From an uncultured bacterium (lineage in GTDB: Bacteria; Hydrogenedentota; Hydrogenedentia; Hydrogenedentales; CAILVY01): DNA of 44,971 bases. Made by a program: the position numbers and the translations under genes. Of this stretch, positions 1 to 44,971 are shown piece by piece. The first letter of the stretch is position 1. The number at the start of each line of letters is the position of its first letter. The stretch is from contig CALEDJ010000019.1 in NCBI GenBank assembly GCA_937951485.1, positions 1-44,971 on the forward strand, written 5' to 3'. Below the pieces are notes generated by a model. The model was not told the DNA's origin and ran no database searches. It worked only from the letters and a program-made list of their open reading frames with translations.

Positions 1-146
1 TCAAGAATGCGAAAACACCCGGAAAACCGCACTTTTTCGGCGCACAAGTCGTCGCATTTTGCCGCATTTTCGCGCCGTTCTCCCGCTGCAATTGCGAAAA
101 ACCCCATGTTTTTGGGGGGTTCAACCCCGTGAACGGTTACCGGGAT

Positions 147-192
147 TTTTGATGGGGCTGAGGTCCGGAACGCCCATTTCGCAAATGCCTGA
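147..192. repeat. Copy of dispersed TTTCGCAAATGCCT repeat
   Basis: Bases 176-190 read ATTTCGCAAATGCCT. The 25-30 bases before it (TTGATGG..GAGGT...) align with the sequence around 36997-37039, so this is one copy of a longer dispersed element rather than a chance 15-mer. It lies about 80 bases before the first gene. The rest of bases 1-268 holds no gene I can support. An imperfect hairpin (CCCC at 102-105 with GGGG further on, around a T-run) is the only other structure seen. Confidence 0.6.
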
Positions 193-268
193 TGCATGAC
201 GATTTGATTCGCATACCGCAGATCGGGTCAACTGTAAGGGGAGCGGCGGCAACCGGGAGAAATTGTCC

Positions 269-1243
269 ATGAGATGTCGAAAGATTCTTGTTGGTTTTAT
301 TTTGTGCTTGTGCCTTGTCATTGTCCTGCTGTTGGGGCTGAAGTCGCTGGCGGATCGCCGATACTACAATGGTTATGACCCCGCATTGCCGTTGAACCCT
401 ACGGCGTCTGTGCCGGAAGCGGTGGAGAAAAGCATCACGTCCTTTGGCCGGCCCTTTGAGGCGCGGTATCGCAGGCAGCGCATCGAATTCAATGCGCGTC
501 CCGGCGAGCGCGTGCCTGCGGTGCTCACCCTGCCGATGGACGCGGCGGAACCCGTGCCGGTCATCATCCTGCTGCACGGCAGTCACCAGGAGAAGGAATT
601 TGTCGAGCAGATCTGCACACCTTTCAATGAGGCCGGTTTCGCCATGGTCTGCTACGACCAGTATATGCGCGGCGAACGCCGGGTCAGGGGCAATCCGTTG
701 CGCATCGCCCTGGCCTTCCGCGAGCGCACCTGGAAGACTGTGCATGATACCCGCCGCCTGATTGACTATCTGCAGACCCGTCCCGACATCGCCGCCGACC
801 GTATCTATCTCGTGGGGGCCAGTTACGGGGCGATTACGGGAACGGCGGTGCTGGCGCAGGAAAAACGCATCCGGGCCGCGGTGCTTGTCGTGGGCGGCGG
901 CAATCTTCGCCTGCTCGCGCAGGCGCCCGAGGTGCGCCGCGAAGTGCCCGGATGGCTCCTGCCGCTGGCCGGCAGCCTGCTGCAATTTCTGATTGGCGTC
1001 GCCGATCCCGTCCGCCACGCGCCCCGCATCGCCGGCATTCCCGTGCTCATGCAAAACGGCTCCAAAGACAGCGTCGTCATTCCGAAGTCAGGCGAGGCGC
1101 TTTTCGCGGCGTTGCCCGAACCCAAGGAAATCCGCTGGTATCCCATTGATCACCCCGACCGTGAGGAAAAAGGCGAAGAGGTCATCAAGATGCTGGCCGA
1201 GGGCCTGCAATGGCTGCAGGAACAGGACGCCAAACGCCGCTGA
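269..1243 (+). CDS. Membrane-anchored alpha/beta hydrolase (dienelactone hydrolase-like)
   Basis: A 324-residue protein with an N-terminal hydrophobic segment (about residues 7-26) that is either an uncleaved signal anchor or a signal peptide, so it should act in the periplasm or at the membrane. The alpha/beta hydrolase core shows the oxyanion strand IILLHG near residue 101, the nucleophile elbow G-A-S-Y-G with Ser185, an acid Asp267 in GSKDS and His295 in IDHPD. These form a complete catalytic triad in the right order and spacing. The reaction is probably ester hydrolysis; the substrate is unknown. The ATG at 269 is preferred over an in-frame TTG at 263 because GGGAG (255-259) sits nine bases before it. 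It stands alone, with a dispersed repeat upstream. Confidence 0.8.
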   Translation: MRCRKILVGFILCLCLVIVLLLGLKSLADRRYYNGYDPALPLNPTASVPEAVEKSITSFGRPFEARYRRQRIEFNARPGERVPAVLTLPMDAAEPVPVIILLHGSHQEKEFVEQICTPFNEAGFAMVCYDQYMRGERRVRGNPLRIALAFRERTWKTVHDTRRLIDYLQTRPDIAADRIYLVGASYGAITGTAVLAQEKRIRAAVLVVGGGNLRLLAQAPEVRREVPGWLLPLAGSLLQFLIGVADPVRHAPRIAGIPVLMQNGSKDSVVIPKSGEALFAALPEPKEIRWYPIDHPDREEKGEEVIKMLAEGLQWLQEQDAKRR

Positions 1244-1285
1244 GCCTCTATGCGGGATGGAAAGCATGGACGCATGGATCAATTG

Positions 1286-1314
1286 TTGACAGCGCGCCGC
1301 GCCTGTGATAGACT
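1286..1314 (+). promoter_or_regulatory. Sigma70-type promoter of the exosortase-associated gene
   Basis: TTGACA (1286-1291), a 17-base spacer and TAGACT (1309-1314), preceded by TGA as an extended -10. The predicted start is about 55 bases before the ATG at 1375. The same TGTGATAGACT string occurs at 9323-9333 on the minus strand. Confidence 0.6.
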
Positions 1315-1374
1315 CGCAGCGTGTGGTGATGGCGCGCGGGCGCGCCCTCATGGAACGGGAGGTACTATCCGGCT

Positions 1375-1752
1375 ATGCGAAAGAAGAGCCTGGTGACTGC
1401 GGTGGGGATAGCGCTGGTCGTCGCGATCCTGCTGCCAAGCGCGCCGGTGTTGGCGCAAATCTATAATCCCGACGTAGACCTTCCCCGGCCCACCGGCCTG
1501 GAAAAATCCCTCACCAAACTGGGCCGGGGGCTGTCGAACATCTCGCTGGGCTGGGCGGAAATCCCCCTCACTTTTGACAAAAACCTCAAGCGGGGCAAGC
1601 CGTTCGGCTATCTCTTCGGCGTGGCGCCCGTGCTCGGCACGGCACGCGCGCTCATCCGCACCGGCGTCGGGGTCTTCGAAGTGGTTTCCTTCCCCTTCTC
1701 CGACAAGTCGGTCAACTTCGAGCCTGTACTGGAACCCGAATTTATCTTCTAG
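1375..1752 (+). CDS. Exosortase system-associated protein, TIGR04073-like
   Basis: A 125-residue secreted protein. It has a signal peptide (MRKKS, hydrophobic stretch to about residue 28, ending VLA-Q). The mature part carries the pattern I recognise from the TIGR04073 family: KLGRGLSN..LGWAEIP, a Gly-rich ...GTARALIRTGVGVFEVVSFP segment and a C-terminal EPVLEPEFIF. In known genomes these small proteins accompany exosortase/PEP-CTERM sorting systems; their biochemical role is not established. A good promoter (1286-1314) and GGGAGG about 12 bases before the start suggest a monocistronic gene. The surface protein at 24620, with its C-terminal membrane segment, is a possible client of such a system. 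Confidence 0.75.
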   Translation: MRKKSLVTAVGIALVVAILLPSAPVLAQIYNPDVDLPRPTGLEKSLTKLGRGLSNISLGWAEIPLTFDKNLKRGKPFGYLFGVAPVLGTARALIRTGVGVFEVVSFPFSDKSVNFEPVLEPEFIF

Positions 1753-1883
1753 GCCGCCGGCCGGGACGCGCTGCAGCCCGATGCGAGGGGCAATCGCGGG
1801 GATGAACGGGTTGGGGACTGGCCGATGACCGGGGTTCAGAATGCCGTCAGGGTATCGTTATTCGGGCGGATTGAAGAGACGGC

Positions 1884-2741
1884 ATGAATTCGGAAAAGAA
1901 ATATGACATTGACGCCCTCTTGGAGGAAGTCGTCACCCTTCCCAGTCTCCCGCACACCCTTGCAAACATCACCGAATTAATCAATAAGCCGGATTGTTCG
2001 CTGGTTGAAGTGGCCAAAATCATCGCGGTTGATCCCTCCCTCGCCATCAAGACGCTGCGCCTCGTGAATTCCGCCTATTACGGCGTGGGGCAGGAAGTCA
2101 CCACCATCGAACATGCGGTGGTGCTGCTCGGACTGAAGGTCATCCGCAATCTCGCACTGACCGCGACGGTCTTCGACACCCTGAAGAGCGGCGCGGAACG
2201 GTATCTGCGGCATTCCATCGCCTGCGGCGTGGCCATGCGCGTGCTCGCGGAGAACGGCCCGCTGGCGAGTCATGTCGGCTCCGCCGATGAGGCGTTTGTC
2301 TATGGACTCCTGCACGACGTCGGCAAGGTCATTCTTGCCGAAGGGCTTGCGGAACCGTACGCCAGGACGCCCGATATCATGCGGGAGCGGCGTCTGTCCT
2401 GGTATCAGGCCGAACAGGAGGTGATTGGCGTGGACCATGCCCAGGTCGGCGGCGCCCTCGCCCGGAACTGGAAACTGTCCCCGCTGATCGCCCACGGCAT
2501 TGCCGGCCATCACGATCTGCGCCACTGCGATCCCGACATGCGCAAGATCGCCGCCACCCTGTGCGTCGCGGATTATCTCTGCAGCGCCGCCGGCATTGCA
2601 TCGCACGACCACCCGGTATTTCATATTTCCGATGAAACATGGACCTTCGCCGCCATTGACAAAGAAAGCCTGCCCGCCGTCATCAAGACCTTCTTCCAGT
2701 CTTTCCCGCTGATCGAGGAACTCGTTCGCGTCGCCGCATGA
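1884..2741 (+). CDS. HDOD domain signalling protein
   Basis: A 285-residue cytoplasmic protein that is almost entirely an HDOD domain, a catalytically inactive relative of the HD phosphohydrolases. The N-terminal LPSLPHTLANITELI..P and IIAVDPSLAIKTLRLVNSAYYG segments (residues 18-67) are typical. A GLLHDVGK motif sits at 141-148, with further histidines near 185 and 209-210. HDOD proteins act in regulation of motility, cell cycle or c-di-GMP signalling; no catalytic or output domain is fused here, so its partner is unknown. The coding sequence begins about 130 bases after the preceding gene. The window also holds a PilZ protein and two lone receiver domains, which would fit a shared signalling theme. 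Confidence 0.85.
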   Translation: MNSEKKYDIDALLEEVVTLPSLPHTLANITELINKPDCSLVEVAKIIAVDPSLAIKTLRLVNSAYYGVGQEVTTIEHAVVLLGLKVIRNLALTATVFDTLKSGAERYLRHSIACGVAMRVLAENGPLASHVGSADEAFVYGLLHDVGKVILAEGLAEPYARTPDIMRERRLSWYQAEQEVIGVDHAQVGGALARNWKLSPLIAHGIAGHHDLRHCDPDMRKIAATLCVADYLCSAAGIASHDHPVFHISDETWTFAAIDKESLPAVIKTFFQSFPLIEELVRVAA

Positions 2742-3091
2742 CATGCCCGGCATCACCGCGCCGAGGCGGATGTTCCGCGGCAGTGGCAAACCGGATTGTC
2801 CGGTTTTCGGGTTCATGCTTGACAAACGGAAAGAATCAAAGACTTTTCTCGCGTTTCCGCTGGGCGAAGCCGTTGCGCCCGGTGACGCCACGCGCTGCTG
2901 CGTCGGCAGGACGATCCGCGCCACACCCCCATCGGTATTGTGGGCGTGGGCGTGTTTCCGGCCCTGGTCTTCCCCGCCGCGACCTTGTTTGCGCGCGTGG
3001 TCTTCGGACCGCAATCCCAGGCCGCATGAATAACGCCGCACAACCGACGAGGCTTCGATTACCGCAAGGGGCAACCTCAGGGAAGGTCATA
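2742..3091. other. Intergenic stretch, possible gene remnant
   Basis: No complete gene is supported here. From 2886 to 3029 the plus strand has an open frame without a start codon, whose last part is strongly hydrophobic (IGIVGVGVFPALVFPAATLF) and ends in TGA at 3027-3029. It could be the relic of a small membrane protein or chance. Confidence 0.3.
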
Positions 3092-3120
3092 TTCGCAAGG
3101 ATGCCGGCAACGGATATACT
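3092..3120 (+). promoter_or_regulatory. Probable promoter of methyltransferase gene
   Basis: TTCGCA (3092-3097), a 17-base spacer and TATACT (3115-3120). The -10 is strong and the -35 matches four of six positions. It lies 26 bases before the ATG at 3147, so the leader would be short. Confidence 0.5.
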
Positions 3121-3146
3121 CTGGAGCGGGAGACGCAACGGCGCGC

Positions 3147-4133
3147 ATGAAAGAAAACGACACCAGCGTGGACGCAATTCACGAAATCGCGAATGCCTTC
3201 AAGCGCTCGCAAATCCTCTTTGCGGCGCATGCGGCGGGTTTGTTCGATTTCCTGGCAAAGGAAAAAGCGGAACCGGCCATTGCGGCGGCGATGGGGTGGT
3301 CGCCGCGCGGGACGCGCTTCGTGCTGCGCGCCCTGGCGGCGATGGGCCTGGTGACGGCGCGCGGGGCGCGCTGGCGGAACGCGCCGGCCGCGGCGGCATG
3401 TCTGCAATCGGGGGCGCCCGAGGATCAGGGGGCATTTCTGCGGCACACGCGGCGCGGGTGGGACGATTGGGTGCGGCTTGAGGCCTGTCTGCGAGGCGAG
3501 GGGGCAAAACGCGGACGCCACCGCGCCGGTTCGGAGGCCGAGCGGGATTATGTCCGCGCCATGCACGCGATCGCCGTGCGCAACGCGCCGCGTTGCGCCC
3601 CGCTGGTGGATTGTTCCGGCAGACGTCGCCTGCTGGATTTGGGTTGCGGCATGGGCGCGTATGCGGCCGCCTTCCTGGAGGCGTGGCCTTCATTGCGCGC
3701 CGTGCTGGTGGATACGCGCGCGGTGCTTGCCATGGCGCGGGAATACCTGGCGGCGCGCGGCGTGGCCGACCGTTGTGAATTTGTCGCGGGAGACGCCCGC
3801 CGCGTCGAGATGCCCGCCGGCCTCGACATCATCTGGATCAGCAATGTGCTGCATGCGTGGTATCCGGAAGAATGCCGGGCGTGCATTGCGCGGTGCTTCG
3901 CGGCGTTGCGACCCGGAGGGATGCTGTATATCCGCGATTTCCTGGATGATGAAGTGCCGGAGGCGGCGGCCTTTCATCCCGTTTTCGGGCTGGACATGAT
4001 GCTGCATTCCGAAGGGGGCGGCTGTTACACGGCGGCGGAAGTCGCGGCGTGGACCCGCGCCGCGGGATTCAAACACGGACGACTGCTTCACGCGGGACGC
4101 AAGAGCCGCATCTGGACTGCGCGAAAACCGTGA
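3147..4133 (+). CDS. SAM-dependent methyltransferase with winged-helix N-terminus (O-methyltransferase-like)
   Basis: A 328-residue cytoplasmic protein with the two-part layout of small-molecule O-methyltransferases. Residues 1-90 form a winged-helix/dimerisation region (AFKRSQILFAAHAAGLFDFL, RGTRFVLRALAAMGLV). Residues 155-325 form a class I Rossmann methyltransferase fold. The SAM-binding glycine loop is LDLGCGMG at 163-170, the acidic residue after strand 2 is in AVLVDTRA, and GDAR follows strand 3. A C-terminal YTAAEVAAWTRAAGF motif is typical. The acceptor is unknown; relatives methylate quinones, polyketides or other aromatic compounds. It is followed by convergent genes and a possible terminator. 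Confidence 0.8.
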   Translation: MKENDTSVDAIHEIANAFKRSQILFAAHAAGLFDFLAKEKAEPAIAAAMGWSPRGTRFVLRALAAMGLVTARGARWRNAPAAAACLQSGAPEDQGAFLRHTRRGWDDWVRLEACLRGEGAKRGRHRAGSEAERDYVRAMHAIAVRNAPRCAPLVDCSGRRRLLDLGCGMGAYAAAFLEAWPSLRAVLVDTRAVLAMAREYLAARGVADRCEFVAGDARRVEMPAGLDIIWISNVLHAWYPEECRACIARCFAALRPGGMLYIRDFLDDEVPEAAAFHPVFGLDMMLHSEGGGCYTAAEVAAWTRAAGFKHGRLLHAGRKSRIWTARKP

Positions 4134-4152
4134 GCGCGACAGCCGCGCTTTT
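4133..4152 (+). terminator. Possible weak terminator between convergent genes
   Basis: A 6-bp stem AGCGCG/CGCGCT with a 5-base loop, followed by TTTT. It overlaps the stop of the methyltransferase gene. Short stem and short U-tract make it weak. Confidence 0.35.
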
Positions 4153-4191
4153 GGCGCATGGCGGAAGGCGGGACCAGGTGCGGCACGCCGC

Positions 4192-4809
4192 CTATTCCGC
4201 GTCCTCTTCCTTGTCGGAGTCTTCCTGCGCAGGCGTCTTTCCAGCAAGCGCGGCTTCAATGGCCGCAATCACCTTCTTGCTGTCGGGCTTTGTGGTCGGC
4301 GCGAAGCGCGCCACCACCTTGCCCTCGCCGTCCACCAGAAATTTCGAGAAATTCCACTTGATGGAACCACTGAACCCGGGATTTGTCTCCCTCGATGTGA
4401 GGTAGGCGTAGAGCGGCGCGATGTCGTCGCCTTTCACCGAAATCTTGGCGAACATGTCAAAGGACACGTCGTACTTGGTCTGGCAGAAGAACTTGATCTC
4501 CTCGTTCGTACCCGGCTCCTGGCCCATGAAGTTGTTGGCCGGGAATCCGAGGACCACGAAGCCGCGGTCCTTGTATTTTTTGTACACCTCGTTCAGCGCC
4601 TCATACTGCGGGGTGAAACCGCAGCGCGACGCCACGTTCACAATCATGGCGACCTTGCCCTTGTAGCGCGACAGGTCCACCACATTTCCGTCTATGTCTT
4701 TCACCTTGAAAGCGTAAACGCCCATATCCTTGTTCTCCTCTGCGCCGGCGACGCCGGCCGCCCCCACAGCGACCATGACCGACGCGATGACCGCCCATCC
4801 TCTTTTCAT
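4192..4809 (-). CDS. Glutathione peroxidase family (thiol peroxidase), exported
   Basis: A 205-residue protein of the GPx/BtuE thioredoxin-fold family, which reduces hydroperoxides. It begins with a signal peptide (MKRGW, hydrophobic to about residue 22, AGA-EE), so it should work in the periplasm. The catalytic set is complete: NVASRCGFT with peroxidatic Cys63, Gln97 in GFPANNFMGQEPG and Trp152-Asn153 in WNFSKF. Cys109 in FFCQ could be the resolving cysteine of the thioredoxin-dependent subtype. The peroxidatic residue is a normal Cys codon, not TGA. The start at 4809 has AAAGGAC upstream and clears the neighbouring gene; longer starts would run into it. The C-terminus is an acidic tail. It sits 40 bases downstream of the phosphoesterase on the same strand, probably as an operon. 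Confidence 0.9.
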   Translation of the reverse strand: MKRGWAVIASVMVAVGAAGVAGAEENKDMGVYAFKVKDIDGNVVDLSRYKGKVAMIVNVASRCGFTPQYEALNEVYKKYKDRGFVVLGFPANNFMGQEPGTNEEIKFFCQTKYDVSFDMFAKISVKGDDIAPLYAYLTSRETNPGFSGSIKWNFSKFLVDGEGKVVARFAPTTKPDSKKVIAAIEAALAGKTPAQEDSDKEEDAE

Positions 4810-4849
4810 GCTCTTGTCCTTTCGCTTGACAATCTTTCCGGTGCAGGGT

Positions 4850-5908
4850 TCAGGAAGGCTGTTCGTCCTCCGCATAATCCCAGCGCACATCTTCGCGCTT
4901 GTCGTATTGCACACCCGGCGCGGGCCGCCACCGTTTGCCTTCCGGCGTCACACTCCACCACGAATAGGTTCCGGTTTCCGCGTTGAGGGTGTAAATCTTC
5001 GCGCCCTTGGGCACGTCGCGCTCGCCGTAGCCGCCGTAGCCCGTGGCGCGTCCGTAAATCAGGTCAATACCTTCGCAGATGCCGGAGTAATCGTTGACAT
5101 GATCGTGACCGCAAATGACGGCGCGAACCGTTCCCAGTTCTTGCAATACCCCCAGCGCGGTCCCGTCTTCCTCTTCAAGACAAACCTTTTCCAGTTTCAC
5201 GCCGGAAGCGATCTTCTGCTGCCAGATGTCATCGTATTGCTTGATCGGGATATGAAACACGGCAAAAGCGGGCGGCATTGCCGCCGTTCCTTCGCGGGCG
5301 CGGCGCAATTCGCGCAGCCACCCTTTCTGTTCCTCGCCCACGCCGCGATTGGTCGTGTTCAGGCAGATGAAATCCCACACCGGCGCGCCGGCGCCGTTGA
5401 CACAGCGCACGGTGTAGTTGCCATTGGTTGCGGCGCCGCGATACAGCGAGTGCTTCGCGTGCGTGAAGGCTTCATGGCCCCTGGCGTAGTCGTCCATCTG
5501 ATCGTGGTTGCCCCAGGTGAAGAACCATGGCATACCCAATGCCTCCAGTTTGGCAATGGCATAGCGCATGTACTCCTCGCCGCGTCCTTCCGGATTGTCG
5601 TGCCAGAGATCGCCCGTCACGGCGATGGCATCCGGCTTGGTGATCTCGACCAGGCGCGACAGCGCCGATACACTGAGTTCGTTCCGGTCGCGGCCCCGCG
5701 CAAAATTGAAGAAATGAATATCTGTGAATTGGAGCAGTCTGATGCGCGTCGGGTCCTTCACCTGAAGCACGGCTTCGCTGACAGCCATCGGGTCGGCAAC
5801 CGTTTCTTCCGCGCCGGCCGCCAATGACCGTATCCCGGCCACACCCAGCGCCAACGCGCCGCCCGTCGTCTTCAAGAATCTCCGGCGATCCATTTTCTTC
5901 ACAGCCAT
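4850..5908 (-). CDS. Tat-exported calcineurin-like metallophosphoesterase
   Basis: A 352-residue phosphoesterase. The N-terminus is a classic twin-arginine signal (MDRRRFLKTT at residues 6-15, then a hydrophobic stretch ending LAAGA), so it is exported already folded. All metal-binding motifs of the calcineurin-like family are seen: FTDIHF (Asp63, His65), VTGDLWHDN (Asp100), WGNHDQ (Asn124, His125), FHIPIKQYD and GHDHVND. The substrate cannot be told; relatives include purple acid phosphatases and phosphodiesterases that scavenge phosphate. The ATG at 5908 has AAGGAG seven bases upstream; MDRRR at 5893 is an alternative. It precedes the peroxidase gene on the same strand. Confidence 0.88.
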   Translation of the reverse strand: MAVKKMDRRRFLKTTGGALALGVAGIRSLAAGAEETVADPMAVSEAVLQVKDPTRIRLLQFTDIHFFNFARGRDRNELSVSALSRLVEITKPDAIAVTGDLWHDNPEGRGEEYMRYAIAKLEALGMPWFFTWGNHDQMDDYARGHEAFTHAKHSLYRGAATNGNYTVRCVNGAGAPVWDFICLNTTNRGVGEEQKGWLRELRRAREGTAAMPPAFAVFHIPIKQYDDIWQQKIASGVKLEKVCLEEEDGTALGVLQELGTVRAVICGHDHVNDYSGICEGIDLIYGRATGYGGYGERDVPKGAKIYTLNAETGTYSWWSVTPEGKRWRPAPGVQYDKREDVRWDYAEDEQPS

Positions 5909-6002
5909 ACCACAACTCCTTACTGCGGCGATACCTCGATGTCCCTGGTTGTAATTGTCATGAAGAACACCGCCCGAAAGCAACCCATTCCCTGCGCTTC
6001 GG

Positions 6003-6027
6003 TTCTGGACTACGGGCTTTAGCCTGC
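6003..6027. repeat. REP-like palindromic repeat
   Basis: TTCTGGACTACGGGCTTTAGCCTGC closely matches 16178-16202 (TTCTGGAGTACAGGCTTCAGCCTG). The core GGCTTTAGCC is a palindrome around three to four loop bases. It is a small dispersed intergenic repeat. Confidence 0.5.
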
Positions 6028-6249
6028 TGCAACAATGCGCATCCCTGGAGACGCCACATGCTCCTGTTATCCAATTGTGTCATCCGTGTTCTTCCAAACG
6101 GTTGCCGAGAAAATGAAAGGCTATGGCCAAAACCTTTGGAAAATCCCGATGAATCAAGACGATGCCGAGGGCTTTTTCTATACGCTAACCACCCGTGGGA
6201 CTTCCGGAACACATCATTGACCCCTGTGCCAAGGTGTCCCGTTTTGTTC

Positions 6250-6350
6250 CCCCTCACCCCACCCCTCTCCCGGAGGGAGAGGGAGAAACCGCATTCCTCA
6301 GGTTGTGCGGTAAACGCCCTCTCCCTCCGGGAGAGGGGTGGGGTGAGGGG
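6250..6350. repeat. Perfect 34-bp inverted repeat
   Basis: Bases 6250-6283 and 6317-6350 are exact reverse complements over 34 bases, separated by 33 bases. Each arm also folds on itself (CTCTCCC..GGGAGAG). The arms are pyrimidine-rich then purine-rich and carry no gene. They lie in the 619-base gap between the divergent genes at 5908 and 6528. No transposase is present. This looks like a REP/BIME-type element, which may form a strong cruciform or RNA hairpin. Confidence 0.85.
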
Positions 6351-6371
6351 AAGGGTCGCTATAACCGAAGG

Positions 6372-6472
6372 CTTTTCTCAACACCCGGAATATTTCGGGC
6401 AGCACTCGCAATTGGATGACGTGTCCCGTGCGCTGATCTTTTCTCAACACTTGGAATAATTTGGACAGCACT
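6372..6472. repeat. Imperfect direct repeat pair
   Basis: CTTTTCTCAACAC..GGAATATTTCGGGCAGCACT (6372-6406) recurs as CTTTTCTCAACAC..GGAATAATTTGGACAGCACT (6438-6472), about 66 bases apart. Only a few positions differ. A related GGGACAGCACC occurs at 19390-19399. Confidence 0.55.
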
Positions 6473-6476
6473 GTTG

Positions 6477-6485
6477 TGCTATGAT
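6477..6485 (+). promoter_or_regulatory. Extended -10 promoter of VOC gene
   Basis: TGC immediately before TATGAT (6480-6485) gives an extended -10. No good -35 is seen at 16-18 bases. It lies about 40 bases before the start at 6528. Confidence 0.4.
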
Positions 6486-6527
6486 GAACGCGCCACAAGG
6501 ACCCATCTTCACATGAGGAGAGAAGTC

Positions 6528-6965
6528 ATGGGCGAAAGTGCATGCAAACGGCCGGGGATGCAATGGGTCAGCCCGTATCTGGTGGTGCAGGACGTGCGCC
6601 GCGCGATCGTGTTTTATGAGCAGGCGTTCGGCCTGCAAGCGCGCATGATTTATCCGGAATCCGATCCCGACCCGTTTTACGCGGAACTCGACTACGAAGG
6701 CATGACCATCATGATCGGATTGCCGCGCGGTCGCAAGCGCAGCGAGCAGCCGGTGAAAACGCGCGCGGGCTCAAGCCTCTACTGCTACACGCCGGATGTG
6801 GATGCGCTGTGCGAACGCGCGCGCGCCGCAGGCGCAAAAGTGGCGATGGAGCCCGCGGAGCAGTTCTGGGGCGACCGCACCTGTCTGCTGGCCGACCCGG
6901 ATGGACATGCCTGGATGTGGGCGACGCATGTGCGCGATTTTGACCCCGTGAAAGACGATGCGTGA
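6528..6965 (+). CDS. VOC (glyoxalase/bleomycin resistance-like) protein
   Basis: A 145-residue single-domain vicinal-oxygen-chelate protein. It shows the two beta-alpha-beta-beta-beta repeats: WVSPYLVVQDVRRAIVFYEQAFGL then SSLYCYTPDVDALCERARAAGA, followed by the family's C-terminal DPDGHAWMWATH. VOC proteins are metal-dependent isomerases, dioxygenases or binding proteins; this sequence does not settle which. The ATG at 6528 has GAGGAG (6515-6520) seven bases before it. It overlaps the next hydrolase gene by eight bases if that gene starts at 6958, so the two are co-transcribed and probably translationally coupled. Confidence 0.82.
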   Translation: MGESACKRPGMQWVSPYLVVQDVRRAIVFYEQAFGLQARMIYPESDPDPFYAELDYEGMTIMIGLPRGRKRSEQPVKTRAGSSLYCYTPDVDALCERARAAGAKVAMEPAEQFWGDRTCLLADPDGHAWMWATHVRDFDPVKDDA

Positions 6966-7815
6966 GGAGGGCATGACGGCAGCGAAGGAACCCGCCCGCA
7001 TCCGGATCGCAGGCCATGACGGCGTCGCGTTGAATCTCTGGGACTACGGCGGCGACGGACCGCCCCTCCTGCTCTGTCATTGCACCGGGGCCATGGGCCG
7101 CATGTGGGACCCGATCGTAATGTGTCTCAGACAGAGTTTTCATGTCTATGCGCTGGACTCGCGCGGCCACGGCGAGTCGGCCAAGCCCATGGAACGCGAT
7201 GCATATACCTGGGAAAACTGTGGCCGCGACACGCTCAAGGCCGCAGACCATCTTAATGTCGCCGGAGGATTGCTTGCCGCGGGGCATTCCGGCGGCGGCA
7301 CGCATCTGGTCTATGCCGAACTGCTGCGGCCCGGCACATTCCGCAAAATGGCGCTGCTCGACGCGATTGTCGCGCCGCGCGCGGTGTTCACCGGCGAGAA
7401 TCGAATGGCGCGCATTGCGCGACGCCGTCGCGAGTCTTTTTCAGGACGCGCCGAGGCGCGCGCCCATTTCGGTGCCAAGCCGCCGATGAACGCCTGGAAC
7501 ACGGCGGCGCTCGACGCCTATGTCGCGCACGGTCTGGAAGAACGACCCGACGGCCGGGTCTGGCTCAAGTGTCCGCGCCGCGTCGAGGCATACTTCTACG
7601 AAATGGCGCCCGGATGCGATGCCTTTGATCGAATCCATGAAATCGTCGTGCCGACGCTGCTGCTTACTGCGGAGCGCAGCAACGTCGGCTTTCTGCCGCG
7701 CATGCAGCAGGAACGGATGCCCGGCGCCCGGATGCACGTGATCCCCCGCGCAAGCCACTTCTTCCCGCAGGAAGAACCCGAAACCACGGCCCGCATGCTG
7801 TTGGAGTGGTTGTGA
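6958..7815 (+). CDS. Alpha/beta hydrolase
   Basis: A 285-residue cytoplasmic hydrolase of the alpha/beta fold (Abhydrolase_1 type). It has the oxyanion region LLLCHCTGAMGRMWDPI, the strand YALDSRGHGES, the nucleophile elbow AGHSGGG (Ser111) and a catalytic His267 in PRASHFF near the end. The acid is less clear: Glu239 in LLTAERS stands where Asp is usual. The substrate is unknown. The start may be 6958 (overlapping the VOC gene) or 6973, where GGAGG is very close. With the VOC gene upstream and the UroD gene downstream it forms a compact three-gene run, suggesting one catabolic pathway. Confidence 0.85.
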   Translation: MREEGMTAAKEPARIRIAGHDGVALNLWDYGGDGPPLLLCHCTGAMGRMWDPIVMCLRQSFHVYALDSRGHGESAKPMERDAYTWENCGRDTLKAADHLNVAGGLLAAGHSGGGTHLVYAELLRPGTFRKMALLDAIVAPRAVFTGENRMARIARRRRESFSGRAEARAHFGAKPPMNAWNTAALDAYVAHGLEERPDGRVWLKCPRRVEAYFYEMAPGCDAFDRIHEIVVPTLLLTAERSNVGFLPRMQQERMPGARMHVIPRASHFFPQEEPETTARMLLEWL

Positions 7816-7877
7816 GGGAAGGCAGGGAGAAAGGACACCGAGGACAACAAGGACGGCAAGGGCAGCAAGGACAGCGC
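7816..7877 (+). repeat. Purine-rich low-complexity tract before UroD gene
   Basis: The 62 bases between the hydrolase and the UroD gene are built of repeated AAGGAC/AAGGGC words (GAGGACAACAAGGACGGCAAGG and so on). Several can act as Shine-Dalgarno sequences. An open frame runs through it, giving a Gly/Gln/Arg-rich extension, but the tract looks non-coding. Confidence 0.5.
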
Positions 7878-9020
7878 ATGACCAGACGTGAACGATTGAT
7901 GGCCTCTCTGCGCGGTAAGGCGGTGGACCGCCCGCCGGTGAATTTCTATGAATTGGATGGCGTGCGGCAGCATCCGGACGACCCGGACCGATTCAACATC
8001 TTCAATCATCCCTCCTGGAAACCGCTGATTGACTTGACACGAGACAAGAGCGACCGCATCGTCATGTGTTTTCCCGAGATCGTCGGCGCGGCCCCGAATC
8101 CCGCCGCGGAACACACGCGACAGCGCACATATTACGATGAAAAAGGCAGCCGCTACACTGAAACGATCCTCCACGCGCCGGGAAGGACGCTGCGGTCATT
8201 GACTCGGCGCGATCCCGACATTGACACCGTATGGACGGTCGAGCATTTGCTCAAAGATGTCGAGGATTTCAGGGCGTGGATCGGGCTGCCGGAGGCGGAT
8301 TTTCGGGGAACGGTGGACCCAAGCCCGGTGCTGCAAATTGAGGCGGCCCTCGGCGACAGCGGGATTGTGATGATTGATACGGCGGACCCGCTCTGCGTGG
8401 TGGCCGGGTTGTTCGATTTGGGCGCATTTACGGTGATCGCCGCCACGGAAGAAAGACTGATGCATGCGGCGCTGGAAAAACTCGCGCGGATAATCCACCC
8501 GCGCACAGAGGCCGTGGCCGAGGCATTGCCGGGGCGGCTTTGGCGCATCTACGGCCCGGAATACGCTGCGCCGCCTTACCTGCCGCCGCGTCTCTTCGAG
8601 GCGTACGCGACGAGGTACGTCACGCCGATGGTTGCGGCCATCCAGCGACACGGCGGTTTTGCCCGCCTCCATTGTCACGGCCGCATTCGCGACGTGCTCG
8701 ACCACATCGCGGCAACCGGCTGCGCGGCGCTGGACCCCATCGAGCCGCCGCCCCAGGGGGATGTGGAACTCTCATATGTCCGGCGGCATTACGGAAAGCA
8801 AATGACCCTCTTCGGCAATCTCGAGGTGAGTGACATCGAAACGCTGCCGCCCGAGCGCATGGCGGAAAAAGTGCGGCGCGCCCTGCGGGAAGGCACGGAA
8901 GGCGAAGGGCGCGGCTTCGTGCTGATGCCCAGCGCCGCGCCCTACGGCAGGATCCTGCCGGACATCACGCGCCGCAATTATGAGATTATCGTCGAAACCC
9001 TCGAAACCCGGGCCGGTTGA
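7878..9020 (+). CDS. Uroporphyrinogen decarboxylase (UroD) family protein
   Basis: A 380-residue UroD-fold protein. The start MTRRERLMASLRGKAVDRPPV is characteristic of the non-haem branch of the family, related to corrinoid:cofactor methyltransferases such as MtaA/CmuA. Near residue 260 it has LHCHGRIRDVL..ATGCAALDPIEPPPQGD: the His-x-Cys and the later Cys are where that branch binds zinc. True haem HemE enzymes lack this Cys arrangement, so a role in methyl or carbon-group transfer is more likely than haem synthesis (inference). ATG 7878 begins the conserved region; longer starts add only the low-complexity tract. It follows the VOC and hydrolase genes on the same strand. Confidence 0.85.
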   Translation: MTRRERLMASLRGKAVDRPPVNFYELDGVRQHPDDPDRFNIFNHPSWKPLIDLTRDKSDRIVMCFPEIVGAAPNPAAEHTRQRTYYDEKGSRYTETILHAPGRTLRSLTRRDPDIDTVWTVEHLLKDVEDFRAWIGLPEADFRGTVDPSPVLQIEAALGDSGIVMIDTADPLCVVAGLFDLGAFTVIAATEERLMHAALEKLARIIHPRTEAVAEALPGRLWRIYGPEYAAPPYLPPRLFEAYATRYVTPMVAAIQRHGGFARLHCHGRIRDVLDHIAATGCAALDPIEPPPQGDVELSYVRRHYGKQMTLFGNLEVSDIETLPPERMAEKVRRALREGTEGEGRGFVLMPSAAPYGRILPDITRRNYEIIVETLETRAG

Positions 9021-9148
9021 CCGGGCTGTATGCCGGCGACGAGGAAGACAAAAGATGATGGCCGTCATTCCGGTGCGAGGGGCGGAAACACAGGAAAACG
9101 CTCACCGTGGCCGTGGACGGCAGGATTGTTCCCTCGTTTACGCCGGTA

Positions 9149-9262
9149 TCAATTGCACTGTAATCCGAAAAGCCGGCAGAAGATCCATTCCAGAATCACC
9201 GCCACGATGGTGTCAAGAATCACCTGCCACAAATCTTCCAGAAAGTTGCCGTCCGCTCTCAT
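9149..9262 (-). CDS. Small membrane protein, 37 residues
   Basis: A short reading frame starting MRADGNFLEDLW, followed by one hydrophobic helix (about residues 12-33: VILDTIVAVILEWIFCRLF) and ending QCN. It probably spans the inner membrane once. GAAAGGAACACAT places AAGGA six bases before the ATG at 9262, and an extended -10 promoter lies about 60 bases upstream. I do not recognise a family. Codons agree with the neighbours in GC. It lies about 80 bases downstream of the Gfo/Idh gene on the same strand. Confidence 0.5.
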   Translation of the reverse strand: MRADGNFLEDLWQVILDTIVAVILEWIFCRLFGLQCN

Positions 9263-9322
9263 ATGTGTTCCTTTCGTCCTTTGACTTTCAACATGTACGC
9301 GGCGCAGGCCGCGACCGCGCAC

Positions 9323-9331
9323 AGTCTATCA
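9323..9331 (-). promoter_or_regulatory. Extended -10 promoter of the 37-residue ORF
   Basis: On the minus strand TGTGATAGACT gives TGA plus TAGACT (-10 at 9323-9328). The same string serves the promoter at 1286-1314. No good -35 is present, and this region overlaps the end of the oxidoreductase gene. It would give a leader of about 54 bases. Confidence 0.35.
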
Positions 9332-9341
9332 CATGCGCGGG

Positions 9342-10349
9342 TCAGGGCGCGGCCTGTCGCGCCTTTTCGATGACATCCTGGATGCGCACCACGGCCCCGC
9401 CCTGCCGCTTGCTTTCATCCGCCGCCTCCATGAACGCGAAGAGTTCCATCGTCTCTTCCGGCGAAACCGGCGCAACACCCGTGCGGAAGAATTCCATGAC
9501 CGCAACGAGCATCGGGGCGTAATCGCCGCCGCCTTGCTGTTCCTCGACAGCCTTGCTGCCGAACAGGATCACCTTGTGCGGGGTGGGGCCGCCCCGGATG
9601 CCGTAAAGCACCCCGACGCGCCCGTCCGCCCAGACGCCCGTCACCACATCGGTGTTTTCCGTGGCGGTGCGCACAACTGTCCGGCAGCCGGTCCCCATCA
9701 CGGTATACAGCGCCTCGGTGGGATGCACGCCGTACCAGAAAAGGTCGGGGTGGGTGGGCTCCAGGTAGCAGGGGCCGATGCTGATGGCGCTGCGCAATTC
9801 CCCCACATCCTTCTGTTTCAACGCGACAAGCGATTCATAGAAGCGATACGAGGACGAACTGAAACACGGCACGTTGTGTTCTTTTGCAAGTCGGAAAATC
9901 TCAATGGCGTCGCGCAACGACCCCGCCACCGGTTTGTCAATGTACACCGGTTTTTTCGCCTCGAAAACGGGGCGCACCTGTTCGAGATGGGGCCGGCCGT
10001 CCACGCTGGTCAGCATGATGACATCCACGTTGGCGCACAACTCCTCGATGGTGTCGTAAATGACGACGCCGAACTCCTCCTGTAACTGCCTGGTATAGCC
10101 GTCCACCCGGCTGTAACTCGCCTCCAAGTCCGCGCTGCCGCCCTTGTATCCAGCCGTCACTTTTCCGCCCGGTACATGCTGGGGATGGTCCGGGTTGTTC
10201 AGCAATTGCGTGAACGCAATCACATGCGACGTATCCAGACCTATCAGCCCGATGCGCAGTTCCGCCGCATCCGCCCAGAATCCCGGCAAGAGCAACGCGC
10301 ACGCAGCCGCGCATCCAACCCATTGTTTCCGTATCCACCTTTGCTTCAT
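9342..10349 (-). CDS. Exported Gfo/Idh/MocA family oxidoreductase
   Basis: A 335-residue protein with a signal peptide (MKQRWIRKQW, hydrophobic, LPGFWADA-AE) followed by a Gfo/Idh/MocA NAD(P)-binding fold. The Rossmann start RIGLIGLDTSHVIAF departs from the usual GxGxxG, keeping only a GxxGxD pattern. YIDKPVAGSLRDAIEI near residue 135 is the family's EKP-type motif with the catalytic lysine. Later, FWYGVHPTEALYTVMG matches the substrate-side His motif. Secreted members are common in Planctomycetes-like bacteria; their electron acceptor and substrate are unsettled. ATG 10349 has AAGGAG eight bases upstream. It lies 82 bases after the membrane glycosyltransferase gene, likely in one transcript. 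Confidence 0.85.
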   Translation of the reverse strand: MKQRWIRKQWVGCAAACALLLPGFWADAAELRIGLIGLDTSHVIAFTQLLNNPDHPQHVPGGKVTAGYKGGSADLEASYSRVDGYTRQLQEEFGVVIYDTIEELCANVDVIMLTSVDGRPHLEQVRPVFEAKKPVYIDKPVAGSLRDAIEIFRLAKEHNVPCFSSSSYRFYESLVALKQKDVGELRSAISIGPCYLEPTHPDLFWYGVHPTEALYTVMGTGCRTVVRTATENTDVVTGVWADGRVGVLYGIRGGPTPHKVILFGSKAVEEQQGGGDYAPMLVAVMEFFRTGVAPVSPEETMELFAFMEAADESKRQGGAVVRIQDVIEKARQAAP

Positions 10350-10431
10350 GATCAATTCTCCTTTCGGGACGCTTCTCAATTCGCCGCATTGTCACAAATT
10401 CTTCGGAACAAAGCAATGCCGGGGACGGCCA

Positions 10432-12057
10432 TCACCAGTAGGTGTAGAAGAAGGATTCCGTGAGCCAGCATTGGAAAGCGAGGAAGGCAAGCGTGGCCAG
10501 AAGCGGCGCGACGGATGCCGCGCGGCACCCGATTTCATCCAGCATATGCGCAGCGGGCAGCGCGAGAAACGGGAAAAGATAAAGAGCCGATCGCTCACCC
10601 TCGCCCCGGCCGAGATAGAGCAGGTTCAGGGCGAAGAGCGTCAGTGCCATCACGAAAAAGAGGCCGCGCGCGGCGGGGTCCGGCCGGAAAATGCGCCCTA
10701 GAAAGAGCAGCGAGACGGGAATCCCCGCGAAGTAGAACCAGCATACGGGGTTGAGAAACCGGTAGGTCCATCCCGGCAGACGCGGCGTAATGAGGTCAAG
10801 TTTCGCCTGGTCCATGTCGAAATGCGATTTGGCGGCCCGGAAACAGGCCACGATATCGAATCCGGTCCACCACCTCACGGCGGCATGAAAGGCCAGGCAG
10901 GCCACCGCCATGACCAGCGCCGTCCGCAGCACCCGCATCCTTTCCTCTGGCGCGCGCATCCGCCACAGTCCCACCAAGGCAAAATAGGACCCCACGCCGA
11001 TGAGGGTGAACTTGAGCAGCGCCAATACCCCGAAGAGCAGCCCCGCGCCGACCGCGTAGCCGATGCCGCCCCGGCGCAGGGCGCGGTCGAAGAGGAACAG
11101 CGTGGCGATGGTGAACGGCATGAACAGAATCTCGGCGCTTGTCGCGGTGAACAGCACAATGGACGGGATGCAGGCATAGACCATGCAGCAGGTGAGCGCG
11201 ACGCGCCGCCCGCACAGGTCCTGCGCCCAGTAATAAAGAGGAATCACCGCAGAGGCGCCCACCGCCACCGTCGCCAGCGACAGGGCCATCGCCCCGCGTC
11301 CCACCACGTAGGACATGATCCAGAGCAGGGCGATTGGACCGGGCGGCGCCGCCCGCGCATGGAGCGACAAGTACGGCAGGATATCCATGTACCGCGAAAA
11401 TAGCGTCCGAATGGAACTGGTCTTGCCGATGTCGCCGATATATTCATAGGTTTCCCGGCGATAGGCTTGCGCTATGCCCTCAGGGCCGCTGCGCAGCATC
11501 GCGATCACGCAGGGAAACGCCACCGCGAAAAAGGCGATGCCCGCGAGCATGCGGCGCGCGTCGTGCTCGGTCATTTCCATACCGAACCAGTCCAGGCGGC
11601 ACAGCGTGCGCATCAGCGCCGCAAGAAAGCCGAGAAAGGTCCCGAAAGCCAGCGCATGCCATACCAGCGCCTCCACATCGCGCCGCACAATCTCCTGAAA
11701 CGCCCCCCCTCTCAGGCGCATATTCACCCAGACCCCCATCCCCGCCGCCGCCAGCAGCGCCGCCGCCAGCAGAAACCACAGCGCCGTCCGCGCGCCGCTG
11801 CGCGCCACAAAGCGACGGCTGCACACCCAGTAGGCCACGGCAAACGCCGCCCCCATGAGGCCCGGAACGGCGGGGCCGTCAAAGGCGGGTTGGTTCAGCG
11901 CGTAGAACGGCGTCGGATGTCCGTAAATGCTCTCAAATCCCACCGCCCAGAGCAGCGCCATCCCCAGGAGGTACCAGATCAGGGCGCGAATGTATATCCC
12001 GGTCAGGCCGGCCGCCGTATCGCCGGTGTTCCCCATTGCAGGCGTATCTGATGTCAT
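10432..12057 (-). CDS. Multi-pass membrane protein, glycosyltransferase family 39-like
   Basis: A 541-residue integral membrane protein with about ten to twelve hydrophobic segments and a long periplasmic loop after the first (FESIYGHPTPFYAL...). The overall pattern resembles the dolichyl-phosphate-mannose mannosyltransferase/ArnT superfamily (GT-C fold), including segments like IPLYYWAQDLCGRRVALTCCMVYACIPSIVLFTATSAEILFMPF split over helices 5 and 6. These enzymes move a sugar from a lipid carrier onto protein or lipid on the outer face of the inner membrane. A clear DD/DE catalytic motif is not evident, so the assignment is by topology. The -10 TAGAAT ends only seven bases before the ATG, suggesting a leaderless mRNA. 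Confidence 0.7.
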   Translation of the reverse strand: MTSDTPAMGNTGDTAAGLTGIYIRALIWYLLGMALLWAVGFESIYGHPTPFYALNQPAFDGPAVPGLMGAAFAVAYWVCSRRFVARSGARTALWFLLAAALLAAAGMGVWVNMRLRGGAFQEIVRRDVEALVWHALAFGTFLGFLAALMRTLCRLDWFGMEMTEHDARRMLAGIAFFAVAFPCVIAMLRSGPEGIAQAYRRETYEYIGDIGKTSSIRTLFSRYMDILPYLSLHARAAPPGPIALLWIMSYVVGRGAMALSLATVAVGASAVIPLYYWAQDLCGRRVALTCCMVYACIPSIVLFTATSAEILFMPFTIATLFLFDRALRRGGIGYAVGAGLLFGVLALLKFTLIGVGSYFALVGLWRMRAPEERMRVLRTALVMAVACLAFHAAVRWWTGFDIVACFRAAKSHFDMDQAKLDLITPRLPGWTYRFLNPVCWFYFAGIPVSLLFLGRIFRPDPAARGLFFVMALTLFALNLLYLGRGEGERSALYLFPFLALPAAHMLDEIGCRAASVAPLLATLAFLAFQCWLTESFFYTYW

Positions 12058-12063
12058 GGCCTC

Positions 12064-12093
12064 ATTCTAGTTTCAGCCCGCCGGCAAATCCAA
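12064..12093 (-). promoter_or_regulatory. Promoter for GT39-like gene
   Basis: Minus strand TTGGAT (12088-12093), an 18-base spacer and TAGAAT (12064-12069). Transcription would begin at or within a base or two of the ATG at 12057. Confidence 0.45.
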
Positions 12094-12274
12094 TCGCGTA
12101 ACCTCAAGGAACCTGGGCGCGTTATTGGGGATAGAAAGCAAAGCGGACGGAGCATGTCTATACCCCAGTAAAATGTGGTGGGCGATGACCGAAAACGCAA
12201 GGGATTGTGTTTTTGGTTGATTTGTTGACGTGGCTCCAGTACTATAAGCCCCCTGATGGCACGGCGGAATTTCC

Positions 12275-13174
12275 ATGGACAAGCGATACATACACTATCG
12301 GAGGACGCTCTGGGCGCAAAGCCGCTTCCGGAAGAGTCTCGTCGCGTCCGTGCTTGTCCATCTGATACTCATGATTGCCGCCTATCAGGTGTACAGATGG
12401 CAAATGCAGCCTGATATCCCGGTCATGTATCAGGTGCAACTGGTCTACGCGGACGCCGAGGAATCGCCCATACTGGAGCCGCCCAGGCCCGAACCCCCGA
12501 AACCCGAACCCCCGAAACCCGAACCGAAACCAGAACCGCCCAAACCGGAGCCGAAACCCGAACCCAAACCGGAGCCGAAACCGGAACCCAAGCCGGAGCC
12601 GAAACCGGAACCCAAGCCGGAGCCGAAACCCGAACCCAAGCCGGAGCCGAAACCGGAACCCAAGCCGGAGCCGAAACCCGAACCCAAGCCGGAGCCGAAA
12701 CCCGAACCCAAGCCGGAGCCGAAACCCGAACCCAAGCCGGAGCCAAAGCCGCAACCGAAACCGGAACCCAAGCCGGAGCCAAAGCCGCAACCGAAACCGG
12801 AACCCAAACCCAAACCGGAAGAAATCGCCAGAACGCCGGTGCGGGCGGAAAGAAGCGAAGCGAAGATCGTCGAGCGGCTACCGACGGAACTCGATGTGTG
12901 GGGTTCGCTCGTGCAGCGCAAGGTGGAACGCGTGTGGGTGGTGCCGAGCGGCATCGCCCTCGACGCGGAAGAAACGATCGCAGAAGTGTCTTTCGTCGTG
13001 GACCGTGACGGCAATCTGGTGGGTGATCCGATCATCATCAAGCACGCCAGCGATTTGCGCCTGGGCGAATCCGGCCTGCGCGCAATCCTGTTGGCCGCCC
13101 CGTTCCCGCCGTTGCCGGAGAATTTTCCACGCCCCCAGCAGCGCGTGGTCTATGGATTCAGCCTGCACCGCTGA
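12275..13174 (+). CDS. tolA: TolA/TonB-like protein with long Pro-Glu-Pro-Lys linker
   Basis: A 299-residue inner-membrane anchored, periplasm-spanning protein. Residues 21-42 form the single N-terminal membrane helix ([20 protein letters not shown]). Residues 66-185 are a rigid linker of PEPKPEPK repeats with a few PQ units, encoded by a DNA repeat of 24 bases. Residues 195-299 are a TonB/TolA C-terminal domain ([19 protein letters not shown]..., [24 protein letters not shown]...[17 protein letters not shown]). TolB follows 59 bases later, so TolA is more likely than TonB. It links the TolQR motor to the outer-membrane Tol-Pal complex. tolQ and tolR are not in the window. A weak promoter (TTGATT 12217, TACTAT 12240) precedes it. 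Confidence 0.8.
12481..12828 (+). repeat. 24-bp tandem repeat inside tolA
   Basis: Near-identical 24-base units (AAGCCGGAGCCGAAACCCGA followed by ACCC) run in tandem, most perfectly from 12592 to about 12760. They encode PEPKPEPK. Such tracts change in length by slippage, so the linker length may vary among strains. Confidence 0.85.
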
Positions 13175-13233
13175 AGCCGTGCCGCGATGCGCATGAAGAT
13201 ATAAAGGCAAGTGATTGAATAAAGGAGAACGAC

Positions 13234-14547
13234 GTGAAAGCGACCTCATTCCCCATCGCGATTCTGGTGATGATCATCGCATGCGCCCATGCATACCCCC
13301 AGCAGGATGCCCTGCGGATTGATTCGGCGCAAATCGCCGACACACGCATCCGCATCGCCGTGCCGACTTTCGCCACCCTGGACCCCGCCGCCTTTGATTT
13401 GGCGCGGGAAATGTCCGAGGTCATCGCGTTTGACCTGCGCTTTTCCGGGCTTTTCATTCTGCTCATGCCCAACGAATATCCGCCGGCCTTTGTGGGCTTC
13501 GATCCCGACGTTTCCCGCCTCGACTTCGATCAATGGCGCGCCACCAGGGCCGAATACCTCATCTACGGCGTTATCCGTCAGGAAGGCTCCGAAATGGTGG
13601 CCCAATTCCGGCTCTTCGATCTGGCCACCCGCGACCAGATTGTGGGCCAGGAATTGCGCGTCGAGCGCATCCACGCGCGGCTCGCCGCCCACCGCTTCTC
13701 CGAAGAAGTCATCCGTTACCTCGATGGCGTGCCGGGCATCGGCACCTCCCAGATTTATTTCAGCGGCGGCCAGGGCAATACCAAGGAAATCTATGTGGCC
13801 GATTATGACGGGGCGAACGTGCAGCAAATCACCAGGCACGGGTCCATCTCCATCAAGCCGCAGATTTCGCCGGACGCCTCCAAGATCGCCTATCTCTCTT
13901 ACAAAGACCGCTACGCATACCTGTATCTGTTCGACCGGCGCACCGGACTCTCCGTCCCACTTTCCAAAGAGGTGGGATTGAACGCCGCGCCCGGCTGGTC
14001 GCCCGACGGCCAGCGCCTCGCGATGGTCCTGAGCAAAGACGCCAACATGGAAATTTACCTGCGCGACGTGGACGGTAAAAACGCCACCCGCCTCACCCGC
14101 AACCGCTTCGCCGACACCTCGCCCACCTTCTCGCCGGACGGAAGTCGCATTGCCTTCGTCAGCGACCGCGGCGGTTCGGCGCAGATATATGTCATGAACG
14201 CCAACGGAGGCGACGAGACCCGCCTGTCTTTCCAGGGCGGCGGCTCCTATGACCCGGTATGGTCGCCCGACGGCAAGTCCATTGCCTACGTGGTGCAGCG
14301 GCGCGGCCACGGGTTCCAGATTTGGGTGATGAACGCCGACGGCAGCAACGCCCGACAAATCACGGACGCCCGGGGCATCAACGATTCGCCGGCGTGGTCG
14401 CCCGACTCCCGCCATGTCGCCTTCATGTCCAATCGCAGCGGCCGCGGCGAAATCTACGCCATTACGCTTGCCACCGGCGAAGAACACCGCCTCAGCCGCA
14501 CCAACCTGCATTGCGAAGGACCCAGTTGGGGTCCCCGCCGCCCATGA
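13234..14547 (+). CDS. tolB: Tol-Pal system beta-propeller protein TolB
   Basis: A 437-residue periplasmic protein. A signal peptide (about residues 1-20, ACAHA-YPQ) is followed by the N-terminal TolB domain (RIRIAVPTFATLDPAA..., IYGVIRQEGSEMVAQFRLFDLATRDQIVGQ). Five or six WD40-like blades then run from about residue 180 (IYFSGGQGNTKEIYVADYDG, WSPDGQRLAMV, FSPDGSRIAFVSDRGGSAQIYVMNANGG, WSPDGKSIAYV, WSPDSRHVAFMSNRSG). It binds Pal and TolA to keep the outer membrane attached during division. The start is GTG at 13234, supported by AAAGGAG at 13221-13227. SmpB follows six bases after its end, so tolA-tolB-smpB is probably one operon. Confidence 0.93.
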   Translation: MKATSFPIAILVMIIACAHAYPQQDALRIDSAQIADTRIRIAVPTFATLDPAAFDLAREMSEVIAFDLRFSGLFILLMPNEYPPAFVGFDPDVSRLDFDQWRATRAEYLIYGVIRQEGSEMVAQFRLFDLATRDQIVGQELRVERIHARLAAHRFSEEVIRYLDGVPGIGTSQIYFSGGQGNTKEIYVADYDGANVQQITRHGSISIKPQISPDASKIAYLSYKDRYAYLYLFDRRTGLSVPLSKEVGLNAAPGWSPDGQRLAMVLSKDANMEIYLRDVDGKNATRLTRNRFADTSPTFSPDGSRIAFVSDRGGSAQIYVMNANGGDETRLSFQGGGSYDPVWSPDGKSIAYVVQRRGHGFQIWVMNADGSNARQITDARGINDSPAWSPDSRHVAFMSNRSGRGEIYAITLATGEEHRLSRTNLHCEGPSWGPRRP

Positions 14548-14553
14548 ACTTTC

Positions 14554-15015
14554 ATGTCTGAGAAACTGATCACAACGAACCGGCGCGCCGGGCGTGATTA
14601 CACCGTTCTCGAACGCTTCGAGGCGGGCATCGCGCTCATGGGCACCGAAGTCAAATCGCTGCGCACCAAGGGTTCCATGACCCTCAAGGACGCCTACGCC
14701 GATTTCGAAAAGGGGGAGATGTTCCTGATCGGCGCCCACATTCAGCCCTATGAACAGGGCAACATCTTCAACCACGACCCCGAACGCCCGCGCAAACTGC
14801 TCATGCACAAGCGCGAAATCGAGCGCCTCGCCCAGCGGGTCGCCGAAAAAGGCCTTACCGTCGCCCCGCTCCGCGTCTATTTCAAGCGCGGCATCGTGAA
14901 GGTGGAACTGGGCCTGTGTCGCGGCAAGCACCAGTTTGACAAGCGCGCCGCCATCAAAAAACGCGAGAGCGACCGCGAAATTGACCGCGCCGTGAAACAG
15001 GCCCGGCGCGGATGA
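14554..15015 (+). CDS. smpB: SsrA-binding protein SmpB
   Basis: A 153-residue cytoplasmic RNA-binding protein, the usual length for the family. Typical segments are present: ITTNRRAGRDYTVLERFEAGIALMGTEVKSLR (N-terminal barrel), SMTLKDAYADFEKGEMFLIGAHIQPYEQGN, RKLLMHKREIERL and a basic C-terminal tail KRAAIKKRESDREIDRAVKQ. It delivers tmRNA to stalled ribosomes. The start lies six bases after the tolB stop. No tmRNA gene is visible near it. Confidence 0.96.
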   Translation: MSEKLITTNRRAGRDYTVLERFEAGIALMGTEVKSLRTKGSMTLKDAYADFEKGEMFLIGAHIQPYEQGNIFNHDPERPRKLLMHKREIERLAQRVAEKGLTVAPLRVYFKRGIVKVELGLCRGKHQFDKRAAIKKRESDREIDRAVKQARRG

Positions 15016-15090
15016 TTTTCCGTCTGTCGCGGGGGGATATGGACGCGGGCGATTGTCATGCGATACCATGATCATAGAGGAAGTACAAGG

Positions 15091-16110
15091 ATGAAACCGC
15101 AAGTGCCAGATGTGTTGGAATCCCCGTTTCGCCCGATCGGCCGGCGCGTGCTGCTATTGATCGCCGTGGCTTTCGGCGCATTGGCCTGTCGGGAACGTCC
15201 GGCGCAGCCCGCCGAGGGCTATCCCAGACCGGGCGAAATGCGCCTGGTGGCGGTGACCCCGCTGGAAAGCCCCGCAAAGGTGTCGCCGGAAGGGAACCTG
15301 ATCGTCAACGGCGATTTTCGGAACTGGTGGGCGGGCGTGATGTATCCCGAGGGCTTTCGCGGCGCAGAGGATTCCGACGTGATGCGCATCACGCGCGCGC
15401 CGGATGAAGGGGTGATCCAGGAATGGCTGAAAGACGATGCCGAGGAACCTGTGGACCGCCTGTTCCATACCCTTGTGTCCGGTATTCGCCCGGATACCCT
15501 CTACCGCATGGAGGTGGAGGCCGTGGCATTCGAAGGCGCAATGGCCGGCATCAGCGTCTATGATTGGCCGGATGAAAAAGCGGAAGGCGGGGAACTTCTG
15601 GAATGGCCCGAAATCATCCAGGTACAGGCAAAACCCGGCGAAAAGCAGACCTTGTCCCGCGCATTCCGATCCGGCCGGCACTCGCGCATCGCCATCGCGG
15701 CGCATACCAGCGGCAACACGCAATACCCCGCAATGATAAAGTGGATTTCCTGGCGTCTGACGGAGACTGATGCCGCAGACGACGTGGCCAAACCCTATCG
15801 TCCGCCGAAATTCGTCCTGTCACAGCCGCGTCCCTGGACTGACGAAGTGACCGTGCAATCCGGCAAGGAAGTGACCATTCTCGGCTGGTATGTCGCAGAC
15901 ATGCCGTCTAACGTGGACTATGTGCTCAACGGTCAGCGATTTGACGCCGAATACTATCCCCGTCCGGACGTGGACAACAATTACCCGGAGTACACGTATC
16001 GGTCCGGATGGCGTGTTGTGCTTCAAACAGCCGTGCTCGCCCCAAGCAACACCCTGTCCATTCGCTTCAACGGCGAAGAACGTTACAGCACCACCATTCT
16101 GGTGGAATAA
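15091..16110 (+). CDS. Predicted lipoprotein with carbohydrate-binding-like fold
   Basis: A 339-residue predicted lipoprotein. A basic N-terminus and hydrophobic stretch (RRVLLLIAVAFGALAC) end in Cys about residue 33; the -3 residue is Ala rather than Leu, so the lipobox is imperfect. Residues 75-225 look like a jelly-roll binding domain (NLIVNGDFRNWWAG.., GIRPDTLYRMEVEAVAFEG.., PAMIKWISWRLTETD), as in CBM-like 'VNGDF' domains. A second beta-rich part follows (FVLSQPRPWTDEVTVQSGKEVTILGWYV). No catalytic motif is seen. A role in binding glycans at the cell surface is a guess. GAGGAAG lies seven bases before ATG 15091. Confidence 0.6.
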   Translation: MKPQVPDVLESPFRPIGRRVLLLIAVAFGALACRERPAQPAEGYPRPGEMRLVAVTPLESPAKVSPEGNLIVNGDFRNWWAGVMYPEGFRGAEDSDVMRITRAPDEGVIQEWLKDDAEEPVDRLFHTLVSGIRPDTLYRMEVEAVAFEGAMAGISVYDWPDEKAEGGELLEWPEIIQVQAKPGEKQTLSRAFRSGRHSRIAIAAHTSGNTQYPAMIKWISWRLTETDAADDVAKPYRPPKFVLSQPRPWTDEVTVQSGKEVTILGWYVADMPSNVDYVLNGQRFDAEYYPRPDVDNNYPEYTYRSGWRVVLQTAVLAPSNTLSIRFNGEERYSTTILVE

Positions 16111-16177
16111 CCGCAACGCCGATTCCCCGCGACCGCTTCATCCACTATGCCCACACAGAAGGTCCCCGCGCCGCCGT

Positions 16178-16202
16178 TCTGGAGTACAGGCTTCAGCCTG
16201 TC
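16178..16202. repeat. REP-like palindromic repeat
   Basis: TTCTGGAGTACAGGCTTCAGCCTG contains the palindrome CAGGCT/AGCCTG around two bases. It matches 6003-6027. The rest of this 255-base gap up to 16365 is pyrimidine-rich low complexity (repeated TCCCTTTCGTC words at 16265-16305), with no gene. Confidence 0.5.
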
Positions 16203-16365
16203 GGGTTCCCGCGCCGCTTTCCCTCCCATCCACCGCATAAACGGGGCGCGCCCTTGCCATTCCTTCCGTCCCTTTCGTCTCTTTCGTCCCTTTTCCGCTG
16301 TGCAACACACCACCTATCTTATAGAACCCCCTGTTCACTTCCACCAGCCCCGGAGCACCCATCTT

Positions 16366-16824
16366 ATGGATTTTAGAACCCTCTCGGCGGGCGCGCCGTG
16401 GCTGCCTGACGACGAACGCGTGGCGCACCAGCGCATGCTGGCCGCGCTGCGGCGTTTTTTCCGCAGGATGGGCGTACAGGACACGCCGCTGCTGGCGATG
16501 CACGCCGCAGACCTCATTGCAACGGCGCTGCTCGTCGCGCGCCTGGAGCGCGAACTGGCCGGCTTCGCCGCCGGGGAAACGACGAACAATCAGGATACGC
16601 GCGAAGCCGATGCGCGCCTGCGCGCGCTGATTGCGCTCGCCGACGCTGTCGGCAAGGCGCGGGAAAGGATGCGCAAAGCCATGAAAGAACTGGAAGATTA
16701 CTGTACCCGCGCCGGCACGCCCATTGATGCCGGCATCGCCGACATCATGAAACCCATCGTGAGAAAAGTGGATGACGTTTTGGAGCAAAGCCTGCGGGAA
16801 AACCCTGACGACGGCGTGGAGTAA
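16366..16824 (+). CDS. Small helical protein, possible small terminase subunit
   Basis: A 152-residue, largely alpha-helical soluble protein. It has a hydrophobic/charged helix ALLVARLERELAG, a short NNQDT turn and a long helix ADARLRALIALADAVGKARERMRKAMKELEDY. This order (helix ending in L..E..L, Asn-rich turn, then a helix rich in Ala/Leu/Arg) resembles the P27/phage terminase small-subunit family, and an intact large terminase lies 830 bases downstream. No helix-turn-helix can be confirmed by eye. Function is therefore tentative. The ATG at 16366 was chosen because upstream codons are low-complexity and non-conserved in character. No clear ribosome binding site is visible. Confidence 0.55.
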   Translation: MDFRTLSAGAPWLPDDERVAHQRMLAALRRFFRRMGVQDTPLLAMHAADLIATALLVARLERELAGFAAGETTNNQDTREADARLRALIALADAVGKARERMRKAMKELEDYCTRAGTPIDAGIADIMKPIVRKVDDVLEQSLRENPDDGVE

Positions 16825-17110
16825 TGCCGCGTGTTGTCGGTTTTGACGCCGCCGCGCCGCATCCGTTCCCCTCGTTACACCGCTCCTGCGATGTGACACA
16901 CCGCCGCGACGCTCCCGCGTCGCAAAATCATTATGGCCACGCCGGTATTTCCATTTCCGGCCGGTTTCCCGGCCGCGCCGCCACACCCGAAGGAGGCCTT
17001 CGCCCCATTTCCCGTTCCCCATTCCGCATTCCCAAAGGCCGCCATGCACCACGGCTTATGCGTCAACCCATCTTCTTTATTTTCCCTGCGAATTCGGCTA
17101 TGCTTTTCCC

Positions 17111-17554
17111 ATGCTTTGCCGAATCCTGGCTTGCCTGCTCATGGCTGCGCTGCTGGCGCCGCTGCAGGGCTGCGCCACGCGCGCGCCCGCAAACACGCGC
17201 CGCGTGGAACGCACCATGACCGTCACCGCCTACTGCTCGTGCAAGAAATGCGCGAACTGGAAGCGTACCTGGCTGGGCAGGGCGGTCATCGCCAGCGGAC
17301 CAGATAAAGGCAAACCCAAGAAAGTCGGCGTCACCGCCTCCGGCACGAAAGCGAAGCGCGGCACAATCGCCGCCGACACTACCCGCTACCCTTTCGGCAC
17401 GGTGATGTATGTGCCCGGCTATGGAAAAGGCCGCGTCGAAGATCGCGGCAGCGCCATCAAAGGTGACCGTATAGACGTTTACTTCAAAAGCCACAAAAAG
17501 GCGCTGCAATGGGGCCGCCGCAACATGCGCGTCGTCGTCTGGATGCCCCGTTGA
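17111..17554 (+). CDS. 3D-domain lipoprotein (MltA/RlpA-like cell wall enzyme)
   Basis: A 147-residue lipoprotein. The signal ends in LQGC with Cys21 as the lipidation site. The C-terminal half is a 3D domain, named for three conserved aspartates: GTIAADTTRYPFGTVMYVPGYG (Asp89), GRVEDRG (Asp111) and DRIDVYF (Asp122). This double-psi barrel is the catalytic part of MltA-type lytic transglycosylases and of some endolysin-like proteins, so peptidoglycan cleavage is likely. A CxCxxC cluster at residues 42-47 (YCSCKKC) is unusual and could form a disulphide or bind metal. It lies between the small-terminase-like gene and the large terminase, where a phage lysis gene would not be out of place. Confidence 0.78.
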   Translation: MLCRILACLLMAALLAPLQGCATRAPANTRRVERTMTVTAYCSCKKCANWKRTWLGRAVIASGPDKGKPKKVGVTASGTKAKRGTIAADTTRYPFGTVMYVPGYGKGRVEDRGSAIKGDRIDVYFKSHKKALQWGRRNMRVVVWMPR

Positions 17555-17584
17555 CCCCGTTGCAGCCAGTCTCCCGACCGCTCC

Positions 17585-17631
17585 ACTCCGCACTCCGCAT
17601 TCCGCATTCCGCACTCCGCATTCCGCACTCC
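17585..17631. repeat. Heptamer tandem repeat (ACTCCGC/ATTCCGC)
   Basis: About six and a half tandem heptamers alternate between ACTCCGC and ATTCCGC just before the terminase gene. A related CCATTCCGCATTCCC stands at 17018-17032. It is non-coding simple repeat DNA. Confidence 0.75.
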
Positions 17632-17653
17632 CCAACCCGGAGCCTTCCCCCGC

Positions 17654-19114
17654 ATGTTTCTTCCCCGCCTCCAGGAACGTCTCAAAGCCTGCGGTCTGAG
17701 CGACGAGGAAGCGGCGCTATGGCTGGACCTGCAATCCCGCGAGACCTTCGCCCGGCGTTACCTGCGCGACCGCGACGGCAACCCCTGGCGCGTGCGCGCG
17801 TATCAGCGGCAGTCGCTTGAGTCCCGCGCGCTGCGCAAGGTGCACTGCGACGGCCGCGACGTGGGCAAGACCAGCGAAATCGAAATCATCGCGTGTTGGG
17901 CCATGGTCGCCTGCCCGGACACCGAAATGCTCATCGCCACTCAGACCGAAAACCACCTCTTCCCGCTGATGAGCCGCATCGCCCGGCGCTTCGAGACCAT
18001 CCCCGAATTCGCCCCGTCGCTGGTCGAGATGCGCCGGTCCCCCTCGTGGTTTCTCCGATTTTCCAATGGTTTCGCGCTTTGGGGGCGCATTGCCGGTCCG
18101 CGCGGCATCAATTTCCAGGGCATGCACGTCCACTGGCAGATTGTGGACGAGGCGCAGGAAATGACCGAGACCGCCTGGGGTGAACTCTATCAGGCGCTCA
18201 ACGGCAGCGGACGCCGCTGGGTCTATGGCGTGCCCAACGGCCTGCGCAACACCTTCTACCGCATGACGCAGATGGCCAACGCGGAACAATACAACTGGCC
18301 CAGCAGCCTCAACCCGGAATTCACCCCGGAAAAAGACGCCGAACTCGCCCTGCTCTACGGCGGCCGCGCCGCGCCGGGATACATCCATCGCGTCCTCGGC
18401 CAACACGGGTCCCCCATGCACGCCGTATTCTCGCTCGACGATTATCTCCAGTGCGTGGACCCCGCGCTGCCCGCCCGCGAATTTGTCGTGCAGGAAGGCG
18501 ACGCCTTCGACGCGCCCGCCGACATCCCCCACGGCGACTACTATCTCGGCTGCGACCTCGGCTATGCCCGCGACCCATCCGAATTTGTCGTCTATCAGCA
18601 CCTGCCCCCGCATCTGGTCTGCGCGCTGCGCGTGCGCCTGGAAGGCGTCAATTACGCCCGCCAACAGCAAATCATCGAAAGCCTCGACGCCGCATACGAC
18701 TTTCGCGGCATCGGCATTGACTGCGGCAATAACGGCCGCGCCGTCGCCCACCAACTCATGGCCCGGGGCGCGGCATGGTGCGAGAAAATCCGCGCCATCG
18801 AGTTCGGCGCCACCCTCGCACTCGATCCCCTCCCGGACGGATCCCGCCCCAGACGCCGCGCCAAGGAATTCATGACCGAACTCATCCAGCGCCGTCTCGC
18901 CGACCGCACCCTCGTGTTGCCCCATTCCCCCGACCGCGAACAGCAATACGCCTCGCACACCTACGCCGTCAACGCCGCCGGACAAATCATCTACGAAAAG
19001 GGTAGCGATCACATCATTGACGCCGACCGCTGCGCTGTCTTCCGGCATTACCTCGACACGGTGGACGCCCCTGATGCCGCCCCCGGCCCCGGCATCCGAA
19101 TCGGCGCATTTTGA
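17654..19114 (+). CDS. Phage large terminase subunit (TerL)
   Basis: A 486-residue DNA-packaging motor protein, full length for the family. The ATPase part has the adenine-binding Gln51 (RAYQRQSL), a Walker A variant CDGRDVGKT (65-73) and a Walker B WQIVDEAQ (Asp165, catalytic Glu166). The C-terminal nuclease of the RNase H/RuvC type has Asp301 (YLGCDLGYARDPSE), Asp356 (GIGIDCGNNGRA) and Asp456/Asp458 (DHIIDADRC). Nothing looks broken. In phages this enzyme cuts concatemeric DNA and pumps it into the prohead. Here there is no portal, capsid, tail or integrase gene nearby, so it is either a prophage relic or a domesticated enzyme. The ribosome site is poor (CGGAG, eleven bases). Confidence 0.88.
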   Translation: MFLPRLQERLKACGLSDEEAALWLDLQSRETFARRYLRDRDGNPWRVRAYQRQSLESRALRKVHCDGRDVGKTSEIEIIACWAMVACPDTEMLIATQTENHLFPLMSRIARRFETIPEFAPSLVEMRRSPSWFLRFSNGFALWGRIAGPRGINFQGMHVHWQIVDEAQEMTETAWGELYQALNGSGRRWVYGVPNGLRNTFYRMTQMANAEQYNWPSSLNPEFTPEKDAELALLYGGRAAPGYIHRVLGQHGSPMHAVFSLDDYLQCVDPALPAREFVVQEGDAFDAPADIPHGDYYLGCDLGYARDPSEFVVYQHLPPHLVCALRVRLEGVNYARQQQIIESLDAAYDFRGIGIDCGNNGRAVAHQLMARGAAWCEKIRAIEFGATLALDPLPDGSRPRRRAKEFMTELIQRRLADRTLVLPHSPDREQQYASHTYAVNAAGQIIYEKGSDHIIDADRCAVFRHYLDTVDAPDAAPGPGIRIGAF

Positions 19115-19416
19115 CAGGGAACAAACAGACGACGTGTCCCACGTTCCAAGATGCCGGAACGGCACACTTTTCTTTTGGAGTGGGCAAGCCCCGCTTGCGC
19201 TTTCACTTTAACCTGTTTGGCCACAAGAAGCACAAAGGGCATTGCTCTTATGGAAAACTCATCAACGTCCTTGTCGTAAACATTAAAGGATCGAACTGGG
19301 ACACTTCCATTTGATCACGGAGAGCCAAACACGGAACCGCCGGAATATCAAAGCAAATGGAAATGGTCCCGATTCATCGGACTTTTTTGGGACAGCACCG
19401 GTGACGGACCAAGTGC
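19115..19416. other. Intergenic, no gene
   Basis: About 300 bases of lower GC than the flanks, between the convergent terminase and superoxide dismutase genes. No open frame with a ribosome site is seen. GTCCC (19366-19370) and GGGAC (19389-19393) frame a T-run, and GGGACAGCACC echoes the repeat at 6464-6472. Confidence 0.4.
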
Positions 19417-20031
19417 TTATCCCTTTGCCGCCAGATACAGGTCGCCGACTTTCTTCCAGTTGATGATGTTCCAGAATGCGTCAATGTATTCCGGACGCCG
19501 GTTCTGGTATTTCAGGTAATACGCATGTTCCCATACATCCAGGCCGAGAATGGGAACATGCCCCTGCAGGTAAAGCGAATCCTGGTTGGCCGTGCTGCAT
19601 ACATAAAGTTTGCCGTTTTCGTTCAGACCCAGCCACGCCCAGCCGCTTCCGAAACGCGTCTTGGCGGCATTGCTGAACGCCTCCCGGAATGCCGCAAAAC
19701 CGCCGAGTTCGGCGTGAATGGCCTTCGCCAGTTCCCCGCCGGGTTCTCCGCCGCCATCCGGGGCCATGATCTGCCAGAAGAGCGAATGGTTGGCGTGGCC
19801 CCCGCCGTTGTTGATCACGGTTTGGCGCTTGGCCTCCGGTACCTCCTGGATACGGCGCAGCAGGTCCTCAATCGGCAGGGCGGCCAGCGCATCCAGTCCT
19901 TCGAGGGCCGCGTTGACATTGGCGATGTAAGTTGCATGATGCTTCCCATGATGAATCTGCATGGTTTGGGCGTCAATGTGCGGTTCCAGTGCGTCAAATG
20001 CATAGGGCAGTTCGGGCAATGTATATGCCAT
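19417..20031 (-). CDS. Superoxide dismutase, Mn/Fe type
   Basis: A 204-residue cytoplasmic enzyme that converts superoxide to oxygen and hydrogen peroxide. All four metal ligands are in place: His27 (QIHHGKHH), His82 ([11 protein letters not shown]), Asp165 and His169 ([21 protein letters not shown]). The second-sphere Gln in STANQDS, on the C-terminal side, is the pattern of the manganese or cambialistic type rather than strict iron enzymes. The ATG at 20031 has AAGGAG seven bases upstream. It stands alone and converges with the terminase gene. With the peroxidase at 4192 it shows an aerobic or aerotolerant life. Confidence 0.95.
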
Positions 20032-20331
20032 GGCTTTTCTCCTTATCAGATGTGTGGTCTTTACACCCTTGTTGTTACAGGTGATTCCATGCGGCGACGC
20101 GACCATACCGACGGGATTCTTGCGGCATTGGGTGGCGCGTCACCTGTAAAACGCGGGCGCACGTCCCGCTATTCCCGGCATTTCCCGCGCATCTCATTTG
20201 TTTCAGCGTGTGACAGGCATCATCGGATTGGGCTGCATCGTCCCATGCAGGAACAGCGTGCATGAGAAACATCGGCGACAAGTGCTTTTATTAGAGTTGA
20301 TAACACGCGCTTGCAAATGCCGGTGCGCTTG

Positions 20332-20360
20332 TGGACATTTTGCGAAACTTTCGCTATTAT
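20332..20360 (+). promoter_or_regulatory. Sigma70-type promoter of the PilZ-receiver operon
   Basis: TGGACA (20332-20337), a 17-base spacer and TATTAT (20355-20360). It is 57 bases before the ATG at 20417. The remaining 385-base gap from 20032 shows nothing else clear. Confidence 0.6.
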
Positions 20361-20416
20361 TGATGAACGGACAGTGACTGCGCGGCCATTGCGGCGGGAG
20401 AGAATCAGGAAGCGGT

Positions 20417-20929
20417 ATGCGACGCAGAAAATCTCCATTGGAACCCAACCGGCGAATGAACCGGGAGGATATGTTTATTTCGCCGGACACAAAATCCGTT
20501 CGACGGGGGCGTCGGATTGCGCCGAGGACGGAAGTGTGCCGTCCCTGCGTGGTGAGTCCAATGGAAACGCCCGATAAGTACAAACAGGGCGTCGTGCTGG
20601 ACCTGAATCCCTACGGGATACGGGTTCGTATGCTGGAGCGTCTGGAAGAGGGTTCGGAAGTGGTGTTTCGCCTCATGCGCGATGAGGAATTCAGCGTGCC
20701 GCTATCCGGGCCGATTCGCGCATGGGTGGTTCGGTCGCACCGCACGGAAGAAGGTTTTTTTGATTACGGGCTGAAAGTCAGGATTACCAAAATTTCAAAA
20801 CCGGCGGTCTTCCGTCCGGTGGAAATTGATCGGCCCCATCCGAGGCGGCGCGTGTTGTCGCGCATGTATTCGCTGGACCACGAGGAAGAAGACCGCGGCG
20901 GCAGAAGTTTCGGGAGGAGACGTGGCTAA
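20417..20929 (+). CDS. PilZ-like domain protein
   Basis: A 170-residue soluble protein. Residues 28-130 fit a PilZ domain: a basic RRGRRIAPRTEV segment in place of the RxxxR c-di-GMP motif, then GVVLDLNPYGIRVRM where the family has (D/N)xSxxG. Here Ser is replaced by Asn (D-L-N-P-Y-G). The strands EGSEVVFRL, AWVVRSH and FDYGLKVRI follow. It may bind c-di-GMP weakly or not at all. The C-terminus is basic and Arg/Gly-rich. ATG 20417 has AGGA six bases upstream. It overlaps the receiver gene by eight bases, implying coupled translation and a shared pathway. Confidence 0.68.
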   Translation: MRRRKSPLEPNRRMNREDMFISPDTKSVRRGRRIAPRTEVCRPCVVSPMETPDKYKQGVVLDLNPYGIRVRMLERLEEGSEVVFRLMRDEEFSVPLSGPIRAWVVRSHRTEEGFFDYGLKVRITKISKPAVFRPVEIDRPHPRRRVLSRMYSLDHEEEDRGGRSFGRRRG

Positions 20930-21308
20930 TCCCAGGATATTGGTGGTAGATGACGAACCCGATGTCGTGACGACCATAGAGCACACCCTCAAGGCATACG
21001 GGATGGACGTGATCCGGGCCTATGATGGCATCAGTGCGCTCGATCTGGTCAGCACCGAGAAACCTGATCTGGTGTTGCTGGATATCATGATGCCGATGAT
21101 GAGCGGCTACGAGGTCTGCGAGCAGATCAAGGCGAACCCCGTCACCCAGCATATCCCCGTCGTATGCGTCTCTTCCGCACACACTCCTGACGCACGTGCC
21201 CATTCCATCCGCGCCGGCGCGGCGGAACTCATCACCAAACCATTCATGCCCGCCGAACTCGTGGCGCAAATCCGCCGCCACCTGCGTTCTTCCATGCCCG
21301 GTGAATAG
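20922..21308 (+). CDS. Stand-alone response regulator receiver
   Basis: A 128-residue CheY-like protein with only a receiver domain. The acidic pocket is VVDDEPD, the phosphorylated Asp lies in LVLLDIMMP, the switch Ser in VCVSSAHT and the Lys in ELITKPFMP. No output domain is attached, so it acts by protein contact. The start is GTG at 20922, with a near-perfect GGGAGGAG (20912-20919) just upstream, inside the end of the PilZ gene. The pair suggests control of motility, adhesion or secretion. Confidence 0.88.
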   Translation: MANPRILVVDDEPDVVTTIEHTLKAYGMDVIRAYDGISALDLVSTEKPDLVLLDIMMPMMSGYEVCEQIKANPVTQHIPVVCVSSAHTPDARAHSIRAGAAELITKPFMPAELVAQIRRHLRSSMPGE

Positions 21309-21795
21309 CGATATTGCGCACGCTTCCGGCATCCGGGATGCCCCCGCAACACCCATCCAGGCCGTCGCGGCATGCAGTCCCTGTTGGTGTAAACATCCCG
21401 GCTGCCATTGAGGGGATGCTGCCGGATCACGCTGCAATCAGGGGCTGATATTCGCGTCCAAACAGCAGTGAAGGCAGGGAAAGCGAAGATATGGACGTGT
21501 CGTGCGTGGTCAGCGACGACCAGGGCCGGTACGGCCATGCCATGATCCTGCCGTCAATATAAACTCGTTTATGTCGGGTCAAACTTGGGCCGCAACCCCG
21601 TGCCAAACAAATGCAAGGTTGTGGTCATGTGGTGTTCGGCGACACAAGCCTTGCCATAGAACTGTGTCTCTTTTCTTTCTAGCAGAGACCTAACGCTGAT
21701 TTCACAGAAGCCCTTTATCCTTCCTGCAATAGCGTGTGCGACTGAAACCGTCAAAGAGGCTGGAGACTTTTCCCGTAAACACAAGGATTTTTGCC
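21309..21795. other. Intergenic, no gene supported
   Basis: Nearly 490 bases without a credible gene. A 23-codon frame at 21491-21562 has a weak ribosome site and no recognisable character. The composition falls in GC toward the phosphatase start. Confidence 0.4.
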
Positions 21796-23154
21796 ATGAG
21801 GAATGATGCAGGAAGTGGAAAACTGAGGGTGATTCTGAGCGGTGCTTGTCTGGTGACGGCATCAATGCTGTTGCTGGTGTTGCTGGTGGGAGCGGAACCC
21901 GAACCCAGTCTTTTTCACGTGCCGCAGCGCGTTGTGCTTTCCTGGACCGATGACCCGGCGCGCACGCAAGCGGTTACGTGGCGAACGGAAAAACCTGTGG
22001 ATGGACCTCGGGCACAGATTGCCGCCATGAGCGGCAATCCCGGCCTGGAGAAGACCGCGGTGGTTGTGCAGGGTCTGGGGGGCGTCATTGAGGTTGGCGC
22101 CGGTGAAATCGCCGGGCATTATGAAGCGCGTTTTGAGAATCTGACACCGGGCACCGCCTACGCCTACCGAGTGGGCGACGGGGTAACGTGGAGCCCCTGG
22201 TATCATTTTCAAACAGCCGCCGCACAGGCTGAACCCTTCCGGTTTCTGTATTTCGGCGACGCGCAGAACAACATCGCTTCTCTGTGCAGCCGGGTGTTTC
22301 AGACGGCTTTTCGCCATGCACCCGACGCCCGCTTCCTGCTGCATGCCGGTGATCTGGTCAACGACGGCTACGATGATCGGGCATGGGGCGAATGGTGCGC
22401 CGCATTGGGCTTCATCAGCGCCTGGATTCCGAGCATGGCCGTCGCAGGAAACCATGACTGGCACCAGGCCCCAGGGACAACGCAATCGCCGACGGGGCCC
22501 ATGATTGACCCCCTGTGGCGGATGCATCTGGCGCTGCCGTTGAACGGTCCTGAAGAGGCTCCGAATCTGGAAGAAACCACGTATTATTTTGATTATCAGG
22601 GCGTCCGGATTGTTTGTCTGGACTCCAATCTCTATGCACACGACAAATTGGACCCGCGACTGCTGGAAAGCATCAGCACACGAAAAGAGCAGTGGCTAAG
22701 GGAAACCCTCCAGAGCAATCCCCATCCCTGGACGATTGTCGTGCATCATCATCCCATCTACTCCGTCGGAAAAGACCGTGACAACAGCCGTCTCCGTGAT
22801 GCGTTGCTTCCGATCTATGACGAATACGGCGTGGACCTTGTGCTTCAGGGGCACGATCACTATTACGCGCGATCGCACAAATTGCGGGGCGGTGAGATTG
22901 TCGCCGCGGACGCGCCCGGCACCATCTATGTCGTATCGGTCAGCGGCCCCAAGATGTACTCCCTCAACAGAAAGTTTGAATATCTGATGGCCGTATTACG
23001 GGGCGAAACGCAGATGTTTCAGATTATTGATGTTGAACCGGGCCGCCTCGCGTTCAAGGCATATTCCGTCACCGGCGAATTAGTGGATGCGTTTGAACTG
23101 CATCGGAACGCATCCGGCGAAACTGCCCTCAAAAACCTTCTCCCGGCGGAGTGA
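21796..23154 (+). CDS. Purple acid phosphatase-like metallophosphoesterase
   Basis: A 452-residue exported phosphoesterase. After a hydrophobic N-terminus (about residues 10-30) comes a fibronectin-like N-terminal domain (RVVLSWTDDPARTQAVTWRTE..., ARFENLTPGTAYAYRVGDG) typical of purple acid phosphatases. The metal-site motifs follow in order: YFGDAQNN, HAGDLVNDG, VAGNHDWH, IVVHHHPIYS and QGHDHYYARS. It probably frees phosphate from organic phosphates in the periplasm or outside the cell. ATG 21796 has AAGGA about eight bases upstream. It could belong to the same phosphate economy as the transporter at 39870, but no PHO-like repeat was found before it. Confidence 0.88.
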   Translation: MRNDAGSGKLRVILSGACLVTASMLLLVLLVGAEPEPSLFHVPQRVVLSWTDDPARTQAVTWRTEKPVDGPRAQIAAMSGNPGLEKTAVVVQGLGGVIEVGAGEIAGHYEARFENLTPGTAYAYRVGDGVTWSPWYHFQTAAAQAEPFRFLYFGDAQNNIASLCSRVFQTAFRHAPDARFLLHAGDLVNDGYDDRAWGEWCAALGFISAWIPSMAVAGNHDWHQAPGTTQSPTGPMIDPLWRMHLALPLNGPEEAPNLEETTYYFDYQGVRIVCLDSNLYAHDKLDPRLLESISTRKEQWLRETLQSNPHPWTIVVHHHPIYSVGKDRDNSRLRDALLPIYDEYGVDLVLQGHDHYYARSHKLRGGEIVAADAPGTIYVVSVSGPKMYSLNRKFEYLMAVLRGETQMFQIIDVEPGRLAFKAYSVTGELVDAFELHRNASGETALKNLLPAE

Positions 23155-23395
23155 CGGTCGGGGCGTTGGCGGCGATGCGGGGAAGAAAAACCGCCCACCG
23201 ACAACCGTGTTTCAATCGTCCCACCATCCCGAACATTTTTCCAATAGATGATTTATTGAAAATTTACGGTATCAATACGCGGCTCCAACGGTTGTGGTCC
23301 AGTATGGCATGGCGCAAGGTTGGATATTTTCTTGGCTGTGTGGACAAAAACCATTGAATGTTTTGGAAACGACACGCGGGAAGGGGAGAGTGTTT

Positions 23396-24508
23396 GTGAA
23401 GAATCGTGGATTCACTCTTATTGAACTCCTGGTAGTGATCGCCATCATCGGCATCCTGGCAGCAATGCTGTTGCCCGCATTGGCGCGGGCGCGGGAGGCG
23501 GCGCGCCGCTCCAGTTGTCAGAACAATCTGAAACAATGGGGGCTTATCTTCAAGATGTATTCCAACGAAAGCGGGGGTCAGTTTCCGGAAATGCTGACCC
23601 TTCTGCCCGGAATGCGGGATGAACTGCTGGGGGTGGATATTGCCGGGTGTTACCCAGAATATCTGACTGACCCGTTCATCACAAAGTGCCCGTCTGACTC
23701 GGATGTTGACGGCAGCACTTGGGGCCGCAGCGTGCGCGACCTTGGGCAGGGCATCACGCAAATCCAGAATTTGATTGCGTCCGGCCAGGCCAACGCCAAC
23801 TGCATGCTGGCGCATCTTAGTTTTCCGCGGTCCTATGTGTATTTCGGGTGGGTCGTGGATCACGGGTCCTCGGCGCGCCTGGCCTGGAAGTGTATGGAAT
23901 ATGCCAATGAGGCGGTCCGGGAGACGCATCCCAACCTTGAATCGCTGCGCATGAACATGGGACCGGGCTGTCCCTATGACACCGGCGACGAAACGGGCGC
24001 GTGGTACAACGACGACGGGGGCGTATGGTACGGCTTCTACCACGTACCCATCGGGCTTCGGAACAGTTATGGCAGACAACTCGGCGTGTTTACGGCCAAT
24101 GGCGATGCCATTCTGACGTGGGCGTCCAACGCACATCGCGCTGTGTCCCCCGACGGCCGCATAGGCCCGGACATTTGTTATCGCCTTCGGGAGGGGGTGG
24201 AACGGTTCTATATCACGGACATCAACAACCCTGCCACCGGCACCAAGGCCCAGAGCGTCATCCCGGTCATGATGGACGCCTGGGGCCAATCACGAAAGGA
24301 AGCGGATACGGGCGGCAACGTGGATGACCCCAGCGGAGGTATCGCCGTTTTCAATCACGTTCCGGGCGGTTGCAACGTCCTGTACATGGACGGGCATGTG
24401 CAGTTTATCCGTTATCGGACGGCGTTTCCGGTCACGGATTATCCGCGTCCGTACAACAGCAAAATCCGGAAATGGGCGGAGAACATTGCCGACGGGACCA
24501 TGGGCTGA
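23396..24508 (+). CDS. Type IV pilin-like (prepilin N-terminal methylation) protein with H-Xn-DG motif
   Basis: A 370-residue protein with a prepilin leader of only a few residues: [29 protein letters not shown], cut after Gly by prepilin peptidase. It has no other known domain until the C-terminal [19 protein letters not shown], the His..Asp-Gly signature of the large pseudopilin families of Planctomycetes and Lentisphaerae. The spacing is ten residues rather than the usual nine. Several Cys pairs suggest disulphides in the exported part. The start is GTG 23396 with GGGGAG about seven bases upstream; an upstream ATG would bury the leader. It likely forms part of a type II secretion-like pseudopilus or a surface fibre. 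Confidence 0.88.
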
Positions 24509-24619
24509 GGGCATGGACCATGCGGCGCACGCGGCCGAGCCTGCAATGTGATCAGAAAAATGAGCGGCAATAAAAACAACGTTCTTTCATCACCAACCAA
24601 TCACAGAAGGAGAAAAGAC

Positions 24620-25861
24620 ATGATTACACGGCAATGCACAATAATGACATTTGTTGTTTCCACTGTTGCGCTCTGTTCCGGCCCGGCCATGGCGGCCACT
24701 ACCTTCATGGCGGAGACCTGGAATACCGCACCAACGGGGGTCATTGCTTCCGGAACCCTGGCGGCTGACAACATCTATGACGTTGTGCTGGAAGCAAATG
24801 GCGGGCAAGTGGTCATCGTGGATTTGGGCGCCGGCAACAAGGTGCTTGAGCATCAGACAGTCGGATCAGCCACGGCCACACATAGATTCACCACAGTCGT
24901 CCCTCCTGCGAACCAGATACCCTTGGACGCAGGAGAAATCCGGTTTCAATATGATGTTACTGTTATGGAAGCCACCAGCAATAACGGTAACCGTCACCTG
25001 GGCATTCAGGTCCACGCCGGTTCCGGGTCACTGGACGGATACGCGGTACGTTTTGCTCCCCGCAGCGATGGCTGCCGGCTGGAGGTCGGGTCCATTGATA
25101 ATGGCGCCGCGCCCGCTTATACGGAGATCAATGCAGACAAACCGGTTCAGATTCTGAACAAGACACTGCGGGTATATGTCGTGTTGCGCCCAGGCGTCGC
25201 GATTACGGAGATTGATTACGCGGTCCGGAACATCACCGATGACGTTGATTTCATCGCCCCCGGCACCTACACCCTCTCCTTTGCGCCCGACGCGGGCACG
25301 GTTGCCAATACCGCTGTGGTGTTCGTGCGCCAGCGAACACGCTGCCAGATGGATAACCTGTCGGTGATCTATCACCCCGCGGGCGGTGAAGGCGAAGGCG
25401 AAGGCGAAGGTGAAGGCGAAGGTGAAGGTGAAGGCGAAGGCGAAGGTGAAGGCGAAGGTGAAGGCGAAGGCGAAGGCGAAGGCGAAGCCGGACCGTATAT
25501 CACCGGGAATGGCACAGCCGTGCTGGGCAGGGAATTGCGTTTGCAAGTGCAGTTCCCGGGGGCGGTGGGCCTGGTCACGTATTCCTGGTTCAAGGACGAC
25601 GAACCCTTGATGATCTATGACAGAACCCTGGTCATCAGTTCTGTGCGGTACACGGATGCAGGTGCCTATTATTGCGAAGTGACGGATGAATCCAAAGGCA
25701 TTTTCACGACACCGGTCTTCATCGTGACGGTCGTGTCCGCGGTCCCGATATTTGGATTCGGGGGAATCGGCATAACGACCGCCTTGTTGGCCGCAATCAG
25801 TATTCTGTTCCTGCGCAGATATTCCCATCGTGCGTCTCATGCCGCAAACCGGTCAGTTTAG
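24620..25861 (+). CDS. Secreted surface protein with GEGEGE linker, Ig-like domain and C-terminal anchor
   Basis: A 413-residue exported protein. A signal peptide (to about residue 29, AMA-A) is followed by a beta-rich domain of about 220 residues similar in feel to lectin-like folds. Then comes a linker of about 17 Glu-Gly pairs (25385-25488). An Ig-like domain follows (GRELRLQVQFPG...YSWFKDDEPLMIYDRTLVI...DAGAYYCEVTD). A C-terminal helix comes next (FGFGGIGITTALLAAISILFL) with Arg-Arg-Tyr and a basic tail. The end is laid out like a sorting signal. The start 24620 has AAGGAG. It is next to the pilin-like gene. The 3' end overlaps the opposing gene by 65 bases. Confidence 0.75.
   Translation: MITRQCTIMTFVVSTVALCSGPAMAATTFMAETWNTAPTGVIASGTLAADNIYDVVLEANGGQVVIVDLGAGNKVLEHQTVGSATATHRFTTVVPPANQIPLDAGEIRFQYDVTVMEATSNNGNRHLGIQVHAGSGSLDGYAVRFAPRSDGCRLEVGSIDNGAAPAYTEINADKPVQILNKTLRVYVVLRPGVAITEIDYAVRNITDDVDFIAPGTYTLSFAPDAGTVANTAVVFVRQRTRCQMDNLSVIYHPAGGEGEGEGEGEGEGEGEGEGEGEGEGEGEGEGEGEAGPYITGNGTAVLGRELRLQVQFPGAVGLVTYSWFKDDEPLMIYDRTLVISSVRYTDAGAYYCEVTDESKGIFTTPVFIVTVVSAVPIFGFGGIGITTALLAAISILFLRRYSHRASHAANRSV
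25385..25488 (+). repeat. GGCGAA/GGTGAA hexamer repeat coding for Gly-Glu linker
   Basis: About 17 tandem hexamers. The same type of sequence appears at the very end of the window (44951-44971), in another secreted protein, which marks it as a recurrent linker in this genome. Confidence 0.9.
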
Positions 25862-27719
25862 AAGTGTTGTACAAGCGATTCTTGCTTGCTTTGCGGGGCC
25901 GTCGCCATGCTGCGTCGGCCCTTTTCCGTTTTGTCCGCCAAGACAAATCATCCGGCCAGGGGCGGAAACTCGATACCTGCGGGAAATGGAATGGTATGAT
26001 CACATTTTCTCCCAGGGAAGGCGGTATCACCTTCCGGAACGCGCGGTCTTGAAAGGCAATGAACTGGTATGCGTCGCTTTCCGGCGGCTCGGCGAATTCC
26101 AGCCGGATGCGGGTCGGCCCCTGATCGGCGACATCCAGCACGGTGACGATCAGGCCGTCCAGGTTCTGCGCATCGCCGGGACGCAACGGCCGATCCGCGC
26201 CGCGGAACAATTGCTCAAACGTCCCAGTCATCATTTGCCCGTCGAGAATCTCCAGTTCCATTTCGCGTTCGCCGGCGCGTGTCAGGCGATGATCAAACGG
26301 CGCGATGGAGAGCGTCCACCAAGCGCGCGGCGGCGGCTTGCCGTCGAAATGGCGCAGCATCAGCCCGTACATGCCGGTGAAGGGGTCCGGGGCGTTCACG
26401 ATCACGATCCGGCGTTCCTCAATATCGGTTTCGTCTATCTCCGCGTTGCGCATGATGCGGCACAGCGCCTCGCTGACACCGCGCATCGCCGCCACCTGGA
26501 CCGGCCAGGACAGCGCAGCGCCTGCCAGGTGCGCCGCGATGAAAAACCACATCAAACCGCGCAGGGGCCGCGCAATGCGGCCCGGTCCTGCGCGCCACGC
26601 ATGCGCGATGATCACGGCAATCACCGCCGCGCCCCCCAGCGATGCCGGCAACAGGAGCCGTGAGGAGACGATGGCCGCCAGCACCGGAAGCGTCGCAAAC
26701 AACGCGCCGGGAATCAGCCAGCGCAGGGCACGGCGTTCCTGTGCTTCCAATGCCGGCCAAAGATGCCGTAACGCCAGCGCGACGACCCCCAGTGCGACCG
26801 CGCCCGGCACGACAAAGGCGGGCGTCAGCGGCGGATGAAGAATCGCCGCCTCGACGGGCAACGCGAAGAACTGCGCGCCCATCAGCGCCAAGAAACGCTG
26901 CGGGGCAGCCGACAAATAGCCCATAGGCTCGGAAAGCGGGTCGAGGTAAATGCCGGAATGGCTGGCCCCGTAGCCGATCCATCGGTAAAACAGCAGATAG
27001 CCCAGCGTCAACAGCGCCGCGGGCGCTACACAGCGGATACGCCGCCGCGCGCTGTCGCGCGCCCCGAACAGTTCATATGCCAACACATAGGCCAGCGCGC
27101 ACAGCCCTATCTCTGCTGACAGCAATCCGGCCGCAAATGCGGCCAAGGACAAGGACAGGCCGGGCCGCCAGCCGTCCTCACGCCAGCGCAGATGCGCCGC
27201 CACCCCCAGGAATCCGAACGCCGTCGCCATCACCGCATTGCGGTTGGACCACCACGCCACGGGAAAGGCGTGAGACTCGTCGAGCACGAACAGCAATAAC
27301 GCCAGCACCCCCACGGCGGGCGCAAACGTGCGCCGCAGGATCAGCATCGCACCGCAGGCCAGCAGGCCGTACCACAAGACCGAATGCAGATGATACGCCG
27401 GCGCATACCGCCCGAAAAGCGCACGGTCGAAGATCATCAGCGCACCGGCCAGCGGTCGGAAGAAACGCGCCTTGAATCCGGTATCCATAAACCACGGGTA
27501 CGGCCCCGTCTTCATTTCCGCGATGATGTGTTCCGGGTCGCCCATCCCAAATGCGAAGGTCTCCACGCGCGCCGAGAGCGGCCCGCCACGTTCGATCTTC
27601 ATCAGGTGCCAGTAATCGTCAACGAAAAAACCGAAACCCAGCGTGGGCAAGGCGATGACAATCGCCGCCGCCACGCCAAGCCGATACCCCGGCCGGCCTG
27701 CAAGAAATGAAAACCGCAT
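25797..27719 (-). CDS. Large polytopic membrane protein, GT-C glycosyltransferase-like
   Basis: A 640-residue protein with about eleven membrane helices in residues 1-410 and a soluble C-terminal part of about 230 residues. The first periplasmic loop has FGFFVDDYWHLMKIERGG, with two aspartates (34-35) in the place where GT-C enzymes keep their catalytic acid. This makes a lipid-linked sugar transferase the best guess. The C-terminal region (ERRIVIVNAPDPFTGMYGLMLRHFDGKPPPRAWW...) is beta-rich and unassigned. It overlaps the convergent surface-protein gene at the 3' end. Its promoter should lie in the 207-base gap before the divergent lipoprotein gene. Confidence 0.72.
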   Translation of the reverse strand: MRFSFLAGRPGYRLGVAAAIVIALPTLGFGFFVDDYWHLMKIERGGPLSARVETFAFGMGDPEHIIAEMKTGPYPWFMDTGFKARFFRPLAGALMIFDRALFGRYAPAYHLHSVLWYGLLACGAMLILRRTFAPAVGVLALLLFVLDESHAFPVAWWSNRNAVMATAFGFLGVAAHLRWREDGWRPGLSLSLAAFAAGLLSAEIGLCALAYVLAYELFGARDSARRRIRCVAPAALLTLGYLLFYRWIGYGASHSGIYLDPLSEPMGYLSAAPQRFLALMGAQFFALPVEAAILHPPLTPAFVVPGAVALGVVALALRHLWPALEAQERRALRWLIPGALFATLPVLAAIVSSRLLLPASLGGAAVIAVIIAHAWRAGPGRIARPLRGLMWFFIAAHLAGAALSWPVQVAAMRGVSEALCRIMRNAEIDETDIEERRIVIVNAPDPFTGMYGLMLRHFDGKPPPRAWWTLSIAPFDHRLTRAGEREMELEILDGQMMTGTFEQLFRGADRPLRPGDAQNLDGLIVTVLDVADQGPTRIRLEFAEPPESDAYQFIAFQDRAFRKVIPPSLGENVIIPFHFPQVSSFRPWPDDLSWRTKRKRADAAWRRPRKASKNRLYNTSKLTGLRHETHDGNICAGTEY

Positions 27720-27836
27720 CGCACCCGCTCCGTCATTCCGCGCAAAACGCCCCGCAGTATGCCCGAAACCCCACTCCTTTCACCAGCAGGAAAACTCGTT
27801 GTGGCACGGTCAGGCGACCGCCGCAACGAGTGCCCA

Positions 27837-27865
27837 TTGACATCCTCTCGGGCTGGTGCTATACT
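27837..27865 (+). promoter_or_regulatory. Strong sigma70-type promoter of lipoprotein gene
   Basis: TTGACA (27837-27842), exactly 17 bases, TATACT (27860-27865), with TG one base before the -10. It is the best promoter match on the plus strand in this window, 61 bases before the ATG at 27927. Confidence 0.75.
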
Positions 27866-27926
27866 GGACATGATTTGGTAAAGATAAAATGTTTTTGCCG
27901 CGCCATTTTGATGGGAGGTGAGAACC

Positions 27927-28349
27927 ATGAAATGCCATGCTTACACAGTCTGGATGGCGGTGTTGGGCGCAGCGGTGTTGCTGTCGGGGTGTCCCTGCGG
28001 CCCGGAAGAGCAGGGCGAGTTGACCCCGTTATCGGGGCCTTTCGGATATCTCGTCACCGGTCCCTGGAATTTCGAGGGCACACTCACCAAGGAGCACCCC
28101 GGCGATCGGGACTGGGTGCTTGAAGGACGCTTTCTCTTTCCCAATCCAGGATACGTCCTGCTGGCGACGCAAGTTCTCGTCGCCGAGTCCTATCCGGAAC
28201 ACGTGCTTATCCGTTTCAACGTGCTGCTGCCGGTGCAGGAAATCACGATACCGGTCATCCAGGAAGAGCCGGTGCGGGTCACGGTGAGGGCGGACGACCG
28301 CGCAAGTTTCAACATCCGTTTCCAGCCGCGCTGCCTGCGGATGCCCTGA
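27927..28349 (+). CDS. Small lipoprotein of unknown function
   Basis: A 140-residue protein with a lipoprotein signal ending LLSGC (Cys about residue 22). A second Cys follows (CPCGPEE). The mature part is short and beta-rich (PWNFEGTLTKEHPGDRDWVLEGRFLFPNPGYVLLA..., VLIRFNVLLPVQEITIPVI). I do not recognise a family. The excellent promoter and the strong GGGAGGTGA ribosome site, six bases before the ATG, indicate high expression. Confidence 0.7.
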   Translation: MKCHAYTVWMAVLGAAVLLSGCPCGPEEQGELTPLSGPFGYLVTGPWNFEGTLTKEHPGDRDWVLEGRFLFPNPGYVLLATQVLVAESYPEHVLIRFNVLLPVQEITIPVIQEEPVRVTVRADDRASFNIRFQPRCLRMP

Positions 28350-28861
28350 AATTCCGGATATCCCATCGGTTCTGGAAGAAGGTGGACGCGACAAGATGCC
28401 GCAGGCAGGGGGGGGGTATCCAGGTCCTGGAGGCATCATGACAAAAGGTTTCCAGCGAGGACCGCGTGCGGACAGCGGTCCCAGGGGCAACAGAAATTGC
28501 CTTTGCACACCCGCGTTGCACCGCTTCGCTGCTGAGAAGGTCGCCGATCGAGGACGATGGTGGATGCCGCGCCGCTTGCCGCAGCCCGCGCTTCCCCTGC
28601 TGCACGAAGACCCCTTTGTGGTGTGATGGCCGCGGTACGTTGCTTGCGGGGCAGCGTGGCACTGTCCTGCATTCCTCCGGAATGCTGTGACATGGTGGTC
28701 AAAACCGCGGGCGGATACCCAACAACCGGAATGGCTGCTGAGTATCTCGACGATAGTCCGTAGCGTTTGTGCAGCGAAGCGGAACCCGCCATGCGCCCCG
28801 CGCAGCGGCTTGAAGCCGGACGCCGCTCCGGCGTAGGCTAGTGTTCCAAGCCATGATCTGG
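28350..28861. other. Intergenic, no gene; some repeat-like palindromes
   Basis: About 510 bases without a convincing gene on either strand. GC-rich palindromic pieces occur near the right end (GCCGGACGCCGCTCCGGC around 28815-28832). It may hold a decayed gene. Confidence 0.4.
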
Positions 28862-28874
28862 AAAGGAGCAGCGC

Positions 28875-29681
28875 ATGAAACGTCAATCTGAGAATCATTG
28901 CCGCCGGATTCGCCGGCCCGCGATGGCGTGGGCGCCCGCGCCGCCGTGCGGCGCGACAACGGATTTGGGTTGCCTTGGCGCGCAGAGTTACAGTTTCCGC
29001 AACTTCGATCTCGCCGGAACGTTCCGGTGCATGAAGGAACTGGGCCTGCCGCTGATCGAATACTGCGCTGTGCATTTTCCGCCCGACGCGGCGCACCCGG
29101 ATTTCCCGCAGGTGAAGCAGGCGATCGGAACGGCGGGGTTGTCTGTGCCCTGCTTCGGCGTGGAGGGCTTCTCGGCGGATGCCACGGCAAACAGAAAGAA
29201 GTTCGTGTTTGCCAAGGCGTTGGGGGCGAAGATTCTGACGGCTGACCCGGAACCGGATGCTTTTGACAGCCTGGATGCGCTGTGCGAAGAGTTCCAGATC
29301 AAGATCGCCATCCACAACCACGGTCCCGGCGCGCGCTATGACAAGGCCAGGGACACCCTGGACGCCCTGAAGGGGCGTCACCCGTTCATCGGCGCATGCG
29401 TGGACACGGGCCACAGCATCCGGTCCGGCGAAGCGCCGCACGAGGTGATCGAAATGCTCGGCGATCGCGTGCACTCGCTGCACCTCAAGGACTGGATTCA
29501 CGGCGGCGAGGAACAGATCGTCGGCGAGGGCGACCTGGATCTTGCCCGGGTCGTCCGCGCCCTGAACGCCATCCATTTCTCCGGTCCCATCATCATGGAA
29601 TACGAACTCAGCCCGGACAACCCTGTGCCGGACATGCTCAAGGGCGCGGAGAACTGGCGCAAAGCGGCGGGGCTGGCGTGA
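28875..29681 (+). CDS. Sugar phosphate isomerase/epimerase (xylose isomerase-like TIM barrel)
   Basis: A 268-residue TIM-barrel protein of the AP endonuclease 2/xylose isomerase-like family. Typical pieces: LGAQSYSFRNFDLAGTFRCMKELGLPLIEYCAVHFP, IAIHNHGPG, ACVDTGHSIRSGE, VHSLHLKDW and PIIMEYELS. These supply the His/Glu/Asp metal ligands. It isomerises a sugar or inositol-like compound; which one is unknown. ATG 28875 has AAAGGAG. The N-terminus is odd: residues 5-13 are garbled, while the plus-one frame of the same bases reads LRIIAAGFAG, a Tat-signal core. Two compensating frameshifts are likely (see findings). The membrane protein gene follows 31 bases later. Confidence 0.82.
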   Translation: MKRQSENHCRRIRRPAMAWAPAPPCGATTDLGCLGAQSYSFRNFDLAGTFRCMKELGLPLIEYCAVHFPPDAAHPDFPQVKQAIGTAGLSVPCFGVEGFSADATANRKKFVFAKALGAKILTADPEPDAFDSLDALCEEFQIKIAIHNHGPGARYDKARDTLDALKGRHPFIGACVDTGHSIRSGEAPHEVIEMLGDRVHSLHLKDWIHGGEEQIVGEGDLDLARVVRALNAIHFSGPIIMEYELSPDNPVPDMLKGAENWRKAAGLA

Positions 29682-29712
29682 GCAGGCGCGCGAGGCGGGC
29701 AGGTCGGGTCGC

Positions 29713-30867
29713 ATGAGCACGGGAGACGCCATAGACGTCCGACAGGGGGTGAATCCCCATCCGGGGCGGCCGCCATGCGTGTTGTCGCTGCGCCCGACAT
29801 ATGGGCGTGCGCGGAGGCCCTGGTCGCTGCATCTGGACGCGGATATCCTGACGCTGCTGAGCGCCGACGGGCGCATCGTGATGATGCTGCCGCGCGAGGA
29901 GGCGGCGCTCCATATGCGCTTTGACTGGGACCTGATTCACGGGCGGACGGTGTCCTTCTGGGCGGTGGAAGGGATGCGCGCCCACAAATTCCTGTGCAAT
30001 CGGCGTGAACTGGCGCAACTGCTCGGCTGGTTGCCGCAGAAAGACCCGCAGGTCGTCGAGCGCGAGGTCCGCTATTACGGCATGGCGATGGTGATAATCG
30101 GCGTGGCGCATTTGCTTCTTCCACGATTCTACCACTGGGGGTGGGGCCTGGCCTTTGTGTCCCAGGGGCTGCTGGCCATATTGCTGCCGCGCCGGGCCAT
30201 GTTTGCCGTCAACGCGATAGTGATGATGGCGGGCGGCCTGGCGCTGCTGTTCTGGCGCATGACGTCGGCCCCCGCCGAAGGCGAGATGCTTCAATGGACC
30301 TTGTTCATGCGCACGGGCATGGGCAGCCTGTTGCTGCTGTGGAGCGTGCAGCAGAGCGCCCTGCTCGGCGCGAATCACCGGCTTCGCGTAGCGCGGCGTC
30401 GCCGCGCCGTTGATGATGACGAAGACGGGCAGCCGTCTTCCGTGGTGCGCAAGGTGTCGTGGATGGTGGGCGGGCTGTCGTTGTTGTTGGTGTGCCAGGT
30501 GGCAGGCCTGTTCGTACAGCACTGGTTTGGGAGCGAATCGCCGGAATGGCGGGACTGGGTGCTCAGCCTGACCCTGGCGGCCCTGTCGCTGGGAGCCTTG
30601 GCGGTCTTGCGGTTCCGCACGCACGCCGCCTACCTCGAAGCGCGCATCGCGGGGCAGATGACCGTGGTGATCCTCATCACCTACCTTGCCGGCGTGCTCA
30701 TCGCGCACACGGAAGGAAGCCTGCCATTCCCCGTGGAGATTCTCTGGCTGGGTCTGTTTGCCCTGGGGTCTTTGTACCACTGGATCGCGATCATCGTGTT
30801 TGTGCTGTTGTTCAACAGGTGGTTTTCCCGGGCGATGGACCGGGAGATGGAGGAGTCCGGCGAATAG
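29713..30867 (+). CDS. Polytopic membrane protein of unknown function
   Basis: A 384-residue protein. The first 115 residues are soluble (SLRPTYGRARRPWSLHLDADILTLLSADGRIVMMLPREEAALHMRF, a beta-rich PH-like segment). Seven or so membrane helices follow: MAMVIIGVAHLLL, GLAFVSQGLLAILLP, AVNAIVMMAGGLALLFW, TGMGSLLLLWSV, then after a charged loop (RVARRRRAVDDDEDG) VSWMVGGLSLLLVCQV and three more. No known family or catalytic motif is seen. It lies in a plus-strand run with sugar genes, 31 bases after the TIM barrel and just before a new promoter, so its link to the sugar pathway is loose. Confidence 0.65.
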   Translation: MSTGDAIDVRQGVNPHPGRPPCVLSLRPTYGRARRPWSLHLDADILTLLSADGRIVMMLPREEAALHMRFDWDLIHGRTVSFWAVEGMRAHKFLCNRRELAQLLGWLPQKDPQVVEREVRYYGMAMVIIGVAHLLLPRFYHWGWGLAFVSQGLLAILLPRRAMFAVNAIVMMAGGLALLFWRMTSAPAEGEMLQWTLFMRTGMGSLLLLWSVQQSALLGANHRLRVARRRRAVDDDEDGQPSSVVRKVSWMVGGLSLLLVCQVAGLFVQHWFGSESPEWRDWVLSLTLAALSLGALAVLRFRTHAAYLEARIAGQMTVVILITYLAGVLIAHTEGSLPFPVEILWLGLFALGSLYHWIAIIVFVLLFNRWFSRAMDREMEESGE

Positions 30868-30882
30868 TTGGTGACGCAATGC

Positions 30883-30912
30883 TTGGCAAACGCGCACCGG
30901 TGTTTATATAAT
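30883..30912 (+). promoter_or_regulatory. Promoter of Gfo/Idh-isomerase operon
   Basis: TTGGCA (30883-30888), an 18-base spacer and a perfect TATAAT (30907-30912). With TATATA as the -10 the spacer would be 16. It is 59 bases before the ATG at 30971. Confidence 0.65.
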
Positions 30913-30970
30913 GATGTTCCCCGGCGGATGGAACGAAACAGGCTTGAACAATGACTGAGGAGGGACAATC

Positions 30971-32134
30971 ATGGCGAAGAAGACGGTAAACGTGGCGATG
31001 ATCGGCGGGGCGTTCATGGGGAAGGCGCACAGCAACGCCTGGCGCAAGGTCGGCATGTTCTTTGACCCGCCGGTGCAGCCGGTGATGAAGGTCATGTGCG
31101 ACAAGGACCCGAACGCGCTCAAGAACGCGGCGCGCTACGGCTGGGCGGAAACCTCGATGGACTGGCAGAAGGTCGTTGCGCGGCCCGACATTGATATCAT
31201 TGACATCTGCACCCCCAATTTCCTGCATCCGCCAATCGCAATCGCGGCGGCGAAGGCGGGCAAGGCCATCGTGTGCGAGAAGCCGCTGGCCAACACGCTC
31301 AAAGAGGCCAACGACATGCTGGCCGCCGTCAAGAAGGCCGGCGTCAAGCACATGTGCGGATTCTCCTATCGCTTCGCGCCCGCCGTGCAGACCATCAAAG
31401 ACATGCTGGAAAAGAAGCAACTCGGCGACATCTTCCACTTCCGCGCCGCCTACCAGCAGGACTGGATCGTGGACCCCGATTTCCCGATGGTCTGGCGCCT
31501 GAAGAAAAAGCACACGGGATCGGGCGCGCTCGGCGACATCGGCGCGCACATCACGGACCTCTGTCATTTCCTCGTGGGCGAAGTGTCCGAAGTGGCCGCG
31601 GCCACGGAGACCTTTATCAAACAGCGCGTCGTGGCGGACAGTGACACCGGCGCCTGGGCCGCCAAGGGCAGCAAGAAGACGAAGCGCTACGACACGGTGG
31701 ATGTGGATGATGCGGCGGTCTATATCGGGCGCATCCGGGGCGCGAACACCCTGGCCACCTTCGAGGCGACCCGCTTCGCACCCGGCCGCCGGAACTACAA
31801 CTGCATCGAAATCTACGGCAGCAAGGGTTCGGTGATATGGAACCAGGAAGACATGAATTACTTCCTCTACTTCAACCGCGCCGACCCCGACCTGCTGCAG
31901 GGCTTCCGCCGGGTGCAGGCCTGCGACATCGGCCATCCGTATGTCCATGCCTGGTGGCCGCCGGGACACACCATCGGCTACGAGCACCTGTTCGTTCACG
32001 AAATCTATGAGTTCCTGTGCGGCCTGAATAAAAAGAAGGTCAATTACCCGACCTTCGAAGACGCCGTGAAATGCCAGAAAGTGCTTGACGCGGTGGAGAA
32101 GGCCGCGCAGAACCGCAGGTGGGTGAAAGTGTGA
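30971..32134 (+). CDS. Gfo/Idh/MocA family oxidoreductase
   Basis: A 387-residue cytoplasmic sugar or inositol dehydrogenase-like enzyme. The Rossmann fold has VNVAMIGGAFMGKAHSNAWRKV, IDIIDICTPNFLHPPIAIAAAKAGKAIVCEKPLA with the catalytic Lys in EKP, and the C-terminal substrate domain has GSGALGDIGAHITDLCHFLVGE with Asp and His. It oxidises a hydroxyl of a sugar using NAD(P). ATG 30971 is preceded by GGAGGG. The isomerase gene follows 97 bases later and ends in a terminator, so the two form an operon. The long insertion typical of this subfamily (residues 210-260) is present. Confidence 0.92.
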   Translation: MAKKTVNVAMIGGAFMGKAHSNAWRKVGMFFDPPVQPVMKVMCDKDPNALKNAARYGWAETSMDWQKVVARPDIDIIDICTPNFLHPPIAIAAAKAGKAIVCEKPLANTLKEANDMLAAVKKAGVKHMCGFSYRFAPAVQTIKDMLEKKQLGDIFHFRAAYQQDWIVDPDFPMVWRLKKKHTGSGALGDIGAHITDLCHFLVGEVSEVAAATETFIKQRVVADSDTGAWAAKGSKKTKRYDTVDVDDAAVYIGRIRGANTLATFEATRFAPGRRNYNCIEIYGSKGSVIWNQEDMNYFLYFNRADPDLLQGFRRVQACDIGHPYVHAWWPPGHTIGYEHLFVHEIYEFLCGLNKKKVNYPTFEDAVKCQKVLDAVEKAAQNRRWVKV

Positions 32135-32231
32135 AGGGACCGGCCGCAAGGCCGTCGCAGTGGAAGAGGCATGCCGCGGGGACGCGCCCGCATCGCGCGC
32201 CCCCCGTGACACAACGCGGAGGAAAAACGCA

Positions 32232-33194
32232 ATGAAACTGGGTCTTCTGACAGTGATGTTCAGCGACAAGCCGTTGAAGAAAGTGCTCGAAATGATCCGC
32301 CCGCTCGGCTTGCAGACGGTCGAACTGGGTACGGGCAACTACCCCGGCGCGGCGCATGCGCCGCTCAAGGAACTGCTCGCGTCCAAGCCCAAGCGCGAGG
32401 AACTCAAGGCGCTGCTGAAGGGCGAGGGACTCAGCATCAGCGCGCTCAGTTGCCACGGCAACTGCCTGCATCCGGACAAGGCGTTTGCCAAAGCCAACCA
32501 GGCCGTGCAGACGGCGACTATCAAACTCGCGAAGGAACTCGGCGTGAAGGTGGTCATTGACTTCTCCGGATGCCCCGGCTCCGACCCCAAGGCGACCAAG
32601 CCCAATTGGGTCACCTGCGCCTGGCCCCCCGACTATCTCGACATCCTCAACTGGCAGTGGGAGAAGGTGGTGATTCCGTATTGGAAGGCACAAGCGAAAT
32701 TCGCCCGCGACCACGGCGTCAATCTCGCCTTCGAGATGCACCCCGGCTTCGTGGTGTACAACCCCGAAACCCTGCTGCGCCTGCGCAGGGAATGCGGCAA
32801 CAACATCGGGGCGAACTTCGACCCCAGTCATCTCTTCTGGCAGGGGATGGACCCGTGCGAATCCGCCAAGGCGCTCGCCGGCGCGATCTGGCACGTCCAT
32901 GCCAAGGACTCCCGCGTGGATCCCGGCAATGCGGCGGTGAACGGCGTGCTCGACACCAAGCACTACAGCGACGAACTGCGCCGCGCATGGATTTTCCGCA
33001 CCTGCGGCTACGGCCACAGCCTCGAATGGTGGAAAAACTTCTTCTCCACCCTGCGCCTTGTCGGCTATGACGGCGCCATCAGCATCGAACATGAGGACAG
33101 CCTCATGTCGAGTTGGGAGGGACTTACCAAGGCCATCGCCTTCCTGAAACAGGCCATGATCGAAGAAGAGCGCACCGCCATGACCTGGGCGTAA
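32232..33194 (+). CDS. Sugar phosphate isomerase/epimerase (TIM barrel)
   Basis: A 320-residue xylose-isomerase-like TIM barrel. Features: MKLGLLTVMFSDKPLKKVLEMIRPLGLQTVELGTG at the start, ISALSCHGNCLHPDKAFA, VIDFSGCPGSDP, LAFEMHPGFVVYNPETLL with Glu and His ligands, IGANFDPSHLFWQGMD, WHVHAKDSR and ISIEHEDSLM at the end. The set matches the metal-dependent isomerase/epimerase branch that accompanies Gfo/Idh dehydrogenases in inositol and sugar breakdown. ATG 32232 was chosen as the first residue of the barrel, with GGAGGAAAA upstream; an earlier start would add 24 non-conserved residues. It is the last gene before a terminator. Confidence 0.92.
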   Translation: MKLGLLTVMFSDKPLKKVLEMIRPLGLQTVELGTGNYPGAAHAPLKELLASKPKREELKALLKGEGLSISALSCHGNCLHPDKAFAKANQAVQTATIKLAKELGVKVVIDFSGCPGSDPKATKPNWVTCAWPPDYLDILNWQWEKVVIPYWKAQAKFARDHGVNLAFEMHPGFVVYNPETLLRLRRECGNNIGANFDPSHLFWQGMDPCESAKALAGAIWHVHAKDSRVDPGNAAVNGVLDTKHYSDELRRAWIFRTCGYGHSLEWWKNFFSTLRLVGYDGAISIEHEDSLMSSWEGLTKAIAFLKQAMIEEERTAMTWA

Positions 33195-33218
33195 TCAGAA
33201 TCTCCTGTCTAAAGGGCG

Positions 33219-33254
33219 CGGCCGGATTCCACGGTTGGAATCCGGCCGTTTCTT
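33219..33254 (+). terminator. Rho-independent terminator
   Basis: A perfect 13-bp stem CGGCCGGATTCCA / TGGAATCCGGCCG with a CGGT loop, followed by TTTCTT. It lies 24 bases after the isomerase stop and closes the operon. It is the clearest terminator in the window. Confidence 0.9.
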
Positions 33255-33378
33255 ATGACTCCTCACCGGAGACCGCAGACAGCATGCGCACCCTGCGCGC
33301 ACCCTGTTCCGACACTCATCACACACAAAGAGGAACAAATACCCTTTCCTTGATGTCTTGAACTTATCGGTCCGATGG

Positions 33379-33471
33379 TCAATAGCCTACTGTCGCCAAC
33401 ACCGACGCCAATAAGGCCACCACCACCGCCACCCACAAGAGCAAGCACACTGTGTCGCAAACCGCCTGCAT
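33379..33471 (-). CDS. Tiny membrane protein, 30 residues
   Basis: A 30-residue frame beginning MQAVCDTVC, then a continuous hydrophobic helix (LLLWVAVVVALLASVLATVGY). It would be a single-span membrane peptide. The ribosome site is GGGG about ten bases before the ATG at 33471. A near-consensus promoter on the same strand lies 70 bases upstream (33542-33569), which supports expression. I know no family. Confidence 0.45.
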   Translation of the reverse strand: MQAVCDTVCLLLWVAVVVALLASVLATVGY

Positions 33472-33541
33472 CGTTATCTTGCCCCTTTATGAATAAAGCC
33501 TAATCCATGAATACTGACGAATTGTCTCCTTCGCTTGCGGT

Positions 33542-33569
33542 ATTATAGCACAAACTTCCGAATTTGCAA
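33542..33569 (-). promoter_or_regulatory. Strong minus-strand promoter, extended -10
   Basis: On the minus strand TTGCAA (33564-33569), 16 bases, then TATAAT (33542-33547) preceded by GTGC (TG-n). The only open frame downstream is the 30-residue membrane peptide; a small RNA is another possibility. The remaining sequence to 33898 is AT-rich at first and holds no plus-strand gene. Confidence 0.7.
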
Positions 33570-33898
33570 GACAAATTTCGTACATTATCTTGCTGCAAAA
33601 ATAGCCTCGAATTTTGCATTCATCAAAAATCCAGAATAACTCTATATGGCAGTTTTCCCCGCCTCAGGGCTTTCTCACGAAGAACGACGCTTTCGCGGGC
33701 ATATGCCTCTGTGTTATGTCAAGGCTATCCAAGGGGATCGTGTCGCTGGGCCAAAGGGCGCGGGCTGACAGGACTGAACCGCGAAGAAAACACATCGGCG
33801 GATGGACTTGCGGGAACAAGCGCGCTAAAATACCGGTTTCTGGGGAAAACATCTATCGCTCCCGGATGGGGACTTGCCGCTGTTCAGAGGAATTTGCC

Positions 33899-35209
33899 AT
33901 GGCTACGGAAAAAGAAGTACTGGAGGCGTTGCGCAACATTATTGACCCTGATCTGAAACGTGACATTGTGTCGCTGGGATTCATCAAGGATTTGCAGATA
34001 GACGGCGGCGCGGTGCGTTTCGCCATCGAGTTGACGACGGCGGGTTGTCCCGTCAAGGACCGGTTTCGGGAGCAGGCGGAAACACTGGTGGGGAAACTTC
34101 CCGGGGTAACGTCGGTGGGAGTGACCATGACCGCGATGAAGTCGCGCCGCCCGCCGGCGACGCGGCCGGAAACGCTGGACAAAGTGGGCGCGATTCTCGC
34201 CGTTTCATCCTGTAAAGGCGGGGTCGGCAAGTCCACGGTGGCGGCCTACCTGGCGCGCGCCATTCAGCGCGAAGGCCACCGCATCGGCCTGCTTGACACG
34301 GATATCTACGGGCCTTCCTTCCCAACCTTGTTCAACGCGCGCCAGCCGGAGGTGTATATCCGTGGTGAATTGCTACAGCCGGTGGCCGTGGATGGTCTGA
34401 AGACGATGTCCATGGGCTATCTGCTGGGCGACCGCCCGGCGGTGATGCGCGGGCCGATGGCATCGAACCACATCCTTCAGATGCTGCGGCAGACCGAATG
34501 GGGCGAATTGGATTACCTGATCATTGACCTGCCGCCGGGCACCGGCGACATTCAGTTGACCCTGGTGCAACAGGCCGCACTCGATGGGGCGATCATCGTC
34601 ACCACGCCGCAGGCGCTCTCCCTGGTGGATGTGGCGCGCGGCATCCTGATGTTTGAAAAGGTCAAGGTGCCGGTGCTGGGCGTGGTGGAGAACATGGCGG
34701 TCTTCACATGTGATGGATGCGGCAAACAGCATCATCTTTTCGGTCAGAGCAGCGCGACCCTGAAGGAACGTTTCGGACTGGAAACGCTGGCGAGCCTGCC
34801 CATTCTGCCGGGACTGTGTGACGCCTCGCGGCGCGACGCCGGCGCGGCAATCGCTGAATTTGCCGCGCTCGCCGACCGGGTGCATCGGGAATTGGGCAAG
34901 CGGCGCGCAGGCGGCCAACAAAAGCCGGAAGTGACGGCGGAAGACGCGCACATTGTCATCAAATGGCCGGACGGCGCGATGAGCCGCGTTCCCAACAAGG
35001 CGTTGCGGCTGGCGTGTCAGTGCGCGCTCTGCGTGCAGGAATTCACCGGCGATCCGCTCCTTGATCCCGCCAGTGTGCCGGAAAATATCCGCGCCGAGGA
35101 GATCGATCCCCTCGGCCATTACGCCGTATCCATCGCCTGGAGCGATGGTCACAGTTCCGGCATCTATTCATGGGATCATCTGCGGCGGGTGGCGGAAGCG
35201 TGTCAGTGA
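33899..35209 (+). CDS. mrp: Mrp/ApbC iron-sulfur carrier ATPase with DUF59 and DUF971 domains
   Basis: A 436-residue cytoplasmic protein with three parts. Residues 4-80 are a DUF59/MIP18 domain (LEALRNIIDPDLKRDIVSLGFIKDL, TAGCPVKD). Residues 95-330 are an Mrp/NBP35 P-loop ATPase with SSCKGGVGKST (Lys106, Lys111), LLDTDIYGPS, IIDLPPGTGDIQLT and the metal-binding ENMAVFTCDGCGK (Cys271, Cys274). Residues 350-430 are a DUF971 domain (HIVIKWPDGAMSRVPNKALRLAC). The protein assembles or carries Fe-S clusters. The fusion with DUF971 is known from other bacteria but is less common. ATG 33899 has AGAGG nine bases upstream. The 3' end overlaps the anti-sigma gene by seven bases (convergent). Confidence 0.95.
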   Translation: MATEKEVLEALRNIIDPDLKRDIVSLGFIKDLQIDGGAVRFAIELTTAGCPVKDRFREQAETLVGKLPGVTSVGVTMTAMKSRRPPATRPETLDKVGAILAVSSCKGGVGKSTVAAYLARAIQREGHRIGLLDTDIYGPSFPTLFNARQPEVYIRGELLQPVAVDGLKTMSMGYLLGDRPAVMRGPMASNHILQMLRQTEWGELDYLIIDLPPGTGDIQLTLVQQAALDGAIIVTTPQALSLVDVARGILMFEKVKVPVLGVVENMAVFTCDGCGKQHHLFGQSSATLKERFGLETLASLPILPGLCDASRRDAGAAIAEFAALADRVHRELGKRRAGGQQKPEVTAEDAHIVIKWPDGAMSRVPNKALRLACQCALCVQEFTGDPLLDPASVPENIRAEEIDPLGHYAVSIAWSDGHSSGIYSWDHLRRVAEACQ

Positions 35210-36069
35210 CCGGCCGTATCGGCGGGCGTTTCGATTTGTCGCCACGTTTCCTCAAGCCGGAAGATCACCGTCGGCCCCAACGCCGCGATGGCCGGCAGAT
35301 CGGGATGCCGTTCGCACAATGCGTGAAATTCTTCCGATTGGCGCAACAGCGGCGTCGCCGGTTCGCCCGCGTACCCTTCCTCGCGCCAGACCCCCTCCAC
35401 AAGCGTGAACGCCCGCGGGCCCACATGCTGGATAGGCATCTTCTGCGGGGCGCGCGCCCCCCCCAGCGCACTGGTCCGGACCGGATATTGCATGGCAACG
35501 CCGTCCCCGTGGACCTCCGGCTGCGGCATGTCCGCGCGCGGCGGTGAGGCCGGCGCTGCGGCGGCCTGTTCAGGCAATGCTTCTGTATGGGTGTCGGCGG
35601 TTGCGGCGGGTTCCGCAACCGCCAGAGGCGCGGGGGGCGGCGGCATCGGGCGCGCCATCTCCGCCTCGGTCATCAGGCCGCCCTTCGGCGCGGTCGGCGG
35701 CTCCTGAGCGCGGGTCAATTGCATGTGGTCCGGGGAAGGCGTCTGCATGCGCATCAGGAAGAGGCTCAGGACGGCGATCAGCCCGGCGGCGGCGAGCAGC
35801 CAGATGCGGCGCGTGGCCATTCTGCGCCCTGTGAAAAGCCGGACCTTGGGTCGCAGGCGTTGCTTCAGGCGTTCCTCGAAATCCCCCGGCGCGACTGCCG
35901 GTTCCAGGGCGCGATAGAGGTCGTCCACCTTTTTCATGCCGCCCAATATCCGCAGACATTCGGAGCATTCGGACAGGTGCGCCTCTATTTCGGCCTGCTC
36001 AAAAGGCGTCAGTTCGCCGTCCAGCAACGCCGAAAAGTCTTCGCGCATGGTGTCGCAGGAACGCATCAT
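35203..36069 (-). CDS. Anti-sigma factor (zinc-finger HC2 type)
   Basis: A 288-residue membrane protein. The N-terminal zinc-binding anti-sigma domain has HLSECSECL (His31, Cys35, Cys38). One membrane helix follows at about residues 87-107 (RIWLLAAAGLIAVLSLFLM). The periplasmic part is Pro/Ala-rich and then unassigned (ALGGARAPQKMPIQHVGPRAFTLVEGVWREEGY). It should hold the adjacent ECF sigma factor at the membrane until a cell-envelope signal arrives. The start ATG is one base beyond the sigma stop (TAA-C-ATG), so the two are translated in a coupled way. Start 36069 versus the neighbouring ATG 36066 cannot be separated. Confidence 0.85.
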   Translation of the reverse strand: MMRSCDTMREDFSALLDGELTPFEQAEIEAHLSECSECLRILGGMKKVDDLYRALEPAVAPGDFEERLKQRLRPKVRLFTGRRMATRRIWLLAAAGLIAVLSLFLMRMQTPSPDHMQLTRAQEPPTAPKGGLMTEAEMARPMPPPPAPLAVAEPAATADTHTEALPEQAAAAPASPPRADMPQPEVHGDGVAMQYPVRTSALGGARAPQKMPIQHVGPRAFTLVEGVWREEGYAGEPATPLLRQSEEFHALCERHPDLPAIAALGPTVIFRLEETWRQIETPADTAGH

Positions 36070-36070
36070 G

Positions 36071-36661
36071 TTACATCACTCCGCGCGCTTTCAGGCAGTC
36101 CCCCAGGCGTCGCCGCGCCTGGTTGAGGCGCGACTTGACCGTGCCTTCGGCGCAGCCCGCGCACGCCGCTATCTCCTCGTAGCGCAAGCCGTCGAAGACG
36201 CGCAGCACAAAGACCAGCCGCTGCGCTTCGGGCAGTGCGTCCAGGCACGCATCCAGGCTTTCTTCCAGTTCCCGGCGCTGGGCGAGACTGCGCGGCGTTT
36301 CGCGCGTCGTGGCGATGCCGGAACCGCCGTCCGCCGTCGCCTCCAGCGAGGCGCTCTTGTCCCGTCCCTTCCGATGCTGATCGCGCAGGCGATTCCGCGC
36401 CAGGTTCGCCGCGATGGTGAAGAACCACGTGGACACGCTCGCCTGGCCGGCGTACCCATGAATGCCCCGATAGGCCCGCACAAACGCCTCCTGGGCCACA
36501 TCGAGCGCATCGTCGCGGTTTCCAAGAAAACGAAACACAACGCCGTAAATCCGGTCCTTGTACCGGCGGACCAGTTCATCGAAGGCCGCATCATCGCCGG
36601 CCTGGCACTGCTCCACCAGATCGGCATCACTGCGACTGCGCGCTTCCTTGAGTAACACCAC
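36071..36661 (-). CDS. ECF RNA polymerase sigma factor
   Basis: A 196-residue sigma factor of the RpoE type. Region 2 (DADLVEQCQAGDDAAFDELVRRYKDRIYGVVFRFLGNRDDALDVAQEAFVRAYRGI... split around WFFTIAANLARNRLRDQHR) binds the -10. Region 4 (LDALPEAQRLVFVLRVFDGLRYEEIAACAGCAEGTVKSRLNQARRRL) binds the -35. Start codon GTG at 36661, with GGAG ten bases upstream; the second GTG at 36658 is equal in quality. Its own target promoters could not be recognised. It forms an operon with the anti-sigma gene. Confidence 0.93.
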   Translation of the reverse strand: MVLLKEARSRSDADLVEQCQAGDDAAFDELVRRYKDRIYGVVFRFLGNRDDALDVAQEAFVRAYRGIHGYAGQASVSTWFFTIAANLARNRLRDQHRKGRDKSASLEATADGGSGIATTRETPRSLAQRRELEESLDACLDALPEAQRLVFVLRVFDGLRYEEIAACAGCAEGTVKSRLNQARRRLGDCLKARGVM

Positions 36662-36825
36662 GAACGGCGCACTCCGTTGCCTCTAACCCCTTAGACACCT
36701 TTTTGCGGACGAAGTTCAATGCCTATTGTACGCCGCATCGAATCAGGAATAAAGGCGACCCGTGCAAAGAGAAGACCCCGGATTGCCGCGCTATGCTCCC
36801 CTTTGGCGGATATGACGGGATCATG

Positions 36826-37045
36826 AGGCATTTGCGAAATGGACTGCTTTGCGTTTAAGAAGCCGAAATATCCGGGATTCTTGATGCAGGCATTTGCGAA
36901 ATGAGCATTTTTGCCGACCCTGCGACCGACAACTCCTGCTATTTCCGACAGAAATTTTTCTGATGTTCCGTGAAAAAGCCTATTTCGCAAATGCCTCTTG
37001 ATGGAACCGAGGTTTGAAACACCCATGTCGCAAATGCCTCGGTTA
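36826..37045. repeat. Cluster of dispersed TTTCGCAAATGCCT repeats
   Basis: Four copies of a 15-mer. Two are in minus orientation (AGGCATTTGCGAAAT at 36826-36840 and 36888-36902) and two in plus orientation (36982-36996 and 37025-37039, the last with one change). Each plus copy is joined to a flank that is shared with the copy at 147-192. This arrangement of facing pairs can fold as a large hairpin. No transposase is seen. The 680-base gap from 36662 to 37338 otherwise holds no gene. Confidence 0.7.
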
Positions 37046-37300
37046 TGAGCGATGATTGCTTGTTACATTTTAGCGTAGTGGCATGCAGCGGGGGATGTAA
37101 GAGGCCATATAGTGCGCCCCTGCGATCTATGCCATTCCGCTGAAATGTCACGATTGCTTAAGTTGGCCAAGATGTTGCATTATCGGAGAATATCCCGTTA
37201 AAGATTTTGTCGGATAGTCATATCGGCGTTCTGTTGGAGACCTTCCGTCGCTGCTGTGGCGCGGTCGGGAGACCGGCCACAACGGGGTCGCCCATTGAAG

Positions 37301-37317
37301 CCGGCGCAAAGCGCCGG
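37301..37317 (+). promoter_or_regulatory. Hairpin in leader of PDZ gene
   Basis: CCGGCGC-AAA-GCGCCGG is a perfect 7-bp stem 21 bases before the ATG at 37339. An upstream GGTCGGGAGACC makes a second small hairpin. The leader may be structured; the only purine-rich ribosome site (GGAGG) lies right after the stem. Confidence 0.45.
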
Positions 37318-37338
37318 AGGCAAAGAAAAAAAGTTGTC

Positions 37339-38529
37339 ATGAAATCATGCATTCACTTCATCAACCGTGCGCTTGAGGTCCAACGGCCGGCATCAGTACT
37401 TCTCCTGATGGTCTTGGCCATTGCCCCTGCATTTGCGCAGGAGTGGATTGAGCACACCGCGCCAACAGCCGGGGCGCGCGGGCGCATCGTGGTGTCCGCG
37501 TGGCTGAACAGCGGCGGCCCCTATCCCTTCCTGCTGGATGCCTGCCTGCAATCGCCGGTGGTCGCGCAGGAGGCAGCGCAGTTGATCGGGTTGCCGTTGA
37601 AAAGCCATTCGCCGAACGTGACCGTTGTTGATGTGGAAAACTTCGTCGTCGCCGACCTGCCGCCGCATCCCGTCGAGATGGTGGTCGCGGATATCTCGGC
37701 ACTGGCCGGGCGCCTGGGAACCCCCCTTGCGGGGCTTCTTCCGGCGCAGCAGCCGGGCCTGGAAGTCACGATTGATCTCACCCATGCGCGGGTGTCATGG
37801 CGGCCGCTCGAACAGTCCACGTTGCCCAAAGCGGCGCGGACCGCGCCGCTGAGCATTGAAAAAGACGGCGCGCCGATGGTGTCTGTCCTGATCAACGGCA
37901 GGCATCTGCGCCGTCTTGCGGTGGATATCACGCGCCCGGACGCCATTGCGTTGTCGGAGTCGGAACTGCGGGCCGTCGGCGCGTGGGGCAATGACACGCC
38001 GGTGATGACGCTGTACACCGCGGACGGCCGGGCCGTGCGTTATCTCCGGCTGGCGCAATTTCGGGTGGACGATGCCGGCATGGACGACCCATTATGCGCG
38101 GTGTTGCCGCCGGGAAGCGCGGGCCGGATCGGAATTGATTTCCTTAAACTTTTTCGTGTGACGATGAACTTTGAACACGGTCTGATCGGTCTGGAGCGCA
38201 GCGATGCGCGGGTCTTCCGCGATGCGCCGGTCACGGGAACCGGCGCAAATCCCGGCCGATACCACGCGGGTCTCTGGCACTTGGATATCATCGAGGGGTC
38301 TCCCGCGCACCATGCGGGGCTTCGCCCCGGCGACCGCCTGCTCGCAGTGAACGGCGTTCCCGCCGCCGAAATGGCCCGCCGCCCCGGCGCAGGATATGAG
38401 GCGCTCGCGCCGATGCTGGCTCCGCCGCCCGGCACGACCGTCTTGCTCACCGTGGGACGCCCCAATCCCGCCCATCCGGCAGGCATGGATGAAATCAACG
38501 CACCCGTGGAATCCGCGACCCTGTTCTGA
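37339..38529 (+). CDS. Exported PDZ protein with aspartyl-protease-like domain
   Basis: A 396-residue exported protein. Signal peptide to about residue 34 (LLLMVLAIAPAFA-QEW). Residues 45-300 resemble two copies of the retropepsin-like fold (VSAWLNSGGPYPFLLDACLQSPVVAQ, VSVLINGRHLRRLAVDITRP); the first has DAC where active enzymes have DTG, the second has DIT, so catalysis is doubtful. A single PDZ domain follows near residue 315 (LDIIEGSPAHHAGLRPGDRLLAVNGVPA). The C-terminal strand GTTVLLTVGR closes it. It may sense or bind peptides. ATG 37339 has no close ribosome site; GGAGG lies 20 bases upstream. Confidence 0.75.
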   Translation: MKSCIHFINRALEVQRPASVLLLMVLAIAPAFAQEWIEHTAPTAGARGRIVVSAWLNSGGPYPFLLDACLQSPVVAQEAAQLIGLPLKSHSPNVTVVDVENFVVADLPPHPVEMVVADISALAGRLGTPLAGLLPAQQPGLEVTIDLTHARVSWRPLEQSTLPKAARTAPLSIEKDGAPMVSVLINGRHLRRLAVDITRPDAIALSESELRAVGAWGNDTPVMTLYTADGRAVRYLRLAQFRVDDAGMDDPLCAVLPPGSAGRIGIDFLKLFRVTMNFEHGLIGLERSDARVFRDAPVTGTGANPGRYHAGLWHLDIIEGSPAHHAGLRPGDRLLAVNGVPAAEMARRPGAGYEALAPMLAPPPGTTVLLTVGRPNPAHPAGMDEINAPVESATLF

Positions 38530-38713
38530 CAGGACGATCGCCACGCCTGCGCCATGGTTCCAGCATACAGGCCTTTGCAAATGGTCTTATTAATGCGATG
38601 ACGTATTTTTTCGGATAACACACATAATTTTGTCATTATGAGCCCACAAGGACTTATCCGGCGAAAATCCGCTCAAGGAAGGCACACCCCGCGGAAGTGG
38701 GGCTGAAGCGTGA

Positions 38714-38727
38714 ACAACATATGTTGT
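38714..38727. promoter_or_regulatory. Perfect 14-bp palindrome ACAACATATGTTGT
   Basis: A possible operator about 75 bases before the -10 of the MBL gene, in an AT-rich block. A second AT-rich inverted repeat (CATAAT..ATTATG, 38623-38640) lies 75 bases further left. Confidence 0.45.
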
Positions 38728-38787
38728 CCATTTCCTGGCATGCCAAAGCCTTCTTTCAGAAGCGCCTCGCATGGGATGTGGTTGGAA

Positions 38788-38796
38788 TGTTACACT
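38788..38796 (+). promoter_or_regulatory. Extended -10 promoter of MBL gene
   Basis: TGT directly before TACACT (38791-38796) gives an extended -10. No strong -35. It lies 28 bases before the ATG at 38824. Confidence 0.35.
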
Positions 38797-38823
38797 CTGC
38801 GAGGCTCACGCGGGAGATTGTGC

Positions 38824-39537
38824 ATGCAGATACTCAGGCATCTATACCAGGTGGGCGGGGATCTGAACGGCGTCACCTATGTGGGCATAGATGCGGGTTT
38901 CGACGACTGCAACACCTATGTTGTGGCCACGCCGGAAGGGCTGCTCCTTTTTGACTGTGGATGCGGCGACACGCTGGACCAGATTCATTCCAACATGCGT
39001 TATTGGGGGCTTGACCCGGCGGACATTCGCGCTTGTCTGCTCACCCATGCGCATCTGGACCACGCGGGCGCGGCATATCGCCTCAAAGCGGCGGGCGCCC
39101 GCCTCATCGCTCACGCCGAAACGGCGGATGCCGTCGCCGCGGGCGACGAACGCTGTTGCGGCTACTTGTACCACAAAACCTTCACTCCCTGTATCGTGGA
39201 CCAGCGCGTACAGGACGGCGAGGTCCTTACCGTGCTGGGCGTCCGCATCGAAGTCATGCACCTGCCGGGGCATTCCATGGGATGCACCGCCTACCTTTTC
39301 GAGCACGAGGGCAGGCGCATTGCGGTCAGCGGGGACATTATCGGCACCCTGCTGGCCGGCGACTTCGGCTGGAGCGGCTCCATAGACTTCAACAAACCGG
39401 TTTACACGGAATCGCTGCGGCGCTTCGCCCGCGTGGATACGGACATCATGCTCCCCGGCCACGGCCTTATCTATTTTCATCAGCCCCGCCGCCGCGTCGA
39501 GCAGGCCCTTAACGCGGCGCTTATGGAGTGGCGGTAA
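38824..39537 (+). CDS. MBL-fold metallo-hydrolase
   Basis: A 237-residue metallo-beta-lactamase-fold enzyme of the glyoxalase II-like group. The zinc site is complete: THAHLDHAG (His75, His77, Asp79, His80), LPGHSMG (His150), SGDIIG (Asp171) and LPGHG (His213). It should be a soluble cytoplasmic hydrolase acting on a thioester, lactone or phosphodiester. Two Cys runs (CGCGD, RCC) are notable. ATG 38824 has GGGAG eight bases upstream; an earlier ATG would add 38 residues with no family likeness. It is followed by the promoter region of the phosphate transporter. Confidence 0.88.
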   Translation: MQILRHLYQVGGDLNGVTYVGIDAGFDDCNTYVVATPEGLLLFDCGCGDTLDQIHSNMRYWGLDPADIRACLLTHAHLDHAGAAYRLKAAGARLIAHAETADAVAAGDERCCGYLYHKTFTPCIVDQRVQDGEVLTVLGVRIEVMHLPGHSMGCTAYLFEHEGRRIAVSGDIIGTLLAGDFGWSGSIDFNKPVYTESLRRFARVDTDIMLPGHGLIYFHQPRRRVEQALNAALMEWR

Positions 39538-39607
39538 TTCCCGTCAAATTCCGGCCAGACGCCGGTGGGGTATGGATCAGTCCCTTGAACGTCCCCAAAG
39601 GAGCGTG

Positions 39608-39662
39608 TTTGACGGTTGTTTAACGATATCCTAACAAGGGCCTAATATTGATTTTGTATCCT
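39608..39662 (+). promoter_or_regulatory. PHO-box-like array of four 11-bp direct repeats with -10
   Basis: Four cores repeat with a strict 11-base period: TTGACG (39609), TTAACG (39620), CTAACA (39631) and CTAATA (39642). This is the layout of PhoB/PhoP-type boxes, in which dimers bind 11-bp tandem repeats. TATCCT (39657-39662) lies nine bases after the last core and could serve as the -10. The gene downstream is a phosphate transporter fusion. The pattern is seen directly; the regulator is inferred. Confidence 0.65.
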
Positions 39663-39869
39663 GACGGCACGTATAAGAGGAAGGACCGGGTGTTTTGGGC
39701 TCCATGTGTGCGTGGGCGATAGATGGTCATATGACAACATGAAGAAGGGGATTCCCATCTGGGGAAAAGGACCATCCGGTTGCAATTTCCATGGAGTTGC
39801 TCCGCCAAACCACAAAGCGTTGAACAGAACATGAACGCGGCCGTTTGGATGGCCGTGAAGCGGGTTATT

Positions 39870-42365
39870 ATGCTAACCGGGAGTCATGAACAATCAGGGC
39901 GTATAGGACTCCGGACCGGCCTGATCTTTTTTGGATGTGTTGTCGCTGCATTGATCGGATGCGATGGCGGGCCGCCGCCGATTCCCGACATTTTGTTGCC
40001 GGATGAGTATGCATCGGGCGATCACCAGACCGGGGTATATGGGGAACCGTTGAAGCAGCCGTTTCGGGTTGTGCTGGAGGGACCGGTGGAGCCGGGGCTG
40101 CTGGGCGGCGCCGGTTCTCGGTGGGGGGTATCCAAAACGACGGTACGTTTCTCTGTGGTGAACCCGGCGACGGGTGCGGTGTTCACGCAGTCGGGCGCGC
40201 CGGTGCAGGATGTGCTGACAGATGCCGGGGGCGCAGCAGATGCGACGTTGCGTTTGGGGGACTGGTCTGGAGATATCTGGGTCGAGGTGTCGGTCCCCGA
40301 CCATCCCCGTGTAAAGCCGGTGCGTTTGCGCGGCATTGCAGGGGTGGAGCGGATAGGGGATGATCTGGAGGCGGCAACGGGCGGCGTGATTGATGAGATC
40401 GGGGTGCGTCTCTTCAATCCCGACGGCAGCCCTGTGCCGGGGGTGGAAGTGTATTTCCGTGCGGAAGGCGGCCCGGACGGCGGATCAGTCAAGCATGACC
40501 GGGTCATCACCGATGCAGACGGACGGGCGGTCACCCCCTGGAAACTGGGCAAATCGGTCAAGCGGCACTACGCATCCGTGGAAATCCGCGATACCCGGGA
40601 GAATCTTTCCGCCAAAGAACGTTTTGACGTGCGCGCCATCGAAATCCACGCGATGGCCATGAACAAAATCTATCTGATTACGGTGATGCTGGGCGGCCTC
40701 GCCGTGTTTATCTTCGGCATGACGATCATGTCCTCCGGCTTGCAGCGCATGGCCGACCGGCGACTCAAGCAGATTTTGAACGTGATGACGCAGAACCGTT
40801 TCGTGGGCGTGGCCGCCGGTACGCTGGTTGCCGCCACGCTTCAATCTTCGAGCGCCACCACGGTGATGCTGATCGGTTTTGTCAATGCGGGCCTGATCAA
40901 CTTGTTTCAGAGCATCGGCGTGGTGTTCGGTGCGAACATCGGCACCACCATGACCGCGCAATTGATTGCCTTTCAATTGGATTCGTTATCCTACCCCGCC
41001 ATTGCCATCGGATTGGTTATGGCGGGCACGCTGCGGCGGCCCTATCTCAAGGCGCTGGGGGAGGCGATTCTTGGATTCGGCCTGCTCTTTTTGGGCATGA
41101 GCACCATGTCGGATATCTTGAAGCCGGTGCGTTACAGCCCGGAATTCATCGAGTACTTCAAGATGTTCGATTGCACTCCCAAAGGCTCCGGCCATATCAT
41201 GCCGCCCGTTCCCACGCTCATGTGCATCGTCATCGGCACGGTGATGACCTGCATCGTACAGTCCAGTAGCGCCACGGTTGGCCTGGTGCTGGCCTTGTGC
41301 AGTCAGGGGTTGATCAGTTTCTACACCGCGGTTCCGCTGATCCTCGGCGACAATATCGGCACGACGATCACCGCCAATCTGGCGGCGCTGAACGCCAACC
41401 GAAACGCGAAACGCGTTGCCCTCGCGCACACGTTCTTCAACCTTTTCGGCGCGGCATACATGTATTTGCTGTTCTATGTCCCAATCTGGAAAGGCGAACC
41501 GGTGTTCCTCGGTTTTGTGGACTGGATTACGCCGGGGGAAGTCTTTTCCGTCGCCCCCGAAAACCTTGTGCGCCATGCCGCCAACGCGCATACCATTTTC
41601 AACTTTGCCAATATGGTTTTTTTCCTGCCTTTCGTGGGCTTGCTTGCCAGATTCTGTCAAATTGTCATTCCCATGACGGAGGCCGACCGCGACACCGTGC
41701 TGCAATACCTGGAACCCAAACTGCTGCAATCACCTTCCGTCGCCCTGGAACTGGCGGTGCGGGAAGTCGTGTATATGGTGCGCAAAGGCCAGAATTCGGT
41801 CAATGAAAGTTGCGAGTTGCTTTGTGCCGGCCAGGACGGTCTCGTCAAGAGAATCCTGGAGCGGGAAGAACTTATTGATCGGTTGCAGCAGGAAATAACG
41901 GAATACCTGGTGGCGCTGTCCCGCAAGAACCTCGAACCTTCCGAGTCCGCATTGATTCCCGCGCTCATTCACGCGGTCAACGACGCGGAACGCCTCGGCG
42001 ATCATGCCGAATCGCTTGTGGAATTGCGTCGCCTGCTTGACAAGGGTTCGTTCACGTGGTCCCCGGATGCCAACCGTGACATTTTTGCCATCCGATCCTG
42101 CCTGAACAAGCAGTTTGAGGCCATTTTCATTACCCTGGAGGGGAATGAACCGCACGGCGTTGAAAAGGCGATCGAAGCCGGGCGCGAGTTGACCAATCTG
42201 GTCAGGCAATGCACCGAGAACCATGTGAAGCGTCTGGAAGCCGGCGCCTGCCACGTTCAGGCGGGCGTCATTTTCCTGGATGCGCTGGGTCATCTGGAGC
42301 GGGTGGGGGATCACCTTGTCAATATTGCGGAGCGCGCGGGCGCCATCCTTGAAGTGACCCGATAG
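39870..42365 (+). CDS. Na/Pi cotransporter fused to lipoprotein Ig-like and PhoU domains
   Basis: An 831-residue membrane protein. The N-terminus has a lipoprotein signal ending VVAALIGC, followed by about 200 residues with two Big/invasin-like domains (TVRFSVVNPATG..., SPVPGVEVYFRAEGG...SVEIRDTREN). Then come two Na/Pi-cotransporter (PF02690-like) repeats, each with the QSSSAT motif (ATLQSSSATTVM and VQSSSATVGLVL) and GANIGTT / GDNIGTT. The C-terminal 200 residues are PhoU-like helices (ERLGDHAESLVELRRL, ERVGDHLVNIAERA). It takes up phosphate with sodium. The start is uncertain: 39870 gives a normal signal length, while 39831 and a TTG at 39780 are possible and no good ribosome site is seen. 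Confidence 0.88.
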   Translation: MLTGSHEQSGRIGLRTGLIFFGCVVAALIGCDGGPPPIPDILLPDEYASGDHQTGVYGEPLKQPFRVVLEGPVEPGLLGGAGSRWGVSKTTVRFSVVNPATGAVFTQSGAPVQDVLTDAGGAADATLRLGDWSGDIWVEVSVPDHPRVKPVRLRGIAGVERIGDDLEAATGGVIDEIGVRLFNPDGSPVPGVEVYFRAEGGPDGGSVKHDRVITDADGRAVTPWKLGKSVKRHYASVEIRDTRENLSAKERFDVRAIEIHAMAMNKIYLITVMLGGLAVFIFGMTIMSSGLQRMADRRLKQILNVMTQNRFVGVAAGTLVAATLQSSSATTVMLIGFVNAGLINLFQSIGVVFGANIGTTMTAQLIAFQLDSLSYPAIAIGLVMAGTLRRPYLKALGEAILGFGLLFLGMSTMSDILKPVRYSPEFIEYFKMFDCTPKGSGHIMPPVPTLMCIVIGTVMTCIVQSSSATVGLVLALCSQGLISFYTAVPLILGDNIGTTITANLAALNANRNAKRVALAHTFFNLFGAAYMYLLFYVPIWKGEPVFLGFVDWITPGEVFSVAPENLVRHAANAHTIFNFANMVFFLPFVGLLARFCQIVIPMTEADRDTVLQYLEPKLLQSPSVALELAVREVVYMVRKGQNSVNESCELLCAGQDGLVKRILEREELIDRLQQEITEYLVALSRKNLEPSESALIPALIHAVNDAERLGDHAESLVELRRLLDKGSFTWSPDANRDIFAIRSCLNKQFEAIFITLEGNEPHGVEKAIEAGRELTNLVRQCTENHVKRLEAGACHVQAGVIFLDALGHLERVGDHLVNIAERAGAILEVTR

Positions 42366-42411
42366 ATGCCGCCGCCGCGCAGCGGCGCATCGTCCGGCAT
42401 GCCGCGCCGTC

Positions 42412-42822
42412 CTATGGCTTCCCGGCGCAGAGCAGTTCGGCCACCTTTGCCTGGAGTTCCCTGGGCTTGACCGGTTTGGCGAAAAACGCCTGCACCTGCA
42501 TGGCTTTGAGATCGGCTTCACTGCGGGGCATGAAATCAAAGCCGCGCTGGCTGCCCACGGCGGTGATGATGATCACCGGGAGAGTGGCGAATTCCCGGCG
42601 TTCCCGGATGCGTTGCACAAACGAGAATCCGGAATCGAGCGCGCCCATCATCAAATCGGTGATGACCAGGTCGGGCGGGGTGCGCAGCATGTGCTCAAAG
42701 GCCTTGTCCGGCTCTACAAAGCAAGTCACTTCATAGCCGGCGTTCTGGAGTACGATGCGATTGACCTCCAGTATGTCCGGGTCATCGTCCAGTACAAGAA
42801 TTTTCGCCGTATCGTCGCTCAT
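42412..42822 (-). CDS. Stand-alone response regulator receiver
   Basis: A 136-residue CheY-like protein. It has the acidic pocket LVLDDDPD, the phosphorylatable Asp in LVITDLMMG, the switch Thr in IIITAVG and the Lys in FFAKPVKP. A ten-residue insertion after the Asp (GALDSGFSF) and a longer loop before the Lys (FDFMPRSEADLKAMQ) make it a divergent receiver. No output domain is fused. ATG 42822 has AAGGAG nine bases upstream. It converges with the phosphate transporter gene 46 bases away; whether it takes part in phosphate sensing is unknown. Confidence 0.9.
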   Translation of the reverse strand: MSDDTAKILVLDDDPDILEVNRIVLQNAGYEVTCFVEPDKAFEHMLRTPPDLVITDLMMGALDSGFSFVQRIRERREFATLPVIIITAVGSQRGFDFMPRSEADLKAMQVQAFFAKPVKPRELQAKVAELLCAGKP

Positions 42823-42971
42823 ATCCAACGGCTCCTTGACCGCATTGTCCCCCAAGCGGGGTCCCGCATGCAAGGCGGCCATCACAGATTACGGGAAAAG
42901 CAGGCGAAGACGCCCGCAGCAAGCGGACACGCTGTGCCAATCCCGGGTGGTCTCTCCGGGCACGGAGCGTA

Positions 42972-43001
42972 TTGACGACATTCGGATAAATGGTTTAGAG
43001 T
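42972..43001 (+). promoter_or_regulatory. Promoter of exported hydrolase
   Basis: TTGACG (42972-42977), an 18-base spacer and TAGAGT (42996-43001). It lies 58 bases before the ATG at 43060. Confidence 0.5.
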
Positions 43002-43059
43002 AAATCGGCGGGCAATAAGGCCGTTTCTTCAAACAATACGAAATGAGAGGGGCGTGGCC

Positions 43060-44259
43060 ATGTTCGGTTCGGGATTGCTGGCGCTGTTGCCATTGTTGAC
43101 GCAAGCAGCGGGTGAAAGTCCGTTTTGCGACACGGCGAATTTTCACGCATTTCTGGACGCGTATGCGGGGCGCGATGCCTGTGCGCTGTCCTATCTGGCG
43201 CAGCCCTGGCCCGATATCGAGGCCTGGCGGGACCAGGGGCGGGCGAAAATGGCGGAACTGCTCGCCTACCGTCCGGAAACCGCGCCTTTGGATGCGCAAA
43301 TTCTGGAAAGCAGGCAGCAGGAGGGCTATGTGCGGCACAAAGTGCGCTACCGGCTGAGCGCCGACCGCTGGACCGAGGCGTACTTACTGATCCCCGACGG
43401 CCTGAACGCTCCCGCGCCGGCGGTGATGGCCCTCCATTGTCACGGCGGCTACTACTACTTCGGCAAAGAGAAGGTGGTGGCGACCGAGAATCCGCCGCAG
43501 GTGCTGCAAGAATTGATTGACCAGAACTATGGCGGCAGAACCTTCGGCGATGAACTGGCGCGGCGGGGCTTTGTGGTGCTCGCGCCCGACGCCTTCTATT
43601 TCGGATCGCAACGCATCGATCCCGACATGCTGCCCGCGCATTTCATGCCCGACCTGAAAAAGCACAAGCGGGACAGCGACGCCTTCATCCGCGCGTTCCA
43701 CACGTTTGCAAGCGCGCATGAAACGCTCACCGCAAAGACGATTTTCACCGCCGGGACCACATGGCCGGGTATCCTGTTTCAGGGGGACCGCGTGAGCCTG
43801 GATTATCTGATCACGCGGCCTGAGGTGGATCCGGAACGCATCGGATGCATGGGCCTGTCCATCGGCGGATTCCGCGCCGCGCACCTCTTCGGCCTGGATC
43901 CGCGCATCAAGGCCGCTGTCGTCGCCGGATGGATGACCACCTACCGCGCGCTGCTCTGCAATCATCTGCGCAACCATACGTGGATGATCTACGTGCCCGG
44001 CCAGCATGCCTGGCTCGACCTGCCCGATGTGGCCACCTTGAACGCACCGCAACCCCTGATGGTCATCAATTGCTCCAGGGACAGCCTGTTCACGATGGAC
44101 GGCATGCAGGCGGCGGAGGCGAAAATCGCCGAGGTATATCGGCGTCTGGGCGCGGCGGACCATTTCCAGTGCAACTACTATGACGAACCGCACTCCCTTA
44201 AAATCCCCGCGCAGGACGACGCCATCGCCTGGCTGGAACGCTGGTTGAAGCGACCTTGA
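43060..44259 (+). CDS. Exported alpha/beta hydrolase (acetyl xylan esterase/dienelactone-like)
   Basis: A 399-residue hydrolase. A short signal peptide (LLALLPLLTQAAG) exports it. The core has VMALHCHGGYYYFGKEK as the oxyanion strand, GFVVLAPDAFYFGSQR, the nucleophile elbow GCMGLSIGGFRAAHLF (Ser in GLSIG), an acid in INCSRDSLFTMDG and His in YYDEPHSLK. This is the pattern of the large abhydrolase family that includes acetyl xylan and cephalosporin-C esterases; the actual ester is unknown. ATG 43060 is preferred over GTG 43054 because AGAGGGG ends seven bases before it. It is transcribed divergently from the receiver gene. Confidence 0.85.
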   Translation: MFGSGLLALLPLLTQAAGESPFCDTANFHAFLDAYAGRDACALSYLAQPWPDIEAWRDQGRAKMAELLAYRPETAPLDAQILESRQQEGYVRHKVRYRLSADRWTEAYLLIPDGLNAPAPAVMALHCHGGYYYFGKEKVVATENPPQVLQELIDQNYGGRTFGDELARRGFVVLAPDAFYFGSQRIDPDMLPAHFMPDLKKHKRDSDAFIRAFHTFASAHETLTAKTIFTAGTTWPGILFQGDRVSLDYLITRPEVDPERIGCMGLSIGGFRAAHLFGLDPRIKAAVVAGWMTTYRALLCNHLRNHTWMIYVPGQHAWLDLPDVATLNAPQPLMVINCSRDSLFTMDGMQAAEAKIAEVYRRLGAADHFQCNYYDEPHSLKIPAQDDAIAWLERWLKRP

Positions 44260-44384
44260 CATCTGTCATGGAACCAGCGCCCCCCGTCCGCAGGGAACAG
44301 CCTGAATTATTTCGCAAATCAGTGGTAAAATAACAAAGCGCAAATATCGCGGTGAATTCCACGTCGTTTGTAAGGAGGTGTGAG

Positions 44385-44971
44385 ATGAAGTCGGGGCATA
44401 TGTCGCCTTTTCTTCTCGCAACATGGTTGGCGATGACGTGGCTGACGGCGTTCGCCAGTGCAGATGCCAATGAAGAAAAGGCCGTTTATCGGCTCAGGTT
44501 GTACCAGGAAGGCGTTGGCGGGCTGAATCCCCCTCCCGGAACTTATTTTTTCGACCAGGGCGCATTTGTTTTCATCCAGGCGTTTTACACAGATCCCGCA
44601 TGGTATTTTCTGGAATGGCGTGGCGATCTGGAGGGCGTTCACCGATTCGGCGGCCAACTCTCCTACACCGTGGACCAAAATCGGGATATCACCGCAGTCT
44701 TTGCCGAATGGCCCAAATGGACCCTCACGATCAATGTAATCGGCGGTGGCACCACCAATCCGCCCCCAGGCGAGCACGTCTATATTGACCGGCACCTCGC
44801 CACCGTTACCGCTATCCCGGACGAAGGCTGGGAATTCGATCATTACGAGGGCGACCTTGACGGCACTTTTCCCACCGACCCTGTCGCGGTCATGAATATG
44901 TGGCGCGATCGTCAGATTACGGCATATTTCGTTGAGATTATTGAGGGCGAGGGGGAAGGCGAGGGCGAAGG
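44385..44971 (+). CDS. Secreted InlB-B-repeat protein with GEGEGE linker (3' end missing)
   Basis: An open frame of 195 codons that runs off the window. A signal peptide (PFLLATWLAMTWLTAFASA-DA) is followed by two beta-grasp 'bacterial repeat' domains of the divergent InlB B-repeat type, each with the usual G..NPPPG.Y......V...A......F..W.GD pattern (GVGGLNPPPGTYFFDQGAFVFIQAF... and GGGTTNPPPGEHVYIDRHLATVTAIPDEGWEFDHYEGDLDG). A Gly-Glu linker begins at the end. It is a cell-surface or secreted protein. AAGGAGG lies about six bases before the ATG. ATTTCGCAAAT (44309-44319), the core of the dispersed repeat, lies in its upstream region. The sequence has no stop or frameshift in this part. Confidence 0.82.
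   Translation, partial: MKSGHMSPFLLATWLAMTWLTAFASADANEEKAVYRLRLYQEGVGGLNPPPGTYFFDQGAFVFIQAFYTDPAWYFLEWRGDLEGVHRFGGQLSYTVDQNRDITAVFAEWPKWTLTINVIGGGTTNPPPGEHVYIDRHLATVTAIPDEGWEFDHYEGDLDGTFPTDPVAVMNMWRDRQITAYFVEIIEGEGEGEGE

Follow-up and report, generated by a model that had tools for sequence, protein, structure and literature searches.

A predicted PHO-box promoter before an nptA-phoU fusion gene and its counterparts across Candidatus Hydrogenedentota

Introduction

In a genome of the uncultured phylum Candidatus Hydrogenedentota, four short tandem repeats and a -10-like hexamer precede a gene for a putative phosphate transporter. Which regulator reads these repeats, and do they mark a wider regulon? 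The window, i.e. the whole stretch of 44,971 bases analysed here, represents contig C19 of that genome (4.55 Mb, 94% complete). Its first-pass annotation proposed a PHO-box-like operator, closer in sequence to those of Bacillus and cyanobacteria than to that of Escherichia coli, and suggested that it might provide the PHO consensus of a little-studied phylum. The E. coli PHO box is made of 11-nt repeats with the sequence CTGTCAT (PMC4415409, PMC1906773). In the current model PhoB binds 11-nt repeats in tandem, head to tail (PMC4415409), and the repeats lie just 5' of a TAN3T -10 element (PMC1906773). We found no published PHO box of Hydrogenedentota in the literature searched, in which one discussion of phosphate gives gene lists only.

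Results

The array and the gene that it precedes

The four hexamers and the TATCCT element reported earlier were all confirmed in the sequence, as was the period of exactly 11 bp (Table 1). The segment 39609-39647 is the sole array of three or four YTRAYR units with 11-bp spacing on either strand of the window, in which no Rfam family was found. The part conserved in nptA orthologues comprises the inner repeats at 39631 and 39642 together with TATCCT. The f10 orthologues have two repeats, and the distal ones at 39609 and 39620 are additional copies in the source genome.

The downstream gene does encode a Na/Pi cotransporter with PhoU domains, as had been proposed. Its product combines two Na_Pi_cotrans repeats (PF02690, 1.7e-60) with two C-terminal PhoU domains (PF01895, 9.4e-22) and matches TIGR00704 above its cut-off. 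The start codon is probably the ATG at 39870, because translation from there yields a lipoprotein signal peptide whose lipobox Cys31, counted from that ATG, is nearly invariant among 15 NptA orthologues. The nptA leader would therefore be approximately 200 nt long. Judging from the signal peptide, the N-terminal region of some 250 residues, which has a weak Big_1 match, is probably lipid-anchored outside the membrane.

A second box, missed in the first-pass annotation, lies in the same window 75 bases 5' of the ATG of a predicted secreted purple acid phosphatase (Table 1).

Table 1. Features of the predicted phosphate regulon in the window, elsewhere in the source genome (contig C12) and in related genomes
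Feature	Location	Strand	Remarks
PHO repeat 1, TTGACG	39609..39614	+	distal; not conserved among f10 orthologues
PHO repeat 2, TTAACG	39620..39625	+	distal; not conserved among f10 orthologues
PHO repeat 3, CTAACA	39631..39636	+	core; conserved in orthologues
PHO repeat 4, CTAATA	39642..39647	+	core; 9 bp 5' of the -10 element
-10 element TATCCT	39657..39662	+	starts 15 nt after repeat 4 starts; phoB/pstS promoters of relatives have TAnAnT at this offset
nptA-phoU fusion, regulated gene	39870..42365	+	lipoprotein signal peptide, Ig-like extracytoplasmic region, PF02690 x2, PF01895 x2
Second PHO box: CTAGCA 21679, CTAACG 21690, TTCACA 21701	21679..21706	+	repeats 11 bp apart
-10 element TATCCT	21716..21721	+	hexamer and 15-nt offset identical to nptA
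Secreted purple acid phosphatase (Pur_ac_phosph_N + Metallophos)	21796..23154	+	predicted Pho regulon member
phoB	C12:29066-29752	-	cognate regulator; PHO promoter upstream
phoR-like kinase	C12:27283-29055	-	follows phoB; cache-like, HAMP, PAS, HisKA and HATPase domains
PHO promoters before DUF47-PiT operons	L134 (G002), L135 (G001), L139 (G055), L199 (G049)		L134: TATCCT at the same offset

A motif built from phoB and pstS regions of other genomes

We searched for motifs de novo in 58 upstream regions of PhoB (best match) and PstS genes from other Hydrogenedentota, with the source genome and every nptA gene excluded. Iterative matrix building reached CTAACA-N5-CTAACA-N9-TAnAnT in 43 of these regions, and the best solutions from 40 random seeds were the same motif moved by a few bases. 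The suggestion that the locus might give the PHO consensus of the phylum was supported, with a consensus for Candidatus Hydrogenedentota drawn from 43 promoters. The tandem arrangement is also seen in the spacing of YTAAYR pairs, which peaks at 11 (19 regions); spacings of 22 and 27 occur in three regions and one region, and the remaining spacings from 6 to 40 are absent. In both the de novo motif and the promoters of the window, repeats take the place of a -35 element and TAnAnT follows just downstream, at a fixed 15-nt offset. With training sets from which the whole genome in question had been removed, scores of at least 12 were obtained for 23/30 phoB and 17/29 pstS regions. The regions below this threshold include phoB genes located 3' of pst, as in G036 and G050; such genes need no promoter of their own.

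Applied to the window, the matrix gave its top score, 24.0, at 39631-39662 (next register, 20.4), and the purple acid phosphatase box at 21679-21721 was the second-best place (15.1). Among 200 replicas of the window generated by a first-order Markov model, the highest score was 17.4, with scores of at least 15 expected 0.04 times; in the window itself the reversed motif did not exceed 11.5.

Specificity in the source genome and in the phylum

Across the whole source genome, the pattern of three repeats plus the -10 element without mismatch was found before phoB and nptA only. Allowing one mismatch added the phosphatase, a shifted register of nptA and a match at C29:19375, whereas two mismatches yielded noise (25 matches versus 37 in the control). 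The C29:19375 match lies upstream of an unrelated gene for a secreted protein, and we treated it as a probable chance occurrence; an array at C49:14248, upstream of an oxidoreductase-like gene, was likewise attributed to chance.

In 68 genomes of the phylum the strict promoter pattern had 33 matches, versus 5 for the reversed control. By position and downstream reading frame, these were assigned to pst (11), nptA (6), DUF47-PiT (4), phoB (3) and an MFS family (2), with 7 other or unassigned. Similar arrays are therefore not equally common at genes unrelated to phosphate, as 24 of the 33 strict matches precede pst, nptA, phoB or DUF47-PiT genes. The box is found before phosphate-acquisition genes, often before phoB as well, and not generally elsewhere. 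The exact YTAACA-N5-YTAACA pair without the -10 element showed no excess over its reversed control in 60 whole genomes, and claims of specificity therefore rest on three repeats or on repeats plus the -10 element.

The MFS matches precede orthologous transporters, L150 (G003) and L262 (G049), which makes this gene a candidate new member of the Pho regulon. A strict PHO-type promoter is also conserved in four genomes of the g28 genus, L202-L205 (G045, G038, G057 and G053), with a DnaJ-like reading frame on its 3' side in L202 and L203.

Transporters that carry the box

We compared full-length nptA orthologues with available upstream sequence, defining PhoB orthologues by at least 60% identity. 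Each of the six genomes with PhoB and without PstS, the source genome included, has the box before nptA, but only one of the nine with both proteins does (Fisher p=0.0014, kinship ignored); five of the six belong to one family. The 11-bp pair is present upstream of nptA in each of these six genomes, and the periodicity is thus conserved in those orthologues where it is expected. Among the seven nptA-bearing genomes without a recognisable PhoB orthologue (G004, G008, G012, G015, G020, G025 and G044), none has an nptA box at a score of at least 20, with one at 15.7 (Fisher p=0.0006, kinship ignored). These lineages have apparently lost the phosphate regulon.

Two members of the source genome's family, G001 and G002, are without NptA and PstS. 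They encode a PiT transporter, its gene preceded by one for DUF47 (PhoU_div); the PHO box sits before this DUF47-PiT operon. For pstS, the association between the box and the presence of PhoB was not significant (Fisher p=0.20); G003 and G030, whose assemblies are fragmented, have a box before pstS and no clear PhoB orthologue among the matches scored. PstS and PiT were not found in the source genome, but the absence is not certain as the assembly is 94% complete; no PstB match exceeded the curated cut-off.

The source genome encodes a cognate PhoB-PhoR pair (Table 1). The recognition helix R[AST]VDVQ[IV][VAT]GLRKKL is nearly uniform among 28 PhoBs, which fits the uniformity of the box. The only PhoU domains of the source genome are the two fused to NptA, and NptA is therefore likely to be the source of the phosphate signal for PhoR.

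Discussion

The de novo motif, the conservation in orthologues and the genome-wide scans agree in supporting the PHO-box interpretation, with PhoB binding as its prediction. We hold it highly probable that the array is a four-repeat operator at which PhoB turns on nptA-phoU at low phosphate; we infer the binding, the activation and the import from sequence. The segment 39609-39662 would thus very probably be a PhoB docking site of a kind that recurs across the phylum before phoB and the main phosphate transporter. Phosphorylated PhoB dimers would bind the four 11-bp direct repeats head to tail at the -35 position. Four repeats could seat two dimers, with the inner pair adjoining RNA polymerase and the outer pair presumably raising affinity or cooperativity. 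When phosphate is low, PhoB would recruit RNA polymerase to the weak -10 element TATCCT, switching on nptA-phoU. One promoter type would then serve a minimal regulon of phoBR, the importer nptA-phoU and the scavenging purple acid phosphatase.

Could the array be read by another response regulator of the OmpR/PhoB family, a paralogue in place of the phosphate regulator? Binding to direct repeats of 10-11 bp is common among OmpR-family regulators, response-regulator matches run to dozens per genome and include second PhoB-like proteins approximately 40% identical to this PhoB, and G003 and G030 retain pst boxes without a recognised PhoB. Nevertheless, we consider a paralogue very unlikely, as the box precedes phoBR itself in 23/30 cases as well as pst, nptA, pit and a phosphatase gene, and as no nptA box was found in the seven genomes without a PhoB orthologue. 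That AT-rich hexamers acquired an 11-bp spacing by luck, and did so upstream of a phosphate gene, is barely conceivable. Loose YTAACA-N5-YTAACA pairs are indeed no commoner than in the reversed control of 60 genomes, but the matrix score of 24.0 compares with at most 17.4 in the 200 replicas, and the conservation in orthologues and the genome-wide scans, with exact matches at nptA and phoB only, refute a chance origin.

A further alternative accepts the PHO box and questions the gene, which might encode a phosphate exporter or a protein with a purely regulatory role. Proteins that combine a Na/Pi cotransporter with PhoU include E. coli YjbB, reported to be a phosphate exporter. Several observations make this very unlikely. 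The box tracks the main phosphate transporter of each genome, be it pst, pit or nptA, as expected of import under starvation, and the source genome has neither a detected PstS or PiT nor a PstB match above the curated cut-off. In addition, the NptA of Staphylococcus aureus, which also has a PhoU domain, imports phosphate (PMC13170248). We favour import as the direction of transport by NptA-PhoU.

The predicted PHO-box promoter belongs to a known class, and its consensus is specific to the phylum. Its hexamer YTAACA is closer to the boxes of cyanobacteria (CTTAACCT) and Bacillus (TTAACA) than to CTGTCAT, in agreement with the first-pass annotation. The PhoP boxes of Bacillus subtilis consist of TTAACA-like hexamers with N5 spacers in several copies. 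They share with those of Hydrogenedentota a near-identical hexamer, the 11-bp period, tandem copies before the -10 element and, as predicted for Hydrogenedentota, an autoregulated two-component operon. Hydrogenedentota differ in preferring C over T at the first position, in a usual conserved core of two repeats and in the recognition helix VDVQI[VA]GLRKK. The boxes of cyanobacterial SphR have a 3-bp linker, and autoregulation of phoBR is uncommon in that group (PMC1906773). Common to both are the 11-bp period, the TTAAC core and the phosphate genes served, whereas the CT...CT flanks are missing here and phoBR autoregulation is predicted to be common.

Similarity with E. coli extends to tandem 11-bp repeats in place of the -35 element, a TAN3T -10 element, and phoBR and pst as targets. 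The E. coli PhoB recognition helix carries the residues HIRR, where Hydrogenedentota have QI[VA]G, a difference that matches the contrast between CTGTCA in E. coli and CTAACA here. Because the PHO consensus varies among species (PMC4415409), CTAACA excludes only the E. coli subtype of box. The geometry of the contacts may also differ, given that the -10 element lies approximately 15 nt from the start of the last repeat here, versus approximately 18 nt implied for E. coli (PMC1906773).

This is the first PHO consensus that we found for the uncultured phylum Hydrogenedentota, and it makes the regulon predictable from sequence. Less expected is the wiring, with one promoter type for three importers that each have their own PhoU-type partner. 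It is quite possible, if slightly short of an even chance, that the promoter follows the importer of each lineage (pst, nptA-phoU or DUF47-pit) with its partner, and that in lineages such as that of the source genome transport is coupled to PhoR only through the fused PhoU domain. If so, NptA-PhoU would be importer and phosphate sensor of the regulon in one protein. Speculatively, in the absence of Pst and free PhoU, the PhoU domains of NptA would inform PhoR of the flux of phosphate. The nptA gene of S. aureus depends on PhoPR, and its product takes up Pi and modulates PhoPR through its PhoU domain (PMC13170248); by analogy, this lends support to possible signalling from the fused PhoU to PhoR here. 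PhoU, PitR (DUF47) and NptA-PhoU of S. aureus each pair with one transporter family (PMC13170248), whereas several Hydrogenedentota genomes have a single pair of transporter and PhoU-type protein. Lineages devoid of Pst thus represent a natural experiment on phosphate sensing by PhoR. If a transporter-fused PhoU suffices, the classical requirement for Pst would be lineage-specific, as the 2026 S. aureus study also suggests (PMC13170248).

Like its S. aureus counterpart, NptA of Hydrogenedentota is a Na/Pi transporter fused to PhoU and predicted to be controlled by a phosphate two-component system; unlike it, the protein has an added N-terminal Ig-like region, probably lipid-anchored. A lipoprotein signal peptide followed by an Ig-like region (39870-40650) is odd for a polytopic transporter, and it is conserved across orthologues. 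Elsewhere in the window, predicted surface proteins contain long Glu-Gly linkers (GEGEGE) at 25200-25600 and 44930-44971, and the repeat also occurs in the protein encoded at G000:C12:34828-36177.
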